This document shows, in pieces, positions 1 through 64,000 of a stretch of DNA of 64,000 bases. Within the stretch, counting starts at the first letter, position 1; each line of letters begins with the position of its first letter. The position numbers were made by a program, and so were the translations under genes. The DNA is taken from contig NZ_JAPQNT010000005.1 in assembly GCF_028867965.1 (NCBI RefSeq), positions 124,001 through 188,000 of the forward strand, in the 5' to 3' direction. This stretch comes from Flavobacterium sp. SUN046. Lineage in GTDB: Bacteria > Bacteroidota > Bacteroidia > Flavobacteriales > Flavobacteriaceae. Under the pieces are notes generated by a model, which saw only the letters and a list, made by a program, of their open reading frames with translations, did not search any database and was not told the DNA's origin.

Positions 1-470
1 ACTTCCGCTTGCTTAGGTCCATCTCCAGGTGGCTCTAATCTTAAATCAGCATCGGGATCACCTTTAATAGTTTCAGAACCAATTTTTTTATTCTCAACTT
101 CTTTATTTTTCGGTGGATCTTCAGTAATTTCCTCAGTTTTTGCAACTACCGGTTTTACAACCTTAACCTGATCCACTTTTGGCGGTGGTGGCGGTGGTGG
201 TGGCAAGTTTTCTTTTGGTTTTTCTTTTGGAGGCATTTTTACCGTAGTAATTTTAGTATCCAAATTAGCAGAATCATCTGCTCCAGAATTACCAATAAGT
301 TCGGCAATTTTAGGAGTTGCTACTGCTAAAGCAAAAACACAAGCTCCAATAAAAAAAGCAACCATTGAAGTGTTGTTGTTTTTCTTACGCAATTCATAAG
401 CACCATAACTCTTGTTACGTCCTTCAAAAACAATGTCTAACCACTGTTTATTTAATAGGTCTAATTTCAT
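1..470 (-). CDS. tonB: TonB-family energy transducer (C-terminal part outside the window)
   Basis: The reading frame starts at an ATG at 470 and runs off the left edge still open, giving 156 residues. The N-terminus has a short cytoplasmic part containing EGRNKSYGAYELRKK, then one hydrophobic segment (about residues 36-52), then a Pro/Lys-rich periplasmic stretch with seven consecutive prolines and many Lys-Pro, Glu-Pro and Val-Val segments. This is the layout of Bacteroidota TonB proteins, which link the inner-membrane proton motor to outer-membrane receptors. The C-terminal receptor-binding domain is not visible. It is the last gene of the exbB-exbD-exbD-tonB cluster, 11 bases after the preceding exbD, so co-transcription is likely. 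The family call rests on the N-terminal half and the context. Confidence 0.88.
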   Translation of the reverse strand, partial: MKLDLLNKQWLDIVFEGRNKSYGAYELRKKNNNTSMVAFFIGACVFALAVATPKIAELIGNSGADDSANLDTKITTVKMPPKEKPKENLPPPPPPPPKVDQVKVVKPVVAKTEEITEDPPKNKEVENKKIGSETIKGDPDADLRLEPPGDGPKQAE

Positions 471-481
471 AGTTTATAGTA

Positions 482-1060
482 TTAAGGGTTAGGAACTGCA
501 ACTAATTTTGCTTCTTCGGGTGTAATATCATTAACAATTGCATAAGTCGGAACGTTACAAATTGCCATTTCATCTAATATGTCAACTAAATTTTTATAGT
601 TTGACTTTTTAGTAGGTTTAATAATTACAATTAAACCGTCTCCTTTTTTACTGTTTGGTTTAGCAGCACAATATTCAGCAACAGATTTTACTCTTTTTAG
701 GATTTCAACACGAATTCCATCTTTTCCATAAACTGCATCTGTTGGTTTACCATTTGGTTCTGGTGCCTCTAGCAATCCATGAAACCACTTGATTTTATTG
801 TCGGCACCAAGCATGATAGTCATTGTTCTCTTCTGATCAACTTTAATGTTTGTATCATCTTTAAGAGTGTCATTCTTATCAGGCAAGCCCAAATTCATAG
901 ACTGTGGTTTAGATAACGAAGTGGTCAACATAAAGAACGTAATCAAAAGGAATGCCAAATCTACCATTGCAGTTAAATCTACTTTAGAGTTTTGTTTTTT
1001 ACTTCTAACCTTTCCGCTGCCTTTTTTGCCACCGCCATCGCCGGTATTTAATTCAGCCAT
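482..1060 (-). CDS. exbD: ExbD/TolR-family proton channel subunit (second copy)
   Basis: This 192-residue protein has a Lys-rich cytoplasmic N-terminus, one membrane helix (about residues 30-50) starting LTAMVDLAFLLITFFML, and a periplasmic domain. Asp34 at the start of the helix matches the conserved protonatable Asp of ExbD/TolR. In the family, ExbD with ExbB uses the proton motive force to drive TonB. The gene lies between the other exbD (17-base gap) and tonB (11-base gap). Its periplasmic domain is poorly similar by eye to the other copy, so the two are diverged paralogues rather than a recent duplication. Two ExbD genes in one TonB cluster are common in Flavobacteriaceae. Confidence 0.93.
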   Translation of the reverse strand: MAELNTGDGGGKKGSGKVRSKKQNSKVDLTAMVDLAFLLITFFMLTTSLSKPQSMNLGLPDKNDTLKDDTNIKVDQKRTMTIMLGADNKIKWFHGLLEAPEPNGKPTDAVYGKDGIRVEILKRVKSVAEYCAAKPNSKKGDGLIVIIKPTKKSNYKNLVDILDEMAICNVPTYAIVNDITPEEAKLVAVPNP

Positions 1061-1077
1061 TTTATTTTTTTTATAAA

Positions 1078-1701
1078 TTAATAGTCTTTACCTCTTAGAC
1101 CTGTAACTAAATCAAACGTGTTGATGTCTTGGTCTTGTAAAATATCCATAATTTTTTTAATTTTTGGATATCCTAATTTAGAATCGCCTTTGATAGCGAA
1201 GTTAAGTTCTTTGTCATTTCCAATTTCAATATTGGCTTGACGCGCCTTGTAAATCCAATCTTTCAATTGGTGGTTTATAGAGTCGAATGGAACGCCAGTT
1301 TGAGTACCTGGTTTATTTCTTTCTGAACTCTTCATCTTAATTATTGCACTTAGACTTTCTATTGGAACACCAAAACTTTCCATTAAAGCGAATTGTTTTT
1401 TCTCTTCATCAGAAAAGGCAACTTTGTATTCATTACCCATCAACTCAAGAGTTTTCTCACGAAGTTCTCTTCCTTTGATGTCAAAAAATACATTTCCTTC
1501 TCCTTTTCCTACAGTTATAGTAACTAATCCATTTTCATTGATTTTGTTTTTCACTGTAGAACTTGGTGTGTCAACATTTATTGGTTCAGGCACTTTAGCA
1601 GTAGCCGTCAAAATAAAGAAAGTAAGCAAAAGGAAAGCTACATCACACATTGCTGTCATGTCGATTGATGATGCTTTTTTAGACGTTTTTATTTTAGCCA
1701 T
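1078..1701 (-). CDS. exbD: ExbD/TolR-family proton channel subunit (first copy)
   Basis: This 207-residue protein has a short basic N-terminus, one membrane helix (about residues 15-34) with the motif IDMTAMCDVAFLLLTFFIL, and a periplasmic domain. Asp20 is the expected proton-carrying residue. It follows exbB by 43 bases and precedes the second exbD by 17, so the group reads as one operon. The protein should sit in the inner membrane as part of the ExbB-ExbD motor. Which of the two ExbD paralogues pairs with TonB cannot be told from sequence. Confidence 0.93.
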   Translation of the reverse strand: MAKIKTSKKASSIDMTAMCDVAFLLLTFFILTATAKVPEPINVDTPSSTVKNKINENGLVTITVGKGEGNVFFDIKGRELREKTLELMGNEYKVAFSDEEKKQFALMESFGVPIESLSAIIKMKSSERNKPGTQTGVPFDSINHQLKDWIYKARQANIEIGNDKELNFAIKGDSKLGYPKIKKIMDILQDQDINTFDLVTGLRGKDY

Positions 1702-1744
1702 AATGGTTCTTTTACTTAATTATTTTGTATAGAAATCTATACTA

Positions 1745-2563
1745 TTATTTTAAACTTCCTTTGAATCTTCTGTATGTATTAACGATTGAAGTACCTGCTT
1801 CATCAATAGAATAAGTCAAAGTATCAATTTTAGAAGTAAAGAAATTGTACATAATAATTGCTAATGCAGAAGTAGAAATACCAGTTGCAGTATTAATAAG
1901 TGCTTCAGAAATACTATTAGACAGTGCGCTTTGATCTGGTGTTCCTGCAGTTGCTAAAGCACCAAACGCTTTAATCATACCTGTTACTGTTCCTAACAAA
2001 CCTGCAAGAGTACCTAATGATACTAATGTAGAAATAATAGTCATGTGTTTTTCTAACATTGGCATTTCAAGAGAAGTAGCCTCTTCGATTTCTTTGTGAA
2101 TTGTTTCTGCAGCTTCTTCGCTGTTGAAACCTTCTTTTTTAACTTCTTGATATTTAACAAGCGCTGCTCTAATTGCGTTTGCAACAGATCCTTGTTGTTT
2201 GTCACAAGCATTGATAGCTTCTTCAATGTTGCCTGAAGCGATATCACTTTGCACTTTTTTCATGAATTTTTCTAAGTTATCTTTACCAGCTGCTTTAGAA
2301 ATAACCATAAAACGCTCAACAGAAAAAACAATTACCATTAAAAGACATCCTAATAATACTGGTACGATTGGACCACCTTTGTAAACCATTGCTAAATAAT
2401 TGTCTGGTAGTGGATGACCTGTATTTACTCCACCTTCAAAATTTGAACCAGCACCCATGATAAATCTCCAAATTAGAAATCCAACAAAAATACATGCTAC
2501 GATTACAATACCAGAGAACATTCCTCCTCCGTTAGACCCATTTTCTTTTTTTGCGTTTGCCAT
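1745..2563 (-). CDS. exbB: MotA/TolQ/ExbB proton channel family protein
   Basis: The 272-residue product has hydrophobic segments at about residues 15-37, 68-86, 172-198 and 222-242. The last two carry the family's Gly/Thr-rich stretches (STLVSLGTLAGLLGTVTGM and INTATGISTSALAI). ExbB forms the pentameric membrane channel of the TonB energizing complex, with ExbD in its pore. The extra N-terminal helix before the conserved core is typical of Bacteroidota ExbB proteins. It is the first gene of the leftward operon and has a good Bacteroidota-type promoter about 120 bases upstream. Confidence 0.94.
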   Translation of the reverse strand: MANAKKENGSNGGGMFSGIVIVACIFVGFLIWRFIMGAGSNFEGGVNTGHPLPDNYLAMVYKGGPIVPVLLGCLLMVIVFSVERFMVISKAAGKDNLEKFMKKVQSDIASGNIEEAINACDKQQGSVANAIRAALVKYQEVKKEGFNSEEAAETIHKEIEEATSLEMPMLEKHMTIISTLVSLGTLAGLLGTVTGMIKAFGALATAGTPDQSALSNSISEALINTATGISTSALAIIMYNFFTSKIDTLTYSIDEAGTSIVNTYRRFKGSLK

Positions 2564-2927
2564 TTTTTAAAATTTTAATAGTTTTTAATAATTTATAAGT
2601 TTTAGTTGTAAATAAACTTGAATAGGAGCAAATTTAATTTTTTAGTTCAAATAAAAAAACTTTTTTCAATATTAATATATTTCAAATTTACGAAAACGAT
2701 TTAGTTAATTTTGCAAATTTTTTAAACGTCAATAAATTAGTATATTAAAAGCTTCTCCTAATATCTTTAAACGTAAAGTTAAACAAAATAGTATATCAAT
2801 ACTTGAAAAAAGGTAAGAAAAAAATGTAAAATTGATTATTTTTAACATTCTTTTTTATAAAATCAATATTCAAAAAAATACTATCTTGCGGTAGTTTAAC
2901 TTTTATTTTATTCAAATTAAAAATATA
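2564..2927. other. Divergent intergenic region between exbB and the HerA-like gene
   Basis: This 364-base gap is extremely AT-rich and separates two divergent genes. It holds the exbB promoter (2683-2717). On the plus strand near the HerA-like gene only a weak -7-like TATCTTG is visible at about 2884. I see no ORF of note, no tRNA and no clear terminator or repeat. Confidence 0.6.
2683..2717 (-). promoter_or_regulatory. Promoter of the exbB-exbD-exbD-tonB operon
   Basis: On the minus strand the -7 element TAAATTTG (2690-2683) matches the Bacteroidota consensus TAnnTTTG exactly. A TTG (2716-2714) lies 23 bases upstream, the upper end of the normal spacing. The predicted transcript would have a leader of about 110 bases before exbB. 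Confidence 0.6.
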
Positions 2928-4445
2928 ATGAGCACAAAAGAAACCTTTATTCAATTTATAAATGACGGATTTACATCGAAAGGAGAAAGCATATTATTAG
3001 GTGCAGCTATGCTCGATGGAGAAGCTTTAGGTGAAACTCAAGTGAAAATTCCATTAAAAACATTAAACCGTCACGGATTAATTGCTGGTGCAACCGGAAC
3101 AGGAAAAACCAAAACTATTCAAGTGCTTTCTGAGCAACTTTCGTCATTTGGAATCCCTGTATTAATGATGGATATTAAAGGTGATTTTTCAGGTATTGCA
3201 AAACCTGGAGAAGAAAAACCTTTTATTACTGAACGTCATTCTAAAATAAACATTCCTTATGCTATTAGCGCATTTCCTGTAGAATTGATGACGCTTTCAA
3301 CACAAGACGGCGTTAGAATGAGAGCAACAGTTTCAGAATTCGGACCTGTTTTATTTTCAAGAATTTTGAATTTGAATGAAGTACAAGCTGGAGTTATGTC
3401 AGTAATATTCAAATATTGCGACGATAACAAAATGCCAATTTTGGATTTGAAAGACATAAAAAAAGTATTAAATTATATAACTGAAGAAGGAAAAGAAGAG
3501 ATTGCGGAGAATTACGGAAAAATTTCAACGGCTACAACTGGAACTATTTTGAGAAACATCATAGGTTTAGAACAACAAGGCGGTGATTTCTTTTTTGGTG
3601 AAAAATCTTTCGAGATTGATGATTTAATGCGCATTGACGAAAACGGAAAAGGCTACGTAAATATTTTAAGACTAACTGACATTCAAGACAAACCAATGCT
3701 GTTCTCTACTTTTATGTTAAGTTTATTGGCAGAAATTTACCATCAAATGCCAGAAAAAGGTGATGTTGAGCAACCAGAATTGGTGATTTTTATTGATGAA
3801 GCGCATTTAATATTTGATGAAGCAAGCAAAGTGTTGTTAGATCAGATTGAAACTATCATAAAATTAATACGTTCTAAAGGTGTTGGTGTTTACTTTGTAA
3901 CACAAAATCCGATGGATATTCCTAAAGGTGTTTTGGCTCAATTAGGTTTGAAAATTCAACATGCGTTGCGAGCTTTTACAGCTAATGACAGACAAGCAAT
4001 AAAGCAAACGGCTGACAATTATCCGACATCTGATTATTACAAAACCGATGAAATTTTAACTTCGCTCGGAATTGGTGAAGCTTTGGTAACCGCATTAAAT
4101 GAAAAAGGAATTCCAACGCCATTAGCAGCAACAATGCTTCGTGCGCCGGAAAGTAGAATGGATATTTTGGTAGATTCAGAGATTGCAGAAATTAATGCAA
4201 ATTCTAAATTAGTGAAAAAATATTCAGAAGAATTAGACCGTGAAAGCGCTTATGAAATTTTGAATAAAAAAATTGAAGACGCTAATAAACAAGCCGAAGA
4301 AGCAACTCCAACCGAAGAAGAAAAACAAGAAAGTAAAGAACCAAGTACGGCTAGTGTTGTTGGCAAATCGGTATTGAAAGTTGTTACAAGTGCAAGTTTT
4401 ATTCGTGGTGCTTTTGGAATATTGATGAAAATGTTTAGAAAATAG
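2928..4445 (+). CDS. HerA-like ATPase, DUF853 / helicase HerA C-terminal domain family
   Basis: This 505-residue protein has a Walker A motif GATGTGKT at residues 54-61 and a Walker B motif LVIFIDEAHLIF with the Asp-Glu pair at residues 290-291. The fold and length fit the HerA/FtsK-superfamily ATPases of the DUF853 group, which are related to DNA-translocating helicases but whose cellular role is not firmly established. The C-terminal roughly 80 residues are Glu/Lys-rich and probably coiled, followed by a short hydrophobic end. No NurA-type nuclease is next to it, so a HerA-NurA end-resection pair is not indicated. The next gene starts 3 bases after its stop. Confidence 0.85.
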   Translation: MSTKETFIQFINDGFTSKGESILLGAAMLDGEALGETQVKIPLKTLNRHGLIAGATGTGKTKTIQVLSEQLSSFGIPVLMMDIKGDFSGIAKPGEEKPFITERHSKINIPYAISAFPVELMTLSTQDGVRMRATVSEFGPVLFSRILNLNEVQAGVMSVIFKYCDDNKMPILDLKDIKKVLNYITEEGKEEIAENYGKISTATTGTILRNIIGLEQQGGDFFFGEKSFEIDDLMRIDENGKGYVNILRLTDIQDKPMLFSTFMLSLLAEIYHQMPEKGDVEQPELVIFIDEAHLIFDEASKVLLDQIETIIKLIRSKGVGVYFVTQNPMDIPKGVLAQLGLKIQHALRAFTANDRQAIKQTADNYPTSDYYKTDEILTSLGIGEALVTALNEKGIPTPLAATMLRAPESRMDILVDSEIAEINANSKLVKKYSEELDRESAYEILNKKIEDANKQAEEATPTEEEKQESKEPSTASVVGKSVLKVVTSASFIRGAFGILMKMFRK

Positions 4446-4448
4446 AAA

Positions 4449-4817
4449 ATGAAAGGCTATATCACTATAGGTTTATTGATTTTATCAAATGTATTCATGA
4501 CTTTGGCATGGTACGGTCATTTGAAATTTAAAGAATTAAAATGGTTTGAAAACGCTGGCTTAATTACAATTGTACTCATAAGTTGGGGATTGGCATTGTT
4601 TGAATATTGTTTTCAAGTTCCAGCCAATAAAATAGGTTATGAAGGTAATGGCGGACCATTTTCATTAATGCAACTGAAAGTTATTCAAGAAGTAATTACT
4701 TTAGTTATTTTTGTGATATTCTCTTTATTGTTTTTCAAAAATGAAACTTTTAGATGGAATCATGCTATTGGTTTTTGTTTTTTGATTTTGGCTGTTTATT
4801 TTATATTTAAGAAGTAA
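4449..4817 (+). CDS. DUF486 (DMT-like) small membrane protein
   Basis: This 122-residue protein has four predicted membrane helices (about residues 3-20, 36-54, 78-96 and 103-120) and the motif FEYCFQVPANKIGY between helices 2 and 3. These match the DUF486 family of small four-helix proteins related to the drug/metabolite transporter superfamily. Its substrate is unknown. It starts 3 bases after the HerA-like gene and is probably co-transcribed, although no functional link is evident. Confidence 0.85.
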   Translation: MKGYITIGLLILSNVFMTLAWYGHLKFKELKWFENAGLITIVLISWGLALFEYCFQVPANKIGYEGNGGPFSLMQLKVIQEVITLVIFVIFSLLFFKNETFRWNHAIGFCFLILAVYFIFKK

Positions 4818-4837
4818 CAAGAAAGAAAATAATATTT

Positions 4838-5203
4838 ATGAAAAACTATTTCATCCAAAAAGCTCCATTTGTAGTTCCAACAACCGACGGAAAACTTATT
4901 GAAGAACACCACGGAATTCCAACTACTGGAAACGCAGCAATTTCAATTGCACACATGATTGCACCACCAGGTTGGAGCGAGCCATTTCAAACTCCAGAAT
5001 TTGAAGAATACACCTATATCATTTCAGGTAAAAAGCAATTTATTATTGAAGGTGAGATTCTGATTTTAAAAGCTGGTCAATCTATTAAAATTGAAGCTAA
5101 TACAAGAGTTCAATATTCCAATCCGTTTGATGAACCGTGCGAATATATCGCGATTTGCAAACCGGCTTTTGATTTTAACAAAGTACACCGAGAAGAAAAT
5201 TAG
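4838..5203 (+). CDS. Cupin-domain protein
   Basis: This 121-residue protein consists of a single beta-barrel cupin domain. The first cupin motif lies around PGWSEPFQTPEFEEYTYIISG (Glu residues in metal-binding positions) and the second around KAGQSIKIEANTRVQYSNP. The usual His pair of cupin motif 1 is replaced by Ser and Gln, so metal binding is uncertain. Such small cupins have many roles (isomerases, dioxygenases, ligand sensors) and no specific reaction can be given. It lies 20 bases downstream of the DUF486 gene and converges with kmo. Confidence 0.75.
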   Translation: MKNYFIQKAPFVVPTTDGKLIEEHHGIPTTGNAAISIAHMIAPPGWSEPFQTPEFEEYTYIISGKKQFIIEGEILILKAGQSIKIEANTRVQYSNPFDEPCEYIAICKPAFDFNKVHREEN

Positions 5204-5213
5204 TCGGCAGATT

Positions 5214-6563
5214 TTAGATTTCAGAGTTCAAATTGTCTAAAATCAAGTTTTCAACCTCAACACTATTCCATTTTTCCTCAATATTTGGAATTTGCATTAC
5301 TTCTTCCATGATTTTATTTTGAAAATCACCAATAGCTAATGCTTCTGAATAAGGTTGTAAACTAAACGTTACTCGGCTATACAATGGCATCCATTTATCG
5401 GGATGTTTGTCGGAAAACCATTTTTCAATTTTCTTTTGAAGTAAGAATTTTACATCGGCTGTTTTGGCACTCATTTCCATAAAATTTCTATAGGAAAGTT
5501 CTGCAATAGCATCGGCATTGGGTTTTCTGGAATTTTCATATTCATTTAAAAGGTTAGCCCAATCATCACCATACTTCTCTAACATTTGTTCTAACACCGT
5601 TATGTCTTCAAAACCTGCATTCATTCCGTGTCCGTAAAAAGGAACAATAGCATGACAAGCATCACCAATTAAAGCTACTTTGTCACTAAAAGTCCATGGA
5701 AAACATTTCATAGTTACCAGATAACTCGTTGGATTTTTGAAGAAATCTTCAACTAAATTCGGAATTACTTCTTTAGTATCTGGAAAGTGTTTTGCAAAAA
5801 AATCAATTAATTGTTCTTTAGTTTTTAAAGACTCAAATGAGTTTTCACCATCGTGAGGCATGAATAAAGTACATGTAAAAGTGCCGTCTAAATTGGCTAA
5901 TGCCATCAACATGAATTTACCTCTTGGCCAAATGTGTAGTGAGTTTTTATCTAATTTATGAGAACCATCAGCATTAGCTGGAATGTGCAATTCTTTGTAA
6001 CCAATTTCTAAAAATTCTTGCGAATAATTAAACATACTTTGACGCTGCATTCGGTGTCTAATTCTTGAAAAAGCGCCATCAGCACCAAAGGTTAAATCGT
6101 AGTCTTTAGTAACCCATTCACCTCGTTCTGTATCGCCTATTGATATTGTTGCAGTGGTTAAATCGACATCCCAAACTTTTTCCTCAAAGAAAAATTCAAC
6201 ACCAGCTTTTTCAGCTAAATCAACCATTTTTTTGTTCAACAAACCTCTAGAAAGCGAATAAATTACCTCACCATCTTTACCATAAAATTGTTCATTAACT
6301 GTGTTTTCGCCAACGTGAATCGCTCGTTTTTCAACAGGAATTCCGATGCCCAAAACTTCTTTTTCTAAACCAACGTCGCTCAAAGCTTTTACGCCACGAT
6401 CAGACAAAACAAGATTTATGGATCTACCTGAGAAATTTATTTTTCTAATATCGGGACTTCTGTCATAAATATGAACGGTATGACCTCTTCTTTTAAGATA
6501 AATTCCTAATAAAGTTCCAACTAATCCTGAGCCAACAATGGCAATTTTTTTGGGCGTTTGCAT
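5214..6563 (-). CDS. kmo: Kynurenine 3-monooxygenase
   Basis: This 449-residue FAD enzyme hydroxylates L-kynurenine to 3-hydroxykynurenine using NADPH and O2. The N-terminal dinucleotide-binding motif GSGLVG is at residues 11-16, the DG motif (GADGAFSRIR) at 160-169 and the second FAD motif GDACHAIVPFYGHGMNAGFED at 300-320. The last is characteristic of KMO. The length fits the family. The C-terminus lacks an obvious strong membrane anchor. A -7 box TAAATTTG on the minus strand (6593-6586) lies about 23 bases before the start, without a clear -33 TTG. Kynureninase, the next pathway enzyme, is encoded at 13323-14600 on the same strand, separated by unrelated genes. Confidence 0.95.
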   Translation of the reverse strand: MQTPKKIAIVGSGLVGTLLGIYLKRRGHTVHIYDRSPDIRKINFSGRSINLVLSDRGVKALSDVGLEKEVLGIGIPVEKRAIHVGENTVNEQFYGKDGEVIYSLSRGLLNKKMVDLAEKAGVEFFFEEKVWDVDLTTATISIGDTERGEWVTKDYDLTFGADGAFSRIRHRMQRQSMFNYSQEFLEIGYKELHIPANADGSHKLDKNSLHIWPRGKFMLMALANLDGTFTCTLFMPHDGENSFESLKTKEQLIDFFAKHFPDTKEVIPNLVEDFFKNPTSYLVTMKCFPWTFSDKVALIGDACHAIVPFYGHGMNAGFEDITVLEQMLEKYGDDWANLLNEYENSRKPNADAIAELSYRNFMEMSAKTADVKFLLQKKIEKWFSDKHPDKWMPLYSRVTFSLQPYSEALAIGDFQNKIMEEVMQIPNIEEKWNSVEVENLILDNLNSEI

Positions 6564-6628
6564 TAAATTTTTATAATCGGTTTTGCAAATTTAATTTTTT
6601 TTATTCAATCTATTCTTTTAAACAGAAG

Positions 6629-9016
6629 TTACTTTTTGGGAACAAAAACTAATTTAGTTGAAGTCTTAATAATCTCTTCTTTATTTAATTTCATTTTTCT
6701 GAATTTACCTTGTGCATACATAGTTGCTTGATCATCATAATGTGGACTTGTAGGCACGCCAGATTGTCCAGTTGGAAGAATACTCACACTGTTCTCAACA
6801 TCTGAAAAATCTATAATTCTTCTTGTCGATGGTCCGCCAGTAACTTTATAAATTCCATCATCTGATAAATAATATAGCAGATTATTAATTACTTCATTTG
6901 CACCGTCAACTTCAAAAGGTCCGACATTAAAATACCCTCTTAATGCCTCAACTTTCCCAAGTGGATGTTGGTGTTCAACTGTATGTACTTTGTTCCAAGT
7001 CCAAGCCGAAACTTCGTTTCCTAATTGTTTTTCCAAAGCTGTGATTGCCTCTTTAAACGATTGATTTAAGATTTCTGAACGTGTTTCTTTTTTGTTTTTA
7101 GTCGCAACATTATCCCACCAAAGCGATGATTCATTTACACTTTGTCCAGCGATAGTTTGCTTCATAATATGCGTTCCTAAAAAGGCACTGAAATCATCTT
7201 TCCCAAGTTCGTCTTGAAAAGTATTTTTCAAATAGCAGTACAACCATTTATTGTAAATCGTTGGTGCAATATCCGTTTTATTATTGGAACCATTCCATTT
7301 TTTTAATGATTGCAATGCTGTTTTTTCATTTGAATTTAAGTTTTTCTCATCGATAACTTTCATCCAATTTTGAATTAAAGTTGGTGTGACAGATGACGTA
7401 TTATCGACAATCATTTTTTGCACATCAGTTGAAGTCCAATTGTTTTTTGGTTCTAAAAAACCTTTGATTCTCTTGGCTCTATCTTCTGGCAAATAATATC
7501 CCGGATATAAATAGCCATCAATTGCTTCGGGTTGATTATTGGAAGAATACACATAATTCCAACTCGGATTTATAGCTGAAGGATTTTTTGAAAAAGGTAG
7601 AAATTCTTTTTTATCATCAATGCCATTTGCACCATTTAAAATGAAATTTGAATTGACCGATTTATCTAATTTATATAATTTTCCTGATGTTATCCAAGCA
7701 ATATTATTTTTGGCATCGCCATACATAATATTCAATCCCGGAGCTGAAATTAAGGAAATGCCATTGTAAAAATCATTTATATTTTTGGAATGAGATAACG
7801 AATAAACCGCATCTAATATTTGATTTTTTTGTTGCGTATAAATCCACGACATTGCAATTGGTTTCTTTGACGAAATAGAAGTCAGCAAACCATTCATTAT
7901 TGGTCCGTGAATGGATTCTTTTATATTTAAAGTTACTGACGCACTATCTTTTACTTTAATGATTTTTTTTCGAATTGTATAGTTTTTGTAGCCATCAACT
8001 GTTTTGTATTGACTCGTGTTTTGTGGATTTTCTTCTTCTTGAAACAAATCTAAATCGTCGTTTTCAAACATTGTCAATCCGTAAGCATAGTTGTGATTAT
8101 GACCTAATAATGGAAATGGAGTTCCGGCTAAATAATAACCATAAATTTCATAATCTGGAGTTGTAATGTGCGCTTCATACCAAGTACACGGTTGCGAAAA
8201 TCCTATGTGTGGATCGTTTGCAAAAATAACTTTTCCGTTTTTTGTTTTTTGCGAGCCAATTACCCAGCTATTACTTCCTATGAATGGCGGAATTGGAGAA
8301 TTATCTAGCAAACCAGCAATTGATTTGGAAATTTCAGTATAATCATTGGATGTACCTTTGTAGCTTTTCAATTGTGTTTTGGCTAGCGAACCATCTAAAC
8401 CAAAATCTTTTAGATAATCCATTCCAAATTTATCGCGAATATCAGTTAATAACGGATCGGTTTTTTGAGCCATCGCAAAACTAAATGACATAAATCCGAA
8501 GATATTATAAACGTCTTTTAGCGTATATTTTTCTTTTTTAACGCCTACTAAATCAAATTCTAAAGGTGTTTTTCCGTTTTCGATAAACTGATTTACTCCG
8601 TCTAAATAAGCTGTTGCCAATTTATAACTTTCTGAATTTTTATCTAATTCGGCAATAGCTTTTTCAGAATTTTCATCAATTCCAATTCCAGCAAAAAATT
8701 GATCATTTTTTAATGTTTTAGTGCCAAAAAGTTCCGATAATCTTCCGGGTGCAATTCTACGCATTAATTCCATTTGCCACAATCTATCTTGAGCGTGAAC
8801 ATATCCTAAAACCGTCATGGCATCTTTTTGAGAATCTGCATAAATGTGTGGAACGCCAAAATCATCAAAGTAAACAGTTGTGTTTTTACTGATGTTTTTA
8901 ATTTCAATTTCACCTTCGTAAGTTGGTTTTTTGTATTTGGTGTAAAAAAACAAACCAAGAATTAAAATTGCAATTAATAGTATAAGGATTAAAATTGATT
9001 TCTTAAGTATTTTCAT
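6629..9016 (-). CDS. Penicillin acylase family protein (Ntn-hydrolase)
   Basis: This 795-residue protein has an N-terminal membrane segment (residues 5-25), an alpha-chain region with the family motif FGVPHIYADS, then IGSNSWVIGSQKTKNG. Ser248 of that motif corresponds to the N-terminal nucleophile exposed when the precursor is cleaved between Gly and Ser. The conserved NDPHIGFSQP follows at about residues 267-276. Known members hydrolyse penicillins, acyl-homoserine lactones or aculeacin-like amides; the substrate here cannot be predicted. It is probably membrane-anchored and periplasmic. A -7 box TATATTTG (9043-9036, minus strand) lies just upstream of the start. Confidence 0.92.
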   Translation of the reverse strand: MKILKKSILILILLIAILILGLFFYTKYKKPTYEGEIEIKNISKNTTVYFDDFGVPHIYADSQKDAMTVLGYVHAQDRLWQMELMRRIAPGRLSELFGTKTLKNDQFFAGIGIDENSEKAIAELDKNSESYKLATAYLDGVNQFIENGKTPLEFDLVGVKKEKYTLKDVYNIFGFMSFSFAMAQKTDPLLTDIRDKFGMDYLKDFGLDGSLAKTQLKSYKGTSNDYTEISKSIAGLLDNSPIPPFIGSNSWVIGSQKTKNGKVIFANDPHIGFSQPCTWYEAHITTPDYEIYGYYLAGTPFPLLGHNHNYAYGLTMFENDDLDLFQEEENPQNTSQYKTVDGYKNYTIRKKIIKVKDSASVTLNIKESIHGPIMNGLLTSISSKKPIAMSWIYTQQKNQILDAVYSLSHSKNINDFYNGISLISAPGLNIMYGDAKNNIAWITSGKLYKLDKSVNSNFILNGANGIDDKKEFLPFSKNPSAINPSWNYVYSSNNQPEAIDGYLYPGYYLPEDRAKRIKGFLEPKNNWTSTDVQKMIVDNTSSVTPTLIQNWMKVIDEKNLNSNEKTALQSLKKWNGSNNKTDIAPTIYNKWLYCYLKNTFQDELGKDDFSAFLGTHIMKQTIAGQSVNESSLWWDNVATKNKKETRSEILNQSFKEAITALEKQLGNEVSAWTWNKVHTVEHQHPLGKVEALRGYFNVGPFEVDGANEVINNLLYYLSDDGIYKVTGGPSTRRIIDFSDVENSVSILPTGQSGVPTSPHYDDQATMYAQGKFRKMKLNKEEIIKTSTKLVFVPKK

Positions 9017-9045
9017 TAGTAACTATTTATTCTTTCAAATATAAA

Positions 9046-9075
9046 AAAAAGACGAACCATAATGTTCGTCTTTTT
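9046..9075 (-). terminator. Intrinsic terminator after aguA
   Basis: A 12-base-pair stem (AAAAAGACGAAC with GTTCGTCTTTTT) with a 6-base loop lies 15 bases beyond the aguA stop. On the minus strand it is followed by a T-run, so it should end the aguB-aguA transcript. Confidence 0.8.
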
Positions 9076-9090
9076 AATTAATTTTTTAGT

Positions 9091-10170
9091 TTATGATTTA
9101 AAAACTATTTCTGGCTCTTGTTGACTTAAGCAATGAAAACTTCCTAAACCCCAAATAATATCTACAGAATCAATTCCGACAACTTTTCTAGATTTGAAAC
9201 AATCTTGCAGTATGTCTAATGCTCGAACATCATTTTTAGAATCTCTAAAAGTTGGAACAATTACTTTTTCATTTGAAATATAAAAATTAGCATACGATGC
9301 AGGCAAAATCTGATCATCATAAATCACAGGTTTTGGCATTGGTAATTCAATAATGTTCAATTGTTTTCCGTTTTCTAAACGCATTTTATTTAGCAAATGA
9401 AGATTTTCTTGAAGAATTGAGTAATTTTCGTCCTTTTTGTTTTCTTCAACTACGGTAACAACTGTATCTTCATTTACAAATCTTGTAATATCATCAATAT
9501 GACCGTCGGTATCGTCGCCAATAATTCCGTCATTAACCCATAAAATATGATTTACTCCGTAGTAATCTTCTAAATATTTTTCAATTTGAGATTGATTCAA
9601 GTGAGGGTTTCTATTTTCGTTTAACAAACAAGCTTTAGATGTTAACAAAGTTCCTTTTCCATTAAATTCAACACTTCCGCCTTCCATGACTATTTCTGGG
9701 TGAAAAACTTTCAATCCTAATTCTTTTCCAATTCGTGTCGGAATTACATCATCTAAATCGTACGGCGGATATTTATTTCCCCATGCGTTATAACCCCAAT
9801 CAACAATTGCTTTTTCATTAGAATTATGATTTAATAAAAATGCTGGACCATGATCGCGACACCAAGCATCGTTTGTTGGATGAATATAAAAAGAAATTTG
9901 ACTTAGTAAAAAATCTAAATTTGAAACCTTTTGAACATAATTACACGATGAAATCTGTAAAATCGCAAAAGCTTTCATTTCATTATCCAAAACATTGATG
10001 CACACTTTTTGGTGGGCGGCAACTTGAAGAATAAATTCGCAGTAGGAATTGTAAATTTCTTCAATTTTTCCTGGCCATGATTCTTCTTTATGAGGCCAAG
10101 AAAGCCACAATGCTCTTTGTGGATTAAATTCAGCCGGAAAATAAAATCCTAATTCTTTGGGTGTTTGCAT
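9091..10170 (-). CDS. aguA: Agmatine deiminase
   Basis: This 359-residue member of the guanidino-group-modifying (peptidylarginine deiminase-like) superfamily should convert agmatine to N-carbamoylputrescine and ammonia. The N-terminal motif ALWLSWPHKEESWPGK, the WCRDHGP motif, the GGSVEFNGKGTLL segment, DDTDGHIDD and the C-terminal GLGSFHCLSQQEP with the catalytic Cys347 are all present. The length is normal. It follows aguB by only 8 bases and is followed by a terminator, so the two form a complete agmatine-to-putrescine operon. Assignment to agmatine, rather than another guanidino compound, rests on family motifs and the aguB neighbour. Confidence 0.95.
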   Translation of the reverse strand: MQTPKELGFYFPAEFNPQRALWLSWPHKEESWPGKIEEIYNSYCEFILQVAAHQKVCINVLDNEMKAFAILQISSCNYVQKVSNLDFLLSQISFYIHPTNDAWCRDHGPAFLLNHNSNEKAIVDWGYNAWGNKYPPYDLDDVIPTRIGKELGLKVFHPEIVMEGGSVEFNGKGTLLTSKACLLNENRNPHLNQSQIEKYLEDYYGVNHILWVNDGIIGDDTDGHIDDITRFVNEDTVVTVVEENKKDENYSILQENLHLLNKMRLENGKQLNIIELPMPKPVIYDDQILPASYANFYISNEKVIVPTFRDSKNDVRALDILQDCFKSRKVVGIDSVDIIWGLGSFHCLSQQEPEIVFKS

Positions 10171-10178
10171 GATACAAA

Positions 10179-11054
10179 TTATTCTTCGTCAATAAATCTT
10201 TTTGTGATTGGCTGATAACTATCTATTCTTCTATCTCGTAAAAATGGCCAGTGCATTCTAAAATAATTAGATTCTTTTAAATCTAAATTTGTAACTGTAG
10301 TTTCTTCATTATCATGAGAACCTAAATAAAGTAATTTTCCTTGAGCATTGGTTACAAAACTTCCGCCCCAAAATTTCATTGCGCCTTCTTGTTCATAACC
10401 TACTCTATTTACGCTTACTACTGGAACTCCGTTGGCAACTGCATGCGAACGTTGAATAGTTTGCCAAGCATTATATTGATCTTTATTAGTTTCCTCATCT
10501 TGATCTGTTGCCCAACCAATTGCCGTTGGATAAAATAGAATTTCGGCACCCATTAAAGCAGTAATTCTTGATGCTTCTGGATACCATTGATCCCAACATA
10601 TAAGCACTCCAATTTTAGCAAACTTAGTTTGAAACACTTTATAACCTAAATCTCCGGGTGTAAAATAAAATTTTTCATAAAAAGCAGGATCGTCAGGAAT
10701 GTGCATTTTGCGATATTTACCTAAATAAGTTCCATCGGCATCGATAACTGCTGTGGTATTGTGATATAATCCTTCTGCTCTTTTTTCAAATAAAGATGCG
10801 ATAATTACAACGCCTAATTCCTTTGCCAATTCACTCATTATATTGGTAGTTGGTCCAGGAATTGCCTCGGCCAATTGAAAATTATCATAATCTTCGACAT
10901 CACAAAAGTACAACGAAGTAAAAAGCTCTTGTAAACAAATGATTTGTGCGCCTTTAGCAGCAGCATTTCTTATTTCTTTTTTAGCTTTTTCAATATTTGT
11001 AGCAACGTCTTTGGAACAAGACATTTGTACCAATCCAATTTGTACGTTTGTCAT
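10179..11054 (-). CDS. aguB: N-carbamoylputrescine amidase (carbon-nitrogen hydrolase)
   Basis: This 291-residue nitrilase-superfamily enzyme hydrolyses N-carbamoylputrescine to putrescine, CO2 and ammonia. The catalytic triad of the superfamily is visible: Glu43 (CLQELF), Lys116 (GKYRKMHIP) and Cys153 (VLICWDQWYPE). The C-terminal PFLRDRRIDSY end is typical of AguB. It is first in the aguB-aguA operon. A -7 box TAACTTTG on the minus strand (11078-11071) lies 17 bases before the ATG, but I see no -33 element at normal distance. Together with aguA this gives an arginine-decarboxylase-dependent polyamine route; the decarboxylase itself is not in this window. Confidence 0.95.
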   Translation of the reverse strand: MTNVQIGLVQMSCSKDVATNIEKAKKEIRNAAAKGAQIICLQELFTSLYFCDVEDYDNFQLAEAIPGPTTNIMSELAKELGVVIIASLFEKRAEGLYHNTTAVIDADGTYLGKYRKMHIPDDPAFYEKFYFTPGDLGYKVFQTKFAKIGVLICWDQWYPEASRITALMGAEILFYPTAIGWATDQDEETNKDQYNAWQTIQRSHAVANGVPVVSVNRVGYEQEGAMKFWGGSFVTNAQGKLLYLGSHDNEETTVTNLDLKESNYFRMHWPFLRDRRIDSYQPITKRFIDEE

Positions 11055-11116
11055 TTTATTATATTTTTTGCAAAGTTACAAAGATGTTACATTTTTAGTA
11101 AGTTTTTTTACATAAA

Positions 11117-11150
11117 AAAACCACAACAATTAGTAATTGATTGTGGTTTT
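11117..11150 (-). terminator. Intrinsic terminator after the T9SS metallopeptidase gene
   Basis: The arms AAAACCACAA and TTGTGGTTTT form a stem that can extend through an inner AATT/AATT pairing. It starts about 20 bases beyond the stop codon of the peptidase and carries a T-run on the minus strand. Confidence 0.75.
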
Positions 11151-11170
11151 AAAACTTTATTTTGATAAAA

Positions 11171-13246
11171 TTATTCTTTTATAAATTTGAAAGAAGCTTT
11201 AGAAGCAGTAAAATAAATTGTATAAACTCCGGCTTCAAGTTTAGAAACATCTACTTTCTCTTCGTTAGAAATTGAATTTCTTTCGATTACTTTTTGACCT
11301 AATAAATTGTAAATTGTGATGTTTTCATTTGAATCAAATTCACCTTTTATTGTAATTTGATTTTTTGCAGGATTAGGATAAATTACAACATTTTCTTTTA
11401 CATTTTGAGCAACCGCTAAATTTGGGCTAACTGTTAATTGAAACGTTCTAGTAACTGTTGCTGTTCCTAAAGTTGCTATCATAGTTATCGTATAAACACC
11501 TGGATTTAAAATAGTTCCAGTAATTGGTGATTGAGTTAAAGTTGCAGCACAATTTGCCGAAATTGGATTTGCTAGTGTAGCATAACTTGGCAATGTATAA
11601 GTGTTATTAGAATCGGCAGTAACAGATTGATTAGCAATTACTGCCATTGACAAAGGAACTGCAGCTAAATTATAACCAGCAGCATTAAACTTTGTTGTCA
11701 TTGTTTGAACATCAGCACAAGGGTAATTCATATTTATTGCTGCTTGCCTAACTGCAGTAGCTGCTTGAGGTTGAGTTGTGCTAGAACCTGTTAAAGCTAA
11801 TCCTTCTAGAAAGGCTTTGTCTGTTTTTTCTCTTCCAATTACATCATAAATTTTCATAAGCACAGTTGCCCAAATCTGACCATAAGTATGAATTTCTGTA
11901 TAAGTTGAACCACTTTGAGGATAAGTTCTAGTATAGTTAGTAACTCTACCCGACCAACAATCATTATGACCATCCCAACTAAAAACCCAATTGTAAGCAG
12001 CTTCAGACGAAAGCCATTGATTTAAACTTCTGCTATAAGAAACCGCCCAATAATCTCCGTTTCCTTCTCCCAAACCTGTGGCACTTGATGCGTGTCCGTT
12101 TGTAATCCAATCATGAATTCCGTGACCAAATTCATGCAAAATAACATCAGCATCTTCAGCATCATCAACACAGCCTTCGCCAAAAGAAATTTGCTCGGTT
12201 GAAGGTAAATAATGAGAGTTATCGGCATTATTTAATCCAGAAGGATCAAATTGAAATATTCCACCATTTAAAGATGGAGCACAAGTTACTCCTAATGTTG
12301 AATTAATGTAACGCATACTTTTATCTAGATGATAAAATGCGTTAACTGCCTCAAAACCATCATTATCTCTTGTAAAACTAAAGTCAGGTGTTGCTTGTGT
12401 AAAAAGACCTTTATTAGGCGTCTCAAAATCTGCAATATCTACATATTGACTTTTTAATCTATAAACACTCGAGGTAAAATCAATTTGAGGTAAAACAACT
12501 GCTGTTCTAGCAGCATCAAGTTCTGCATTAGTTAGATCACCATTATCAACATAATTTCCTGCGTAGGCAACATGTGCTTTTGACAATGGATCTGGATCAA
12601 ATACCATAGCGGTTCCTTGAACGTAACTAACTGGCATGGCCGCTTTTTTTCTTAAAGTATTCTTTTTGGATGTAAGCTTATTAAAATCTTTTTTATGATG
12701 AGAAATAGAAATATCTTTTGCACTTATTATTTCTGCATTTTGAGCATCTACAAATACTTCCCAGTCACCAGGATTATTATCTATTTGAGTTGTAATTCTG
12801 TAAGCTAAACGAGTTGGCTTAATTGCATTATAGATTACTAACTTCGATTTTTGATTAATTATTTTTCCGCTTTTGGTATTTAATTGTTCGTTAGACGCTG
12901 CAATTGCTTTTTTAAAAGAAATAGCTGGAATTGTTGAAATATTTGCTACCGAATCATCATAATTATTAGATGAAAATGCCACTTCATTACCATTAACAAA
13001 GTTTATAACTATTTCATTATCATAAACAGGAACATCATTTAACATTTGTTGAAAACGGAGTGTTTCTCCAGCTAAACCTTTTCTGACGAAAGTTAATTTA
13101 AAATTATGAAAAGTTTGAATATTGAGTTCTTTAGAGTGATCAAAAATCCATTTTCTTGCAGCTGGCTCTCTATCTGAAACTTGAGCTTTAATAGAAAAAG
13201 TACCTATAATTGCTATAAATAATACAAATTGTAATCTTAATTTCAT
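11171..13246 (-). CDS. Secreted zinc metallopeptidase (gluzincin) with T9SS sorting domain
   Basis: This 691-residue precursor has a signal peptide (to about residue 21, SIKAQ), an N-terminal FTP-like propeptide region (about 40-180), a thermolysin-like catalytic domain and a C-terminal type A sorting domain of type IX secretion (about 620-691, VIYPNPAKNQ ... LEAGVYTIYF). The zinc motif HEFGH is at residues 371-375 and the third zinc ligand is likely Glu394 in EGNGDYW. This is a gluzincin (M4/M36-like clan). The spacing and flanking sequence look closest to the fungalysin-like peptidases of Bacteroidetes, but I cannot fix the family. It should be exported across the outer membrane, released or surface-bound, and act in protein degradation for nutrition. 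Confidence 0.9.
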   Translation of the reverse strand: MKLRLQFVLFIAIIGTFSIKAQVSDREPAARKWIFDHSKELNIQTFHNFKLTFVRKGLAGETLRFQQMLNDVPVYDNEIVINFVNGNEVAFSSNNYDDSVANISTIPAISFKKAIAASNEQLNTKSGKIINQKSKLVIYNAIKPTRLAYRITTQIDNNPGDWEVFVDAQNAEIISAKDISISHHKKDFNKLTSKKNTLRKKAAMPVSYVQGTAMVFDPDPLSKAHVAYAGNYVDNGDLTNAELDAARTAVVLPQIDFTSSVYRLKSQYVDIADFETPNKGLFTQATPDFSFTRDNDGFEAVNAFYHLDKSMRYINSTLGVTCAPSLNGGIFQFDPSGLNNADNSHYLPSTEQISFGEGCVDDAEDADVILHEFGHGIHDWITNGHASSATGLGEGNGDYWAVSYSRSLNQWLSSEAAYNWVFSWDGHNDCWSGRVTNYTRTYPQSGSTYTEIHTYGQIWATVLMKIYDVIGREKTDKAFLEGLALTGSSTTQPQAATAVRQAAINMNYPCADVQTMTTKFNAAGYNLAAVPLSMAVIANQSVTADSNNTYTLPSYATLANPISANCAATLTQSPITGTILNPGVYTITMIATLGTATVTRTFQLTVSPNLAVAQNVKENVVIYPNPAKNQITIKGEFDSNENITIYNLLGQKVIERNSISNEEKVDVSKLEAGVYTIYFTASKASFKFIKE

Positions 13247-13322
13247 ATTGGTGGGTTTAGTTTAATAACTATCAATTGTTTACAAATAAAAAGAATAAAA
13301 ATTAGATATTAAAATTTATTTT

Positions 13323-14600
13323 TTATCTGTGCGACAAAATTCCTTGTTTTAAAATCTGCCCAAAATTATACATATCTGTATAGCTTGTATACAAAGGCAC
13401 TGGCGCAAGACGAATTACATTAGGTTCGCGCCAATCGGTAATTACTCCATTTTTCATTAAATAATCAAATAAACTTCTGCCTTCTCCATGAAGAAAAACT
13501 GATAATTGACAGGCTCTTTCTTCTTGATTTGAAGGTGTAATAACTTCAAATGTACTGTTAACTTCTCTATCTATCTCGTGTAAAATAAATTCTAAATAGG
13601 CTGTAATTAGATTTCTTTTAGCAATTAGTTTTTCCATTCCAACTTGGGCAAACATTTCAACAGATGCTAAATAAGGTGCGAGAGACAATATTGACAAATT
13701 ACTTATTTGCCACCCATCGGCACCGTGAACTGGATCAAAATTTGGCTCCATTTTAAATCTTCTTTCCTTATTGTGACCCCACCAACCTGCAAATCTTGGC
13801 AAGTTTGAATGATGGTGTTTTTCATGAACAAAACAACCTGATGCGTTTCCTGGTCCAGAATTCATATATTTATAAGAACACCATGCTGCGAAATCTACAT
13901 TCCAATCGTGTAATTCTAATTTTATATTTCCGGCAGCGTGTGCTAAATCAAAACCTACATTTGCTCCAACTTTATGACCAGCATCAGTAATGGTTTTCAT
14001 ATCGAAAACTTGTCCAGTATAGTAATTTACGCCACCAAATAACACTAAAGCTAACTCATCACCTACTTCTTCAATCTTAGCTAAAATATCTTCAATACGA
14101 ATGTTGTGTTCGCCTTCGCGTCTTTTAATTTCAACAATAGCATCTTCAGGTTTATAGCCATGATGATTTACTTGTGATTGAAACATATATTGGTCTGAAG
14201 GAAATGCTTTTTCTTCACAAATAATTTTATATCTTGATTTGGTGGGTCTGTAAAATGAAACCATAAGTAAATGCAAATTCACTGTTAATGTATTCATTAC
14301 AGTTACTTCTGAAGATTTTGCACCCACAATTTTGCTTAATGGCTCTGCAAAACGTTCGTGGTAATCCCACCAAGGTTTTTCGGAATAGAAATGACCTTCT
14401 ACGGCAAGACTTGCCCAATCGTTCATAACTTCATCAACAAAAGTTTTAGCTGATTTTGGCTGTAAACCAAGTGAATTTCCTGTGAAATAAATTACATCTT
14501 GTCCGTTATGTTGTGGAAATATGAACTCTTGTCTGTATTGTTTTAGTTCATCTTGATTGTCTAATTGTTGCGCAAATTCTAGTGTATTTTGAAATGTCAT
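13323..14600 (-). CDS. kynU: Kynureninase
   Basis: This 425-residue PLP enzyme cleaves kynurenine or 3-hydroxykynurenine to (3-hydroxy)anthranilate plus alanine. The PLP-binding Lys244 lies in CSYKYMNSGPG, Asp218 in GFDLAHA binds the pyridine nitrogen, and YFTGNSLGLQPK near residue 38 is a hallmark of the family. The length is typical. With kmo at 5214-6563 it forms two consecutive steps of oxidative tryptophan degradation or de novo NAD precursor synthesis; genes for tryptophan dioxygenase and 3-hydroxyanthranilate dioxygenase are not in this window. Its upstream region contains a duplicated 9-mer and overlapping palindrome at 14663-14688 that could be an operator. Confidence 0.96.
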   Translation of the reverse strand: MTFQNTLEFAQQLDNQDELKQYRQEFIFPQHNGQDVIYFTGNSLGLQPKSAKTFVDEVMNDWASLAVEGHFYSEKPWWDYHERFAEPLSKIVGAKSSEVTVMNTLTVNLHLLMVSFYRPTKSRYKIICEEKAFPSDQYMFQSQVNHHGYKPEDAIVEIKRREGEHNIRIEDILAKIEEVGDELALVLFGGVNYYTGQVFDMKTITDAGHKVGANVGFDLAHAAGNIKLELHDWNVDFAAWCSYKYMNSGPGNASGCFVHEKHHHSNLPRFAGWWGHNKERRFKMEPNFDPVHGADGWQISNLSILSLAPYLASVEMFAQVGMEKLIAKRNLITAYLEFILHEIDREVNSTFEVITPSNQEERACQLSVFLHGEGRSLFDYLMKNGVITDWREPNVIRLAPVPLYTSYTDMYNFGQILKQGILSHR

Positions 14601-14662
14601 TGTTTAATTAGTTTGTGCTGTAAAAATAGAGAAAAAATAGAATAGATAAAAGAAAAAGACTT

Positions 14663-14688
14663 TTGTAAAGTACTTTCGTAAAGTACAA
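14663..14688. promoter_or_regulatory. Possible operator: duplicated GTAAAGTAC in the kynU/PagL-like divergent region
   Basis: GTAAAGTAC occurs at 14665-14673 and again at 14678-14686, 13 bases apart. The right half also forms a palindrome with the middle (GTACTTT-CG-TAAAGTAC). It lies 63 bases upstream of kynU and about 170 bases upstream of the divergent gene, a reasonable place for a regulator site. No regulator gene is adjacent. Confidence 0.35.
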
Positions 14689-14811
14689 TTATCCTACAAC
14701 TCTTATAGTCTAATAATCAATGTTTTATGTCCTAATTTGACAAATTTTTATAAAATCAGTTGTGTTGCTTATCGAAAATCGGAAAATAATTAACAAAAAA
14801 GACCAATACAA

Positions 14812-14840
14812 TTGCTCCTAAAAATATTCTGTTATATTTG
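14812..14840 (+). promoter_or_regulatory. Promoter of the PagL-like gene
   Basis: The -33 TTG (14812-14814) and the exact -7 match TATATTTG (14833-14840) are separated by 18 bases. The expected start site is only about 12 bases before the ATG at 14860. Confidence 0.7.
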
Positions 14841-14859
14841 TGCAACTTAAAATTTTAGA

Positions 14860-15948
14860 ATGAGGAAGTTGTACTTTTTGATATTTTTATTTTCAAATGT
14901 AATTTTTGCTCAAGAAAATAAAGATTCGAATGCTGTGGAAGTTTCACTTTTACGCGGAAACGTATTGCCACATACTACCGATTTATATCATTTACAAGGT
15001 CATGCCAATGGTGTAATGATAAGTTTTTTAAAACAAACTCATGGCGCTAATGAATGGCATTCGGCTTTTAATTTTCCGGATTATGGTTTTTATTTAGAAT
15101 ATCAGAATTACAACAATGAATTTCTAGGAAAAATATATTCGGCAGGAATTTTATATAATTTCTACTTTTTAAAACGCAATTTAGAATTGAAACTATCACA
15201 AGGAATTGGCTATGCTACAAACCCTTATGACAAAGTTGAAAATAGTAAAAATAAAGCATTTGGCTCTACTTTAGTGGCGAACACAAATATTGGATTGTTC
15301 TATAAAAAAGAGCACATTATTGATAACGTAGGTTTTCAAGCCGGATTTTTATTTACTCATTTCTCTAATGGAAGAATTAAATCCCCAAATAGTGGTGTCA
15401 ATTCGTTTTTATTTAATGTTGGTTTGAATTACGATTTCTCTAAATCAACTATAAGAAAAACAGATACTATAGCACTAAAAAAAGATTTTAAAGAATCGGT
15501 AAAATACAATTTTGTTTTAAGAACTGGCGTAAACGAAAGCACTGTAATTGGAAGTGGTCAACATCAGTTTTATCACATTGGTTTCTTTGCAGACAAACGT
15601 TTCAACCGAAAAAGTTCGCTGCAATTAGGAACCGAATTATTCTTGACAAATTCTTTAAAAGATTATATCAAATATAAGTCTGTTGCTTTTCCAGAAAAAA
15701 ATATTGATCCAAATACCGACTTTAAACGAGTTGGAGTATTTGTAGGTTATGAAATGTTTGTAAATAAAGTTTCACTAGAAGCACAGGTTGGATATTATGT
15801 GTATCGTCCGTTTGTGAATGATATAGCACTTTATGATAGAGTTGGATTCAAATACCATATTTCGCCTAAATTATTCGCAAGTTTTTCTGTTAAAACACAT
15901 TTATTTTTGGCAGAAGCATTAGAATTTGGAGTTGGAGTTAGATTATAA
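14860..15948 (+). CDS. PagL-like lipid A deacylase / acyloxyacyl hydrolase
   Basis: This 362-residue protein has a signal peptide (cleavage near IFAQ, residue 18) and a beta-rich, outer-membrane-barrel-like body. The segment FTHFSNGRIKSPNSGVN (about residues 165-181) matches the active-site motif of PagL lipid A 3-O-deacylases, in which a His and a Ser two residues apart (here His167 and Ser169) are catalytic and the following Asn is conserved. It is longer than classical PagL (about 170 residues); a second set of barrel-like strands fills the C-terminal half. A role in outer-membrane lipid A modification is therefore likely but not certain. It is followed after 4 bases by a lipoprotein gene. 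Confidence 0.75.
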   Translation: MRKLYFLIFLFSNVIFAQENKDSNAVEVSLLRGNVLPHTTDLYHLQGHANGVMISFLKQTHGANEWHSAFNFPDYGFYLEYQNYNNEFLGKIYSAGILYNFYFLKRNLELKLSQGIGYATNPYDKVENSKNKAFGSTLVANTNIGLFYKKEHIIDNVGFQAGFLFTHFSNGRIKSPNSGVNSFLFNVGLNYDFSKSTIRKTDTIALKKDFKESVKYNFVLRTGVNESTVIGSGQHQFYHIGFFADKRFNRKSSLQLGTELFLTNSLKDYIKYKSVAFPEKNIDPNTDFKRVGVFVGYEMFVNKVSLEAQVGYYVYRPFVNDIALYDRVGFKYHISPKLFASFSVKTHLFLAEALEFGVGVRL

Positions 15949-15952
15949 AATT

Positions 15953-16702
15953 ATGAAAAAAATCTATTTGTTTTTAAGTTTTTTAGTAGTGCTGACTTCT
16001 TGTGAGAAGCCAAGTGAATGCTTTGAAAGTACCGGCGACATGGTAACACGAACCATTTCAGTGAACTCATTTTCTAAAATAAAAATCTATCGCGGTATTG
16101 CAGTAGTTATTACTCAAGGCGCTGATTATAAAGTTGAAATTCAAACTGGCAGTAATTTAATTGACAATATTGAAGTGACTCAAAACGGAAATCAATTGGT
16201 TTTTAAAGATAACACTACATGCAATTGGTTGCGTGATTATGGTCAAACAACAATTTATATTACAACTCCAAATCTAGAGGAAATTTATTCTAAAACTGAA
16301 CGTAATATTAGCTCTAACGGAGTTTTAACCTATCCTATTTTAAGAATTTTTGCACTAGATAAAGATGGCGATGGCGAAGAAGGCGCAGGAACTGGTGATT
16401 TCTATATTAATGTAAATAACAGTCAATTAGTTATAGAAAACAATAATGTTTCGAGATATTTTATTTCTGGAACAACCAGCGAGGCATTGCTTAATTTATA
16501 TGCTGGCGATGGCCGTATTGATGCGCAAAATTTAACAGCCCAAAGTATTAAAGTTTATCACCGCGGTTCCAACGATATGATAGTAAAACCAATTCAAAGT
16601 ATTACCGGAAAAATGGTAAGCACTGGCAACATAATTCTAAAAAACAATCCGCCAATTGTTGATGTTCAAGAATTATATCAAGGACACGTGATTTATAATT
16701 AG
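15953..16702 (+). CDS. DUF2807 (GIN domain) lipoprotein
   Basis: I place the start at the ATG at 15953, four bases after the stop of the PagL-like gene, because the product then begins MKKIYLFLSFLVVLTSC, a lipoprotein signal with lipid-attachment Cys17. An alternative ATG at 15926 in the same frame would add nine residues and spoil the signal. The resulting protein is 249 residues. The body is a repetitive beta-helix-like sequence (SFSKIKIYRGIAVVITQG, VEIQTGSNLIDNIEV, NGNQLVFKDN) typical of DUF2807, the putative auto-transporter adhesin head GIN domain. Function of the family is not established. It is probably anchored in the outer membrane and co-transcribed with the upstream gene. Confidence 0.85.
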   Translation: MKKIYLFLSFLVVLTSCEKPSECFESTGDMVTRTISVNSFSKIKIYRGIAVVITQGADYKVEIQTGSNLIDNIEVTQNGNQLVFKDNTTCNWLRDYGQTTIYITTPNLEEIYSKTERNISSNGVLTYPILRIFALDKDGDGEEGAGTGDFYINVNNSQLVIENNNVSRYFISGTTSEALLNLYAGDGRIDAQNLTAQSIKVYHRGSNDMIVKPIQSITGKMVSTGNIILKNNPPIVDVQELYQGHVIYN

Positions 16703-16703
16703 A

Positions 16704-17606
16704 TTACTTTTTAGAAGTTTTTTCTCTAAAAATAGTTTCCAAATTTTTGTTTTTCAAATTCAGTTGCAGTGTTTTCAATCCGTTTTCTTGAGCAAAATCG
16801 AATAGCGCCGAACGCATGTCGTTTTCTGTTTCAAAAGTCAATTCCCAAACATTGTTGTGGGTGTTTTTATAATTAGTCAAATCTGTTAATTTTGAAAATA
16901 ATTCAAGATTGATTTTTTTGTCAAATTCAACTTCTATAATTTGCTCTTTAATTTCAGAAACTAATTTGTCTAGTTTTTTATCGGTAACAATTTTTCCGTT
17001 GTTGATGATAATTACTCGGTCACAAATAGCTTCAACTTCTTGCATAATATGTGTAGAAAGAAAAACTGTTTTGTTTTTGCCAACATTTTTAATCACATTT
17101 CTAATTTCAACCAATTGATTTGGGTCTAAACCAGTTGTTGGTTCGTCCAAAATTAGAACATCAGGATTGTGTAAAAGTGCAGTCGCCAAGCCAACTCTTT
17201 GTCGGTAACCTTTAGATAATTGTCCTATTTTTTTATGACTTTCTGGAGTTAATCCAGTCAATTCAATAACTTCCTCAATTCTAGCTTTTGAAACTTTGTA
17301 AACATCAGCATTGAATTCTAAATATTCTCTAACATATAAATCCAAATACAACGGATTGTGCTCTGCTAAATAACCAACCGAAAGCTGTACCGCTTTTTGA
17401 TTTTCATTTACATCATTGTCATTTACAGACGCTTTTCCTTCATCAGCATTAATATAAGTAGTCAAAATTTTCATCAAAGTTGATTTTCCAGCACCATTCG
17501 GACCAAGGAAACCTACAATTTCACCTTTTTTTACTGAAAATGAAACATTATCCAATGCTTTTTGAGCACCATAACTTTTTGAAATATTTTGAACTTCTAT
17601 CGACAT
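16704..17606 (-). CDS. gldA: Gliding-motility ABC transporter ATP-binding protein GldA
   Basis: This 300-residue ABC ATPase has Walker A GPNGAGKST at 35-43, the signature LSKGYRQR at 130-137, Walker B LILDEP at 151-156 and a switch His in STHIMQEV. Length and overall sequence fit GldA of Flavobacterium, the ATPase of the GldA-GldF-GldG transporter associated with gliding motility. The permease genes gldF and gldG are not adjacent, which is usual in Flavobacterium. An alternative reading as a generic ABC-2 type exporter ATPase cannot be fully excluded. It converges with the DUF2807 lipoprotein gene, with one base between stops. Confidence 0.85.
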   Translation of the reverse strand: MSIEVQNISKSYGAQKALDNVSFSVKKGEIVGFLGPNGAGKSTLMKILTTYINADEGKASVNDNDVNENQKAVQLSVGYLAEHNPLYLDLYVREYLEFNADVYKVSKARIEEVIELTGLTPESHKKIGQLSKGYRQRVGLATALLHNPDVLILDEPTTGLDPNQLVEIRNVIKNVGKNKTVFLSTHIMQEVEAICDRVIIINNGKIVTDKKLDKLVSEIKEQIIEVEFDKKINLELFSKLTDLTNYKNTHNNVWELTFETENDMRSALFDFAQENGLKTLQLNLKNKNLETIFREKTSKK

Positions 17607-17684
17607 AACTTGTTATTTGTAGCAAATGTAAACAGAAATATTTTTGATTTATTGTTTTTTAAGTAGAATAGTATTCTTTTTTTA

Positions 17685-17712
17685 TTGTCATTTAATTCTA
17701 TATTTACATTTG
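17685..17712 (+). promoter_or_regulatory. Promoter of the M28 peptidase gene
   Basis: A TTG at 17685-17687 and an exact -7 element TACATTTG at 17705-17712 are separated by 17 bases, 28 bases upstream of the ATG. Confidence 0.7.
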
Positions 17713-17740
17713 ATAATTATAAACACTTCAATTTTTATTT

Positions 17741-18667
17741 ATGAAAAAGTATTGTATTCTTTTATTTGGTTTCGGATTTTTAGCCAATGCGCAAATAAAA
17801 CCTAGTATTCAAAAAGATGAAATTGTAAGAATTGAAACGATTCTTGCATCAGATAAAATGGAAGGAAGACAAATTTTCTCTTCAGGAATCGATTCTGCCT
17901 CTACTTTTATCGAAAAAGAATTCTCTAAAATCGGACTTGAATATTTTGGAGATTTAAAAAATTATCGACAAGAATTTAAAGCTAAAGGGAAATCGGCAAA
18001 TAATGTAATCGGAATTTTAAGAGGAAAATCCAAACCTAATGAATATGTAGTTTTTTCGGCACATTATGATCATTTAGGAATTGATGAAAGTAATGATAGT
18101 GATAAAATCTATAACGGAGCCAATGATGACGCTTCTGGAACGACTGCTGTTATTGCTTTGGCAAAGTATTTTAAAGAATTGAATCAAAATGAACGCACTA
18201 TAATTTTTGTCGCATTTACAGGTGAAGAAGTTGGCGGATACGGCTCAGGATTTTTTACTAAAAGTGTAAATCCAGAAGAAGTTGTAGCCATGTTTAATAT
18301 CGAAATGATTGGAACGGAAAGCAAATGGAATAAAAACTCAGCTTACATAACTGGATATGAAAAATCAGATTTTGGAACTATTTTACAAAAGAATTTAAAA
18401 GGAACTAATTTTAATTTTTATCCAGATCCATATCCTTCAGAACAACTTTTTTACCGCTCAGATAATGCAAGATTGGCTGCTGTTGGAGTTCCAGCGCACA
18501 CAATTTCTACTTCCAAAATGGATTCTGAAGCAAATTACCATCAATTAAGTGATGAGATTTCAACACTAGATTTAGATAACATGACCGAAATTATTAAATC
18601 AATAGCTATTAGTTCAGAAAGTATTATTAACGGAATTGATACTCCATCACGAGTTGAAAAAAGGTAA
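17741..18667 (+). CDS. M28 family zinc peptidase (aminopeptidase-like), secreted
   Basis: This 308-residue protein has a signal peptide ending near LANAQ (residue 18) and a co-catalytic di-zinc peptidase domain. Expected metal and catalytic residues are visible: His108 and Asp110 in SAHYDHLG, Asp129 in GANDDASG, Glu162-Glu163 in TGEEVGGYGS, Glu188 in NIEMIG and a His in NYHQLSDE near residue 268. M28 enzymes release N-terminal amino acids. The protein should act in the periplasm or outside the cell. No sorting domain is present, so T9SS export is not indicated. It stands alone with its own promoter. Confidence 0.92.
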   Translation: MKKYCILLFGFGFLANAQIKPSIQKDEIVRIETILASDKMEGRQIFSSGIDSASTFIEKEFSKIGLEYFGDLKNYRQEFKAKGKSANNVIGILRGKSKPNEYVVFSAHYDHLGIDESNDSDKIYNGANDDASGTTAVIALAKYFKELNQNERTIIFVAFTGEEVGGYGSGFFTKSVNPEEVVAMFNIEMIGTESKWNKNSAYITGYEKSDFGTILQKNLKGTNFNFYPDPYPSEQLFYRSDNARLAAVGVPAHTISTSKMDSEANYHQLSDEISTLDLDNMTEIIKSIAISSESIINGIDTPSRVEKR

Positions 18668-18711
18668 TCTTGAATTTTACGAAAACGATTCCGCAAATTT
18701 TTTAAAGTTTT

Positions 18712-18743
18712 TTGCAATGGTTTAACATTTTTAATTACTTTAG
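18712..18743 (+). promoter_or_regulatory. Promoter of the pheA attenuator and operon
   Basis: A TTG at 18712-18714 lies 21 bases before TACTTTAG (18736-18743), one mismatch from TAnnTTTG. Transcription would begin near 18750, about 11 bases before the leader-peptide ATG. Confidence 0.5.
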
Positions 18744-18760
18744 CAAAACAGAAATTAACA

Positions 18761-18853
18761 ATGAGAACAAATTTTGCAACATATTATAACTATTTCTTTT
18801 ATTTCTTCTTCGGACAGAAAAAGGGATTAGTATTGGTATATGTCAAAAAGTAA
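18761..18853 (+). CDS. Aromatic-rich leader peptide of the pheA operon
   Basis: A 30-codon frame begins at ATG 18761 and ends at TAA 18851-18853. Residues 8-17 read YYNYFFYFFF, nine aromatics in ten codons, and residue 27 is another Tyr. An intrinsic terminator follows at 18877-18905 and the first gene downstream is prephenate dehydratase, which commits chorismate-derived prephenate to Phe. This is the arrangement of classical leader-peptide attenuation: low Phe- or Tyr-tRNA should stall ribosomes in the cluster. The sequence GGGATT at 18823-18828, just after the cluster, is complementary to AATCCC at 18877-18882 in the terminator 5' arm and can serve as an antiterminator. The peptide itself probably has no other function. 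Confidence 0.85.
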   Translation: MRTNFATYYNYFFYFFFGQKKGLVLVYVKK

Positions 18854-18876
18854 AATTTGAACAATTATAAAAATAC

Positions 18877-18905
18877 AATCCCGATTTGCATCGGGATTTT
18901 TTTTT
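18877..18905 (+). terminator. Attenuator terminator before pheA
   Basis: A perfect 9-base-pair stem (AATCCCGAT with ATCGGGATT) with the tetraloop TTGC is followed by an uninterrupted T-run to 18905. It lies between the aromatic leader peptide and pheA, not after a full-length gene, so it is best read as a regulated terminator. Confidence 0.85.
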
Positions 18906-18981
18906 GACAAAAATTAAAAATTAGGATTCTCCTATTTAAAGTAATGCATTTGTGATAATTTGTATAATCTGTGTTTAAAAT

Positions 18982-19809
18982 ATGAAAGACAAAATAGCCA
19001 TACAAGGAATCAAAGGTTCATTTCACCATCAAGTAGCATTAGAATATTTTCAAGAAAATGTTCAGGTTGACGAATGTTTGTCGTTTGAAGCGTTAGTTGA
19101 TAGTTTATTGAATAATGATTCACAACAAGCCGTAATGGCAATTGAGAATTCTATTTCGGGTTCAATTATTCCAAATTATGCTTTAATTGACAAGAATAAT
19201 TTACATATTATTGGTGAATATTATTTAGATATAGTTCAGAATTTAATGGTATTGAAAGGTCAAAATTTGCAAGAAATTCAAGAAGTACATTCACATCCAA
19301 TGGCATTATTACAATGTATGGATTATTTGAAAAGCCAACCGCAGATTAAATTAGTTGAAGATAAAGATACCGCCGAAACTGCTAGAAGAATTCATCAAAA
19401 TCAATTAAAAAACATAGCTGCAATCGGAAGTAAAGTTGCTGCTGAAATGTACGATTTAGAAATCATCACACCAGAAATTCAAACCGTTAACAACAATATG
19501 ACACGTTTTTTTATTATCAGTAAAGAAAAGGTCAATTTGAATAAAGAGGAAATTAATAAAGCATCTATAAAATTTGAATTAGACGACACACCAGGAAGTT
19601 TGGCAACCGTTTTAAACGTAATGACAAACTGCAAATTGAATTTAACCAAAATCCAATCGATGCCAATTATTGAAACACCATTTCAATATTCATTCTTTGT
19701 AGATGTGGTTTTTGAAAAATACAAGCATTATGAAAAAGCATGCAAAATTTTAGAAATAATGACGAATCATTTTAAGGTCTTAGGAGAATACAAGAACAAA
19801 AAGCAATAA
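18982..19809 (+). CDS. pheA: Prephenate dehydratase
   Basis: This 275-residue enzyme converts prephenate to phenylpyruvate, the last pathway-specific step to Phe. The N-terminal dehydratase domain (about 1-180) contains ENSISGS and the catalytic NNMTRFFIIS with the conserved Thr-Arg-Phe at 174-176. A C-terminal ACT domain (about 193-270, ELDDTPGSLATVLNV) is expected to bind Phe for feedback inhibition. There is no chorismate mutase domain; that activity is fused to the DAHP synthase encoded later in the same operon. It is the first gene after the aromatic leader attenuator. Confidence 0.96.
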   Translation: MKDKIAIQGIKGSFHHQVALEYFQENVQVDECLSFEALVDSLLNNDSQQAVMAIENSISGSIIPNYALIDKNNLHIIGEYYLDIVQNLMVLKGQNLQEIQEVHSHPMALLQCMDYLKSQPQIKLVEDKDTAETARRIHQNQLKNIAAIGSKVAAEMYDLEIITPEIQTVNNNMTRFFIISKEKVNLNKEEINKASIKFELDDTPGSLATVLNVMTNCKLNLTKIQSMPIIETPFQYSFFVDVVFEKYKHYEKACKILEIMTNHFKVLGEYKNKKQ

Positions 19810-19823
19810 CAATTTCAAAAATC

Positions 19824-19921
19824 AATAACAAAAATCAATTCTGAAAACAATTGTCAGTCTGAGCTTGTCGAAGACCATTTTCAAAATCAACTTCGTGATA
19901 ATTCGTGCAATTCGTGTAAAA
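19824..19921 (+). repeat. Short dispersed repeats between pheA and the aminotransferase
   Basis: Position 19852-19875 contains TCTGAGCTTGTCGAAGAC, a sequence type I recognise as a dispersed extragenic repeat in Bacteroidota. Positions 19892-19918 carry three 9-base units close to ATTCGTGCA. No gene is visible in this 114-base gap. Confidence 0.6.
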
Positions 19922-19923
19922 AA

Positions 19924-21069
19924 ATGATACAAACAGCAAAAAGACTAGAAACCGTTCAAGAATACTACTTCTCAAGAAAATTGAAAGAAGTAAACCAACT
20001 TATATCTGAAGGAAAACCAATCATCAATATGGGAATTGGAAGCCCAGATTTAGCGCCACATTCATCTGTAATTGAAGCCATTAAAAACGCGATGTTTGAT
20101 GCAAAAGCGCACGAATATCAAAGTTATCAAGGTTTGCCCGATTTGAGAAAAGGAATTGCTACTTTTTACAAAAATAAATTTGATGTTGAAGTCGATTTCA
20201 ATTCAGAAATTCTACCATTAATGGGAAGCAAAGAAGGAATTATGCATATTTCAATGGCTTTTTTAAATGAAGGCGACGAAGTTTTAATTCCGAATCCTGG
20301 TTATCCAACTTATGCATCGGTGACCGAATTGGTTCAAGCGAAAGCAGTTTATTACGATTTGAATGAAGCAACCAATTGGCAACCTGATTTCGATAAATTA
20401 GAAGCTACCGATTTATCAAAAGTAAAATTAATGTGGATTAATTATCCGCACATGCCAACAGGAACAAATGGAACTTTAGAATTGTATGAAAGACTAATTG
20501 CATTCGGGAAAAAGCACAACATTTTAATTGTAAATGACAATCCGTACAGCTTTGTTTTAAATGAAAATCCGTTATCGATTTTTCAAGTTGAAGGTTCAAA
20601 AGACTTTGCATTAGAATTAAATTCATTAAGTAAAACATTCAATATGGCTGGTTGGCGTGTCGGAATGGTTGTGGGAAACAAAACATTACTTGATGCAATT
20701 TTAAAAGTAAAAAGCAATATGGATTCAGGAATGTTTTACGGAATTCAAAAAGGTGCGATTGAAGCCTTAAAATTAGGAAAAGAATGGTTTGAAAGTCAAA
20801 ATGAAATCTACACCAAAAGAAGAAATTTGATTTTCGAATTAGCCGAAAAAATGAATTGTACTTTCGATAAAAATTCTGTTGGATTGTTCGTTTGGGCAAA
20901 ATTACCAATAGGAATTCAATCGGAAGAATTCATTGATGATTTGTTATATGAAAAGCATATTTTCATAACGCCAGGAACAATTTTTGGCAGCAATGGAGAA
21001 GGATATATTCGGTTTTCATTATGTGTAAAAGAAGAAAATATTATTAATGCAATAAACCGTTTCACGTAG
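19924..21069 (+). CDS. Class I/II pyridoxal-phosphate aminotransferase, probably aromatic
   Basis: This 381-residue fold-type I aminotransferase has the PLP-binding Lys237 in SLSKTFNMAGWRVGM, the INMGIGSPDL N-terminal motif, NPGYPTY, and a C-terminal Arg in GYIRFSL for carboxylate binding. By family it could act on aspartate, aromatic amino acids or diaminopimelate precursors. Its place between prephenate dehydratase and prephenate dehydrogenase argues that it transaminates phenylpyruvate and 4-hydroxyphenylpyruvate to Phe and Tyr. The motif normally reading NPHNPTG is YPHMPTG here (about 174-180), a small departure. Confidence 0.88.
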   Translation: MIQTAKRLETVQEYYFSRKLKEVNQLISEGKPIINMGIGSPDLAPHSSVIEAIKNAMFDAKAHEYQSYQGLPDLRKGIATFYKNKFDVEVDFNSEILPLMGSKEGIMHISMAFLNEGDEVLIPNPGYPTYASVTELVQAKAVYYDLNEATNWQPDFDKLEATDLSKVKLMWINYPHMPTGTNGTLELYERLIAFGKKHNILIVNDNPYSFVLNENPLSIFQVEGSKDFALELNSLSKTFNMAGWRVGMVVGNKTLLDAILKVKSNMDSGMFYGIQKGAIEALKLGKEWFESQNEIYTKRRNLIFELAEKMNCTFDKNSVGLFVWAKLPIGIQSEEFIDDLLYEKHIFITPGTIFGSNGEGYIRFSLCVKEENIINAINRFT

Positions 21070-21116
21070 AGACGCGATTCATCGCGTCTAAAAAGAAAAA
21101 AATCATCGCGTTTGAA
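21065..21116. repeat. Dispersed palindromic repeat (GAGACGCGATTCATCGCGTCT type)
   Basis: The sequence from 21065 contains GACGCGATTCATCGCGTC, a nearly perfect palindrome, followed by a partial second copy (ATCATCGCGTTT, 21101-21112). A degenerate copy lies at 25972-26028. The unit overlaps the last codon of the aminotransferase gene. It resembles a palindromic extragenic repeat common in Flavobacterium genomes. Confidence 0.65.
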
Positions 21117-21131
21117 ATAAAAAACAAAAAA

Positions 21132-21971
21132 ATGAACGTATTTATAATAGGAATTGGATTAATTGGCGGTTCAATAGCATTAGACATAAAATCAATTTAT
21201 GATGATGCCACGATTTTCGGAATTGATGCCAACGAAAAACATTTAGAAGAAGCTTTACAACTCGGAATAATCGACCAAAAAGCAACCAAAACTGATTTAA
21301 TTAACGCAGATTTAGTGATTGTTTCCGTGCCAGTTGATGTAGCTTTAGTAATTTTGCCAGAAATTTTAAATAAAATCGGTGAAGAAACCTTAGTTTTTGA
21401 TGTTGGTTCAACCAAATTACCAATTTGTGAAGCCATCGAAAATCATCTAAAAAGGAGAAATTTTTTAGCGTGTCATCCAATTGCTGGAACCGAATTTTCA
21501 GGACCAAGTGCCGCGATTAGAAATCTATTTGAAGACAAAACGAATATCATTTGCGAAGTCGAAAAAACAACGTTCAAATTGCAAGAAAAAGCAATGGATT
21601 TGTTTAAAAAACTCGGCATGCGAATTCGTTATATGGATCCAAAATCGCACGATAAACACATTGCTTATGTGTCGCATTTATCACATATAAGCTCGTTCAT
21701 GCTCGGAAAAACCGTTATAGAAAAAGAAAAAGACGAGCAAGATATTTTTGATATGGCTGGTTCCGGATTTGAAAGTACGGTTCGTTTAGCCAAAAGTTCG
21801 CCAGCCATGTGGACGCCAATTTTTAAACAAAATAAAAAACAAGTCGTAAAATCGTTAGAAGAATACATTCAGAATTTAACCAATTTCAAGAATTTACTTG
21901 AAAACGATAATTACGAAGCCGTTTTTAACGAGATGCAGAATACGAATAGAATTAAAGAAATTTTAAAATAG
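21132..21971 (+). CDS. tyrA: Prephenate dehydrogenase
   Basis: This 279-residue NAD(P)-dependent enzyme oxidatively decarboxylates prephenate to 4-hydroxyphenylpyruvate for Tyr synthesis. The Rossmann motif GIGLIGGS begins at residue 7, HPIAGTEFSGP (about 117-127) and SHLSHI (about 183-188) supply family catalytic residues. There is no ACT or chorismate mutase domain. It is the third structural gene of the aromatic operon. Confidence 0.95.
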   Translation: MNVFIIGIGLIGGSIALDIKSIYDDATIFGIDANEKHLEEALQLGIIDQKATKTDLINADLVIVSVPVDVALVILPEILNKIGEETLVFDVGSTKLPICEAIENHLKRRNFLACHPIAGTEFSGPSAAIRNLFEDKTNIICEVEKTTFKLQEKAMDLFKKLGMRIRYMDPKSHDKHIAYVSHLSHISSFMLGKTVIEKEKDEQDIFDMAGSGFESTVRLAKSSPAMWTPIFKQNKKQVVKSLEEYIQNLTNFKNLLENDNYEAVFNEMQNTNRIKEILK

Positions 21972-22053
21972 AACATAGAAAAAAGAGAAAAGAATATAGC
22001 TATTTAAAAAAGTCTATTTTCTATAATCTATTTTCTCAAAAAAAATAAAAACT
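21972..22053. repeat. Intergenic hairpin with 7-base tandem repeat
   Basis: Positions 22013-22033 are three heptamers (TCTATTT, TCTATAA, TCTATTT). They can pair imperfectly with the upstream AGAAAAGAATATAG region. It is one member of the period-7 repeat family described in the findings. Confidence 0.55.
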
Positions 22054-23139
22054 ATGGAAAATAAAAAAGAAATGAGAACGTGGTTAGATGATTTTAATTT
22101 AACACATCCGCTAGTAATTGCTGGACCATGCAGTGCAGAAACTGAAGATCAAGTATTGAAAATTGCACACGAATTGAAAAATTCTGACGTATCAATTTAC
22201 AGAGCTGGAATCTGGAAACCAAGAACTCGTCCGGGTGGATTTGAAGGTGTTGGAGCAATCGGATTAAAATGGTTGCAAAAAGCGAAAGCCGAAACAGGTT
22301 TGTTAATGGCAACTGAAGTAGCAACTGCGGCACACGTAAAATTAGCATTAGAACACGATATTGATGTATTGTGGATTGGTGCGCGAACAACGGTTAATCC
22401 ATTTGCTGTGCAAGAAATTGCAGATGCGTTGCAAAATACTGATAAAATAGTTTTGGTAAAAAATCCTGTAAATCCAGATTTAGCGCTTTGGATTGGCGGT
22501 GTAGAACGTTTGCACAATGCTGGAATCAAAAGACTAGGAGTTATTCACAGAGGATTTTCAACCTATGAAAAAACCAAATATAGAAATAATCCTGAATGGC
22601 AAATTGCAATTGATTTTCAAAATAAATTTCCAGATATTCCTTTAATAATTGATCCGTCACACATTACTGGCAACCGAAATATGATTTTTAAAGTGACTCA
22701 AGAAGCACTCGATTTGAATTATGACGGAATGATAATTGAAACGCATATTGACCCGGATAATGCTTGGAGCGATGCAGCACAACAAGTTACGCCAGATCAA
22801 TTGAAACAAATATTTATTGATTTAAGAATCAGAAAAGAAACCGATCTTGCTGATGATTACCAAAACCGTTTAGGAAAATTGCGTGAAAAAATCGATGAAT
22901 TCGATGCTAAACTATTAGACGTAATCGGAAAAAGAATGAAAGTTGCCGAAGATATTGGAGCCTTGAAGAAAGAAAAAAATGTAGCTGTTTTACAAAACAA
23001 ACGTTGGAATGAAGTTTTGGAGCGTATGGTAAATGATGGCGGCGAAAAAGGATTGAGTGAAGAATTTATAATTCAATTTTTCAAAGCGATTCACCAAGAA
23101 AGTATTACGCATCAAGACAAAATTTTTAATAATAAATAG
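22054..23139 (+). CDS. Bifunctional DAHP synthase / chorismate mutase
   Basis: This 361-residue protein joins a type I beta DAHP synthase domain (about 1-265; GPCSAET near residue 25, KPRTRPGGFEG, DPSHITGNR) to a C-terminal AroQ-type chorismate mutase (about 275-355; LREKIDEFDAKLLDVIGKRMKVAEDIGALK). It catalyses the first shikimate-pathway step and the chorismate-to-prephenate step. The fused mutase can act as the allosteric sensor of prephenate in such enzymes. It completes the operon: mutase, dehydratase, dehydrogenase and aminotransferase are all encoded together. A strong terminator follows. Confidence 0.95.
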   Translation: MENKKEMRTWLDDFNLTHPLVIAGPCSAETEDQVLKIAHELKNSDVSIYRAGIWKPRTRPGGFEGVGAIGLKWLQKAKAETGLLMATEVATAAHVKLALEHDIDVLWIGARTTVNPFAVQEIADALQNTDKIVLVKNPVNPDLALWIGGVERLHNAGIKRLGVIHRGFSTYEKTKYRNNPEWQIAIDFQNKFPDIPLIIDPSHITGNRNMIFKVTQEALDLNYDGMIIETHIDPDNAWSDAAQQVTPDQLKQIFIDLRIRKETDLADDYQNRLGKLREKIDEFDAKLLDVIGKRMKVAEDIGALKKEKNVAVLQNKRWNEVLERMVNDGGEKGLSEEFIIQFFKAIHQESITHQDKIFNNK

Positions 23140-23168
23140 ATAATTAATCTGTTTTTTAACATAAACTA

Positions 23169-23198
23169 AAACCTATAAATTTATTTGTAGGTTTTTTT
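23169..23198 (+). terminator. Intrinsic terminator of the Phe/Tyr operon
   Basis: The arms AACCTATAAAT and ATTTGTAGGTT pair over 11 positions (one G-T) and are followed by TTTTTTT. It starts 30 bases after the DAHP synthase stop. Confidence 0.85.
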
Positions 23199-23235
23199 GT
23201 ATCATTGCCAAAAATAACCTCTAAAAATTTTTACA

Positions 23236-24891
23236 ATGAAGAACAGCTTAATAGCCGTTGTCTTTTTTGTTTTGTGCTACAATACAATTTCGGCTCAAAA
23301 TAAAATTGATAAAATTAACATCACTTATGGTGAAGAAATAACTGATGATAAAGGAAAAATCATCAAGATTATTGGAGAAGCCAATAACAAAGTCTACACT
23401 CTTGTTTTAAAAGGAAAATCGAATTATTTCCTTAAAATTTTTGATTCTAAAGCTTTGAAACAAATCTCTAATAATGAGATTGTCTTTCCGGAAGTAAAAG
23501 ATAAAGATTTAGAATTTGAAGAAATCGTATTATTGAATGATAAATTATATGCTATTGGCAGTGTTTATTACCGAAAAGAAAAAAAATATACATTAGTGGG
23601 AATTCCAATCTCTGAAAGCGGCGTTTTAAGCGACAACATCATTACACTTTTTGAATCTACTGTTGCAAATAGCTCGGATAAAGGCGGATTTTATTTGCGA
23701 AATTCTCCAGACAATAGAATGCTTTTAGTTATGCACACAGCGCTTTTTGAAAAAGAAGATGCCATGAAATATGAAATCAAATTTTTTGATGAAACTTTAA
23801 AAACTGCTTTTGCTACTGAAGATAAAGTATCTTATGATGACAATAAAAAAGACTATCAATTTACAATTTCAGATTTTGATGTAAACTATAAAGACGATAT
23901 TTTTTTGGTAGTTAATGAAGGATACCGTGATAAAAAGAAAAAAGAAAAAGTAGAGAAAGTGGAAGTTCATGTTTTTAAAAAAGATATGAATTATAAAAAA
24001 GAAATTATAAAAATTGATGTTGTTGATGAGGAAATCATTAATTGTAAAATGCTAGCAACAGCTAAAAACACACTTCAGTTAACAGGATTTTATTCAAGTG
24101 TTCGTGAAAACGGAAAAGCTAATAAAGAACTTAAGGGCGTTTACAACATGACTATTAATTTAGCAACAAATGTTGCAGAGAATGTAAAATTTAATGAGTT
24201 TGATTATGCTACTAAGGTTAAATTAATTGGAGAAAGAAGGGCAAAAAAAGGTAAAGATGTAAAACCTTTATACAACATACATTCAATTATTGAAAAAAAG
24301 GATGGTGGGTTAATAGTTATTTCTGAGTACCAACTTATAATTGTTGGTCAAAAACAAGGAATTGGACCTCTTGGACTTCAGCCCATAACTTATGTTACTA
24401 ACGAAATGATTGTAACATGTTTGAAGCCTGATGGCACTTTAGAATGGAGCAATGTAGTTGCAAAAGAACAATCTGCTACAGTTACTGTAGCATCGTTTAA
24501 CCTTTTTGGAGTAAGTGGTGGTAGCAGTTTTAATGTTGCAGTTGGTTTGTCAATTCCACTGGCTGTAATGGGTAAAGGTCCAGAATATTTAAGCGCAATT
24601 CCAATTTATAGAAATGGTATACTTAATATTCTATTTAATGATAATGTAAAAAATAAAGGTATAACTGACATTGAAAAAATTAAATCATTAGGTAATTACA
24701 ACAATGCAGTACCTACACTTTTTGTATTTGATGACAAAGGAAATATTACCAGAAAAGATCCGGAAGAAGTTGTTAAAGAAGAATTAGTAATACGTCCAGG
24801 AGTTTTTAATAGAAAATCTGACAACGAATATATCATTTATGCTTCTAGAAAATCTAAAGATAAACTTGGCAGAATGATTCTTCAAGATTAA
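23236..24891 (+). CDS. Secreted protein of unknown function
   Basis: I do not recognise this 551-residue protein. It has a clear signal peptide (MKNSLIAVVFFVLCYNTISAQ, 21 residues). The mature part is Lys/Glu-rich with many short beta-type segments, repeated NNKVYTLVLKG or LLNDKLYAIGSVYY-like strands, and a Gly-rich stretch near residues 415-455 (FNLFGVSGGSSFNVAVGLS). The periodic strands would fit a beta-propeller, but I see no defining repeat. No sorting domain or lipobox is present, so it is probably periplasmic. It lies between two terminators and so is a single-gene transcript. Confidence 0.75.
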   Translation: MKNSLIAVVFFVLCYNTISAQNKIDKINITYGEEITDDKGKIIKIIGEANNKVYTLVLKGKSNYFLKIFDSKALKQISNNEIVFPEVKDKDLEFEEIVLLNDKLYAIGSVYYRKEKKYTLVGIPISESGVLSDNIITLFESTVANSSDKGGFYLRNSPDNRMLLVMHTALFEKEDAMKYEIKFFDETLKTAFATEDKVSYDDNKKDYQFTISDFDVNYKDDIFLVVNEGYRDKKKKEKVEKVEVHVFKKDMNYKKEIIKIDVVDEEIINCKMLATAKNTLQLTGFYSSVRENGKANKELKGVYNMTINLATNVAENVKFNEFDYATKVKLIGERRAKKGKDVKPLYNIHSIIEKKDGGLIVISEYQLIIVGQKQGIGPLGLQPITYVTNEMIVTCLKPDGTLEWSNVVAKEQSATVTVASFNLFGVSGGSSFNVAVGLSIPLAVMGKGPEYLSAIPIYRNGILNILFNDNVKNKGITDIEKIKSLGNYNNAVPTLFVFDDKGNITRKDPEEVVKEELVIRPGVFNRKSDNEYIIYASRKSKDKLGRMILQD

Positions 24892-24913
24892 GATACTATT
24901 TAGAGTCAACAAT

Positions 24914-24947
24914 AAAAGACTGATTACCTATTTAATCAGTCTTTTTT
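24914..24947 (+). terminator. Intrinsic terminator after the secreted protein gene
   Basis: A 13-base-pair perfect stem (AAAAGACTGATTA with TAATCAGTCTTTT) is followed by TT-rich sequence, 23 bases past the stop. Confidence 0.85.
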
Positions 24948-24982
24948 ATTTATTAAAATTAAAAATCTGAACTCAAAAATTG

Positions 24983-24990
24983 TAAATTTG
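24983..24990 (+). promoter_or_regulatory. -7 promoter element of rsgA, giving a near-leaderless transcript
   Basis: TAAATTTG matches the Bacteroidota -7 consensus exactly and ends only four bases before the rsgA ATG at 24995. No TTG is seen at the normal -33 distance. If used, transcription would begin at or within a few bases of the start codon. Confidence 0.5.
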
Positions 24991-24994
24991 CAAC

Positions 24995-25975
24995 ATGACA
25001 GGAATCGTTTATAAATCTACAGGAAGTTGGTATACCGTAAAATCAAGCGATGGCGATTTTATGGAATGTCGTATCAAAGGAAAATTCCGTATTAAAGGTA
25101 TTAAAAGTACCAACCCAATTGCAGTTGGTGATGTTGTAGATTATGAAATTGATGAAAACTCCGATGCACGTACAGGAACTATAAACAACATTCACGACAG
25201 AATGAATTATATTGTTCGAAAATCGGTGAATTTATCACATCAAATGCACATTATTGCTTCCAATATTGATCGTGTATTTCTTTTAATAACCGTAAATAAT
25301 CCGCCAACCACTTTTAATTTTATAGATAGATTTTTGGTTACAGCCGAAGCCTATCATATTGAAACTGTTTTAGTTTTCAATAAAATTGACACTTTAGATG
25401 ATGTAACTCTTGACGAACAATTATACATGCAACACGTTTATCAAGAAATTGGATATAAATGTTTGCGAGTTTCTGCAAAAGAAAGCAAAGGAATTGAAGA
25501 GTTAAAAGAACTCATGATAAATAAAACCACAATGTTTTCGGGACATTCAGGTGTTGGAAAATCAACTTTAGTTAATGCTTTAGAACCAAGTTTGCATTTA
25601 AAAACCAAAACGATTTCAGAACAAAGCATGCAAGGGCAACACACTACGACTTTTGCAGAAATGTATGATTTGTCTTTTGGCGCTAAAATTATCGACACAC
25701 CAGGAATCAAAGGTTTCGGAATTGTAGATATGGAAAAAGAAGAAATAAGTGGTTATTTTCCTGAATTTTTCAAATTGAAAGATCAATGTAAATTCAATAA
25801 TTGTTTGCATAAAGAAGAACCAAAATGCGCTATCAAACAAGCATTAGAAGAAGATAAAATTTCGTGGACAAGATACAACAGTTACCTAAAAATTCTAGAA
25901 GGCGACGATGAACATTATCGAACCGATATATACAACGATGATAGAATTGCAAGCGATGAAACAAGAAACAAGTAG
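24995..25975 (+). CDS. rsgA: Ribosome small-subunit-dependent GTPase A
   Basis: This 326-residue circularly permuted GTPase has an N-terminal OB-fold (about 1-70), then G4 NKID (129-132), G1 GHSGVGKST (183-191) and G3 DTPG (234-237), the permuted order that defines the family. The C-terminal zinc site is Cys265, Cys270, His272 and Cys278. RsgA checks maturation of the 30S decoding centre and releases assembly factors. The length is normal. Confidence 0.97.
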   Translation: MTGIVYKSTGSWYTVKSSDGDFMECRIKGKFRIKGIKSTNPIAVGDVVDYEIDENSDARTGTINNIHDRMNYIVRKSVNLSHQMHIIASNIDRVFLLITVNNPPTTFNFIDRFLVTAEAYHIETVLVFNKIDTLDDVTLDEQLYMQHVYQEIGYKCLRVSAKESKGIEELKELMINKTTMFSGHSGVGKSTLVNALEPSLHLKTKTISEQSMQGQHTTTFAEMYDLSFGAKIIDTPGIKGFGIVDMEKEEISGYFPEFFKLKDQCKFNNCLHKEEPKCAIKQALEEDKISWTRYNSYLKILEGDDEHYRTDIYNDDRIASDETRNK

Positions 25976-26028
25976 AGAAGCGATTCATCGCATCTAAAAA
26001 CTAAAAACAACGATTCATTGCGTCTAAA
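25972..26028. repeat. Degenerate second copy of the GCGATTCATCGC repeat
   Basis: Two diverged units (GTAGAGAAGCGATTCATCGC at 25972 and ACGATTCATTGCGTCT at about 26010) match the palindrome at 21065. The unit overlaps the rsgA stop codon and fills the gap before dtd. Confidence 0.6.
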
Positions 26029-26037
26029 ACCTTCAAA

Positions 26038-26490
26038 ATGAAAGCAGTAATCCAAAGAGTTTCACAAGCATCAGTAACAATTGATAACAAAATAGTTGCT
26101 GAAATTAATTCTGGATTATTAGTTTTAATAGGAATAGAAGAAGCCGATAATCAAGAAGATATAATTTGGCTAACATCTAAAATAGCCAATCTCAGAATTT
26201 TTGCCGACGAAAATGACGTCATGAATCTTTCGGTGAAAGATATTGACGGTGATATAATTGTAGTTTCTCAATTTACACTTCACGCAGCAACCAAAAAAGG
26301 CAATCGTCCAAGTTATATAAAAGCTGCAAAACCCGAAATTGCAATTCCTTTGTATGAAAAATTTATCAATGAGTTGGAAAGTGCTATTGGCAAAAAAGTT
26401 CAGACTGGACAATTCGGAGCCGACATGAAAGTCTTACTAGTTAATAACGGGCCAGTTACCCTAATTATTGACACAAAAAATAAAGAATAA
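26038..26490 (+). CDS. dtd: D-aminoacyl-tRNA deacylase
   Basis: This 150-residue protein is a full-length DTD, which removes D-amino acids (and Gly from tRNA-Ala) from mischarged tRNA. The N-terminal MKAVIQRVSQASV, the SQFT motif (77-80) and the NGPVT motif with the cross-subunit Gly-Pro (137-141) are all present. It follows rsgA by 62 bases that are occupied by a dispersed repeat. Confidence 0.97.
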   Translation: MKAVIQRVSQASVTIDNKIVAEINSGLLVLIGIEEADNQEDIIWLTSKIANLRIFADENDVMNLSVKDIDGDIIVVSQFTLHAATKKGNRPSYIKAAKPEIAIPLYEKFINELESAIGKKVQTGQFGADMKVLLVNNGPVTLIIDTKNKE

Positions 26491-26540
26491 ATAATAATTT
26501 TAATAAAAAAAAACTTATTTTTGATGAAACATTCAAAGCC

Positions 26541-28451
26541 ATGAGAAAAAAATTATTAGTAGTAGGTATATTATTTTTGCTCTTTTCAACTTCTGTAACT
26601 GCACAAAATCTTGAATATTCAAGTATTCTAATTCCTGATAATTTAAAAGAAAACGCCAATAGCATTGTTAGATTGCAGTCTATCGATATCGCTATTTTAT
26701 CTCAAAATGCAATTGAAATTAAAACTAAAAAAGTAATTACGGTTTTAAATTCTAAAGGATTAAGCAATGTTGATGCTAAAGAATATTATAGTAAATCTGA
26801 AAAAATAACATCAATTCAAGCCATTATTTACAATGCATTTGGTCGTGAAATTAAGAAAATCAAGAAAAGTGATTTTAAAGATCAAAGTATTGCTGATGGA
26901 TTTTCAATTTTAACTGACGGAAGAATTTTATTTTTAGATTACACTCCAACAGATTACCCATTTACAGTTGTTTTTGAAAGCGAAACTAAAAGCTCAAACA
27001 CAGCTTTTATTCCAAGTTGGGTGCCAATTGACGATTATTTTGAGAGCGTTCAAAAGTCGGAAATCAACATCCATTTTCCATCTGATTTAGGATTTAAATA
27101 TAAAGAAATAAATTTTGAAGGAAGAAACATAAAGAAAAAAGAGCAACCCAATTTGATAACATTTACCGCTGAAGATATAGCGGCCGAAAAACCTGAGGAT
27201 TATTCTCCATCATCAAGTAAGATTTTGCCTTTAGTTAAATTTGGCTTAGAAAAATTTTATTTAGAAGGTGTTGAAGGAAATGCTAAAACATGGGAAGAAT
27301 ATGGTAAATGGACCTATGCCAATTTATTATCTGATACCGAAGAACTTTCAGATGAAACTAAAACGAAAATAAATTCATTAGTTGGATCTGAAACTGACCC
27401 TTTAAAAAAAGCTAAAATAATATACAAATATGTTCAAGATAAAACAAGATATGTAAGCATTCAATTGGGTATTGGCGGTTGGAAACCAATGTTAGCAAAA
27501 GATGTTGATCGATTGGGTTATGGCGATTGTAAAGCTTTAACTAATTATACTCGCGTTTTACTAAAAACAGTAGGAGTTGAATCGTACTATACCGAAATTT
27601 ACGGCGATAGGAGCAAAAAAGATTTTGAAACTGATTTTGTTTCTACGCAAGGAAACCATGTTATTTTGGCGCTTCCAAATGACAACAAAATGATTTTTCT
27701 AGAATGCACAAGTCAATCAACACCTTTTGGATACCAAGGCACTTTTACAGATGATAGATTTGCGCTATTAATAAAACCTGACAAAGGTGAAATAATAAAA
27801 ACCAATCAATACATTGAAAAAATTAGTTCACAAATCTCCAAAGGAAATTATACTATTGATCAAGACGGCAATCTTTCAGGCAATGTTATTATAAAATCTA
27901 AAGGAATTCAGTATTCAAATAAATACAAGCTAGAAACTGAATCAAAAGAAAAAATCGATGAATATTATAAAGATTATTTTTCATGGGTTAATAATTTGAA
28001 ATTTGAAAAAATTAAATTCAATAACGATAAAGAGAATGTCGAGTTTACAGAAGATTTAAAATTAAATGCATCCAATTATGGAAATCTCAACGGCGCAACA
28101 ATGATGCTTCCGATAAATGTTTTCGATCAAAATTCTAACGTGCCGCAACGTTACCGAAGTCGAAAAAATCCGATTGAAATTTCAAGAGGATTCTATGACG
28201 AAGATGAAATTGAAGTTAACCTGCCGCAAGGATATACTTTAGATGCAAAACCAGATAACATAGAAATTAAAGAGAAATTTGGAACTTACAAAATTGAACT
28301 TACAATATTGAATCCTAATAAAATCCTATACAAACGCTCATTAATCATAAACCAGGGTATTTATGATAAGTCAGAATATGAAAATTATAGAAAATTTAGA
28401 GAACAAATTGCGAAAGCTGATAATTCAAAAATAGTTTTAACCAAAAAATAA
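26541..28451 (+). CDS. DUF3857 / transglutaminase-like secreted protein with intact Cys and His
   Basis: This 636-residue protein has a signal peptide (to about residue 22, SVTAQ), an N-terminal DUF3857 beta domain (about 45-220), a transglutaminase-like core (about 280-400) and a C-terminal beta domain. In the core, Cys330 in GYGDCKAL and His373 in GNHVILA are the expected nucleophile and base; the third position, normally Asp, reads Glu in LECTS. DUF3857 proteins are common outer-surface or periplasmic proteins in Bacteroidota, with no settled function. It is first of four tandem relatives. A -7-like TATTTTTG (26516-26523) precedes the ATG without a -33 partner. Confidence 0.85.
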   Translation: MRKKLLVVGILFLLFSTSVTAQNLEYSSILIPDNLKENANSIVRLQSIDIAILSQNAIEIKTKKVITVLNSKGLSNVDAKEYYSKSEKITSIQAIIYNAFGREIKKIKKSDFKDQSIADGFSILTDGRILFLDYTPTDYPFTVVFESETKSSNTAFIPSWVPIDDYFESVQKSEINIHFPSDLGFKYKEINFEGRNIKKKEQPNLITFTAEDIAAEKPEDYSPSSSKILPLVKFGLEKFYLEGVEGNAKTWEEYGKWTYANLLSDTEELSDETKTKINSLVGSETDPLKKAKIIYKYVQDKTRYVSIQLGIGGWKPMLAKDVDRLGYGDCKALTNYTRVLLKTVGVESYYTEIYGDRSKKDFETDFVSTQGNHVILALPNDNKMIFLECTSQSTPFGYQGTFTDDRFALLIKPDKGEIIKTNQYIEKISSQISKGNYTIDQDGNLSGNVIIKSKGIQYSNKYKLETESKEKIDEYYKDYFSWVNNLKFEKIKFNNDKENVEFTEDLKLNASNYGNLNGATMMLPINVFDQNSNVPQRYRSRKNPIEISRGFYDEDEIEVNLPQGYTLDAKPDNIEIKEKFGTYKIELTILNPNKILYKRSLIINQGIYDKSEYENYRKFREQIAKADNSKIVLTKK

Positions 28452-28456
28452 ATGCC

Positions 28457-30466
28457 ATGAAAAAAATCTTTTTTATTGTACTTTTCCTTTTAATCGGAAA
28501 CTTCAAAAATTATGCTCAAAAGCACGAACTAGGAAACGTCACAATTGATGAACTTAAGGAACAAGTATTCCCAAAAGATTCCGCTGCTGTTGCCGCAATA
28601 TTATTTGAAAAAGGAAAAACTTATTTTGAATTCAAGCAAGATGTTGGTTTTTCATTGATTACCGAAGTTGAAGTTAAAATTAAAGTATATAAAAAAGAAG
28701 GATATGATTGGGCTAACAAAGAAGTTTCTGTTTATGTTGGTGGAAATTCGAATGAAGTCGTAGATTTTTCTAAAGCAATAACGTACAACCTTGTAAATAA
28801 TCAAATTGAAAAAACAAAACTTAAAAGCGACGGAGAATTTTTTGAAAAAGTAAATAAATTTTGGTCTAAAAGAAAAATTACGTTACCAAATGTTAAAGAA
28901 GGTTCAATTGTTGAATATAAATATACAATTAGATCGCCTTATATATCTACTTTTCCCGATTGGACATTCCAAAATACAATTCCAGTAAATTATTCAGAAT
29001 ACACTACAGATATTCCAGAATATTATTTTTATAACGTTTACAGAAAAGGAGTTTTAGTACCAATTGAAATTAAAGATAAATTACAAAAAACTATGCGATT
29101 TGATGAGAGAAATGCACCCAAAGGCAAAGTTGGCGGTTATACTCATGACATTGACTTGGTAAATTACACAGATTCAAGAACTACATACAAATTAGAAAAT
29201 ATTCCTGCAATGAAAGAAGAATCATTTGTAAATAATATTGATAATTATAGAACAAGTGTACAGCATGAATTATCTGGAAAACAAATGCCACAAGCAGTTT
29301 TTGAGTCTTTTTCAACCACTTGGGAAGACGTTGCAAAGAAGATTTATGAAAACGAAAATTTTGGTAATCAATTAAATAAAAATAATTACTATGAATCTGA
29401 TGTTAAAACTTTGCTTCAAGGATTAACAACTACAGAAGAAAAAATAAATACTATTTTTAAATTTGTACAATCTAAAATGACTTGGAATAAATTTTTTAGT
29501 TACACGTGTGATGTTGGCGTTAAAAAAGCTTATGATGATAAAGTTGGAAATGTTGCTGAAATTAATTTAATGTTAGTATCAATGTTGCGCTTTGCAAATC
29601 TTGAAGCAAATCCTGTTTTGGTAAGTACTCGAGCTAACGGAATATCACTTTATCCAAGTAGAACAGCCTTTAATAGCGTAATTGCATCAGTATTAGATAA
29701 CGGAAATTTAATTTTGATGGATGCAACTAGTAAATATTCATTACCAGGAATTTTACCAACTCGTGATTTAAACTGGCTGGGCAGAATGATTAAAAATGAT
29801 GGTGTTTCTGAAATGGTCGAGCTAATGCCAAAAACCTCTTCAATGGATGTCGTTAATGCATTAGTTGCAATAGATAATTCTGGTATTCTTACAGGAAAAG
29901 TTAGAGAACAACATTTAGATTACAATGCTTTACGATTTAGAGAGAACAATTCGGGTCTTGCTAAAGATGTAATTATTGAAAAAATGGAAAAAGCAGAAAA
30001 AGGATTAGAAGTTAGTGATTATGAGCTTTCAGGAATCACTAACTTAGATGAATCGTTGGTAGAAAAATATACCATAAAAAATGAAAATATAGCCGAAATA
30101 ATAGGCGATAAAATGTATTTTGCACCAATGCTTTACTTTGCAGATTCTGAAAATCCGTTTAAACAAGATACACGTGAATATCCTATAGATTTTTCTTTTC
30201 CGTTCAAAAACAAATATATGTTTAACATCACTATTCCAGATGGTTATCAAGTTGAAACACTTCCTAAACCAATTTCTATAGCAATGGATAACAAATATGG
30301 AAGTTTTAATTACGCTATAACCAATACCAATTCACAAATTCAATTATCTGTAAATTTAGATGTTGCAACTTCAATAATACCTGCCGAAGATTATTTTACT
30401 TTAAAAGAATTTTTTAAAGTAGTTATTGAAAAAGAAAACGAAAAAATAGTTTTGAAGAAAAAATAA
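28457..30466 (+). CDS. DUF3857 / transglutaminase-like protein, catalytic residues replaced
   Basis: This 669-residue protein starts 5 bases after the previous gene. It has a signal peptide (to about residue 21, NYAQ), a DUF3857 N-terminal half and a transglutaminase-like core. By alignment to the first copy, GDCK becomes GNVA, so the nucleophile position is Val366, and the His position is Ser407 (FNSVIASV). Asp is kept in LMDAT. It is probably not a peptidase or transglutaminase. It shares HELGNVTIDELKEQVFPKDSAAVAAILF at the N-terminus with the next two proteins, so these three are closer paralogues to each other than to the first. Confidence 0.82.
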   Translation: MKKIFFIVLFLLIGNFKNYAQKHELGNVTIDELKEQVFPKDSAAVAAILFEKGKTYFEFKQDVGFSLITEVEVKIKVYKKEGYDWANKEVSVYVGGNSNEVVDFSKAITYNLVNNQIEKTKLKSDGEFFEKVNKFWSKRKITLPNVKEGSIVEYKYTIRSPYISTFPDWTFQNTIPVNYSEYTTDIPEYYFYNVYRKGVLVPIEIKDKLQKTMRFDERNAPKGKVGGYTHDIDLVNYTDSRTTYKLENIPAMKEESFVNNIDNYRTSVQHELSGKQMPQAVFESFSTTWEDVAKKIYENENFGNQLNKNNYYESDVKTLLQGLTTTEEKINTIFKFVQSKMTWNKFFSYTCDVGVKKAYDDKVGNVAEINLMLVSMLRFANLEANPVLVSTRANGISLYPSRTAFNSVIASVLDNGNLILMDATSKYSLPGILPTRDLNWLGRMIKNDGVSEMVELMPKTSSMDVVNALVAIDNSGILTGKVREQHLDYNALRFRENNSGLAKDVIIEKMEKAEKGLEVSDYELSGITNLDESLVEKYTIKNENIAEIIGDKMYFAPMLYFADSENPFKQDTREYPIDFSFPFKNKYMFNITIPDGYQVETLPKPISIAMDNKYGSFNYAITNTNSQIQLSVNLDVATSIIPAEDYFTLKEFFKVVIEKENEKIVLKKK

Positions 30467-30468
30467 TT

Positions 30469-32454
30469 ATGAATATAATAAAAATAGTTTTAGTCACTTT
30501 CTTACTTTTTGCGATTCCTGTTTTTGGCCAAAATTTTGAGTTAGAAAAAGTAACCAAATCAGAATTAGAAGAGAAAGTACATCCAAGAGATTCATCTGCT
30601 GTGGCAGCCATCTTGTTTAAAAAGGCAAAAACTAAATTCAATTATTCAGACAAAAATGGCTTTTCACTTGAAACTGAATTTACAATTAAAATTAAGGTAT
30701 ACAAAAAAGAAGGTTTAGATTGGGCAAATTATGAAATACCGTATTATGTTGGATTTAAAAATCTTAAAAATGAAGAAGTAAACGTTTTAAAAGCCTATAC
30801 ATATAACCTCGAAAATGGTAAAATTGTAAAGCAAAAAGTTTCAAGTGAAAGTAAATTTAAAGAGCGAATAAATGAATTTTGGGAAACTAAAACAGTAACA
30901 TTTCCAAATGTAAAAGTTGGATCAATTATAGAATTAAAATACAATTTAAAATCAGAAAACTTATCTGAATTACCTAGTTTTCAATTTCAATATAAAATTC
31001 CTGTTGACTATGCCCAATACATGACAGAAGTTCCTGGATTTTATTTATACAAAGCCATAAAAATTGGATTTATTGATGTTGCATTAAATGATAAAATTGA
31101 AAATGCTTCAAGAGAATATGAAGACGAATATCATCATACAAATTATTTAACTTATCAACAAATAAAAACAATTTATGAAGCAGCAGATGTTCCAGCATTA
31201 ATTGAAGAAGATTATGTTAATAATATTAGCAATTATTATGGAAAAATTGAACTCGAACTTCAAACTATTCAATATCCAAATGTACCAGTGAAGCAAATTG
31301 CTACAACATGGGAAAGCGTTGCAAAATCAATATATGAAGAAACAGATTTTGGTGGAGAATTAAATAAAACGAATTATTTTTTAAATGATTTAAAACATTT
31401 AATTGAAAAGATTGATGCAAAAGAAGAGCGACTAAAAGCAATTTATGAATATGTAAAAAGTAAAATGAGTTGGAACGGCAAATATGGCTATTACACTAAA
31501 AAAGGAGTTGAAACTGCATACAATGAAGCAACCGGAAATGTAGCCGAAATAAACCTCATGCTTACAGCAATGCTTAAAATGGGCGGTTTAGATGCAAATC
31601 CTGTTTTGATAAGTACTCGAGATAACGGCGTTGCACTTTTTCCGAATCGGTCTAAATTTAATTATGTCATTTCTTCGGTTATGCTAGATGGAAAACAATA
31701 TCTTTTAGATGCAACCAACAAGAACTGCACCATTAATAACTTGGCATTAAGAGATTTAAACACTGTTGGTCGATTGATAAATAAAGATGGTTCTTCTTTA
31801 GAAATTAATTTGATGCCCAATTACAATTCATTGTACAGCAATAACATAATAGCAGAAATAAGTAAAGACGGAGAAGTATCTGGTCAAGTAAGAGAACAAT
31901 ATTTAGACTATGAAGCGCTTCAATTTAGAGATAAATATACTGGAATGGCAAAAGAAAGTTATTTAGAAAAACGAGAAAAACTTTATCCTGGACTCGAAAT
32001 AGAAAATTATGAACTTAAAAATGACAAACAAGTTTATGAACCAATAATTGAAAACTATACCTTTAAAAATAAAAACACAGTTGAAATTATTGGCGATAAA
32101 ATGTTCTTTTCGCCAATGTTGCATTTTGCAAAAAATCAAAATCCATTCAAACAAGAGAACAGACAATATCCGGTTAATTTTTCTTACCCATCTAAGGATA
32201 AATATTCAATAATTATTACAATTCCCGAAGGATATAAAATTGAAAGTTTGCCAAAAGCAGTCTCATTATCGATTGAAAATAAAGAAGCAACCTTTAACTT
32301 TGTAGTTTCAAGTACAGAAAATAAAATTACAATTTCGTTAAATTTTGAAACCAATACATCTGTAATTCCAGCTGAACATTATAATGCCTTGAAGCAATTC
32401 TATAAAGTAATGATCGAAAAACAAACTGAAAAAATAGTTTTAAAAAAAATATAA
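30469..32454 (+). CDS. DUF3857 / transglutaminase-like protein, catalytic residues replaced
   Basis: This 661-residue paralogue starts 2 bases after the previous stop. It has a signal peptide (to about residue 20, PVFGQ), then LEKVTKSELEEKVHPRDSSAVAAILF. In the transglutaminase-like core the nucleophile position is Val358 (GNVAEINLML) and the His position is Tyr399 (FNYVISSV), while Asp is kept in LLDAT. The C-terminus ends EKIVLKKI, almost the same as in the neighbours. Expression is expected to be coupled to its neighbours. Confidence 0.82.
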   Translation: MNIIKIVLVTFLLFAIPVFGQNFELEKVTKSELEEKVHPRDSSAVAAILFKKAKTKFNYSDKNGFSLETEFTIKIKVYKKEGLDWANYEIPYYVGFKNLKNEEVNVLKAYTYNLENGKIVKQKVSSESKFKERINEFWETKTVTFPNVKVGSIIELKYNLKSENLSELPSFQFQYKIPVDYAQYMTEVPGFYLYKAIKIGFIDVALNDKIENASREYEDEYHHTNYLTYQQIKTIYEAADVPALIEEDYVNNISNYYGKIELELQTIQYPNVPVKQIATTWESVAKSIYEETDFGGELNKTNYFLNDLKHLIEKIDAKEERLKAIYEYVKSKMSWNGKYGYYTKKGVETAYNEATGNVAEINLMLTAMLKMGGLDANPVLISTRDNGVALFPNRSKFNYVISSVMLDGKQYLLDATNKNCTINNLALRDLNTVGRLINKDGSSLEINLMPNYNSLYSNNIIAEISKDGEVSGQVREQYLDYEALQFRDKYTGMAKESYLEKREKLYPGLEIENYELKNDKQVYEPIIENYTFKNKNTVEIIGDKMFFSPMLHFAKNQNPFKQENRQYPVNFSYPSKDKYSIIITIPEGYKIESLPKAVSLSIENKEATFNFVVSSTENKITISLNFETNTSVIPAEHYNALKQFYKVMIEKQTEKIVLKKI

Positions 32455-32455
32455 A

Positions 32456-34492
32456 ATGATAAAATATTACAACTACACCAAAACCACTTTTGCAATTATT
32501 TTTTTTAGTCTACTTTTCAATAATAATTATGCTCAAGTACATGAATTTGGAAAAGTAACAATCGATGAATTAAAACAAAAATTTAATAAAAACGATACAT
32601 CGGCTGTCGCAGCGATACTTTTTAAAAAAGGTGATATTAATTATGTATACAATGATAATGATGGGTTTACAATGATAACTGTTGTAAAAACTAAAATTAA
32701 AATATACAAAAAAGAAGGTTATGACTATGCTAATGAAATAGTTGAATATTACATTGGTGGTACTAGTAAAGAGTCCGTCACCTTTGATGAAGCAATAACT
32801 TATAATTTGGTAAATGAAAAAATTGAAAAAACTAAAGCTAAGAAAGAAAGCGAGTTTGATGAAAATATTAACAAATACTGGAATAAAAAGAAACTTGTAA
32901 TGCCTAATGTAAAAGTAGGTTCAATAATAGAGTTTCAATATACTATAAGATCCAAAAGATTTCAAGAATTACGAGATTGGTATTTTCAATATCAAATACC
33001 AGTTGAATATTCAGAATTTACTACAGTTATTCCTGAATTTTATGTCTATAATTCTAATCAAAAAGGATTTTTATTTCCTAGAGTAACAACTGAAAAGAAA
33101 AGAAAAAGAGTACATCTATCAACCATGCTAAGAGAGAATGGCCACGGTATGGCAGAAGGTCAAAAAAGCACTTATTTAGAAGACGATTTCGAATATGATG
33201 AAATAAAAACAAACTATATTTCTGAAAATCTTTCAGCTATGAAAGACGAAGCCTATGTAAATAACATTAACAATTACATGTCTTGCGTTTCAAACGAATT
33301 AAATTATATTGCCTATCCAAATAAGCCATTAAAAACTTTTACTACTGATTGGAAAGCGGTAACAAAAACAATATATGATGAGGGTGATTTTAGTTTAGAA
33401 TTAGACAAAACAGGTTATTTCGACAAAGATATAGATAATGTTATTTCAGGATTGAATACATCAGACGAAAAAATAAGTGTAATTTTTAATTTTTTAAAAT
33501 CTAAATTAAGTTGGAACAAAAGTTACGGTTTATTTTGCAATTCAGGAGTACGAAAAGCATACTTGGATAAAGTAGGTAATGTGGCAGAAATCAATTTAAT
33601 TTTAACTTCAATGCTGAGATATGCTGGACTTAAAGCGAACCCAGTTTTAGTATCGACTAGATCTAACGGAATTGCATTTTTCCCTTCAATTACAGCTTTC
33701 AACTATGTTATCTGTGCTATAGAATTACCCGAAGGTATTATTTTACTTGATGCCACAGATAATTTTTCAATTCCTAATATACTTCCAACAAGAGTTTTAA
33801 ATTGGAAAGGACGAATGATTAGAAATGATGGAACATCCGAAGAAGTAGACCTTATGCCAAAACAAATCTCAAACGAAGTAACAAATATTGGTTATACATT
33901 AAATCTAGATGGTACAATCGTTGGGAAATTAAAAAAACAATATTTCGATTATCTTGCTTGGAATTTTAGAGATAAAAACAATTATAATAAAGAAGAAAGC
34001 TATCTTGAACAATTAGAAACTTCCCAAAATATCATTATAAACGAGTATACAAGAGAGAATAGCCAAAACTTAGGAAAACCTATAATAGAATCCTATTCGT
34101 TTTCTGATAAAAAAAGTTGTGAAATAGTAGCAAATAAACTTTATTTTTCGCCATTATTGTTTCTTGCATCTACTGAAAATCCATTTAAACAAGAATCTAG
34201 AGAATTTCCAATAGATTTTAGCTTTCCTATCTCGAAAAGATTTAACGTTCTAATTGATGTTCCAGAAGGATATATAGTTGAATCAATTCCTACTCAAGCT
34301 AATATAAATATTATTGAAAACATTGGGAATTTTAAATATTTAGTTGCCAATACTGGTAATAAAATTCAAGTATCAGCAACTTTTAGCATAAATCAAGCAA
34401 TTGTACCAGCAGATTATTACGAAATTTTAAAGTCTTTTTTTAAACAAGTAATCGAAAAACAAACTGAAAAAATAGTTTTAAAAAAAATATAA
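32456..34492 (+). CDS. DUF3857 / transglutaminase-like protein, catalytic residues replaced
   Basis: This 678-residue paralogue starts one base after the previous stop. A signal peptide (to about residue 27, NNYAQ) precedes VHEFGKVTIDELKQKFNKNDTSAVAAILF. The nucleophile position is Val376 (GNVAEINLIL) and the His position is Tyr417 (FNYVICAI); Asp is kept in LLDAT. It is followed after one base by a MazG-like gene, so this run from 26541 to 34820 reads as a single operon. Confidence 0.82.
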   Translation: MIKYYNYTKTTFAIIFFSLLFNNNYAQVHEFGKVTIDELKQKFNKNDTSAVAAILFKKGDINYVYNDNDGFTMITVVKTKIKIYKKEGYDYANEIVEYYIGGTSKESVTFDEAITYNLVNEKIEKTKAKKESEFDENINKYWNKKKLVMPNVKVGSIIEFQYTIRSKRFQELRDWYFQYQIPVEYSEFTTVIPEFYVYNSNQKGFLFPRVTTEKKRKRVHLSTMLRENGHGMAEGQKSTYLEDDFEYDEIKTNYISENLSAMKDEAYVNNINNYMSCVSNELNYIAYPNKPLKTFTTDWKAVTKTIYDEGDFSLELDKTGYFDKDIDNVISGLNTSDEKISVIFNFLKSKLSWNKSYGLFCNSGVRKAYLDKVGNVAEINLILTSMLRYAGLKANPVLVSTRSNGIAFFPSITAFNYVICAIELPEGIILLDATDNFSIPNILPTRVLNWKGRMIRNDGTSEEVDLMPKQISNEVTNIGYTLNLDGTIVGKLKKQYFDYLAWNFRDKNNYNKEESYLEQLETSQNIIINEYTRENSQNLGKPIIESYSFSDKKSCEIVANKLYFSPLLFLASTENPFKQESREFPIDFSFPISKRFNVLIDVPEGYIVESIPTQANINIIENIGNFKYLVANTGNKIQVSATFSINQAIVPADYYEILKSFFKQVIEKQTEKIVLKKI

Positions 34493-34493
34493 A

Positions 34494-34820
34494 ATGAACC
34501 TAAAAAATTCTCAACTAGAAGTAGACAATTGGATAAAAAACCACGGAGTTCGCTACTTCAACGAATTAACCAATATGGCACAACTTACCGAAGAAGTTGG
34601 TGAAGTTGCACGAATTATAGCACGCCGATACGGAGAACAATCCGAAAAAGAATCTGATAAAAATAAAGATTTAGGTGAAGAACTAGCCGATGTAGTTTTC
34701 GTAGTTTTATGTCTTGCTAATCAAACTGGAATCGACTTACAAGCTGCTTTCGACAAAAAACTTGATTTAAAAACAAATCGCGACCACGACCGCCATCAAA
34801 ATAACGATAAATTAAAGTAA
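34494..34820 (+). CDS. MazG-like nucleotide pyrophosphohydrolase
   Basis: This 108-residue all-alpha protein carries the metal-binding Glu/Asp clusters of the MazG/dUTPase-like superfamily: EEVGEVARI (about residues 30-38) and EELADVVFVVLC (about 63-74). Such small homodimeric enzymes hydrolyse (d)NTPs to NMP and pyrophosphate; the preferred nucleotide cannot be told. It starts one base after the last DUF3857 gene and precedes aroA by 121 bases. Confidence 0.9.
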   Translation: MNLKNSQLEVDNWIKNHGVRYFNELTNMAQLTEEVGEVARIIARRYGEQSEKESDKNKDLGEELADVVFVVLCLANQTGIDLQAAFDKKLDLKTNRDHDRHQNNDKLK

Positions 34821-34828
34821 ATTTTCAG

Positions 34829-34932
34829 TTATGTCATTTTGATCTTTTGGGAGAAACATGCATTAGCGAACTTGCAAAGCAAATTACATAACTTTATTTA
34901 CTAAATGAGATTTCTCTTTCGTCGAAATGACA
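34829..34932. repeat. Small inverted-repeat element between the MazG-like gene and aroA
   Basis: The ends TATGTCATTTTGATC (34838) and GTCGAAATGACA (34921-34932) are inverted relative to each other and enclose a region containing AGAAATCTCATTT on the minus strand. The segment GTCATTTCGACGAAAGAGAAATCTC resembles a widely dispersed Bacteroidota extragenic element. No open frame is present. Confidence 0.55.
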
Positions 34933-34941
34933 AAATAAAAA

Positions 34942-36201
34942 ATGAATCTACTTTTAAAAAACTCGCAACTCGCAACTCACAACTCGCAACTCCAAATAAC
35001 TGGAAGTAAATCTGAAACCAATAGATTGTTATTGCTTAAAGCGTTATATCCAAATATCAAGTTAGAGAACACATCAAATTCTGATGATTCTGATGTTATG
35101 AGAAGTACTATTGAAAACTTCCAACTTTCAACTTCCAACTCGCAACTTTATGATGTGCATCATGCCGGAACTGCAATGCGATTTCTAACTGCATTCTTTG
35201 CTATTCAAGACGAAAAAGAAGTTATTTTAACCGGTTCGTCACGAATGAAAGAACGCCCAATTAAAATTCTAGTTGAAGCTTTAAATCAACTCGGAGCCGA
35301 AATTTCATATCAAGAAAATGATGGCTTTCCGCCAATAAAAATTAGAGGGAAAAAAATCACCAAAAATAAAATTTCGCTTCCAGCAAATGTTAGCAGTCAA
35401 TACATTTCTGCACTTTTATTGATAGCACCAAAACTCGAAAACGGACTTGAATTAACTCTAGAGGGCGAAATTACTTCAATTCCTTATATCAAAATGACTC
35501 AGGCTTTGCTTAACGAAATTGGCATAGAAACTACATTTATCAATAATAGAATTACTGTCACGCCGAGCGCAGTCGAGGTGCTTCAATCTGAAAAAATAAC
35601 TATTGAATCCGATTGGTCATCAGCATCTTATTGGTATTCCATAATTGCATTATCCGAAATTGGAACTCAAATTACTCTTTCAAGTTACAAACAAAAAAGT
35701 CTACAAGGCGATTCCGATTTAGTAGAAATCTACAACTCTTTTGGTGTTGAAACTATTTTCAATAAAAACAATTCAATAACAATTTCTAAAACATCAAACT
35801 TGAAACTTGAAACTTTAAATTTTGAGTTAAACAATTCTCCAGATATTGCTCAAACCATAGCCGTAACTTGCTTTGGTTTAGGAATTGGATGCGATTTATA
35901 TGGATTGCACACCTTAAAAATAAAAGAAACCGACCGACTTGAAGCATTGAAAACAGAATTGTCAAAATTAGGAGCCAAAATTTCTGTAACTAATAATTCT
36001 TTACATTTAAAACCATCAATAATTACAGGCAACGAAACAATCTCAATTGCTACTTACCAAGACCACCGAATGGCAATGGCCTTTGCTCCATTAGCTTTAA
36101 AAACAGCATTATTTATTGAAGACGCTGAAGTAGTTTCTAAATCATATCCAACTTTTTGGGAAGATTTAAAAAAAATAGGATTTCTAATTTCTGAAACTTA
36201 A
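34942..36201 (+). CDS. aroA: 3-phosphoshikimate 1-carboxyvinyltransferase (EPSP synthase)
   Basis: This 419-residue enzyme joins PEP to shikimate-3-phosphate. GSKSETNRLLLLKAL (about 21-35), HAGTAMRFLTAFFA (about 74-87), QYISALLL and DHRMAMAFAPLAL are family motifs with the expected Lys and Arg residues. It is oddly built: the N-terminal 15 or so residues, a stretch near residues 58-69 and another near 284-293 are encoded by period-7 tandem repeats, and residues about 206-213 by a GC-rich dispersed repeat. All preserve the frame and no catalytic motif is hit. The ATG at 34942 is the only start that leaves the N-terminal strand before GSKSE intact. Confidence 0.94.
   Translation: MNLLLKNSQLATHNSQLQITGSKSETNRLLLLKALYPNIKLENTSNSDDSDVMRSTIENFQLSTSNSQLYDVHHAGTAMRFLTAFFAIQDEKEVILTGSSRMKERPIKILVEALNQLGAEISYQENDGFPPIKIRGKKITKNKISLPANVSSQYISALLLIAPKLENGLELTLEGEITSIPYIKMTQALLNEIGIETTFINNRITVTPSAVEVLQSEKITIESDWSSASYWYSIIALSEIGTQITLSSYKQKSLQGDSDLVEIYNSFGVETIFNKNNSITISKTSNLKLETLNFELNNSPDIAQTIAVTCFGLGIGCDLYGLHTLKIKETDRLEALKTELSKLGAKISVTNNSLHLKPSIITGNETISIATYQDHRMAMAFAPLALKTALFIEDAEVVSKSYPTFWEDLKKIGFLISET
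34962..34996 (+). repeat. Heptamer tandem repeat encoding the AroA N-terminus
   Basis: Five consecutive 7-base units with consensus CTCGCAA (one CTCACAA, last unit CTCCAAA) fall in the first codons of aroA and encode the Asn-Ser-Gln-Leu repeats. Confidence 0.85.
35118..35145 (+). repeat. Second heptamer repeat inside aroA
   Basis: Four 7-base units (CTTCCAA, CTTTCAA, CTTCCAA, CTCGCAA) in frame encode the FQLSTSNSQL stretch just before the conserved HAGTAMRF motif. Confidence 0.85.
35556..35580 (+). repeat. GC-rich dispersed repeat inside aroA
   Basis: A 25-base segment containing CGCCGAGCGCAGTCGAGG has about 70 percent G+C against a background near 30 percent. It resembles the extragenic sequence type CTGAGCGNAGTCGAAG found in many Bacteroidota. 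It encodes VTPSAVEV in the aroA frame. Confidence 0.6.
35792..35819 (+). repeat. Third heptamer repeat inside aroA
   Basis: Four units (CATCAAA, CTTGAAA, CTTGAAA, CTTTAAA) encode SNLKLETLNF, between the two halves of the enzyme's second domain. Confidence 0.8.
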
Positions 36202-36265
36202 TAAAACTCTGAACCTAAGTAACTCAATACCTACGAACCTTTTCTAAAAATAAACCTCAAAACAC

Positions 36266-36297
36266 TTGACATCGCCTATCTCACAATCGTATATTTG
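36266..36297 (+). promoter_or_regulatory. Promoter of queA
   Basis: The -33 element TTGAC (TTG at 36266-36268) and the exact -7 match TATATTTG (36290-36297) are 21 bases apart. The leader between the start site and queA (about 36303-36369) is filled with degenerate 7-9-base CTTTTAAA-type repeats. Confidence 0.75.
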
Positions 36298-36369
36298 CAA
36301 ACTGAATTTTAAAGGAATAAGATAAACACTCTTAAACTTTTAAACTCTTAATCTTTTAAACTTTTTTAA

Positions 36370-37419
36370 ATGAAATTATCTCATTTTCAATTCAATCTTC
36401 CAACCGAATTATTAGCTGAATTTCCAGCAGAAAACCGCGACGAATCACGTTTAATGGTTATCGACAGAAAAAAAGGAACTATCGAACACAAAATGTTCAA
36501 AGATGTTATTAATTATTTCGGCGATGGCGATGTAATGATTCTTAATAATACCAAAGTTTTTCCTGCTAGAATGTTCGGAAACAAAGAAAAAACCGGAGCT
36601 AGAATCGAAGTTTTCTTACTTCGTGAACTAAATGCCGAACAACGTCTTTGGGATGTTTTGGTTGATCCAGCTCGTAAAATTAGAATTGGAAACAAACTAT
36701 ATTTTGGAGATGATGATTCACTTGTAGCTGAAGTAATCGATAATACAACCTCTCGTGGTAGAACATTACGTTTCCTTTACGACGGTTCGTATGAAGAATT
36801 TAGAAGAAAACTTACTGAACTTGGAGAAACTCCAATTCCAAAATACATAAATAGAGAAGTAACTCCAGAAGATGCAGACCGTTACCAAACCATTTATGCT
36901 AAAGAAGAAGGCGCCGTAGCAGCACCAACTGCTGGTTTACATTTTTCTAAACACCTATTAAAAAGATTAGAAATTAAAGGAGTACAATTTGCGGAAGTAA
37001 CATTACACGTTGGTTTAGGAACTTTCAATCCAGTAGAAGTAGAAGATTTATCTAAACACAAAATGGATTCGGAAGAATTAAAAATCAAACAAGAAGCTTG
37101 CGATATTGTAAACAATGCCAAAGCAAAAAAGAAAAAAATATGTTGTGTAGGTACTACTTCAATGCGTGCCATAGAAAGTTCTGTATCATCAGCTAGACAA
37201 TTAAATCCATTTGATGGTTGGACTAATAAATTCATTTTTCCACCGTATGATTTTAGTATTGCCGATGCGATGATTACAAATTTTCATACACCAAAATCAA
37301 CATTATTAATGATGATTTCAGCATTTTGTGGCCACGATTTAATGCGTAAAGCTTATGATGAAGCCATTAAAGAAGGCTATAAATTCTACTCTTATGGTGA
37401 CGCAATGTTAATCCTATAA
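36370..37419 (+). CDS. queA: S-adenosylmethionine:tRNA ribosyltransferase-isomerase
   Basis: This 349-residue enzyme transfers the ribosyl part of SAM to preQ1-tRNA to form epoxyqueuosine. Full-length family features are present: the N-terminal [36 protein letters not shown], the [13 protein letters not shown] motif near residue 180, the [15 protein letters not shown] motif, and the C-terminal YGDAMLI. It uses SAM but is not otherwise linked to the nearby methionine genes. A terminator follows. Confidence 0.97.
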
Positions 37420-37464
37420 TCTGAATTTATTTATTATAAAGTGATTAAAATTTCAGATATTTAC

Positions 37465-37501
37465 AAAAAAAATCTCATCATAATTGGTGAGATTTTTTTT
37501 G
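37465..37501 (+). terminator. Intrinsic terminator after queA
   Basis: The arms AATCTCATCA and TGGTGAGATT pair over ten positions (one G-T) around the loop TAAT and are flanked by A-run and T-run, 46 bases past the queA stop. Confidence 0.85.
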
Positions 37502-37507
37502 TAATGT

Positions 37508-37542
37508 TTGTAAATAGAAAATTAAAAATAGAATTATATTTG
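37508..37542 (+). promoter_or_regulatory. Promoter of the small membrane protein gene
   Basis: An exact -7 match TATATTTG lies at 37535-37542, 12 bases before the ATG. The nearest TTG (37508-37510) is 24 bases away, one base beyond the usual range. Confidence 0.5.
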
Positions 37543-37554
37543 AAAAAATAACCC

Positions 37555-37809
37555 ATGAAAAATCTAAAATCGAATGTTATAGTATTCTTAGTTATTGAAG
37601 TGCTACTCATTTTAATTGGAATCTCAACCAATCAAGATAATTTAATTCCTTTTTTCGCATTATTTGTTTTTTCAGTAAACATAACTTCTGTTGTACTATT
37701 AATTATACACAAACCCAAAGGCTATTTATTACTAACCTTATTTTTGATGTCAATTATTGTTTTCCCAATAGCTTTATTTCTTTATATGCTAAGTAAAGTG
37801 CAGTGCTAA
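37555..37809 (+). CDS. Small integral membrane protein of unknown function
   Basis: This 84-residue protein is almost entirely three hydrophobic helices (about residues 8-23, 29-50 and 57-79) joined by short loops, one of them HKPKGY. I do not recognise a family. It has its own promoter and is preceded by a terminator, which supports a real gene. It converges with metF with one base between stops. Confidence 0.65.
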   Translation: MKNLKSNVIVFLVIEVLLILIGISTNQDNLIPFFALFVFSVNITSVVLLIIHKPKGYLLLTLFLMSIIVFPIALFLYMLSKVQC

Positions 37810-37810
37810 A

Positions 37811-38767
37811 TTAAAAAACTTCTTTTGCAATTGCCTTAATATTCTCTGCTTTTCCCATAGAATAATAATGTAAAACTGGAATTCCTGCAGCGACTAATTC
37901 TTTACTTTGTTGTATACACCACTCAATTCCAATTTGTTTAACATCGTCGTTATCTTTTGCTTTTACAACTGCCATAATTAAATCATCTGGTATTTCTAAC
38001 GAAAAACGATGTGGAATTAAATTCAGCTGTTTTTTGGTAGCTAATGGTTTTAAACCCGGAATAATTGGAACCGTAATTCCAGCAGTTCGACATTTATCGA
38101 CAAAATCGAAGAATTTTTTATTATCGAAAAACATTTGTGTAATTATATATTCTGCACCATTTCTGATTTTTTCTTTCAAAAAATGAATGTCACTATCCAA
38201 ACTCGGTGCTTCCATGTGTTTCTCAGGATAACCTGCCACTCCAATACAAAAATTGGTTTTTGCTGAATTTTTTAAATCTTCGTCTAAATAAATTCCATTA
38301 TTTAAATTACTTACTTGTAAAACCAAATCAGAAGCATATTCATTTCCTTCTTTTTCTGGTTTGAAATAGGTTTCATTTTTCAAAGCATCGCCTCGAAGCG
38401 CTACCAAATTATCAATTCCAAGAAAATCTAAATCAATTAATAAATTCTCGGTATCTTCTTTGGTAAAGCCACCACAAAGTATGTGCGGAATTGCGTCTAC
38501 CGAATATTTATTTTGAATTCCAGCACAAATACCAACTGTTCCAGGTCGTTTTTTTACAATTTTCTTTTGCAATAAACCGCTTGGTAATTCCTTAAATTCG
38601 TATTCTTCACGATGATACGTTACATCAATAAATGGCGGATTAAATTCCATCAACGGATCAATACTATCAAAAATCGATTGAATATTTTGTCCTTTTAATG
38701 GCGGCAAAATTTCGAACGAAAATAAAGGTTTTCCGTTGGCGTTTTCTATGTGTTGCGTTACTTTCAT
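37811..38767 (-). CDS. metF: 5,10-methylenetetrahydrofolate reductase
   Basis: This 318-residue flavoenzyme reduces methylene-THF to methyl-THF, the methyl donor for MetH. Family features include FSFEILPPLKG with the catalytic Glu, VTYHREEY, NLVALRGD, IGVAGYPEKH, YIITQMFFDN and PIIPGL. It lies downstream of metH with a 79-base gap filled by period-7 repeats, and probably belongs to the same SAM-responsive transcript. Confidence 0.97.
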   Translation of the reverse strand: MKVTQHIENANGKPLFSFEILPPLKGQNIQSIFDSIDPLMEFNPPFIDVTYHREEYEFKELPSGLLQKKIVKKRPGTVGICAGIQNKYSVDAIPHILCGGFTKEDTENLLIDLDFLGIDNLVALRGDALKNETYFKPEKEGNEYASDLVLQVSNLNNGIYLDEDLKNSAKTNFCIGVAGYPEKHMEAPSLDSDIHFLKEKIRNGAEYIITQMFFDNKKFFDFVDKCRTAGITVPIIPGLKPLATKKQLNLIPHRFSLEIPDDLIMAVVKAKDNDDVKQIGIEWCIQQSKELVAAGIPVLHYYSMGKAENIKAIAKEVF

Positions 38768-38780
38768 TATTTTTTTGTTT

Positions 38781-38839
38781 CAGGTTTAAAGCTTCAAGTT
38801 TCAAGTTCTTTAAGCAACCTGAAACTTTAAACTTTAAAC
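38781..38839. repeat. Heptamer repeat array between metH and metF
   Basis: Eight consecutive 7-base units run from 38784, first of the type GTTTCAA and then of the complementary type TTTAAAC, so the array is an imperfect inverted repeat (CAGGTT at 38781 and AACCTG at 38816). It fills the intergenic space. Confidence 0.75.
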
Positions 38840-38846
38840 AAATTTT

Positions 38847-41537
38847 TTAATCTGCTATATTCGGCGAAAGCCATTTGGTTGCCATTTCGGTAGAAATTCC
38901 TCTACGTTTGGCATAATCTATTACTTGATCTTCTTTAATTTTTCCGAGTCCGAAATATTTACTTTCTGGATTTCCAAAATAATATCCCGAAACTGATGAT
39001 GCCGGCCACATTGCCATACTTTCGGTTAAGGTTACTCCTATTTCTTTTTCAACGTTTAACAAACTGAAAATTGTTGGTTTCTCTAAATGGTCTGGACAAG
39101 CAGGATAACCTGGCGCAGGACGAATTCCTTTGTATTCTTCGGCAATCAAATCACTGTTTGATAAATTTTCGTCTGAGGCATAGCCCCAAATTTCTTTACG
39201 AACTTTTAAATGCAAATATTCAGCGAAAGCTTCGGCAAATCTATCAGCCAATGCTTTAATCATTATCGAATTATAATCATCTAAATCTTTTTCAAATTCG
39301 GCTGCTTTTTCATCAACACCAAATCCTGTTGTTACACAAAAACAACCTATGTAATCTTGTTTTCCAGAATCTTTTGGAGCAATAAAATCAGCTAAAGCAA
39401 TATTTGGTGCGCCAGCTGTTTTTTGAGATTGTTGTCTTAGAGTTAGAAAAGTTGTTAATTTTTCACTTTCGACTTTCGACTTTCGACTTTCGACTAAAAT
39501 ATCATCATCATTAATTGTATTGGCTGGAAAAATTCCGAAAACTCCTTTTGCTTCCAACCATTTTTCAGAAACAATTTGTTTCAGCATTATTTGTGCATCG
39601 GCAAATAAATTAGTTGCTTGTTCGCCCACAACTTCATCTGATAAAATTGCAGGATATTTCCCGAACAATTGCCACGAATTAAAAAATGGAGTCCAATCTA
39701 TAAAATCTACCAACTCATTTAATTCAACTGAAATAGTTTTTGTTCCGATAAAATTGGGTTTTACTGGTGCGAAATTTTCCCAATCTAATTGCAATTTATT
39801 CTTACGAGCACTCTCAATTGTATGGTAATTTTTATCACGACTTCTGTTCAAATAACCATCACGAAGTTTGTCGTATTCTTCCCGAATCGCTTTTACATAA
39901 CTGCCTTTAGTTTCTGCTTGAAGCAAATTACTCGCAACTGTTACAGCGCGCGAAGCATCGTTTACGTGAACTACAGTTTCTTTATATTCTGGTGCAATTT
40001 TCACAGCTGTATGCGCTCGTGAAGTAGTTGCGCCACCAATCATTATCGGAATTTTGATGTTTAGTTTATCCATTTCCTTCGCGAGATAAACCATTTCGTC
40101 TAATGAAGGTGTGATTAATCCGCTCAACCCAATGATATCAACATTGTGTTCAATCGCAGCTTGAATAATTTTTTCTGGCGGCACCATAACTCCTAAGTCA
40201 ATGATTTCGAAATTATTACAACCCAAAACAACAGCAACAATATTTTTTCCAATATCGTGAACATCGCCTTTTACAGTTGCCATTAATACTTTTCCAGCCG
40301 AAGATGATTTACCCGATTTTTCGGCTTCGATGAAAGGTAACAAATACGCAACTGCTTTTTTCATCACTCGAGCCGATTTTACAACTTGTGGTAAAAACAT
40401 TTTTCCGCTTCCGAATAAATCTCCTACAACGTTCATACCGTCCATTAAATTTATTTCGATAACTTCTATGGCTTTTGCAGCATTTAATCTAGCCTCTTCA
40501 ACATCAATTTCTATAAATTCGTCAATTCCTTTTACTAACGAATGGGTTAATCGTTCTTGAATTGAACCATTTCTCCATTCGGCAATTGCTTTTTCATTTA
40601 CTTTATAATCACCTTTAAAGGTTTCTGCTAAATCTAGAAGTCGTTCGGTTGCGTCTTCTCTTCTATTTAAAAGAACATCTTCAACGTGTTCTAATAATGT
40701 TTTATCAATTTCATCATAAATCTCAAGCATTTCCGGATTTACAATTCCCATCGTCATTCCGTTTTGAATCGCGTGGTATAAAAATGCAGAATGCATCGCT
40801 TCACGAACGGTATCATTACCACGAAACGAGAACGAAACATTGCTAACACCACCAGAAATATTAGCATACGGAAGATTTTCACGAATCCATTTGGTAGCTC
40901 TAAAAAAATCTAATGCGTTTAATTTATGTTCGTCCATTCCGGTTGCAACCGGAAAAATATTGGGATCAAAAATGATGTCTTGTGCAGGAAATTTAACGAC
41001 ATTAACAAGAATGTCGTAACTTCTTTTACAAATCTCGATACGTCTTTCATACGTATCGGCTTGACCATCTTCGTCGAATGCCATAACAATTACTGCTGCT
41101 CCATAACGTTTCACCAATTTGGCGTGATGAATAAATGTAGCTTCGCCTTCTTTTAATGAAATTGAATTTACGACTGCTTTTCCTTGTACAACTTTTAATC
41201 CAGCTTCGATTATCTCCCATTTGGAAGAATCAATCATAACTGGAACTCTAGCAATATCTGGTTCGGCAGCGATTAAATTTAGGAATTTGGTCATGGCATA
41301 AACGCCGTCCAACATTCCTTCGTCCATATTGACATCTATTATTTGTGCACCGCCTTCAACTTGTTCTCTTGCTACTGAAAGTGCTTCGTTGTAATTTTCT
41401 TCTTTTATTAATCGAAGGAATTTACGTGAACCTGTAACGTTGGTGCGTTCGCCTACGTTTACGAAAATGGATTCTTCAGTAACGAAAAGCGGTTCTAGAC
41501 CTGAGAGTTGTAAATTTATTTTATTTTTTCTTGACAT
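38847..41537 (-). CDS. metH: Methionine synthase, folate, cobalamin and activation domains
   Basis: This 896-residue protein corresponds to E. coli MetH lacking the homocysteine domain. In order it has the pterin-binding domain (from [13 protein letters not shown] near residue 25), the cobalamin cap, the B12 domain with DVHDIG and the cobalt-ligating His427, and the C-terminal reactivation domain that binds SAM ([16 protein letters not shown]). It transfers the methyl of methyl-THF through cobalamin to homocysteine. The homocysteine domain is encoded separately just upstream; together they add to 1231 residues, close to full-length MetH. A loop of the activation domain (about residues 682-692) is encoded by a 7-base tandem repeat. 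Confidence 0.95.
39459..39495. repeat. Heptamer tandem repeat inside the metH activation domain
   Basis: Four perfect copies of CTTTCGA (39466-39493) with a degenerate fifth unit encode, on the minus strand, the charged stretch [12 protein letters not shown]. The equivalent position in E. coli MetH is a loop. Confidence 0.85.
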
Positions 41538-41550
41538 ATATATTTTTGAA

Positions 41551-41606
41551 CACAGATTTCACAGATTAACACAGATTTAATTTGTGGAAATTTGTGGAAT
41601 CTGTGT
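41551..41606. repeat. Nonamer inverted repeat at the metH split
   Basis: Three degenerate units of CACAGATTA-type on the left face three of the reverse orientation (TTTGTGGAA) on the right. The element covers the intergenic space between the two metH genes and encodes the last ten residues (ETQIPQISTN) and stop of the upstream protein. Confidence 0.7.
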
Positions 41607-42584
41607 TTCTATTTTTCTAGGTTTAAATTCTACGGCAACTTCTGCTATTGCTTTTATATGTTCTGGAGTTGTACCACAACAACCACCAATTATATTTATT
41701 AAATTATCTTGCAAATATTCTTTTATTAATACCTGCATTTCTTCAGGTGTTTGGTCATATTGCCCGAAAGCGTTGGGTAAACCAGCATTTGGATGTGCCG
41801 AAATATTTAATTGTGTGTTGTGTGCTAAACGCTTTAAATAAGGTTTTAATTGATCGGCACCAAGTGCGCAATTGAAACCAATACTTAACAAATCAATATG
41901 CTGAATAGAAATTAGAAATGCTTCTACAGTTTGACCCGAAAGTGTTCTTCCAGAAGCATCAGTAATTGTTCCTGAAACCATTACTGGAATATCTAGATTT
42001 CGTTCTTCTTTAACTTCTTCAATGGCAAAAAGTGCAGCTTTTGCGTTTAATGTATCGAAAATTGTTTCTACTAATAAAACGTCGCAACCACCATCAATTA
42101 GGGCTTCGACTTGTTGTTTGTAGGCAATTCGTAAATCGTCAAAAGTTACGGCTCTATAACCTGGATCGTTTACATCTGGAGACATTGATGCGGTTCGGTT
42201 TGTTGGTCCGATTGAACCAGCTACAAATCTTGGTTTGTCTGTAAATTCATCGGCTACTTCACGTGCTATTTTGGCTGATTCGTAGTTTAATTCATAAACT
42301 AAATCTTCAAGATGGTAATCTGCCATTCCGATTGTGGTTCCAGAGAATGTGTTGGTTTCAACAATATCAGCACCAGCTTGAAAATACAAACGATGTACTT
42401 GTTTTACAGCTTCAGGTTGTGTTATTGAAAGTAAATCGTTATTACCTTTTAACGGATGTGGAAAATCTTTGAAACGTTCACCACGAAAATCTTCCTCAGA
42501 GAAATTGTTGCGTTGTAGCATTGTTCCCATTGCTCCGTCTAGCACTAGAATTCTTTCTTGTATTGCTTGTTTTATTGTTGACAT
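41577..42584 (-). CDS. metH: Methionine synthase, homocysteine-binding domain as a separate protein
   Basis: This 335-residue protein is a homocysteine S-methyltransferase domain, with LDGAMGTMLQ near residue 15 and the three zinc-binding cysteines Cys239 (GFNCALGA), Cys302 and Cys303 (GGCCGTTPEH). It is immediately followed by the remaining MetH domains as another gene, 39 bases away, so the two should form a two-subunit cobalamin-dependent methionine synthase. The C-terminal tail after residue 325 is encoded by a short repeat rather than by conserved linker. A SAM-I riboswitch lies in the leader. Confidence 0.93.
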   Translation of the reverse strand: MSTIKQAIQERILVLDGAMGTMLQRNNFSEEDFRGERFKDFPHPLKGNNDLLSITQPEAVKQVHRLYFQAGADIVETNTFSGTTIGMADYHLEDLVYELNYESAKIAREVADEFTDKPRFVAGSIGPTNRTASMSPDVNDPGYRAVTFDDLRIAYKQQVEALIDGGCDVLLVETIFDTLNAKAALFAIEEVKEERNLDIPVMVSGTITDASGRTLSGQTVEAFLISIQHIDLLSIGFNCALGADQLKPYLKRLAHNTQLNISAHPNAGLPNAFGQYDQTPEEMQVLIKEYLQDNLINIIGGCCGTTPEHIKAIAEVAVEFKPRKIETQIPQISTN

Positions 42585-42598
42585 ATTCTTTTTTACCG

Positions 42599-42637
42599 CA
42601 AAGTCGCAAAGGTTTTTTGCAAGGTTCGCAAAGTTTT
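42599..42637. repeat. Short repeats of the GCAAAGTCGCAAAGG type
   Basis: CGCAAAGTCGCAAAGG and GCAAGGTTCGCAAAG are near-copies with 8-9 base periodicity directly upstream of the metH start. They resemble intergenic repeats common in Flavobacterium. Confidence 0.5.
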
Positions 42638-42658
42638 AATAATTAATTATTATTGGTT

Positions 42659-42803
42659 GCACGAATGCCCTAGCCCAGATAGAAGTGGAAATTCTTTTGT
42701 TTTTTTCTTTAAAAAAACAAAAGATTACTTCACTACACGATCTTTTACATAGGAGTTCAGTGAACTTCGTTTGCAACGGATAGCTGGAATAGCTTCAAAA
42801 AAT
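42659..42803 (+). ncRNA. Probable Flavo-1-type RNA element, antisense to the metH leader
   Basis: The plus strand reads GCCCTAGCCCAGATAGAAG at about 42669, then an A/T-rich hairpin (CTTTTGTTTTTTT with AAAAAAACAAAAG, 42694-42725), and ends GGATAGCTGGAATAGCTTC. I recognise this as a recurrent Flavobacteria intergenic RNA-like element and believe it is the Flavo-1 motif. Here about 45 extra bases separate the hairpin from the usual GCAACGGATAGC segment. It lies between the SAM-I riboswitch and metH, but in the opposite orientation. The exact family name should be checked with a covariance model. Confidence 0.6.
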
Positions 42804-42844
42804 TAGTAAAATGTTATCGTGGAAAGTGAGAAGGAATTCTCGTG

Positions 42845-42945
42845 GTTATCTTTGTTTGAAATTTCAAACTAGAATGTAGCACCTTCTACAGTTGTAGGGT
42901 TGCTAAGCTTTCATCGGGTCTATTCCCTCGTGCTTTCGTGATAAC
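42845..42945 (-). ncRNA. SAM-I riboswitch (S-box) in the metH leader
   Basis: Read on the minus strand, P1 is GTTATC (42945-42940) with GATAAC (42850-42845). Between them come GAGGGAATAGACCCGATGAA, the AGCAACC junction, a P3 stem CTACA-AC-TGTAG, AAGGTGCTA and a P4 palindrome GTTTGAAATTTCAAAC. These are the conserved S-box elements in the right order. High SAM should reduce expression of the split metH genes and possibly metF. The expression platform is unclear: a second GATAAC at 42818-42813, with CTTTCCAC before it, could pair with the 5' side of P1 and compete with the aptamer. Confidence 0.92.
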
Positions 42946-42968
42946 AATCAGTAAATTTATGAACGATG

Positions 42969-42999
42969 CAAAGTAATAACATAGAATTGTATTTTGCAA
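42969..42999 (-). promoter_or_regulatory. Promoter of the SAM-I-controlled metH transcript
   Basis: On the minus strand TTG (42999-42997) and TTACTTTG (42976-42969, one mismatch to TAnnTTTG) are 20 bases apart. The start site would lie near 42962, about 17 bases before the aptamer. Confidence 0.6.
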
Positions 43000-43006
43000 G
43001 TTTTTG

Positions 43007-43047
43007 AAAAAAATAAAAACCTACAACGATATAGTAATGTAGGTTTT
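43007..43047 (-). terminator. Intrinsic terminator after homoserine dehydrogenase
   Basis: A 10-base-pair stem (AAAACCTACA with TGTAGGTTTT) lies about 27 bases past the stop, with a T-rich tail on the minus strand. Confidence 0.8.
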
Positions 43048-43073
43048 AGTATTTAATACTGGTATTGAAATTA

Positions 43074-44171
43074 TTAAAAAATTGCTTCTTTTACTATAAT
43101 TTGTCTTGAAATTTTCAGAATATCTGTCAATACTCCTCTGGCTGTAACTTCTTTTCCTGCGCCAGCGCCTTGAATGACAATTGGAATTTCTCCATAAGAT
43201 TTAGTATATATTTCTATCAAATTATCGGCTCCTTTTAATTGTCCTAAAGGAGAATTTTTGGGAACAGAAACTAATTTAACTTCAAGTTTTTTAGAAATTA
43301 CATCAAACTCGCCAACATATCGTAAGGCATGATTGTCAGATTGTGTGATTTTGGCAATTTGAAATGGTTTATCAAATAATTGTTTGTTGATTGCATATTG
43401 TGCTTTAGAATTAGATTCGTTGAGTTCTGGTAGTAAAAGCGATTCGATTTTTACATCAGACAATTCATATTCGTGTTCGATTTCTCGTGCTAGAATTAAT
43501 AATTTTCGTGCTACATCGTTTCCTGATAAGTCTTCGCGAGAATCAGGTTCGGTTAAGCCAATTTTTTCGGCATCGAGAAGAATTTTAGAAAACGTAGTTT
43601 CTTCTGATGAAAATCTGTTGAAAATATAACTTAACGAACCAGAAAAAACTCCGCGAATTTTAGTGATTTTTTCGCCTGAAAAGTGCAAATCATTTATTGT
43701 TTGAACTACTGGCAGACCTGCACCAACATTGGTTTCGTAATTGAAAAACTTATCATATTGTATGAGATTTTTTCTCAATTCTTTATAAAAATTAAAATGT
43801 AATGTATTGGCTTTTTTGTTGGCAGCAACAATATTAAATCCGTTTTGGATTAAAGGAATATAACTATTAATTATTTCGGAACTTGCTGTGGCATCAACAG
43901 CGATTAGGTTTTCTAAATTTTGTTCTTGAACATAATCAATAATATCTTCAATTTTAAACGGAATTGCCGATTGTGCAAAATTGGCTTCCCATTGATTCTT
44001 TAATCCATCATTTTCAAAAAAAGCTAAAGTAGAGTTTGTAATTACTGGAAATCTTAAATCGATATTTCTTTTTTCAAGAAAAAATTTCTGGCTTTCAATT
44101 ACTTGATTTATTAATGTGCTTCCAACATTTCCTATTCCGAAAAGGATTATATTTATTCTAGTTGTTGACAT
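43074..44171 (-). CDS. hom: Homoserine dehydrogenase
   Basis: This 365-residue enzyme reduces aspartate semialdehyde to homoserine. The NAD(P)-binding motif GIGNVGSTL begins at residue 12, ANKKAN near 118-123, NVGAGLPVV and the catalytic region KIRGVFSGSLSYIFN and EPDSREDLSGNDVARKLLILAR are present. There is no aspartokinase fusion and no clear ACT domain. It overlaps metX by 14 bases, so translation is probably coupled and the pair commits carbon from aspartate to methionine. Confidence 0.95.
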   Translation of the reverse strand: MSTTRINIILFGIGNVGSTLINQVIESQKFFLEKRNIDLRFPVITNSTLAFFENDGLKNQWEANFAQSAIPFKIEDIIDYVQEQNLENLIAVDATASSEIINSYIPLIQNGFNIVAANKKANTLHFNFYKELRKNLIQYDKFFNYETNVGAGLPVVQTINDLHFSGEKITKIRGVFSGSLSYIFNRFSSEETTFSKILLDAEKIGLTEPDSREDLSGNDVARKLLILAREIEHEYELSDVKIESLLLPELNESNSKAQYAINKQLFDKPFQIAKITQSDNHALRYVGEFDVISKKLEVKLVSVPKNSPLGQLKGADNLIEIYTKSYGEIPIVIQGAGAGKEVTARGVLTDILKISRQIIVKEAIF

Positions 44172-45153
44172 AACTTTGTTTTTTATGTTTGTTAAAAATA
44201 GGTTCTAAGATTTTAGATAATTGTTCAAATTCTATTAAAAAAGCATCATGACCGTGAATGGATTTTATTTCATTATAGAAAACATTTCCTTTTACTTTCC
44301 TTAATTGACTGTAAGTTTCGCGGTTTTCATCGGCTATAAAAAAATAATCTGTATCAACCGAAACTATATGAATTGCTGCTTTAATTTCTATTGCAACCAA
44401 TAAAAAATCTTTTCTATCACGAGTGATATCATTGGTTTTAAGCAAATGGTTCATTAATTTATATGCTGCTACTTGAAAGCGATTTTTAAGCTTAAAACCG
44501 TGATTTATTAACCAATTTTCGATTTGAAAAATGGATAGATTTTGTTGTTTACCTCTATTAAATCGTTGGTTTATAGATTGTGGTGTTCTATACAAAAGCA
44601 TTGCGTGTAATCGCGCATCAACTATTGGATCATCAGAATTATTTAGAATCTGATCTTGAATTAAAACATTTGCAATTACCCAATCAGTTGCTTTCCAATC
44701 GGTCGCTATTGGAATCAAATTTTGAATTTTATTAGGTTGTAGTGCAGCCATTTCCCATGCTACTGCTCCACCGAGGCTTCCGCCTATAATTGCAAAAACG
44801 TCTGTAATTTCAAGATGAAATAAACCTTCCCAAAAAATTCTGGCAATATCACGAATTGTAAAATCTTGATAACTTGAGATTAGATTTTCAAAATCATTAT
44901 CGAATCCATTTCCAGGAATATTAAAGGCGATTATAGTAAAATAATTGGTATCGATAGTTTTATTTTCTCCAGTTAAATCGTTCCACCAGCCGTTTTTGCC
45001 AGTAACATTAGAGTTTCCGGTTAAGGCATGATTTACAACTACCACTGGCGAATTTCCTATTGGTTGACCAAAAACTTGATAGAATAACGGAATATAAGAT
45101 TTTAACTTTCCATTCTCTAAATCAAAATTAAATAAGTCTATTTTTTCTAACAT
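44158..45153 (-). CDS. metX: Homoserine O-acyltransferase (MetX type)
   Basis: This 331-residue alpha/beta-hydrolase activates homoserine for sulfur incorporation. NHALTGNS near residue 41 forms the oxyanion region, the nucleophile is Ser126 in IIGGSLGGAVAWEMA, the acid is probably in SVDTDYFF and the base His in IHGHDAFL near residue 305. Acetyl-CoA is the usual donor for this family, in keeping with the neighbouring metY, which uses O-acetylhomoserine; succinyl specificity cannot be excluded from sequence. Its 3' end overlaps hom. Confidence 0.93.
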   Translation of the reverse strand: MLEKIDLFNFDLENGKLKSYIPLFYQVFGQPIGNSPVVVVNHALTGNSNVTGKNGWWNDLTGENKTIDTNYFTIIAFNIPGNGFDNDFENLISSYQDFTIRDIARIFWEGLFHLEITDVFAIIGGSLGGAVAWEMAALQPNKIQNLIPIATDWKATDWVIANVLIQDQILNNSDDPIVDARLHAMLLYRTPQSINQRFNRGKQQNLSIFQIENWLINHGFKLKNRFQVAAYKLMNHLLKTNDITRDRKDFLLVAIEIKAAIHIVSVDTDYFFIADENRETYSQLRKVKGNVFYNEIKSIHGHDAFLIEFEQLSKILEPIFNKHKKQSYVNN

Positions 45154-45235
45154 TTTTTTATTTATTGAAATTCTGTTTAGCAGAAATTAAAATAATTTAT
45201 ATTGCTTTTTATAATTACTCATTTCTTAGTTTTTT

Positions 45236-45271
45236 AAAACTACCTCCAACAATAAAATTGAAGGCAGTTTT
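45236..45271 (-). terminator. Possible terminator between metY and metX
   Basis: AAAACTACCTCCAA and TTGAAGGCAGTTTT form a 14-position stem with two mismatches. On the minus strand only four T residues follow before an A-run, so termination may be partial and metX-hom may be read through from the metY attenuators. Confidence 0.4.
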
Positions 45272-45295
45272 CAACAAAAAAACCAAACAATTTAT

Positions 45296-46588
45296 TTATA
45301 CTTTTTGGATTGATTTTATAGTTTGAAATACTTCTTTCAAATCTGCTTTTAAGTCATCAATGTCTTCTAAACCAACAGACAAACGAATTAAGTCTTTGGT
45401 AACGCCAGTTGCTTCTTGTTCCGCATCTGACAATTGTTGATGAGTTGTACTTGCTGGATGAATTATCAATGATTTGGTATCACCAATATTTGCTAAAAGC
45501 GAAAATAATTTGGTTCCGTCAGCGACTCTTTTAGCAGCTTCAAATCCGCCATGTAATCCAAAAGTTACTATACCACTTTTTCCATTTGGCAGGTATTGAT
45601 CAGCAAGTTGTTTGTATTTAGAAGTTTCTAATCCTGGATAGTTTACCCAAGCCACTTCTTCTTGAGATTGCAACCATTTAGCTAATTCCAATGCATTTTC
45701 AGAATGTTTTTTTATTCTGATTTCCAATGTTTCCAACCCCTGAATGGTTTGAAAAGCGTTAAACGGACTTAATGCTGCACCAAAATCGCGCAATCCTTCA
45801 ATTCGAACTTTAGCAATAAATGAGGCTGCGCCTAATGCTTCGTAGTATTTTAATTCGTGATAACCTGCTGATGGCTCTGTAAATTCAGGAAACTTTCCGT
45901 TACTCCAATCAAAATTTCCAGCGTCAATAATTGCGCCTCCAAGTGAAGTTCCGTTTCCTGTAATGTATTTGGTTAAAGAGTGAATTACAATATCTGCACC
46001 ATGCGCAATTGGATTTAACAAATAAGGAGTTGCAACGGTGTTATCAACTATGAAAGGTACTTTGAATGCTTTTGCTTGAGTTGAAATAGCTTTCAAATCT
46101 AGAACATCTAATTTGGGATTTCCTAAACTTTCTGCGAAGAATGCTCTGGTATTTTCTTGTGCTGCTTGGGTAAAATTTTCTGGATTTGATGGATCAACAA
46201 ATGTAGTTGTGATTCCTAATCGTGGCAAAGTTACTTTTAACAAATTGTAAGTTCCGCCATACAAGCTATTAGAAGCCACAATGTGATCACCAGCTTTTAG
46301 CAAAACCAAAAGTGTTGTAGCAATTGCGGAAGTTCCTGAAGCTGTAACAACTGCACCTATTCCGCCTTCTAATTTTGCTAGGCGTTGTTCTAGAATGTCG
46401 TTGGTTGGATTGTTTAATCGAGTGTAAATAAATCCAGCTTCAGCAAGACCAAAGAGATTGGCTGCATGATCGGAATTATTGAATACATACGAAGTTGTTT
46501 GATAAATTGGAACTGCTCTTGTTCCTGCGTTTTTAGTAACGTCGTGTCCTGCGTGCAATGCGTTTGTTGCGAATTTTTGTGTGCTCAT
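45296..46588 (-). CDS. metY: O-acetylhomoserine sulfhydrylase / aminocarboxypropyltransferase
   Basis: This 430-residue PLP enzyme of the Cys/Met-metabolism family makes homocysteine from O-acetylhomoserine and sulfide. The PLP-binding Lys207 lies in HSLTKYITGNGTSLGG, with YTRLNNPTNDILEQRLA (about 55-71), ASGTSAI and SLYGGTYNLL near residue 110. The approximately 430-residue length and the insertion after SLGG (IIDAGNFDWSNGKFPEFTEP) separate MetY from MetB/MetC enzymes. Two tandem Met-rich leader peptides with terminators lie upstream. Confidence 0.96.
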   Translation of the reverse strand: MSTQKFATNALHAGHDVTKNAGTRAVPIYQTTSYVFNNSDHAANLFGLAEAGFIYTRLNNPTNDILEQRLAKLEGGIGAVVTASGTSAIATTLLVLLKAGDHIVASNSLYGGTYNLLKVTLPRLGITTTFVDPSNPENFTQAAQENTRAFFAESLGNPKLDVLDLKAISTQAKAFKVPFIVDNTVATPYLLNPIAHGADIVIHSLTKYITGNGTSLGGAIIDAGNFDWSNGKFPEFTEPSAGYHELKYYEALGAASFIAKVRIEGLRDFGAALSPFNAFQTIQGLETLEIRIKKHSENALELAKWLQSQEEVAWVNYPGLETSKYKQLADQYLPNGKSGIVTFGLHGGFEAAKRVADGTKLFSLLANIGDTKSLIIHPASTTHQQLSDAEQEATGVTKDLIRLSVGLEDIDDLKADLKEVFQTIKSIQKV

Positions 46589-46633
46589 GATAATTGATTT
46601 TAGATATTAGAATTAAGATTTTAAGATTTTTGT

Positions 46634-46658
46634 TGAGACTCTGATATAAATTCAGAGT
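46634..46658. repeat. CTGAA-type palindrome next to attenuator B
   Basis: ACTCTGATATAAATTCAGAGT forms a 7-base-pair hairpin immediately after the T-run of attenuator B in the direction of transcription. Related copies lie at 46829-46850, 46877-46898 and 48271-48293. Confidence 0.7.
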
Positions 46659-46698
46659 AAAAAAAAAGTCCCTTTGGATGGCTTACCAAAGGGACTTT
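46659..46698 (-). terminator. Attenuator terminator B before metY
   Basis: A perfect 13-base-pair stem (AAAGTCCCTTTGG with its complement) with an 8-base loop is followed on the minus strand by nine T residues. It lies between leader peptide B and the metY start and has no complete gene upstream. The 5' arm plus loop includes TTTGGTAA (46690-46683), complementary to TTACCAAA in leader B. Confidence 0.9.
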
Positions 46699-46719
46699 AA
46701 GAATAGTTATTAAAACTAT

Positions 46720-46815
46720 TTAGGTCTTCCAAATTTGGTAATAGCAAATGCTCATGCAACACATTGTGCGCATCATCATACAAGACATCATCATATTTTT
46801 TGCTATTAATTTCAT
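46720..46815 (-). CDS. Met-rich leader peptide B of metY
   Basis: A 31-codon frame starts at ATG 46815 and ends at TAA 46722-46720. It contains nine Met residues: the initiator, MMM at 8-10, MMM at 13-15, Met18 and Met21, plus four Cys. It is followed by terminator B and then metY. The sequence TTACCAAA (46741-46734), after the Met codons, can pair over 8 bases with the terminator 5' arm and loop. Ribosomes stalled for lack of charged Met-tRNA would expose it and prevent termination. A stand-alone metal-binding role for the Met/Cys-rich peptide is a less likely alternative. Confidence 0.85.
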   Translation of the reverse strand: MKLIAKNMMMSCMMMRTMCCMSICYYQIWKT

Positions 46816-46828
46816 TTTGACTTTTATT

Positions 46829-46850
46829 TAATCTGAATTTGTTTTAGATT
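46829..46850. repeat. CTGAA-type palindrome upstream of leader B
   Basis: AATCTGAATTTGTTTTAGATT is an imperfect member of the same palindrome family as 46877-46898, here without an adjacent terminator. Confidence 0.5.
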
Positions 46851-46876
46851 CTTTTTATTAATTTGATTTTTTTATG

Positions 46877-46898
46877 AGATGCTGAAATAAATTCAGCA
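46877..46898. repeat. CTGAA-type palindrome next to attenuator A
   Basis: ATGCTGAAATAAATTCAGCAT is an 8-base-pair hairpin with a 5-base loop directly after the T-run of attenuator A in the direction of transcription. Confidence 0.75.
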
Positions 46899-46899
46899 T

Positions 46900-46928
46900 A
46901 AAAAAAACCTCTGCGGTTTGCAGAGGTT
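46900..46928 (-). terminator. Attenuator terminator A before metY
   Basis: A perfect 9-base-pair stem (AACCTCTGC with GCAGAGGTT) and a 5-base loop are followed by eight T residues on the minus strand. It follows leader peptide A. Its CTCTGC (46925-46920) is complementary to GCAGAG at the end of leader A. Confidence 0.9.
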
Positions 46929-46967
46929 TAATTGAATATATTTTAAAAATTTAAAATTATGCAATAG

Positions 46968-47024
46968 TTATCTCTGCGGATTTTTCCACATCATACGACA
47001 CATATTGCAAATCATTAATTTCAT
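46968..47024 (-). CDS. Met-rich leader peptide A of metY
   Basis: An 18-codon frame starts at ATG 47024 and ends at TAA 46970-46968. It encodes MKLMICNMCRMMWKNPQR, with Met at 4, 8, 11 and 12. It starts with the same MKL as leader B. The codons for Pro16-Arg18 contain GCAGAG (46977-46972), which pairs with the 5' arm of terminator A, so stalling at the Met codons would favour antitermination. Leader A is transcribed before leader B, giving two attenuators in series. Confidence 0.85.
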   Translation of the reverse strand: MKLMICNMCRMMWKNPQR

Positions 47025-47046
47025 TTTTTCTTTTTATTTTATGGAG

Positions 47047-47077
47047 CAAACTTCTGAACAATTTTTGAATTGACCAA
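47047..47077 (-). promoter_or_regulatory. Promoter of the metY leader transcript
   Basis: On the minus strand TTG (47077-47075) and GAAGTTTG (47054-47047, one mismatch to TAnnTTTG) are 20 bases apart. The start site would be near 47040, about 16 bases before leader A. Confidence 0.5.
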
Positions 47078-47121
47078 ATGAATTTTTAAAATTTAACATT
47101 TGATTAAACTAAAAAAGAAAA

Positions 47122-47156
47122 TAAAAAAGCCCATTATCATAATGAAAATGGGCTTT
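47122..47156 (-). terminator. Intrinsic terminator after the T9SS protein gene
   Basis: AAAGCCCATT and AATGGGCTTT form a 10-base-pair stem 20 bases beyond the stop, with a T-run on the minus strand. Confidence 0.85.
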
Positions 47157-47175
47157 AAGGAAAAATAAATTATTT

Positions 47176-48063
47176 TTATTTTTTTATGATTTTAGAAGTT
47201 CCAACTCCTAAATCAGACTGTACTTTTACAAAATATACTCCGGCAGTTAAGTCAGAAATATTAATTTGAGCCGTTTCTGAACCAGAAATACTAGTTTCGT
47301 TTACAATTCTTCCGTTGATGTCCATAACCTGAACTTTTTCTAACGAAATACCATTTTTAGCTGTTATATTGAAAACATCATTAACTGGATTTGGCTGAAT
47401 TGAAAAGTTACTTGCAAAGAATGATTGAGTACTTGCTAGTGGTCTATTTACTGAAAAACTATCAATACCAATATAGTCAGAATTATTTCCTGATGGACCA
47501 CCATCAGTTACATAATATCTAAAAGCTATTTTACAATCAGTTGGCCCAGTTAATCCTGAAATGGTGTAAGAATAAAGTGTCCAAGTGTGTGGATAATCAT
47601 CAAGTAAATCAGGATTTACAGCAATTGCCAAGTTAGTATAATCACCTACACTACTTACATTGTTTGGATCAGATGAGAAAGCACCATTGGTACTTAATCG
47701 TAATTCTAGACTATCAGGATATAAATTTGCACCAACATTGGTTGTTCTAGTGTAAAATGATATAACATCTCCGTTTTGCAGAGAAAGTGAAGGAGTTATC
47801 AACCAATTACTTATAACACCAGTACCAGCAGTACTATTATAATTAACACCAATGTAAGAAGTAGCTGCGCCACTGTAAGCTGCAAAAGGTGTAGAACCCT
47901 GAAACCAACTAGTTGAACCTGTTGGGCTACTTAAATTTAGTATAGTCCAACCTGCTCCACTTAAAGTTGTAATATCGTCAAATCCTTGAGATGCAATAAC
48001 TTGTGCATTGGATGTAATCGATACTAGAATTAATGCGAAAGATAAGAGTAATTTTTTCATCAT
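47176..48063 (-). CDS. T9SS-exported protein with choice-of-anchor J (cleaved adhesin) domain
   Basis: This 295-residue protein has a signal peptide (MMKKLLLSFALILVSITSNAQ), a central beta-sandwich (about 23-208) beginning ASQGFDDITTLSGAGWTILNLSSPTGSTSWFQG and containing a PDSLELRLSTNG segment, typical of the choice-of-anchor J or cleaved-adhesin family, and a type A sorting domain (about 220-295; NFSIQPNPVNDVFNI ... LTAGVYFVKV). It should be a cell-surface protein exported by type IX secretion; its ligand is unknown. It lies between two methionine genes but has its own terminator, so no metabolic link is implied. Confidence 0.88.
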   Translation of the reverse strand: MMKKLLLSFALILVSITSNAQVIASQGFDDITTLSGAGWTILNLSSPTGSTSWFQGSTPFAAYSGAATSYIGVNYNSTAGTGVISNWLITPSLSLQNGDVISFYTRTTNVGANLYPDSLELRLSTNGAFSSDPNNVSSVGDYTNLAIAVNPDLLDDYPHTWTLYSYTISGLTGPTDCKIAFRYYVTDGGPSGNNSDYIGIDSFSVNRPLASTQSFFASNFSIQPNPVNDVFNITAKNGISLEKVQVMDINGRIVNETSISGSETAQINISDLTAGVYFVKVQSDLGVGTSKIIKK

Positions 48064-48141
48064 AGTTTACGATTTAAAGTTAATTTAAAAACAAATATAT
48101 TAAAAAAAAACTAAAAATGTTTTTTAACCTAAAAACTTTTC

Positions 48142-48149
48142 TACATTTG
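48142..48149 (+). promoter_or_regulatory. -7 element of the metK promoter
   Basis: TACATTTG matches TAnnTTTG exactly and ends 11 bases before the SAM-II-like aptamer. No TTG is seen at the usual -33 distance, only T-rich sequence. Confidence 0.55.
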
Positions 48150-48160
48150 CAAAATAATTG

Positions 48161-48209
48161 GAGGAAAAATTTGAACTGATTGCAACCTCATAAAAAAATG
48201 CTAAAGCAG
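48161..48209 (+). ncRNA. Probable SAM-II riboswitch in the metK leader
   Basis: P1 is GAGG (48161-48164) with CCTC (48186-48189). The loop contains CTGATTGCAA and the 3' part contains ATAAAAAAATGCTAAAGCAG. The conserved SAM-II blocks ATTGCAA, ATAAAA and GCTAAA are present in order, and the pseudoknot helix CTG (48176-48178) with CAG (48207-48209) can form in place of the pairs in the known metX aptamer. Just downstream CTTTAGC (48218-48224) can pair with GCTAAAG (48200-48206), a possible alternative hairpin. The element starts a few bases after the predicted promoter and precedes the SAM synthetase gene. P1 is short, so a covariance search is needed. Confidence 0.72.
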
Positions 48210-48270
48210 AAACTCTCCTTTAGCTCTTATTTGCAATTTTCTTTTTTACTTCTTCAAAATTAATATTAAC

Positions 48271-48293
48271 AGAGTCTGAAATAAATTCAGATT
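48271..48293. repeat. CTGAA-type palindrome before metK
   Basis: GTCTGAAATAAATTCAGAT is another member of the palindrome family beside the metY attenuators, located 14 bases upstream of the metK ATG. Confidence 0.65.
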
Positions 48294-48306
48294 AAAAAAC
48301 TATATT

Positions 48307-49557
48307 ATGGCATATTTATTTACGTCAGAGTCAGTAAGTGAAGGACATCCTGACAAAGTTGCTGATCAAATTAGCGACGCATTGATTGATAATTTTTTGG
48401 CTTTTGATGCTGAATCTAAAGTAGCTTGTGAAACTTTAGTTACCACTGGTCAAGTAATTCTTGCTGGTGAAGTTAAATCTAATACTTATCTTGATGTACA
48501 ACAAATTGCTAGAGATGTAATCAAAAAAATTGGTTATACTAAAAGTGAATACATGTTTGAAGCCAATTCTTGTGGTATTCTTTCTGCTATTCACGAGCAA
48601 TCTGCAGATATTAATCAAGGTGTTGACAGAGCTAGCAAAGAAGAGCAAGGTGCTGGAGATCAAGGAATGATGTTTGGCTATGCAACTAACGAAACAGAAA
48701 ATTACATGCCTTTGGCGTTAGATTTATCTCATGCTTTGTTGATTGAATTGGCAAATTTGAGAAGAGAAAATAACGAAATTACTTACTTACGTCCTGATGC
48801 TAAATCGCAAGTAACTTTAGAATATTCTGACGATAACAAACCGCAACGTATTGATGCTATCGTTATTTCTACTCAACATGATGATTTTGCTCCTGAAGCA
48901 GAAATGTTAGCAAAAATTAAATCTGATTTAGTTTCTATTTTAATACCTAGAATTAAAGCTAAATATCCTCAATATGCTCATTTATTTAATGACCAAATTA
49001 CTTATCATATTAATCCGACTGGTAAATTTGTAATCGGTGGACCTCACGGAGATACTGGATTAACTGGAAGAAAAATTATTGTTGATACGTATGGCGGAAA
49101 AGGCGCACACGGTGGTGGAGCATTTTCAGGAAAAGATCCAAGTAAAGTAGATCGTTCTGCAGCTTATGCTACACGTCATATTGCTAAAAACCTTGTTGCA
49201 GCCGGCTTGTGTGATGAAATTTTAGTTCAAGTTTCGTACGCTATTGGAGTTGCAAAACCTACATCTATTAATGTAGTTACTTACGGAACTTCTAAAGTGA
49301 ATTTGACTGATGGAGAAATTAGCAAAAAAGTAGAAGCAATTTTTGACATGCGTCCGTATTTTATTGAACAACGTTTAAAATTAAGAAATCCAATTTATAG
49401 CGAAACTGCTGCTTACGGTCACATGGGTAGAACTCCAGAAACGGTAACAAAAACTTTTTCTGCGCCAGGTGGAAATGAAAAAACGGTTACCGTTGAATTG
49501 TTTACTTGGGAAAAATTAGACTTTGTAGATCAAGTTAAAAGTGCTTTCGGATTGTAA
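48307..49557 (+). CDS. metK: S-adenosylmethionine synthetase
   Basis: This 416-residue enzyme makes SAM from Met and ATP. The N-terminal [21 protein letters not shown], the [12 protein letters not shown] hexapeptide region (about 117-128) and the P-loop-like [19 protein letters not shown] (about 277-295) are all intact. The protein is slightly longer than E. coli MetK (384), as is usual in Bacteroidota. Its leader has a probable SAM-II riboswitch, which would give end-product control. Confidence 0.97.
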
Positions 49558-49645
49558 AATCTGAATGTTAAACTTATCAATTAATTTAAATAAGTTTTGA
49601 TTTTCTAATTGACTTTGATTTTTAAGCTTACTACTTCTATAATAT

Positions 49646-49684
49646 AAAAAAAACCTGATGCTTTAAATACATCAGGTTTTTTTA
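49646..49684. terminator. Bidirectional terminator between metK and the facing gene
   Basis: An 11-base-pair stem (AAAACCTGATG with CATCAGGTTTT) is flanked by an A-run on the left and a T-run on the right, so it can serve both convergent transcripts. Confidence 0.85.
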
Positions 49685-49688
49685 GGTT

Positions 49689-52010
49689 TTAATAAGTTCC
49701 GTTTTTCATTTTTTCTAGAACTTCTTTGTATTCGTTTATCAAAGTGATATTGCTTATTTCTATAGCTTCAATGGCTTTTTGCTCGGTTACAATTGCTTTT
49801 TCACGTTCATTATTTTTGTAATACAATTGCGCTAAAGTATCTAAATAATAAGCATTCTTTTTATCAACTTTTAGTGAGCTTTCGCTCCAATTAATTGCAT
49901 TTTGAATAATCTTTTTATCGTTCACTTTCGTTTCCACAACATTCCAAGCTACGGTATTGGCTAAACGTGTGTAGGAATTTTTAAAATCATCCCAATCGGT
50001 ATAATTGTTTTTTCTGTTGGCATACATTTCATCTAAACTTTCTATTAAACTTGAGTTTTTGGAAATTATTGTTTGATAAAAATCTTCAAATTCTGAATAA
50101 TAAAATGATTTATCAGTTGGATTGCTTTCGTCAATTTTTTGCAAATAAGTATTAAAATCGGATATATTGTATCCTGAAAGTTTCATAAATAACTTATAAT
50201 AATTAACCAACTTATTTTTAGTAGCATTATCAAGTTTATCATAATTACTGAGCTGCTTTTGAAAAAACGAACTCAATGATACTGAAATATCGGTATTCAA
50301 ATTAGGTGCTTTAGGATAATATTCATCCTCATAATTGTCTACTGATTGAATTTTGGCAGTATCATTTAACTTTAAAATAGCTTCATAATTCTTAAATATA
50401 TAATCTAGAATTTTAAAGTCTAAATCGGAAACTTGCTTTTTCTCTTCAAATAATTTGAATGTAAAACCAGAATCGTTCAATTCCTTTTTACAAATTTGAA
50501 TAAATTCATCATCTAAAGCGCCATTCTTTGTATAAAAATCAACAATGAGTTTCCATTTTTGAGCGATAACTTGTTTGGAAGTTTTGAATGCATATAAATT
50601 TTCTGGATCATTAACATGATAATAATCACCATCATAGTCTTCAACTGCATCAACAGTAGCCACAGTTGTATCTACAGCCATAGTGTCATAATCCTCACTC
50701 ACACCTACTGCAACCGTGTCTGCTACAACATCACTATAATCATTATTGTAGCCTTTCTTGGTAGTAACGATATCAAAAAGTGCTTTTTTAAAATCGGGTA
50801 AAGTAGCTTTTTTATTAGCAGTAATTTTATCTAATTTTAATTTAGCATTGGCTTTATTAATTTCATCATAAACGGAATTATAAACTTGAAATAATTCAGG
50901 ATTTTCTTTTAAAGTTGCGTTAGTATGATAAACCATTTCGCCATTAGAATTTAAAAATACTAAACTTGATTTGTCTTTTATTTTTAACCCATCAAGTAAC
51001 GCTTTGTCTTTATCTGTAGCATAATAATAATTAAAATGATCGCTCATAGAATTATATTGTCGGCGCATAACTCTTGACAATTGCATTTCATCTTCTTTAA
51101 TAAATTGATCAAATGACTTCTTACCATCTTTAGAATTATCAACTACAATTACTAAGAATTTAGTTGGAGTTTTTTCAATACTCTTGATTGCATCTTGATA
51201 ATTTTTCAAATTTGTATGCTTAAAATTATATTGCGATGCTTCTCGTTCTCCAAAAAAAGCAGTAGTATCTTCTGGCTCTGCAAAACCACTATTTTTTAGC
51301 CAATCTTTTTCGAAAACTACTTGAAGTGGTTTTAACAAATCGTTTTTAGTTTCAGGAGTTCCGTCTTTTTCAAATGTGAAAATCGGATTTTTATTTAATC
51401 CTTCCAATATTGATAATTTCTTAGTTTCTGGATCAATCAATCCTTTTAACTCTAAAATATTGAATGAAGGCTCATAGGTGATTTCAAGTTCATTAGCATT
51501 TAAATCAATTTGAAATTTAGATATTGTAGAACCTTTTCCTTCATAATTATTTTCTACGAAATATAAATATTTAGTTTTTTCGACATCAATATTAATTTCT
51601 TTTTGTCTGTTTCTAAAGCGGCTTGCGTTTTTACCTAAATACTCTTCAAGTGATTTGAATTCAACTATTGTGTTATCGTCTTTTTGAGTTCCAATGTAGA
51701 TATTACTTCCAAAATACATCATGTATTCTGTCAAAATTTTAATTTTAAAAGTACTAGAAAATGGAGCTTCATTAATTTTAATTTTAAATGAAGATTCTCC
51801 AGAAGTCATATTTTTAAATGTAATAGTATCGTTTTGAGTTGTGTATTTTCCGTATAAAAATGACATTTCATAGTTGTTGTCTTCACCAACTTTAAGCATT
51901 ACTTTTTGCCCTTTTACGTTAGATCGATAAACGCCTTGTTCTAAAACAGGTTTTTGTGAATAAATTAAAGTTACAATAAGTAGCGCTAACAAATTAAATA
52001 TTTTTCTCAT
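49689..52010 (-). CDS. Large secreted protein with thioredoxin-like segment
   Basis: I do not recognise this 773-residue protein as a named family. It has a signal peptide (to about residue 19, LIYSQ). Residues about 282-365 (FLVIVVDNSKDGKKSF, then SSLVFLNSNGEMVYHT) resemble a thioredoxin-like fold without any CXXC motif. An acidic low-complexity linker with repeated DYD and DTVA follows (about 421-470). The C-terminal end (NAYYLDTLAQLYYKNNEREKAIVTEQKAIEA) looks like a TPR-type helical repeat. It is likely periplasmic. It shares the terminator with metK and has no operon partner. Confidence 0.7.
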   Translation of the reverse strand: MRKIFNLLALLIVTLIYSQKPVLEQGVYRSNVKGQKVMLKVGEDNNYEMSFLYGKYTTQNDTITFKNMTSGESSFKIKINEAPFSSTFKIKILTEYMMYFGSNIYIGTQKDDNTIVEFKSLEEYLGKNASRFRNRQKEINIDVEKTKYLYFVENNYEGKGSTISKFQIDLNANELEITYEPSFNILELKGLIDPETKKLSILEGLNKNPIFTFEKDGTPETKNDLLKPLQVVFEKDWLKNSGFAEPEDTTAFFGEREASQYNFKHTNLKNYQDAIKSIEKTPTKFLVIVVDNSKDGKKSFDQFIKEDEMQLSRVMRRQYNSMSDHFNYYYATDKDKALLDGLKIKDKSSLVFLNSNGEMVYHTNATLKENPELFQVYNSVYDEINKANAKLKLDKITANKKATLPDFKKALFDIVTTKKGYNNDYSDVVADTVAVGVSEDYDTMAVDTTVATVDAVEDYDGDYYHVNDPENLYAFKTSKQVIAQKWKLIVDFYTKNGALDDEFIQICKKELNDSGFTFKLFEEKKQVSDLDFKILDYIFKNYEAILKLNDTAKIQSVDNYEDEYYPKAPNLNTDISVSLSSFFQKQLSNYDKLDNATKNKLVNYYKLFMKLSGYNISDFNTYLQKIDESNPTDKSFYYSEFEDFYQTIISKNSSLIESLDEMYANRKNNYTDWDDFKNSYTRLANTVAWNVVETKVNDKKIIQNAINWSESSLKVDKKNAYYLDTLAQLYYKNNEREKAIVTEQKAIEAIEISNITLINEYKEVLEKMKNGTY

Positions 52011-52100
52011 GGATTCTTAGAGTTCGTTTAAAGTTTGAGTTTTTAAAAATAATACTATTTTATTAATTAACGCATTTAGTAGTAGAAATAGTATTAAAAG

Positions 52101-52131
52101 AAAAAACTTCCATTAAAATTAATGGAAGTTT
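52101..52131 (-). terminator. Intrinsic terminator after the outer-membrane receptor gene
   Basis: AAACTTCCATTA and TAATGGAAGTTT form a 12-base-pair stem with a T-run on the minus strand, 23 bases beyond the stop. Confidence 0.85.
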
Positions 52132-52153
52132 GATAAAATTTATTCTAAACTAT

Positions 52154-54883
52154 TTACAAATTATACTTCAAACTAAAAATTACATAGCGCGGTTGCACTC
52201 TGTATTGTGAAGTTCTAACAATATTTTGATTAAAGCTATCATCATTTAATGAAGTTGTGTTAAGTAAATTGGTTCCTGATATTTTGTATTCCCATTTACT
52301 GTCTTTTGTTTTTTGATAAATCAAGCTTGCCGAAAGAAAATCATATTCATTTTGTGTACTTCTATCGGTGTTATAATAATGATAAAACTCATATTCTGAA
52401 ACGAATGAGAAGCTTTTTAAGAAATAATAATCTAAACGAACGAATGGTTTATCTGTGTAAAATCTACTACTTTGATAATCGTTAACCATATAATTGTAAC
52501 CCACTTCAACATTTGGTAAATTCTTGTAATTAGTTGCTAATTTAACCGTGTAACTTTGCGTAAAACTTTCATTTGAAATTGCAATATTAGTACTTGTTGT
52601 TGGGTCAAATTGAATGTTGTTGAATTTAGACCAATTGATATTTGCACCAAAAGAAGCTTTGTAATTTTTCAAAAAAGAGCGTCCATAATTAGCCATAGCA
52701 GAAAAAGTTTCGTCTGCAAAATTTGAATTTATTGGTGAAGAAGTTTGATTAACTCCATCAAAACGAAAACGAGATTTTACAGCATCAACTGTTCTTGAAT
52801 AAGACGCATTCGCAAAAATATTCTCAAAATTAAACATATTATATTTAAAATAACGTATCGAGTGTGTTTGAGAAATTGAATTTTCTAATGTACGATTTCC
52901 TTTAGACAAACTACTGTAGCTATTAAAAACATAACCTTCGGCTAATTTGTTAATATCTGTAAAATTATTTGTAAGTCCGAAATTATAAGTTATTGTTTCG
53001 GCTTTTTTTATTTGATACAAAGCATAAAAATCAGGTAAAACTCTCGTGAAATTTTGTTTGAATTTAGAACCTAATTGCTCGTTATTCATGGTGTAATTAT
53101 GCAAACTTACACCAGGTGTAAATGTGAATTTTCCAGAAAGCAATTTGTAATGAAGCCCTAAAAAAGCATCGTTAAATTTATAATTTACATCATTAGTATT
53201 GGATGCATCGCTAAGATTATTAGTCGAACCATTGTCTAAAATTTGGTAAATACTAGAATTAAAATTTTGGTAAGAATAGGTATTTCCTAAAGTTACATTC
53301 AAATTACTTTTGGGTGTAATCATGTAATAATAATCTAATTTAGAATCGATTTTATTGGTTTTTACAAAACGATTTTGATTGATATTATTTCTATTTTGAC
53401 CTGTTGTGTATCCAGTTAAATTAAATGGCTGTGATTGAAGATTGGCGTTATAAAATGGATCTTCGTCTTGATAACTGTGTTGTGTTTCAAAAGCAAAAAC
53501 ATTTTTGTCATTTTTGGTGTAGTAAAGTGCAATGTTTTGATTGAATGAAATTGGATTTTGCTTTTTTAAGGTGTTGATATTTTCATTATTTGTTCCTGAT
53601 GGCGTTGTGGTTTCTCGGTACAAATTAGTCAACTCGTCTTGTTTAGAGAATTTTGCCAAAGCATCATAATCAAATTGAAGATTGGTATCATGTTTATAAG
53701 AAGTACTCAATTTAAACAAACCTAAATTATTTCTTTGGTGTGACGCTTCATTTCTTTTGTCTGAAGAAGCTACAGCCGATGAATTGGGAACTAAATAATT
53801 AGTTTTAGAATTGGTTTCTAAATCGGTAATTGAATTAGAAATGATACCAAAACCGCTAACATTCCATGATTTTGATGGATTGTAAGAGAAATTAGTGGCT
53901 CCAAATTTAGTCTCTATTTCTTTGGCTCTATTGTTTCGTAAAAGCGAAATTCCCAAATCATTAGATGAAACATTAAAACTTGAACCACCTTTAGCCATCA
54001 TGTTTTTAAATCCGCCTGTAAATTTAAAATAATCTTGAATTGTTAATGGCAACTCACCAATATTATTAAAATTAGAGATTAAATTGATACTGTATTTAGG
54101 ATTGTAATAAAATAATTTTGGGTTTACAATGTATCTGTCGTATTTATTTTTATCGTCAAATCCGCCACCAGCAGTCATATCTCCAAACCAGAAATTTTTC
54201 TTTCCAGCTTTTAATTTGATATTCATAGCTACGTTATCTTGATTATTTTCAACACCTTTAAGAATAGAATTTTCGTTATAATTTCTTAAAACTTGCACTT
54301 TATCAATAGCGTCAGCCGGAATATTTTTTACGCCTAATTTGGTGTCGCCGTCAAAAAAGTCTTTTCCTTCAACCATTAATTTGGTAACTTTTTTACCTTC
54401 AACTTCAATTTCGCCATCGGCATTTACTTCAACTCCGGGCAATTTTTTAAGAACGTCTTCTAACTTTCTTTCGGTTCCAGTTTTGAAAGAATCGGCATTA
54501 TAAACAATGGTATCGCCTTTAATTGAAACTGGCATTTCACGAACAATCTCAACACCATCCAATTGAATTCCACCAGGTTCCATTGAAATATTTTGTGAGA
54601 TATTTTCAGATTTTGTAGTTACTGTTATTTCTTTGTTTTGCATTCCGATATAACTCAATTTAATAGTATACGTTGAGTTAGCTTTAAGATTTAAAACAAA
54701 TTTTCCTTTATCGTTGGTAATTGCATAAGCGTCCATTCCTTTGGTAGCTTGGTTTACCGCCATGATGTTAGCCATTTCTAAAGGTGCTTTTCCAGATTCT
54801 ACAATAACACCTTCAAAACGAATATTTTGCGAAAATGCGATTGAAGTGATTAGTAAAATAAAAACAAGAGTAATTTTTTTCAT
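52154..54883 (-). CDS. TonB-dependent receptor-like outer-membrane beta-barrel protein
   Basis: This 909-residue protein has a signal peptide (to about residue 19, IAFSQ), a carboxypeptidase-regulatory-like domain (about 20-110; EGVIVESGKAPLEMANIMAVNQATKGMDA), a plug-like domain (LEDVLKKLPGVEVNADGEIEVEGKKVTKLMVEGKDFFDGD) and a long barrel with alternating aromatic strands, ending in a C-terminal Leu-Lys-Tyr-Asn-Leu. It belongs to the outer-membrane beta-barrel group related to SusC-like and TonB-dependent receptors. Its ligand is unknown. It lies 78 bases downstream of a GLPGLI-family gene, a recurrent pairing in Flavobacteriia. Confidence 0.88.
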   Translation of the reverse strand: MKKITLVFILLITSIAFSQNIRFEGVIVESGKAPLEMANIMAVNQATKGMDAYAITNDKGKFVLNLKANSTYTIKLSYIGMQNKEITVTTKSENISQNISMEPGGIQLDGVEIVREMPVSIKGDTIVYNADSFKTGTERKLEDVLKKLPGVEVNADGEIEVEGKKVTKLMVEGKDFFDGDTKLGVKNIPADAIDKVQVLRNYNENSILKGVENNQDNVAMNIKLKAGKKNFWFGDMTAGGGFDDKNKYDRYIVNPKLFYYNPKYSINLISNFNNIGELPLTIQDYFKFTGGFKNMMAKGGSSFNVSSNDLGISLLRNNRAKEIETKFGATNFSYNPSKSWNVSGFGIISNSITDLETNSKTNYLVPNSSAVASSDKRNEASHQRNNLGLFKLSTSYKHDTNLQFDYDALAKFSKQDELTNLYRETTTPSGTNNENINTLKKQNPISFNQNIALYYTKNDKNVFAFETQHSYQDEDPFYNANLQSQPFNLTGYTTGQNRNNINQNRFVKTNKIDSKLDYYYMITPKSNLNVTLGNTYSYQNFNSSIYQILDNGSTNNLSDASNTNDVNYKFNDAFLGLHYKLLSGKFTFTPGVSLHNYTMNNEQLGSKFKQNFTRVLPDFYALYQIKKAETITYNFGLTNNFTDINKLAEGYVFNSYSSLSKGNRTLENSISQTHSIRYFKYNMFNFENIFANASYSRTVDAVKSRFRFDGVNQTSSPINSNFADETFSAMANYGRSFLKNYKASFGANINWSKFNNIQFDPTTSTNIAISNESFTQSYTVKLATNYKNLPNVEVGYNYMVNDYQSSRFYTDKPFVRLDYYFLKSFSFVSEYEFYHYYNTDRSTQNEYDFLSASLIYQKTKDSKWEYKISGTNLLNTTSLNDDSFNQNIVRTSQYRVQPRYVIFSLKYNL

Positions 54884-54903
54884 TTTGGTCGTATAAGTTT
54901 TTT

Positions 54904-54940
54904 AAAAAAAGAAGAATCTCTTAATTCCGAGATTCTTCTT
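54904..54940 (-). terminator. Terminator between the GLPGLI gene and the receptor gene
   Basis: AAGAAGAATCTC and GAGATTCTTCTT form a perfect 12-base-pair stem with an 8-base loop and a T-run on the minus strand. It lies inside the gap of two co-directional genes, so it may reduce read-through into the receptor gene. Confidence 0.85.
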
Positions 54941-54961
54941 GATGTTATTTTGTATCAATAA

Positions 54962-55903
54962 TTAGTTACCCATTCTCATTTGCATTCCGCCACGGCCTTG
55001 ACCTTGGTTCATTTCTCTAAATTCCTCCATTTTCTTAATTATTGTATCGTCGTATTCTTTTTGAGTAACAACTTTTCCATTAGTTGGAGCTTTTATTTCA
55101 ACTTTATCTTTAGCATTCAAAACCACTTTAGAGCATAAAATTGTAGTTTTTCCGTCGTTAACTTCAAGAATTAAACCCGGTAATCCCCAATATCCTTCTG
55201 GACCTTGATTTACCGGAATTTCTGGCGTATACCATGCTGTTATTGTAATTTCTTTAGGCAAATCTATATCGTCCATGAAACTCGTTTTCTTTTCTTTCAC
55301 TTCCTCTTTCTTAGTTTCATCTTTAGTACCATCGGCTTTTTTAGAATCATCTTTTACAGCAACTTCTTTCTTTTCTTCTTCTTTTTTAGGTCTAAAATTT
55401 CTAAAATCAGTTTTACTTGCCGGAATTACCGTTGTTGCCTTATAGCAATTATAGCCACCAATTACTTTTGTTTCTGATTCCATTTTCCAGTTGTAAGTTT
55501 TCAAAGAGTCTTTCACTAGAAATTCTTTTCCCATAAATTCTTTATCAACTGAATAGGTTTTATCTTTTGCATTTTTATAATACGTTCCGCCTCCGCCCAT
55601 CATAGAAGACATCATTCGCATTCCGCCACCTTGTTGTCCTGGCGCGTCTAATTTTTCTTCTTCTTTGTAGATAGAAGCTTGTTTATCAAAATTTAAAATG
55701 AATGTTTTCTCAAACATTTTCTTCATTCGCTCTTCAATCATTTTTTGCATTTCGGGAGTCATATCTTTATTTCCAGCCATTCGTGATTTGAAATCTGATG
55801 TACTGGTTTTAGATTCATAAACTGCCATTCCTTGAAAATCCTTTTGTGCATTTGAATTTATAAATGCTAATAAAAAAGCTAGAGAAAAGAGTATTTTTTT
55901 CAT
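54962..55903 (-). CDS. GLPGLI family protein
   Basis: This 313-residue protein has a signal peptide (to about residue 20, INSNAQ) and carries the family-defining GLPGLI at residues 240-245 (EGYWGLPGLILEVNDG). Two low-complexity parts stand out: a Met/Gly-rich stretch (about 91-108, MRMMSSMMGGGG) and a long Lys/Glu/Asp-rich stretch (about 173-206). The C-terminus is again Met/Gly-rich (QGRGGMQMRMGN). The family is of unknown function and is often next to outer-membrane receptors, as here. Met-rich stretches could bind copper or another soft metal, but that is inference. Confidence 0.92.
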   Translation of the reverse strand: MKKILFSLAFLLAFINSNAQKDFQGMAVYESKTSTSDFKSRMAGNKDMTPEMQKMIEERMKKMFEKTFILNFDKQASIYKEEEKLDAPGQQGGGMRMMSSMMGGGGTYYKNAKDKTYSVDKEFMGKEFLVKDSLKTYNWKMESETKVIGGYNCYKATTVIPASKTDFRNFRPKKEEEKKEVAVKDDSKKADGTKDETKKEEVKEKKTSFMDDIDLPKEITITAWYTPEIPVNQGPEGYWGLPGLILEVNDGKTTILCSKVVLNAKDKVEIKAPTNGKVVTQKEYDDTIIKKMEEFREMNQGQGRGGMQMRMGN

Positions 55904-56033
55904 GTTTAAATGATTTTAGAAAAATAAAGTAACAAATATGACGAATGAATTTACCTTTTGTTACCAAAGAATTGTTAAATATTTATCTTTGACTTTTAAA
56001 AGATTGAATAGTTTAATGTAATTTAGCAGAACG

Positions 56034-56825
56034 ATGAAAAATATATTTTGCCTTTTGTTATTTTTAAATTTAGGAGTTTGTAGCAGTCAAACAATGAAAT
56101 TAACTCCGTCTAGAATAGAAACAGTTGTTTTTAAAGCAGATGAATTTATTGGTTTGGATGGTTTTTCAAATTCTTTTTTTACTAAAAATAATGTTCTTTA
56201 TAAAAATGTAGCTACTTCATTATTGCAATATCAAAATGTCTCTTTGGGTAAAATAACTAAAGTCGATTTAACTAATCCGTTAAAAATAGTAGTTTTCTAT
56301 GAAGAATTTAACTCGGTTGTTATTCTTGACAATCAACTAAATGAGATTCAAAAACTAGATTTTTCTAAACTAGAAACGCCTATTATTGCAGCTGCTGTTG
56401 GAATATGCGGTCAAAATAAACTTTGGATATTTAATAGCTTAAATCAACAATTAGGACTTTATGATTTAAATACTAATTTGTATCAAATAATTGGATTGCC
56501 AATTAAAGATGGAATAAGTTATTATGAAACCGATTTTAATTACTTTCAATGGGTTGATAAGCAAAATCAGTGGAAAATTTGCACCATTTATGGACGAATT
56601 TTTCCGAATGGCAAAGTTGAAGCCAATTCTGATTTGCAATTTTTAGACGGAAATAAAATATTGTTTTTAAAAGACAACATCTTGTATATAAGAGACAGAA
56701 ACATTGACAAATTGTATGAAATTGAAATTGTTGAGAAATCATTTAAAAAATTTTATTACAAAGACCAAATTTTATCTATTTTTACCGACCAAGGAATTAC
56801 AAATTATAAAATTACACTACCATAA
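56034..56825 (+). CDS. Secreted protein of unknown function
   Basis: This 263-residue protein has a signal peptide (MKNIFCLLLFLNLGVCSSQ) and a beta-rich body with repeats of the kind DLTNPLKIVVFYEEFNSVVILD and NQLNEIQKLDFS, which could be a small beta-propeller. I cannot assign a family. Its stop overlaps the start of the deoxynucleoside kinase gene (shared A at 56825), implying translational coupling although the two proteins should be in different compartments. Confidence 0.75.
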   Translation: MKNIFCLLLFLNLGVCSSQTMKLTPSRIETVVFKADEFIGLDGFSNSFFTKNNVLYKNVATSLLQYQNVSLGKITKVDLTNPLKIVVFYEEFNSVVILDNQLNEIQKLDFSKLETPIIAAAVGICGQNKLWIFNSLNQQLGLYDLNTNLYQIIGLPIKDGISYYETDFNYFQWVDKQNQWKICTIYGRIFPNGKVEANSDLQFLDGNKILFLKDNILYIRDRNIDKLYEIEIVEKSFKKFYYKDQILSIFTDQGITNYKITLP

Positions 56826-57439
56826 TGCACATAGCAGTAGCAGGAAACATAGGCGCAGGAAAAACTACATTAACTCATTATTTGGCGAAACATTTTAAAT
56901 GGGAACCACATTTTGAAGATGTTGTTGATAATCCATATTTAGATGATTTTTATCACCAAATGGAACGTTGGTCGTTTAATTTACAAATTTATTTCTTGAA
57001 CAGTCGTTTTCGTCAAGTTCTACAAATTCGTGAAAGCGGAAAAAAAATCATTCAAGATAGAACGATTTATGAAGACGCTCACATCTTTGCTCCTAACTTA
57101 CATGCTATGGGATTGATGACAAATCGTGATTTTGAAAACTACAAATCACTTTTTGAATTGATGGAAAGTTTGGTAAAAGCTCCTGATTTATTAATTTACT
57201 TAAGAAGTTCAATTCCTAATTTAGTTGGACAAATTCATAAGCGTGGTCGCGATTATGAAAACACAATTTCTATTGATTATTTAAGCAGACTAAACGAGCG
57301 TTACGAAGCTTGGATCACAACTTATGACAAAGGAAAATTATTAATTATTGATGTTGATAATATTGATTTTGTAAACAATCCTGAAGATTTAGGAATGATA
57401 ATCAATCGCATTGATGCTGAAATTAATGGTTTGTTTTAG
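56825..57439 (+). CDS. Deoxynucleoside kinase
   Basis: This 204-residue kinase phosphorylates deoxynucleosides for salvage. The P-loop GNIGAGKTT is at residues 7-15, the DRT-type motif in IIQDRTIYEDAHIFA near residue 78, and the Arg-rich lid HKRGRDYE near residue 138. It belongs to the dGK/dCK/dNK family. Substrate choice (dA, dG or dC) cannot be decided. It converges with cutC; the stop codons overlap by four bases. Confidence 0.93.
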   Translation: MHIAVAGNIGAGKTTLTHYLAKHFKWEPHFEDVVDNPYLDDFYHQMERWSFNLQIYFLNSRFRQVLQIRESGKKIIQDRTIYEDAHIFAPNLHAMGLMTNRDFENYKSLFELMESLVKAPDLLIYLRSSIPNLVGQIHKRGRDYENTISIDYLSRLNERYEAWITTYDKGKLLIIDVDNIDFVNNPEDLGMIINRIDAEINGLF

Positions 57440-58113
57440 AGCTTTTGATTTAACTTCATTTTTATAGAATTAATCTCTACTGCGTTTGCTATTTCAGAAT
57501 TATCAATAATTGCTGATGAATGGAAGTAAACTGCTTTGGTTGTATCGCGAATGCGTTCACAATTTTCGGCGCGCAATCCACCACCTGGCATAATTGTAAT
57601 TCGGTTATTAGCTTTTGTAACCAATTCAGACAAAATAGTAATTCCGTCAACAACATTAGACTTTTGTCCAGAAGTTAGAATCGATTGAAATCCACATTCT
57701 ATTATATCTTCCAAAGATTGAAATACATTTAAAACCTCATCAAAAGCTCTATGAAAAGTACACGGAATTGGATGTGCAAGCGCAACTAATTCTAAATTTT
57801 GTGTTTTATTGACAGCTTTATTTTCATTTAAAACTCCAAATACAAAACCATTCACCTCAAGTTTTTTAAATGCTAAAATATCTGATTTCATTTGATTAAA
57901 TTCTTGGTTAGAATACACAAAATTTCCGCCACGAGGTCGAATCATCACATTCAAATCAATGGTAATCAATTGGCGTACTTTTTCGACTAATTTAAAATCT
58001 GGTGTTGTTCCGCCAACTGTAATTTCGTTGCATAACTCTACTCTATCGGCGCCATTTTCTTGAGCAATTACTGCCGATTGTAAGTTGAAACAAGCAATTT
58101 CTAGTTTATTCAT
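57436..58113 (-). CDS. cutC: CutC family protein
   Basis: This 225-residue TIM-barrel protein has the CutC features CFNLQSAVIAQENGADRVELC near the N-terminus, VMIRPRGGNFVYS, FHRAFDEV, ILTSGQ and MPGGGLRAEN. CutC was named for copper homeostasis, but its biochemical role is unresolved. Its start overlaps the stop of the glycosylasparaginase gene by one base. This repeated association with hexosaminidase and glycosylasparaginase suggests a role in glycan or sugar metabolism rather than copper. Confidence 0.93.
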   Translation of the reverse strand: MNKLEIACFNLQSAVIAQENGADRVELCNEITVGGTTPDFKLVEKVRQLITIDLNVMIRPRGGNFVYSNQEFNQMKSDILAFKKLEVNGFVFGVLNENKAVNKTQNLELVALAHPIPCTFHRAFDEVLNVFQSLEDIIECGFQSILTSGQKSNVVDGITILSELVTKANNRITIMPGGGLRAENCERIRDTTKAVYFHSSAIIDNSEIANAVEINSIKMKLNQKL

Positions 58114-59102
58114 TATTTCAAAAAGTAATCAGCATCAATTAATTTATTTCCGGAGCTATCATTTACGGCATAATTAAATCCGCCTTGAACGCAGTAAGCA
58201 CCATATTGACCATTTTTATTCAAAGCAATAAATCCTACTTGAATATCTTTCAAATTTTTGTTTCTGTTTTTAGTAAGTTTTACAATTCTAGAAACTGCTT
58301 CTTCGCAGGCTTTTTGAGGTGATTTTCCTTGACGCATCAATTCGACCACCAAATGACAACCTGCAATTCGAATTACTTCTTCTCCATGACCAGTTGCTGT
58401 TGCTGCGCCAATTTCGTTATCAACATACAATCCTGCTCCAATAATTGGCGAATCACCAACGCGTCCGTGCATTTTATAGGCCATTCCGCTAGTGGTACAA
58501 GCGCCTGAAAGATTTCCGTTGCTGTCCATTGCAATCATTCCAATAGTATCGTGATTTTCAATATTAGCAATGGGTTTGTACTGACTAGTTTTGAGCCATT
58601 CTTTCCATTCTTTTTCAGAATCTTCTACTAGCAAATTTTCTTTCGGAAAACCTTGGGCTAAAGCAAATTGAAGTGCGCCATCGCCAACCAACATTACGTG
58701 TGGCGTTTTTTCCATAACCGCTCTTGCTACCGAAATTGGATGTTTTATAAATTCTAAACAAGCAACTGAACCAATATTTGAAAATTCATCCATTATGCAA
58801 GCATCAAGAGTTACTCGTCCATCACGATCAGGTCGACCGCCATAGCCAACACTTCTTTCGGTTGGATCGCCTTCTGGAATTTTCACGCCAGCTTCTACAG
58901 CGTCTAAAGCACGTCCGTTATTTTTTAAGATTTCCCAAGCTGCACCGTTGGCTTTTATTCCAAAATTCCATGTTGAAAGTACGATTGGCTTGTTACTATT
59001 TCCTTGTGTAATTTCAGTTTCTTCTTCCTCTTTAAATGAAGTCAAAGCCAATCCGATGGAACCAACAGTTGCTGTTTTAATAAAACTTCTACGATTTGCC
59101 AT
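58113..59102 (-). CDS. N4-(beta-N-acetylglucosaminyl)-L-asparaginase (glycosylasparaginase)
   Basis: This 329-residue Ntn-hydrolase cleaves the GlcNAc-Asn bond left after degradation of N-linked glycoproteins. The autoprocessing site is HDTIGMIAMD, with cleavage expected before Thr186, which becomes the nucleophile. The downstream GRVGDSPIIGAGLYVDNEIGAATATGHGEE is characteristic. The N-terminus MANRRSFIKTATVGSIGLALTSF carries a twin-arginine-like signal, consistent with periplasmic export. It lies 11 bases after the hexosaminidase gene, which would supply its substrate. Confidence 0.95.
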   Translation of the reverse strand: MANRRSFIKTATVGSIGLALTSFKEEEETEITQGNSNKPIVLSTWNFGIKANGAAWEILKNNGRALDAVEAGVKIPEGDPTERSVGYGGRPDRDGRVTLDACIMDEFSNIGSVACLEFIKHPISVARAVMEKTPHVMLVGDGALQFALAQGFPKENLLVEDSEKEWKEWLKTSQYKPIANIENHDTIGMIAMDSNGNLSGACTTSGMAYKMHGRVGDSPIIGAGLYVDNEIGAATATGHGEEVIRIAGCHLVVELMRQGKSPQKACEEAVSRIVKLTKNRNKNLKDIQVGFIALNKNGQYGAYCVQGGFNYAVNDSSGNKLIDADYFLK

Positions 59103-59113
59103 AATTTACTATT

Positions 59114-61378
59114 TTATTCAACTCCAATTTCATCTACAAAAAGCCAAGCGTCAGAACCTGTGCCCGGCATTCCATCTGGAATTTTACCCAAATTAGTAGC
59201 TATTATTTTTATGAATTGGGCTTTTTTTGATTTTAAATCTAATACAACTTCTCCGTTTACATCACTAATTTCAGATACATTAAGTTGAACGGCACTTTCA
59301 AAATTTTGTCCGTCAATTGATGTTAAAACTTCTATTTTTGTTGGGTAATAAATCCAACTACCTCTATTTTCAAGAACACAAAGTAGTACTTTATTTATGG
59401 TTTCAGGCTTACTTAAATCAATTATTGCTATTAAATCTTTTCCTGAAAATCCGAGCCAATCGCGACCAAATTTACTTTTGTCTCCAATTATTCCATCAAC
59501 TAAAGCAAATGCACCGCCTGAATTATAATTTTCGTGTGGCTGATTGATTAACGTAATCTTTTTCCCGGTTGATTTACTGTAATAAAATTTTTGTTCCAAG
59601 AGAGCACTTTTCTGATCTTTCTTATCAAAATAAGCGGCTTTAATGGTTTGACTTTTTGTTATTTCTATAGGGCTAACATAAGTAATTGAATTAAAATTCG
59701 GATTTGAACCATCAGTTGTATATCGAATTCCATCAGAATTTGTGGCTGATTTTAAAGAAAATAAAACATCATTTGAATTTGTTTTAGGAATTGTTTTAGA
59801 AGTTACTTCAAAAATGGCTTTGCTGTATTGAATTCCTTTTTGATCTAAAACTGAAAATTGTTGCAACATTCGACTTTGAAAATCTTTAAATTTCTCCGAA
59901 TTTGAAGTTCCCCAAAGCACTTCGGATAATGCCATAATTCTCGGAAAAATCATGTATTCTACTTTTTTAAAATCGGGTATGTATTCTGTCCAAAGATTGG
60001 CTTGTGCTCCGAGAATATATTTGGATTCATCAACTGAAAGTTCTTTTGGAGTAGGATTGAACGAATATACTTTTTCAACTGTTGTGTAACCGCCAATAGC
60101 TAAAGGTTCGTTTTTAGGATCGCCTTGGTAATGATCAAAATAACAATATCCGCCGGGCGTCATTACTACAAAATGTTTTTGTTTGGCAGCTGCAATTCCG
60201 CCTTCAGTACCACGCCAACTCATTACAGCCGCATTTGGTGCTAATCCGCCTTCTAGAATTTCGTCCCAACCTATAATTTTTCGACCTTTACTGTTTACAA
60301 ACTTTTCAATTTGTTGTACAAAATAACTTTGCAATTCATGTTCGTCTTTTAGGCCTTTTTCTTTAATTAATGTTTGGCAATGCGGACAATTTTTCCAACG
60401 TGTTTTCGGACATTCATCGCCACCTACATGAATGTATTGCGATGGAAATAACGACATAACTTCGGTTAAAATATCTTCTAAAAATGTAAAAGTTTCTTCT
60501 TTCGGACAAAAAACATCGTCTAAAACACCCCATTGTTTTCCAACTTCAAATGGTCCGCCAGTACATGAATATTCTGGATAAGCAGCCAAAGCAGCAACTG
60601 CATGACCAGGCATTTCGATTTCTGGTACAACTGTAATGTGGCGTTCAGTGGCGTAGGCTACAACTTCTTTTATATCATCTTGCGAGTAAAATCCGCCATA
60701 GCGAATGGAATCATATTTTTGTTCACTATAATGACCAACCATTGATCCGTTGCGCCATGCTCCGATTTGGGTTAATTTGGGATATTTTTTTATTTCTATT
60801 CGCCAACCTTGATCGTCGGTTAAGTGCCAATGAATGGTATTGAATTTATACATGGCTAAATAATCGATATACTTTTTTACGAATTCTTTTGGAAAAAAAT
60901 GTCGGGCACAATCAAGATGCATTCCGCGCCAAGAGTATTTTGGTTTGTCGTCAATTTTTAAACATTGAATTCTAGTTTGAGTTTTAGCATTTGTTGGAAT
61001 TAATTGCAAAAGAGTTTGAATTCCGTAGAAAAAGCCTTCGTTAGATTCTGCTTCTATGACTACTTTATTACTTGAAACATTAAGTTGGTATTGATAATCA
61101 GCAGTCATAATTGATTTTACAAAATAACTCAAACTAATTTTAGAACTTGCATTAGAAGTTGTACGAATTGCTAATTCTAAACCTGTAATTTCTTTGATTT
61201 GGGCTTTAAGATACTTTGCTTCAAATGAATTTTCGTCGGCTTGAATTACAGTTTGGTTAGTTAGCACAAAGAAACCCTTCATTTGTTGCACCGAATTTGG
61301 ATACGGAATTAAAGGCAGTTTATTTTGAGAAAAACCAAATTGAAAACCTAGAACCAAAATAATAAGTAGTTTTTTCAT
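59114..61378 (-). CDS. Beta-N-acetylhexosaminidase, glycoside hydrolase family 20
   Basis: This 754-residue exo-enzyme removes terminal GlcNAc or GalNAc. It has a signal peptide (to about residue 18, QFGFSQ), a GH20b N-terminal domain (about 20-145), the catalytic barrel with YSWRGMHLDCARHF and the substrate-assisted catalytic pair Asp321-Glu322 in HVGGDECPK, a short chitobiase C-terminal-type segment (about 535-590, YTTDGSNP) and a C-terminal F5/8-type carbohydrate-binding domain (about 620-754). It is first in an operon with glycosylasparaginase and cutC, fitting stepwise degradation of N-glycans or chitin oligomers. Confidence 0.95.
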   Translation of the reverse strand: MKKLLIILVLGFQFGFSQNKLPLIPYPNSVQQMKGFFVLTNQTVIQADENSFEAKYLKAQIKEITGLELAIRTTSNASSKISLSYFVKSIMTADYQYQLNVSSNKVVIEAESNEGFFYGIQTLLQLIPTNAKTQTRIQCLKIDDKPKYSWRGMHLDCARHFFPKEFVKKYIDYLAMYKFNTIHWHLTDDQGWRIEIKKYPKLTQIGAWRNGSMVGHYSEQKYDSIRYGGFYSQDDIKEVVAYATERHITVVPEIEMPGHAVAALAAYPEYSCTGGPFEVGKQWGVLDDVFCPKEETFTFLEDILTEVMSLFPSQYIHVGGDECPKTRWKNCPHCQTLIKEKGLKDEHELQSYFVQQIEKFVNSKGRKIIGWDEILEGGLAPNAAVMSWRGTEGGIAAAKQKHFVVMTPGGYCYFDHYQGDPKNEPLAIGGYTTVEKVYSFNPTPKELSVDESKYILGAQANLWTEYIPDFKKVEYMIFPRIMALSEVLWGTSNSEKFKDFQSRMLQQFSVLDQKGIQYSKAIFEVTSKTIPKTNSNDVLFSLKSATNSDGIRYTTDGSNPNFNSITYVSPIEITKSQTIKAAYFDKKDQKSALLEQKFYYSKSTGKKITLINQPHENYNSGGAFALVDGIIGDKSKFGRDWLGFSGKDLIAIIDLSKPETINKVLLCVLENRGSWIYYPTKIEVLTSIDGQNFESAVQLNVSEISDVNGEVVLDLKSKKAQFIKIIATNLGKIPDGMPGTGSDAWLFVDEIGVE

Positions 61379-61425
61379 TTTAATAAATCAATAAATGATT
61401 GGCTAAATTTACACAAAAAAAAGAA

Positions 61426-61454
61426 TAAAAAAAGCCTCACAAAATTGTGAGGCT
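61426..61454 (-). terminator. Intrinsic terminator after hppA
   Basis: AGCCTCAC and GTGAGGCT form an 8-base-pair stem with a 6-base loop and a T-run on the minus strand, 23 bases beyond the stop. Confidence 0.85.
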
Positions 61455-61476
61455 GTTCTATATATTTTAGAAACTA

Positions 61477-64000
61477 TTATTTCAAAGCTTCAACTTTCGC
61501 TTTTACTTCTTCTAAAGAACCTTCAAAAACTTGTTCGTTCACATTTCCATTTTCATTTGTTGTAACTGTAGCTTTTGCTCTTCCGTCTTTGTTAATTATT
61601 TTAACTTGTACGTCTTTTTTCATTTCTTTAGTCGCACAACAATCTTCTTTAGTTGAAGGAGCAACGAATTTTCCGTTAGCATCATAATGAGAAAGACATG
61701 CTTCTTTTTGCTCTGGTGTACATTTTAATGAATCACACATTTTAGCACATTCCTCTTTAGTCATTGTTGCACATTTGTCCATGTCACATTTACCCATATC
61801 TTCTGAGCATGTAGATTTCATTTCCATTGTGCATTTCATTGTTTTTCCAGATTCACCTTTCGTTCCGTTTCCTAAGATTGGAGCAATTACTAATCCGATT
61901 AAACAAGTCAATTTGATTAAAATGTTCATTGATGGTCCAGAAGTATCTTTAAATGGATCTCCAACTGTATCACCAGTTACCGCAGCTTTGTGCGCATCAG
62001 AACCTTTGAAAGTCATTTCTCCATTGATTTCAACACCAGCTTCGAATGATTTTTTAGCGTTATCCCATGCACCACCAGCGTTATTTTGGAACACAGCCCA
62101 AAGTACACCTGAAACTGTTACACCGGCCATATAACCACCTAACATTTCGGCGATTAATTGGTTGTTACTTCCATAAACTAATTTACCTAATAATACAATT
62201 GCAATTGGGAAACCAATAGTTAAAACTCCTGGTAACATCATTTCACGTAATGCCGCTTTCGTAGAAATTTCAACACATTTTCCGTATTCTGGTTTTCCAG
62301 TTCCTTCCATAATTCCTGGAATTTCTTTGAACTGACGACGTACTTCATATACCATGTCCATTGCCGCTTTTCCAACAGAGTTCATTGCTAATGCAGAGAA
62401 CACTACAGGAATCATACCTCCAACAAATAACATAGCTAATACTGGCGCTTTAAAGATGTTAATTCCATCAATTCCAGTGAACGTTACATAAGCAGCAAAT
62501 AATGCTAATGATGTTAATGCAGCTGAAGCGATAGCAAAACCTTTTCCGGTTGCAGCTGTTGTATTACCAACTGAATCCAAAATATCGGTACGAGTACGAA
62601 CTTCTTTAGGCAATTCACTCATTTCAGCAATACCACCAGCGTTATCAGAAATTGGTCCGAATGCATCAATCGCTAATTGCATAGCTGTTGTAGCCATCAT
62701 TGCAGAAGCAGCTAAAGCAACACCATAAAATCCTGCTAAAGCATAAGTAGACCAGATTGCTCCAGCAAATAATAAAACTGTTGGGAATGTAGAAATCATT
62801 CCGGTAGCTAAACCAGCGATTACGTTAGTTCCAGCACCAGTTGACGATTTTTGTACAATTGCCAAAACTGGTTTTGTACCTAAACCTGTATAATATTCAG
62901 TTACTGATGAAATTGCTCCACCAACAAATAATCCGATTAAAGTTGCGTAAAAAACACGCATTGAAGAAATATCTTGTAAACCTTCACCAAAGAAAGTCAT
63001 TTTCATAGTTACAGGCAACATATTTTGAACCAAGAAGAAACAAGCAACTGCAGTTAAAGCAATAGAAACCCAGTTTCCAATGTTTAATGCTTTTTGAACC
63101 TGTGCTTCTTTAGCATCATCACTTGAAATTTTAACTAACATAGTTCCGATGATAGAAAATAAAATTCCGAAACCAGCAATTGCCATTGGCAATAAAATTG
63201 GTCCGATTCCACCGAAAGCATCGGTAATCATTCCGCCCATATCTTTGATAACATAATTACCAAGAACCATTGCCGCTAAAACTGTAGCTACATAAGAACC
63301 AAATAAATCGGCACCCATACCGGCAACGTCTCCAACATTGTCTCCAACATTATCTGCAATTGTAGCAGGATTTCTTGGATCATCTTCTGGAATTCCAGCT
63401 TCTACTTTACCAACTAAGTCAGCACCAACATCGGCAGCTTTAGTATAAATACCACCACCAACACGAGCAAACAATGCGATTGATTCAGCTCCAAGAGAGA
63501 AACCAGCAAGAGTTTCTAAAACAACAGTCATGTCTTCAGTATTTGTCCATGCACCTTTCATAAAAAAATGGAAGAATACAATAAAGAAAGTTGTTAATCC
63601 TAAAACTGCTAAACCAGCAACTCCAAGACCCATTACTGTTCCACCACCGAAAGACACTTTCAAAGCTTGTGGTAAACTTGTACGAGCCGCTTGAGTAGTT
63701 CTAACATTAGTTTTGGTTGCAATTTTCATTCCCATATTTCCAGCTAATGCTGAAAAGAAAGCACCGAAAATAAAAGCAACTACTATTAATAAATGCGTTT
63801 TCACTCCTGGCAAAAAGGTAATTCCAGCCAAAACAACACTCGCTATAACAACGAAAACTGCTAATAATCTGTATTCTGCTTTTAGGAAAGCTAAAGCACC
63901 TTCATAGATGTAATCTGAAATTTCTTTCATTTTTCCATCGCCAGCATCTTGTTTTAAAACCCAAGATCGTTTGATTGCCATAAAAGCTAACCCAATTAAC
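61477..64000 (-). CDS. hppA: Membrane-bound ion-translocating pyrophosphatase with Cys-rich tail (5' end outside the window)
   Basis: The frame is open to the right edge. The ATG at 63981 is unlikely to be the start, because family members have a membrane helix before KRSWVLKQDAGDGKM and the six upstream codons (VNWVSF) are hydrophobic. From 63981 it encodes 834 residues with many membrane helices, the pyrophosphate site EDDPRNPATIADNVGDNVGDVAGMGADLF and the second acidic site DNAGGIAEM. The enzyme couples PPi hydrolysis to Na+ or H+ export. GxAxTG-type and K+-site residues suggest a K+-dependent, possibly Na+-pumping form, but this is uncertain. The C-terminal extension has ten Cys between residues 717 and 782, followed by a beta-type segment. 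Confidence 0.95.
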   Translation of the reverse strand, partial: LIGLAFMAIKRSWVLKQDAGDGKMKEISDYIYEGALAFLKAEYRLLAVFVVIASVVLAGITFLPGVKTHLLIVVAFIFGAFFSALAGNMGMKIATKTNVRTTQAARTSLPQALKVSFGGGTVMGLGVAGLAVLGLTTFFIVFFHFFMKGAWTNTEDMTVVLETLAGFSLGAESIALFARVGGGIYTKAADVGADLVGKVEAGIPEDDPRNPATIADNVGDNVGDVAGMGADLFGSYVATVLAAMVLGNYVIKDMGGMITDAFGGIGPILLPMAIAGFGILFSIIGTMLVKISSDDAKEAQVQKALNIGNWVSIALTAVACFFLVQNMLPVTMKMTFFGEGLQDISSMRVFYATLIGLFVGGAISSVTEYYTGLGTKPVLAIVQKSSTGAGTNVIAGLATGMISTFPTVLLFAGAIWSTYALAGFYGVALAASAMMATTAMQLAIDAFGPISDNAGGIAEMSELPKEVRTRTDILDSVGNTTAATGKGFAIASAALTSLALFAAYVTFTGIDGINIFKAPVLAMLFVGGMIPVVFSALAMNSVGKAAMDMVYEVRRQFKEIPGIMEGTGKPEYGKCVEISTKAALREMMLPGVLTIGFPIAIVLLGKLVYGSNNQLIAEMLGGYMAGVTVSGVLWAVFQNNAGGAWDNAKKSFEAGVEINGEMTFKGSDAHKAAVTGDTVGDPFKDTSGPSMNILIKLTCLIGLVIAPILGNGTKGESGKTMKCTMEMKSTCSEDMGKCDMDKCATMTKEECAKMCDSLKCTPEQKEACLSHYDANGKFVAPSTKEDCCATKEMKKDVQVKIINKDGRAKATVTTNENGNVNEQVFEGSLEEVKAKVEALK

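Follow-up and report, generated by a model that had tools for sequence, protein, structure and literature searches.

In the window, the 64,000-nucleotide stretch of the Flavobacterium sp. SUN046 genome analysed here, the gene metY stands on the minus strand ahead of a metX-like gene and hom (table 1). Upstream of metY lie two short Met-rich reading frames, leaders A and B, each followed by a predicted intrinsic terminator and each containing a sequence able to pair with the 5' arm of that terminator. We refer to each leader with its terminator as a unit, and number its pairing segments so that 1:2, 2:3 and 3:4 denote the anti-antiterminator, antiterminator and terminator helices. An earlier note, made from the sequence alone, had described two such leaders with their terminators and pairings. 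All of these are real, and GCAGAG with CTCTGC in unit A and TTACCAAA with TTTGGTAA in unit B lie where it had placed them. Its counts of Met codons are right as numbers, but the start codon was counted for leader B and left out for leader A. It mentioned neither the Cys codons of the leaders nor the 1:2 helices, and it missed that the genome contains another such pair of units elsewhere.

The leader region is flanked by a SAM-I riboswitch before metH and a SAM-II riboswitch with metK, so that, counting the candidate leaders, three types of RNA sensor for one pathway occupy about 6 kb. No S-box aptamer (RF00162) matches before metY itself. In a search of the Rfam families, T-box and Bacteroid-trp included, none of the 15 matches up to an E value of 1 attained its threshold, the highest scoring 28.5 bits against 65.

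Table 1. Features of the leader region and of the neighbouring genes in the window.
Feature	Position	Strand	Remarks
SAM-II riboswitch with metK	48155-48214	+	far side of the leader region
predicted sigma-A promoter	47078-47047	-	TTTG at 47078-47075, 20 nt, then GAAGTTTG at 47054-47047
predicted transcription start	near 47042	-	about 18 nt before leader A
leader peptide A, MKLMICNMCRMMWKNPQR	47024-46968 (including stop)	-	18 codons; 4 Met, start not counted; 2 Cys
unit A segment 1, TGCAATA	47009-47003	-	pairs with TATTGCA; predicted anti-antiterminator; 73% of cells paired
unit A segment 2, GCAGAG	46977-46972	-	predicted antiterminator with terminator 5' arm CTCTGC (46925-46920)
unit A segment 2', TATTGCA	46966-46960	-	partner of segment 1
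unit A predicted intrinsic terminator, AAACCTCTGC-AAACC-GCAGAGGTTT	46929-46905	-	10 pairs, then T-run
leader peptide B, MKLIAKNMMMSCMMMRTMCCMSICYYQIWKT	46815-46720 (including stop)	-	31 codons; 9 Met with the start included; MMM twice; 4 Cys
unit B segment 1, AATAGCAAA	46807-46799	-	pairs with TTTGCTATT (46748-46740)
unit B segment 2, TTACCAAA	46741-46734	-	predicted antiterminator with TTTGGTAA (46690-46683)
unit B predicted intrinsic terminator, AAAGTCCCTTTGGTAAGCCATCCAAAGGGACTTT	46698-46665	-	13 pairs, then T-run
metY, O-acetylhomoserine sulfhydrylase	46588-45296	-	first gene controlled in the model; TIGR01326, 631 bits, above cut-off
metX-like homoserine O-acetyltransferase	45153-44158	-	TIGR01392, E 6e-52, below curated cut-off
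homoserine dehydrogenase (hom)	44171-43074	-	NF006959, E 3e-110, C-terminal part of model, below cut-off
SAM-I riboswitch, then N-terminal part of metH	42947-42843	-	only SAM-I match of the window

Could this arrangement have arisen by chance? The earlier note thought it unlikely, and the shuffles agree. Among 2000 dinucleotide shuffles of positions 46659-47077, none contained two small frames (12-60 amino acids) with at least seven and at least six Met plus Cys codons beyond the start, where the observed pair has 12 and six; a single frame with at least six arose in 2.55% of them. Terminator-like sites number three on the two strands of positions 46300-47500, against 0.5 ± 0.8 in shuffles. 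Two of these are terminators A and B, and the third lies on the plus strand within metY.

If the two units lie in series, where would transcription begin? We took the consensus of the promoter box and its placement at -12 to -5 as given in PMC9723704. The box of the window, GAAGTTTG, is one mismatch from the strict form TAnnTTTG, which occurs in 25 of 57 unit A upstreams against 2.7 in shuffles. Its core, A..TTTG, is present in 56 of these 57 upstreams (70 nt each; 7.8 ± 2.6 in shuffles), in most cases 24-37 nt ahead of the leader ATG. In the spacers between A and B the core occurs at chance level, in 3 of 41 against 3.2 in shuffles. A single transcript running through both units is most likely.

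Are the proposed helices maintained as the sequences diverge? For unit A we aligned 57 dereplicated sequences and for unit B 61, near-copies of at least 88% identity having been removed. L088 is missing from the 57 because its A unit had been overwritten by unit B. Seven units outside both terminator classes, among them the first unit of L240 and that of L241, were also left out. In unit A the 3:4, 2:3 and 1:2 helices are 97, 90 and 73% paired, in unit B 99, 89 and 64%, and in neither unit did any of 500 partner shuffles reach the observed value for any of the three, counts which are not probabilities because the shuffles keep no phylogeny. When unit B was reduced to 18 rows, the 3:4, 2:3 and 1:2 helices were reached by 0, 1 and 33 of 500 shuffles, with 2:3 at 88% and 1:2 at 56% paired. 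The antiterminator of unit A changes jointly on its two sides, as GCAGGG:CCCTGC, GCAGCG:CGCTGC, TGTGGG:CCCACA and GGGAG:CTCCC. Its 1:2 helix, TGCAATA:TATTGCA, has 25 two-sided cells and appears as AACAATA:TATTGTT in L063. The small GGA:TCC hairpin of unit A and an additional 2':3' helix, both spotted by eye, did not exceed shuffles (59 and 57 of 500). A hairpin between segments 2 and 3 of unit B is weak, at 46% paired, and was reached by 1 of 500 shuffles with 61 rows and by 99 with 18. For only 27 of the 57 A units and 28 of the 61 B units does the best single helix rank above the 95th percentile of mono-shuffled leaders; the corresponding comparison with the terminators of other species is a weak one because terminators are alike across species.

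The Met codons keep to one reading frame. Start codons excluded, the 57 A leaders have 192 ATG triplets in frame, with 7 and 6 in the two alternative frames, and the 61 B leaders have 372, with 12 and 12, counts that are partly conditioned and inflated since the leader caller selects on Met and Cys content. The GCAGAG motif behaves otherwise: it lies in frame 0 in 20 leaders and in frame 2 in 16, with peptide ends that differ accordingly (PQR against SAE), and we conclude that what is conserved here is the RNA, not the peptide. Codon positions within the leaders reveal no third-position excess, so that support for selection on the peptide is limited to Met and Cys content and frame. The earlier note had looked to relatives for covarying antiterminators, and for loss of the Met codons or frames beneath conserved hairpins as the outcome that would count against it. 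Across Flavobacterium codons and hairpins are kept together, and the antiterminator pairs covary in both units. At the level of sequence, its reading of the locus as ribosome-stalling attenuation is thus supported.

How might a ribosome alter the folding of these leaders? We assumed a stalled ribosome to cover 12 nt past the start of the A-site codon. Folded as far as segment 3 and without a ribosome, unit A of the window adopts the 1:2 fold, with 0.2 expected 2:3 pairs. The GCAGAG:CTCTGC helix is predicted to form once the ribosome stalls at Met 8, 11 or 12, but not when it stands at the stop codon. A ribosome stalled in mid-leader, compared with one at the stop codon, raises the number of expected 2:3 pairs by at least two in 56 of the 57 A units and 60 of the 61 B units; the B unit of L193 changes in the wrong direction. 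Because the mask of a ribosome at the stop codon takes away segment 2 from the outset, the control with shuffled spacers matters. There the stalled 2:3 pairs fall from 7.8 to 2.6 in unit A and from 12.6 to 6.0 in unit B, the natural value lying above all ten shuffles in 48 of 57 A and 39 of 61 B units. Relative to the state without a ribosome, a gain of at least one 2:3 pair on stalling is limited to 39 of the 57 A units and 37 of the 61 B units. In unit B of the window 9.7 of 12.6 such pairs persist without a ribosome, and the 1:2 helix does not clearly prevent antitermination there. Judged by position, the final Cys codon in leader B would be too near segment 2 to act by this geometry.

We searched metY loci of species genomes with covariance models R1 (unit A) and R2 (unit B) at E values up to 0.001. 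The models were built from 22 and 18 sequences, and many of these come from loci later searched, which match by construction. The RNAalifold structure of R1 is only the three-pair GGA:TCC hairpin, for which reason R1 acts as a sequence profile. At least one unit is present at all of the best 80 of 563 confirmed loci. The two-unit layout that the earlier note had expected in relatives is found at 47 of these 80, with A and B within about 1.1 kb. In 18 others B lies beside metY, with A at a distance of 3.6-3.8 kb upstream. A alone is present at 13 loci and B alone at two; one of the latter, L054, is on a contig with only 862 nt before metY. Among the genomes with a distant A we opened one, L311 (G063), where positions 756-4093 carry unit A, the gene for a TonB-dependent receptor of 948 amino acids, unit B and metY. 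The receptor, a transporter of the outer membrane, may share the sulfur signal.

What precedes metY where the leaders are lacking? A wider set of 216 non-redundant upstreams was scanned by script; it derives from 242 by removal of those identical in the last 300 nt and of L239, with an upstream under 100 nt. In the genus a leader with terminator precedes metY in 141 of 145 upstreams, neither leader nor S-box pattern in four, and the S-box pattern in none. This set of 145 comprises 83 upstreams assigned by genome and 62 counted in by closeness of metY, some of which are titled only Flavobacteriales or Bacteroidetes or bear impossible titles, those of Nitrotoga and Bifidobacterium bins. In other genera of the family (64 upstreams) 57 have the S-box pattern and seven a leader, which brings the family as a whole to 148 leaders, 57 S-box patterns and four with neither among 209 upstreams. 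Seven upstreams from other families include two leaders, one S-box and four with neither. At none of the 216 loci do a leader and the S-box pattern occur together. The Rfam model confirmed SAM-I before metY in all 20 leader-less loci of the family that were scanned. A metY protein tree of 66 rows requires a minimum of six changes in the leader label, five of them forced by well supported branches, and leader-bearing rows fall within the family in four places, two of these inside S-box groups. Such scatter points to exchange between leader and SAM-I, or transfer of the leader region, more than once.

Several individual loci depart from the common pattern. L241 (G423, another family) has a Met leader, MNYLNMYMRMLMPRLT, about 169 to 60 nt before metY, with a terminator of very different sequence (GCCCCGCTCTT), and this leader may be of independent origin. 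L240 (G397, likewise another family) has two Met-containing leaders and two terminators of different sequence 525 to 110 nt before metY. In L246 (G295), some 320 to 95 nt before metY, an S-box-like RNA is followed by a small frame ending in SMRMRMPMSCFSYMCA. The leaders of L187-L194, one genus genome set, are very rich in Met with few Cys. After unit A, about 122 to 60 nt before metY, a conserved small frame encoding MKIAIYNPRRCCRMCS (one E variant), with no terminator found, occurs in L069, L071, L076, L078, L080, L081, L085-L087, L102, L103 and L108; it is perhaps a remnant or an altered unit B.

Units of this kind are not confined to metY. The same genome contains a second A and B pair (G000:C31:39723-40010, L262), with leaders MNLTVCKVCMMICGYPQRIVIA and MKFINKMMMCCMMCQCAPNSYYQK, ahead of the sulfate assimilation operon cysH-cysD-cysN-cysE-cysK-cobA-cysJ-cysI, in which the names cysE and cysJ rest partly on scores below curated cut-offs. 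Five of the weaker R1 and R2 matches in this genome (C31:132321, C32:192988, C14:11880, C23:129479 and C33:6593) were inspected and set aside, being terminators without a comparable Met/Cys leader. Across the genus, R1 at E values up to 1e-4 finds unit A in 97 of 150 genomes. In 20 stretches chosen among these matches, units precede metX-hom, OsmC-hom, two Cys/Met PLP genes, cysE-cysK, cysH operons, metY and metH. The last case is L312 (G072), where tandem Met-rich leaders lie before metH at about 1181-1452 of the reversed stretch and no S-box pattern was seen before that gene; in the window and other opened genomes metH is preceded by an S-box. A cysH match is present in 80 genomes of the genus; among the best 30 of these loci, 9 have leaders before cysH.

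The share of Cys among Met plus Cys codons is higher in cys-operon than in met leaders in all eight genomes compared (G009, which has cys leaders, is outside this comparison), with a Wilcoxon p of 0.008 that is optimistic because the genomes are related and few. Examples are 0.70 against 0.00 and 0.73 against 0.17, and the smallest difference is 0.03. The mean share is 0.61 for 14 cys leaders and 0.41 for 218 metY leaders, the metY set not being dereplicated. The earlier note had named Met as the signal. The Met codons are indeed conserved, but that reading is too narrow: since Cys codons are systematic and weigh more before cysteine operons, we widen the signal to Met plus Cys.

We conclude that two ribosome-mediated transcription attenuators very probably stand in series on one transcript before metY. 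Leader translation, stalling, the efficiencies of termination and the response to starvation are parts of this model that we infer. RNA polymerase would start about 18 nt before leader A. With charged Met-tRNA and Cys-tRNA plentiful, a ribosome would reach the leader stop codon and cover segment 2, allowing the terminator to form; termination at unit A, repeated at unit B, would keep metY-metX-hom off. When Met or Cys runs short, the ribosome would stall on Met or Cys codons and cover segment 1. Segment 2, left free, would pair with the 5' arm of the terminator, and polymerase would read on. For full expression the polymerase would have to pass both terminators. Other sulfur operons would be served by the same RNA scaffold, its codons shifted toward Cys before sulfate assimilation and cysteine genes and toward Met before methionine genes. 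On balance we lean towards a modular sulfur amino acid regulon in Flavobacterium, in which a serial two-attenuator chassis, opened twice, was copied before met and cys operons and, in one lineage, metH, was retuned from Met to Cys by codon swaps and was exchanged several times with SAM riboswitches, sensing at the same gene thereby shifting from SAM to charged tRNA.

Might a metabolite riboswitch, for SAM or another sulfur ligand, control both terminators, the short frames being there by chance? SAM-I does precede metY in relatives and metH in the window. However, no Rfam family reaches its gathering score between positions 46590 and 47175, none of the 150 upstreams with a leader shows the S-box pattern, and the Met codons stay in one frame while the pairing motif shifts frame; we regard this as the least probable of the explanations considered. 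Scarcely better placed, and very improbable in our estimate, is the proposal that the leaders encode working small peptides, metal binders or trans-acting products for instance, beside ordinary terminators. In its favour, small peptides rich in Met and Cys can bind metals, and there is a precedent for action in trans: a leader peptide of that kind is reported for trp attenuation in Sinorhizobium (PMC7298713). The peptide ends nevertheless vary as the pairing motif changes frame, Met-rich variants poor in Cys occur, as in L187-L194, the codon content tracks the downstream operon, and the helices covary.

It is less far-fetched, though still unlikely, that one unit alone senses amino acids and that the other is a relic setting a basal level. 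The loci with a single unit (13 with A only and two with B only among the best 80 of 563) are in keeping with this, as is the small Cys-containing frame at the position of B in 12 of the 13 A-only loci, where the scan found no terminator. Against it, A and B of the window each possess the codons, the antiterminator and the terminator, and the helices of either unit covary within the genus. We retain two attenuators acting in series as the preferred reading.

How does this arrangement compare with systems already described in Bacteroidota and elsewhere? A table row in PMC2864571 lists the Bacteroid-trp motif (RF01692), and PMC9723704 speaks of strong clues for leader peptide attenuation before amino acid biosynthesis operons of F. 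psychrophilum. Like these, the metY leaders are structured leaders in Bacteroidota, but no Rfam family, Bacteroid-trp included, matches them at threshold. The word 'methionine' is absent from the main text of PMC9723704, and a metY entry in its supplementary Table S7 is possible. Small frames in 5' UTRs of B. thetaiotaomicron are called reminiscent of leader peptides in PMC7366714, and the authors of PMC2965389 knew, before their Firmicutes case, of no leader peptide system outside Proteobacteria and Actinobacteria. Leaders of actinobacterial cys operons (PMC1262725) likewise carry runs of Cys codons in a leader frame before cysteine genes, but in that account they have no conserved terminator hairpin, whereas each Flavobacterium leader has a predicted intrinsic terminator. 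The mgtCBR leader of Salmonella, described in PMC3641672 as carrying tandem attenuators, is also long and contains two short frames whose translation is expected to set the stem-loops and transcription of the operon; unlike metY, that operon concerns virulence and Mg2+ transport, not amino acid biosynthesis. Our literature search, incomplete and without supplements or most subscription papers, yielded no Met leader at metY and no tandem amino acid leader. Leader-peptide attenuation is thus known as a kind, and the tandem layout and the Met/Cys target appear to be new.

Were the model to hold, ribosome loading without a Shine-Dalgarno sequence could be tested where the 5' UTR is predicted to measure about 18 nt and the ribosome must load early enough to control the polymerase; Bacteroidota ribosomes are described as lacking Shine-Dalgarno recognition (PMC9976891). 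Methionine, and Met plus Cys jointly, would join the signals of leader-peptide attenuation with intrinsic terminators. Among the sulfur operons there would be a set of naturally occurring attenuators that differ in specificity through exchanged codons while the RNA scaffold stays the same. At metY, moreover, a riboswitch for a metabolite and a sensor that relies on translation would have replaced one another, a clear-cut instance at a single gene: SAM-I (S-box) precedes metY in leader-less relatives just as the leaders do elsewhere, but it binds SAM directly and needs no reading frame.

The trp, his, thr, leu and phe operons of enterobacteria carry the classical leader-peptide transcription attenuators. 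As in those, a short frame rich in cognate codons is found at metY; an intrinsic terminator, predicted, conserved and covarying, lies between leader and first biosynthetic gene; and mutually exclusive 1:2, 2:3 and 3:4 helices include an antiterminator that, judging from covariation and predicted folds, excludes the terminator. The best reading of these sequences is that the tandem metY leaders would work in the manner of trp/his-type attenuation, with a 1:2 helix predicted to restore termination in unit A of the window and less plainly so in unit B. They differ from the classical attenuators in their presumed reading of Met plus Cys, in comprising two complete serial units, in belonging to a Bacteroidota host and in being exchanged with a SAM riboswitch.
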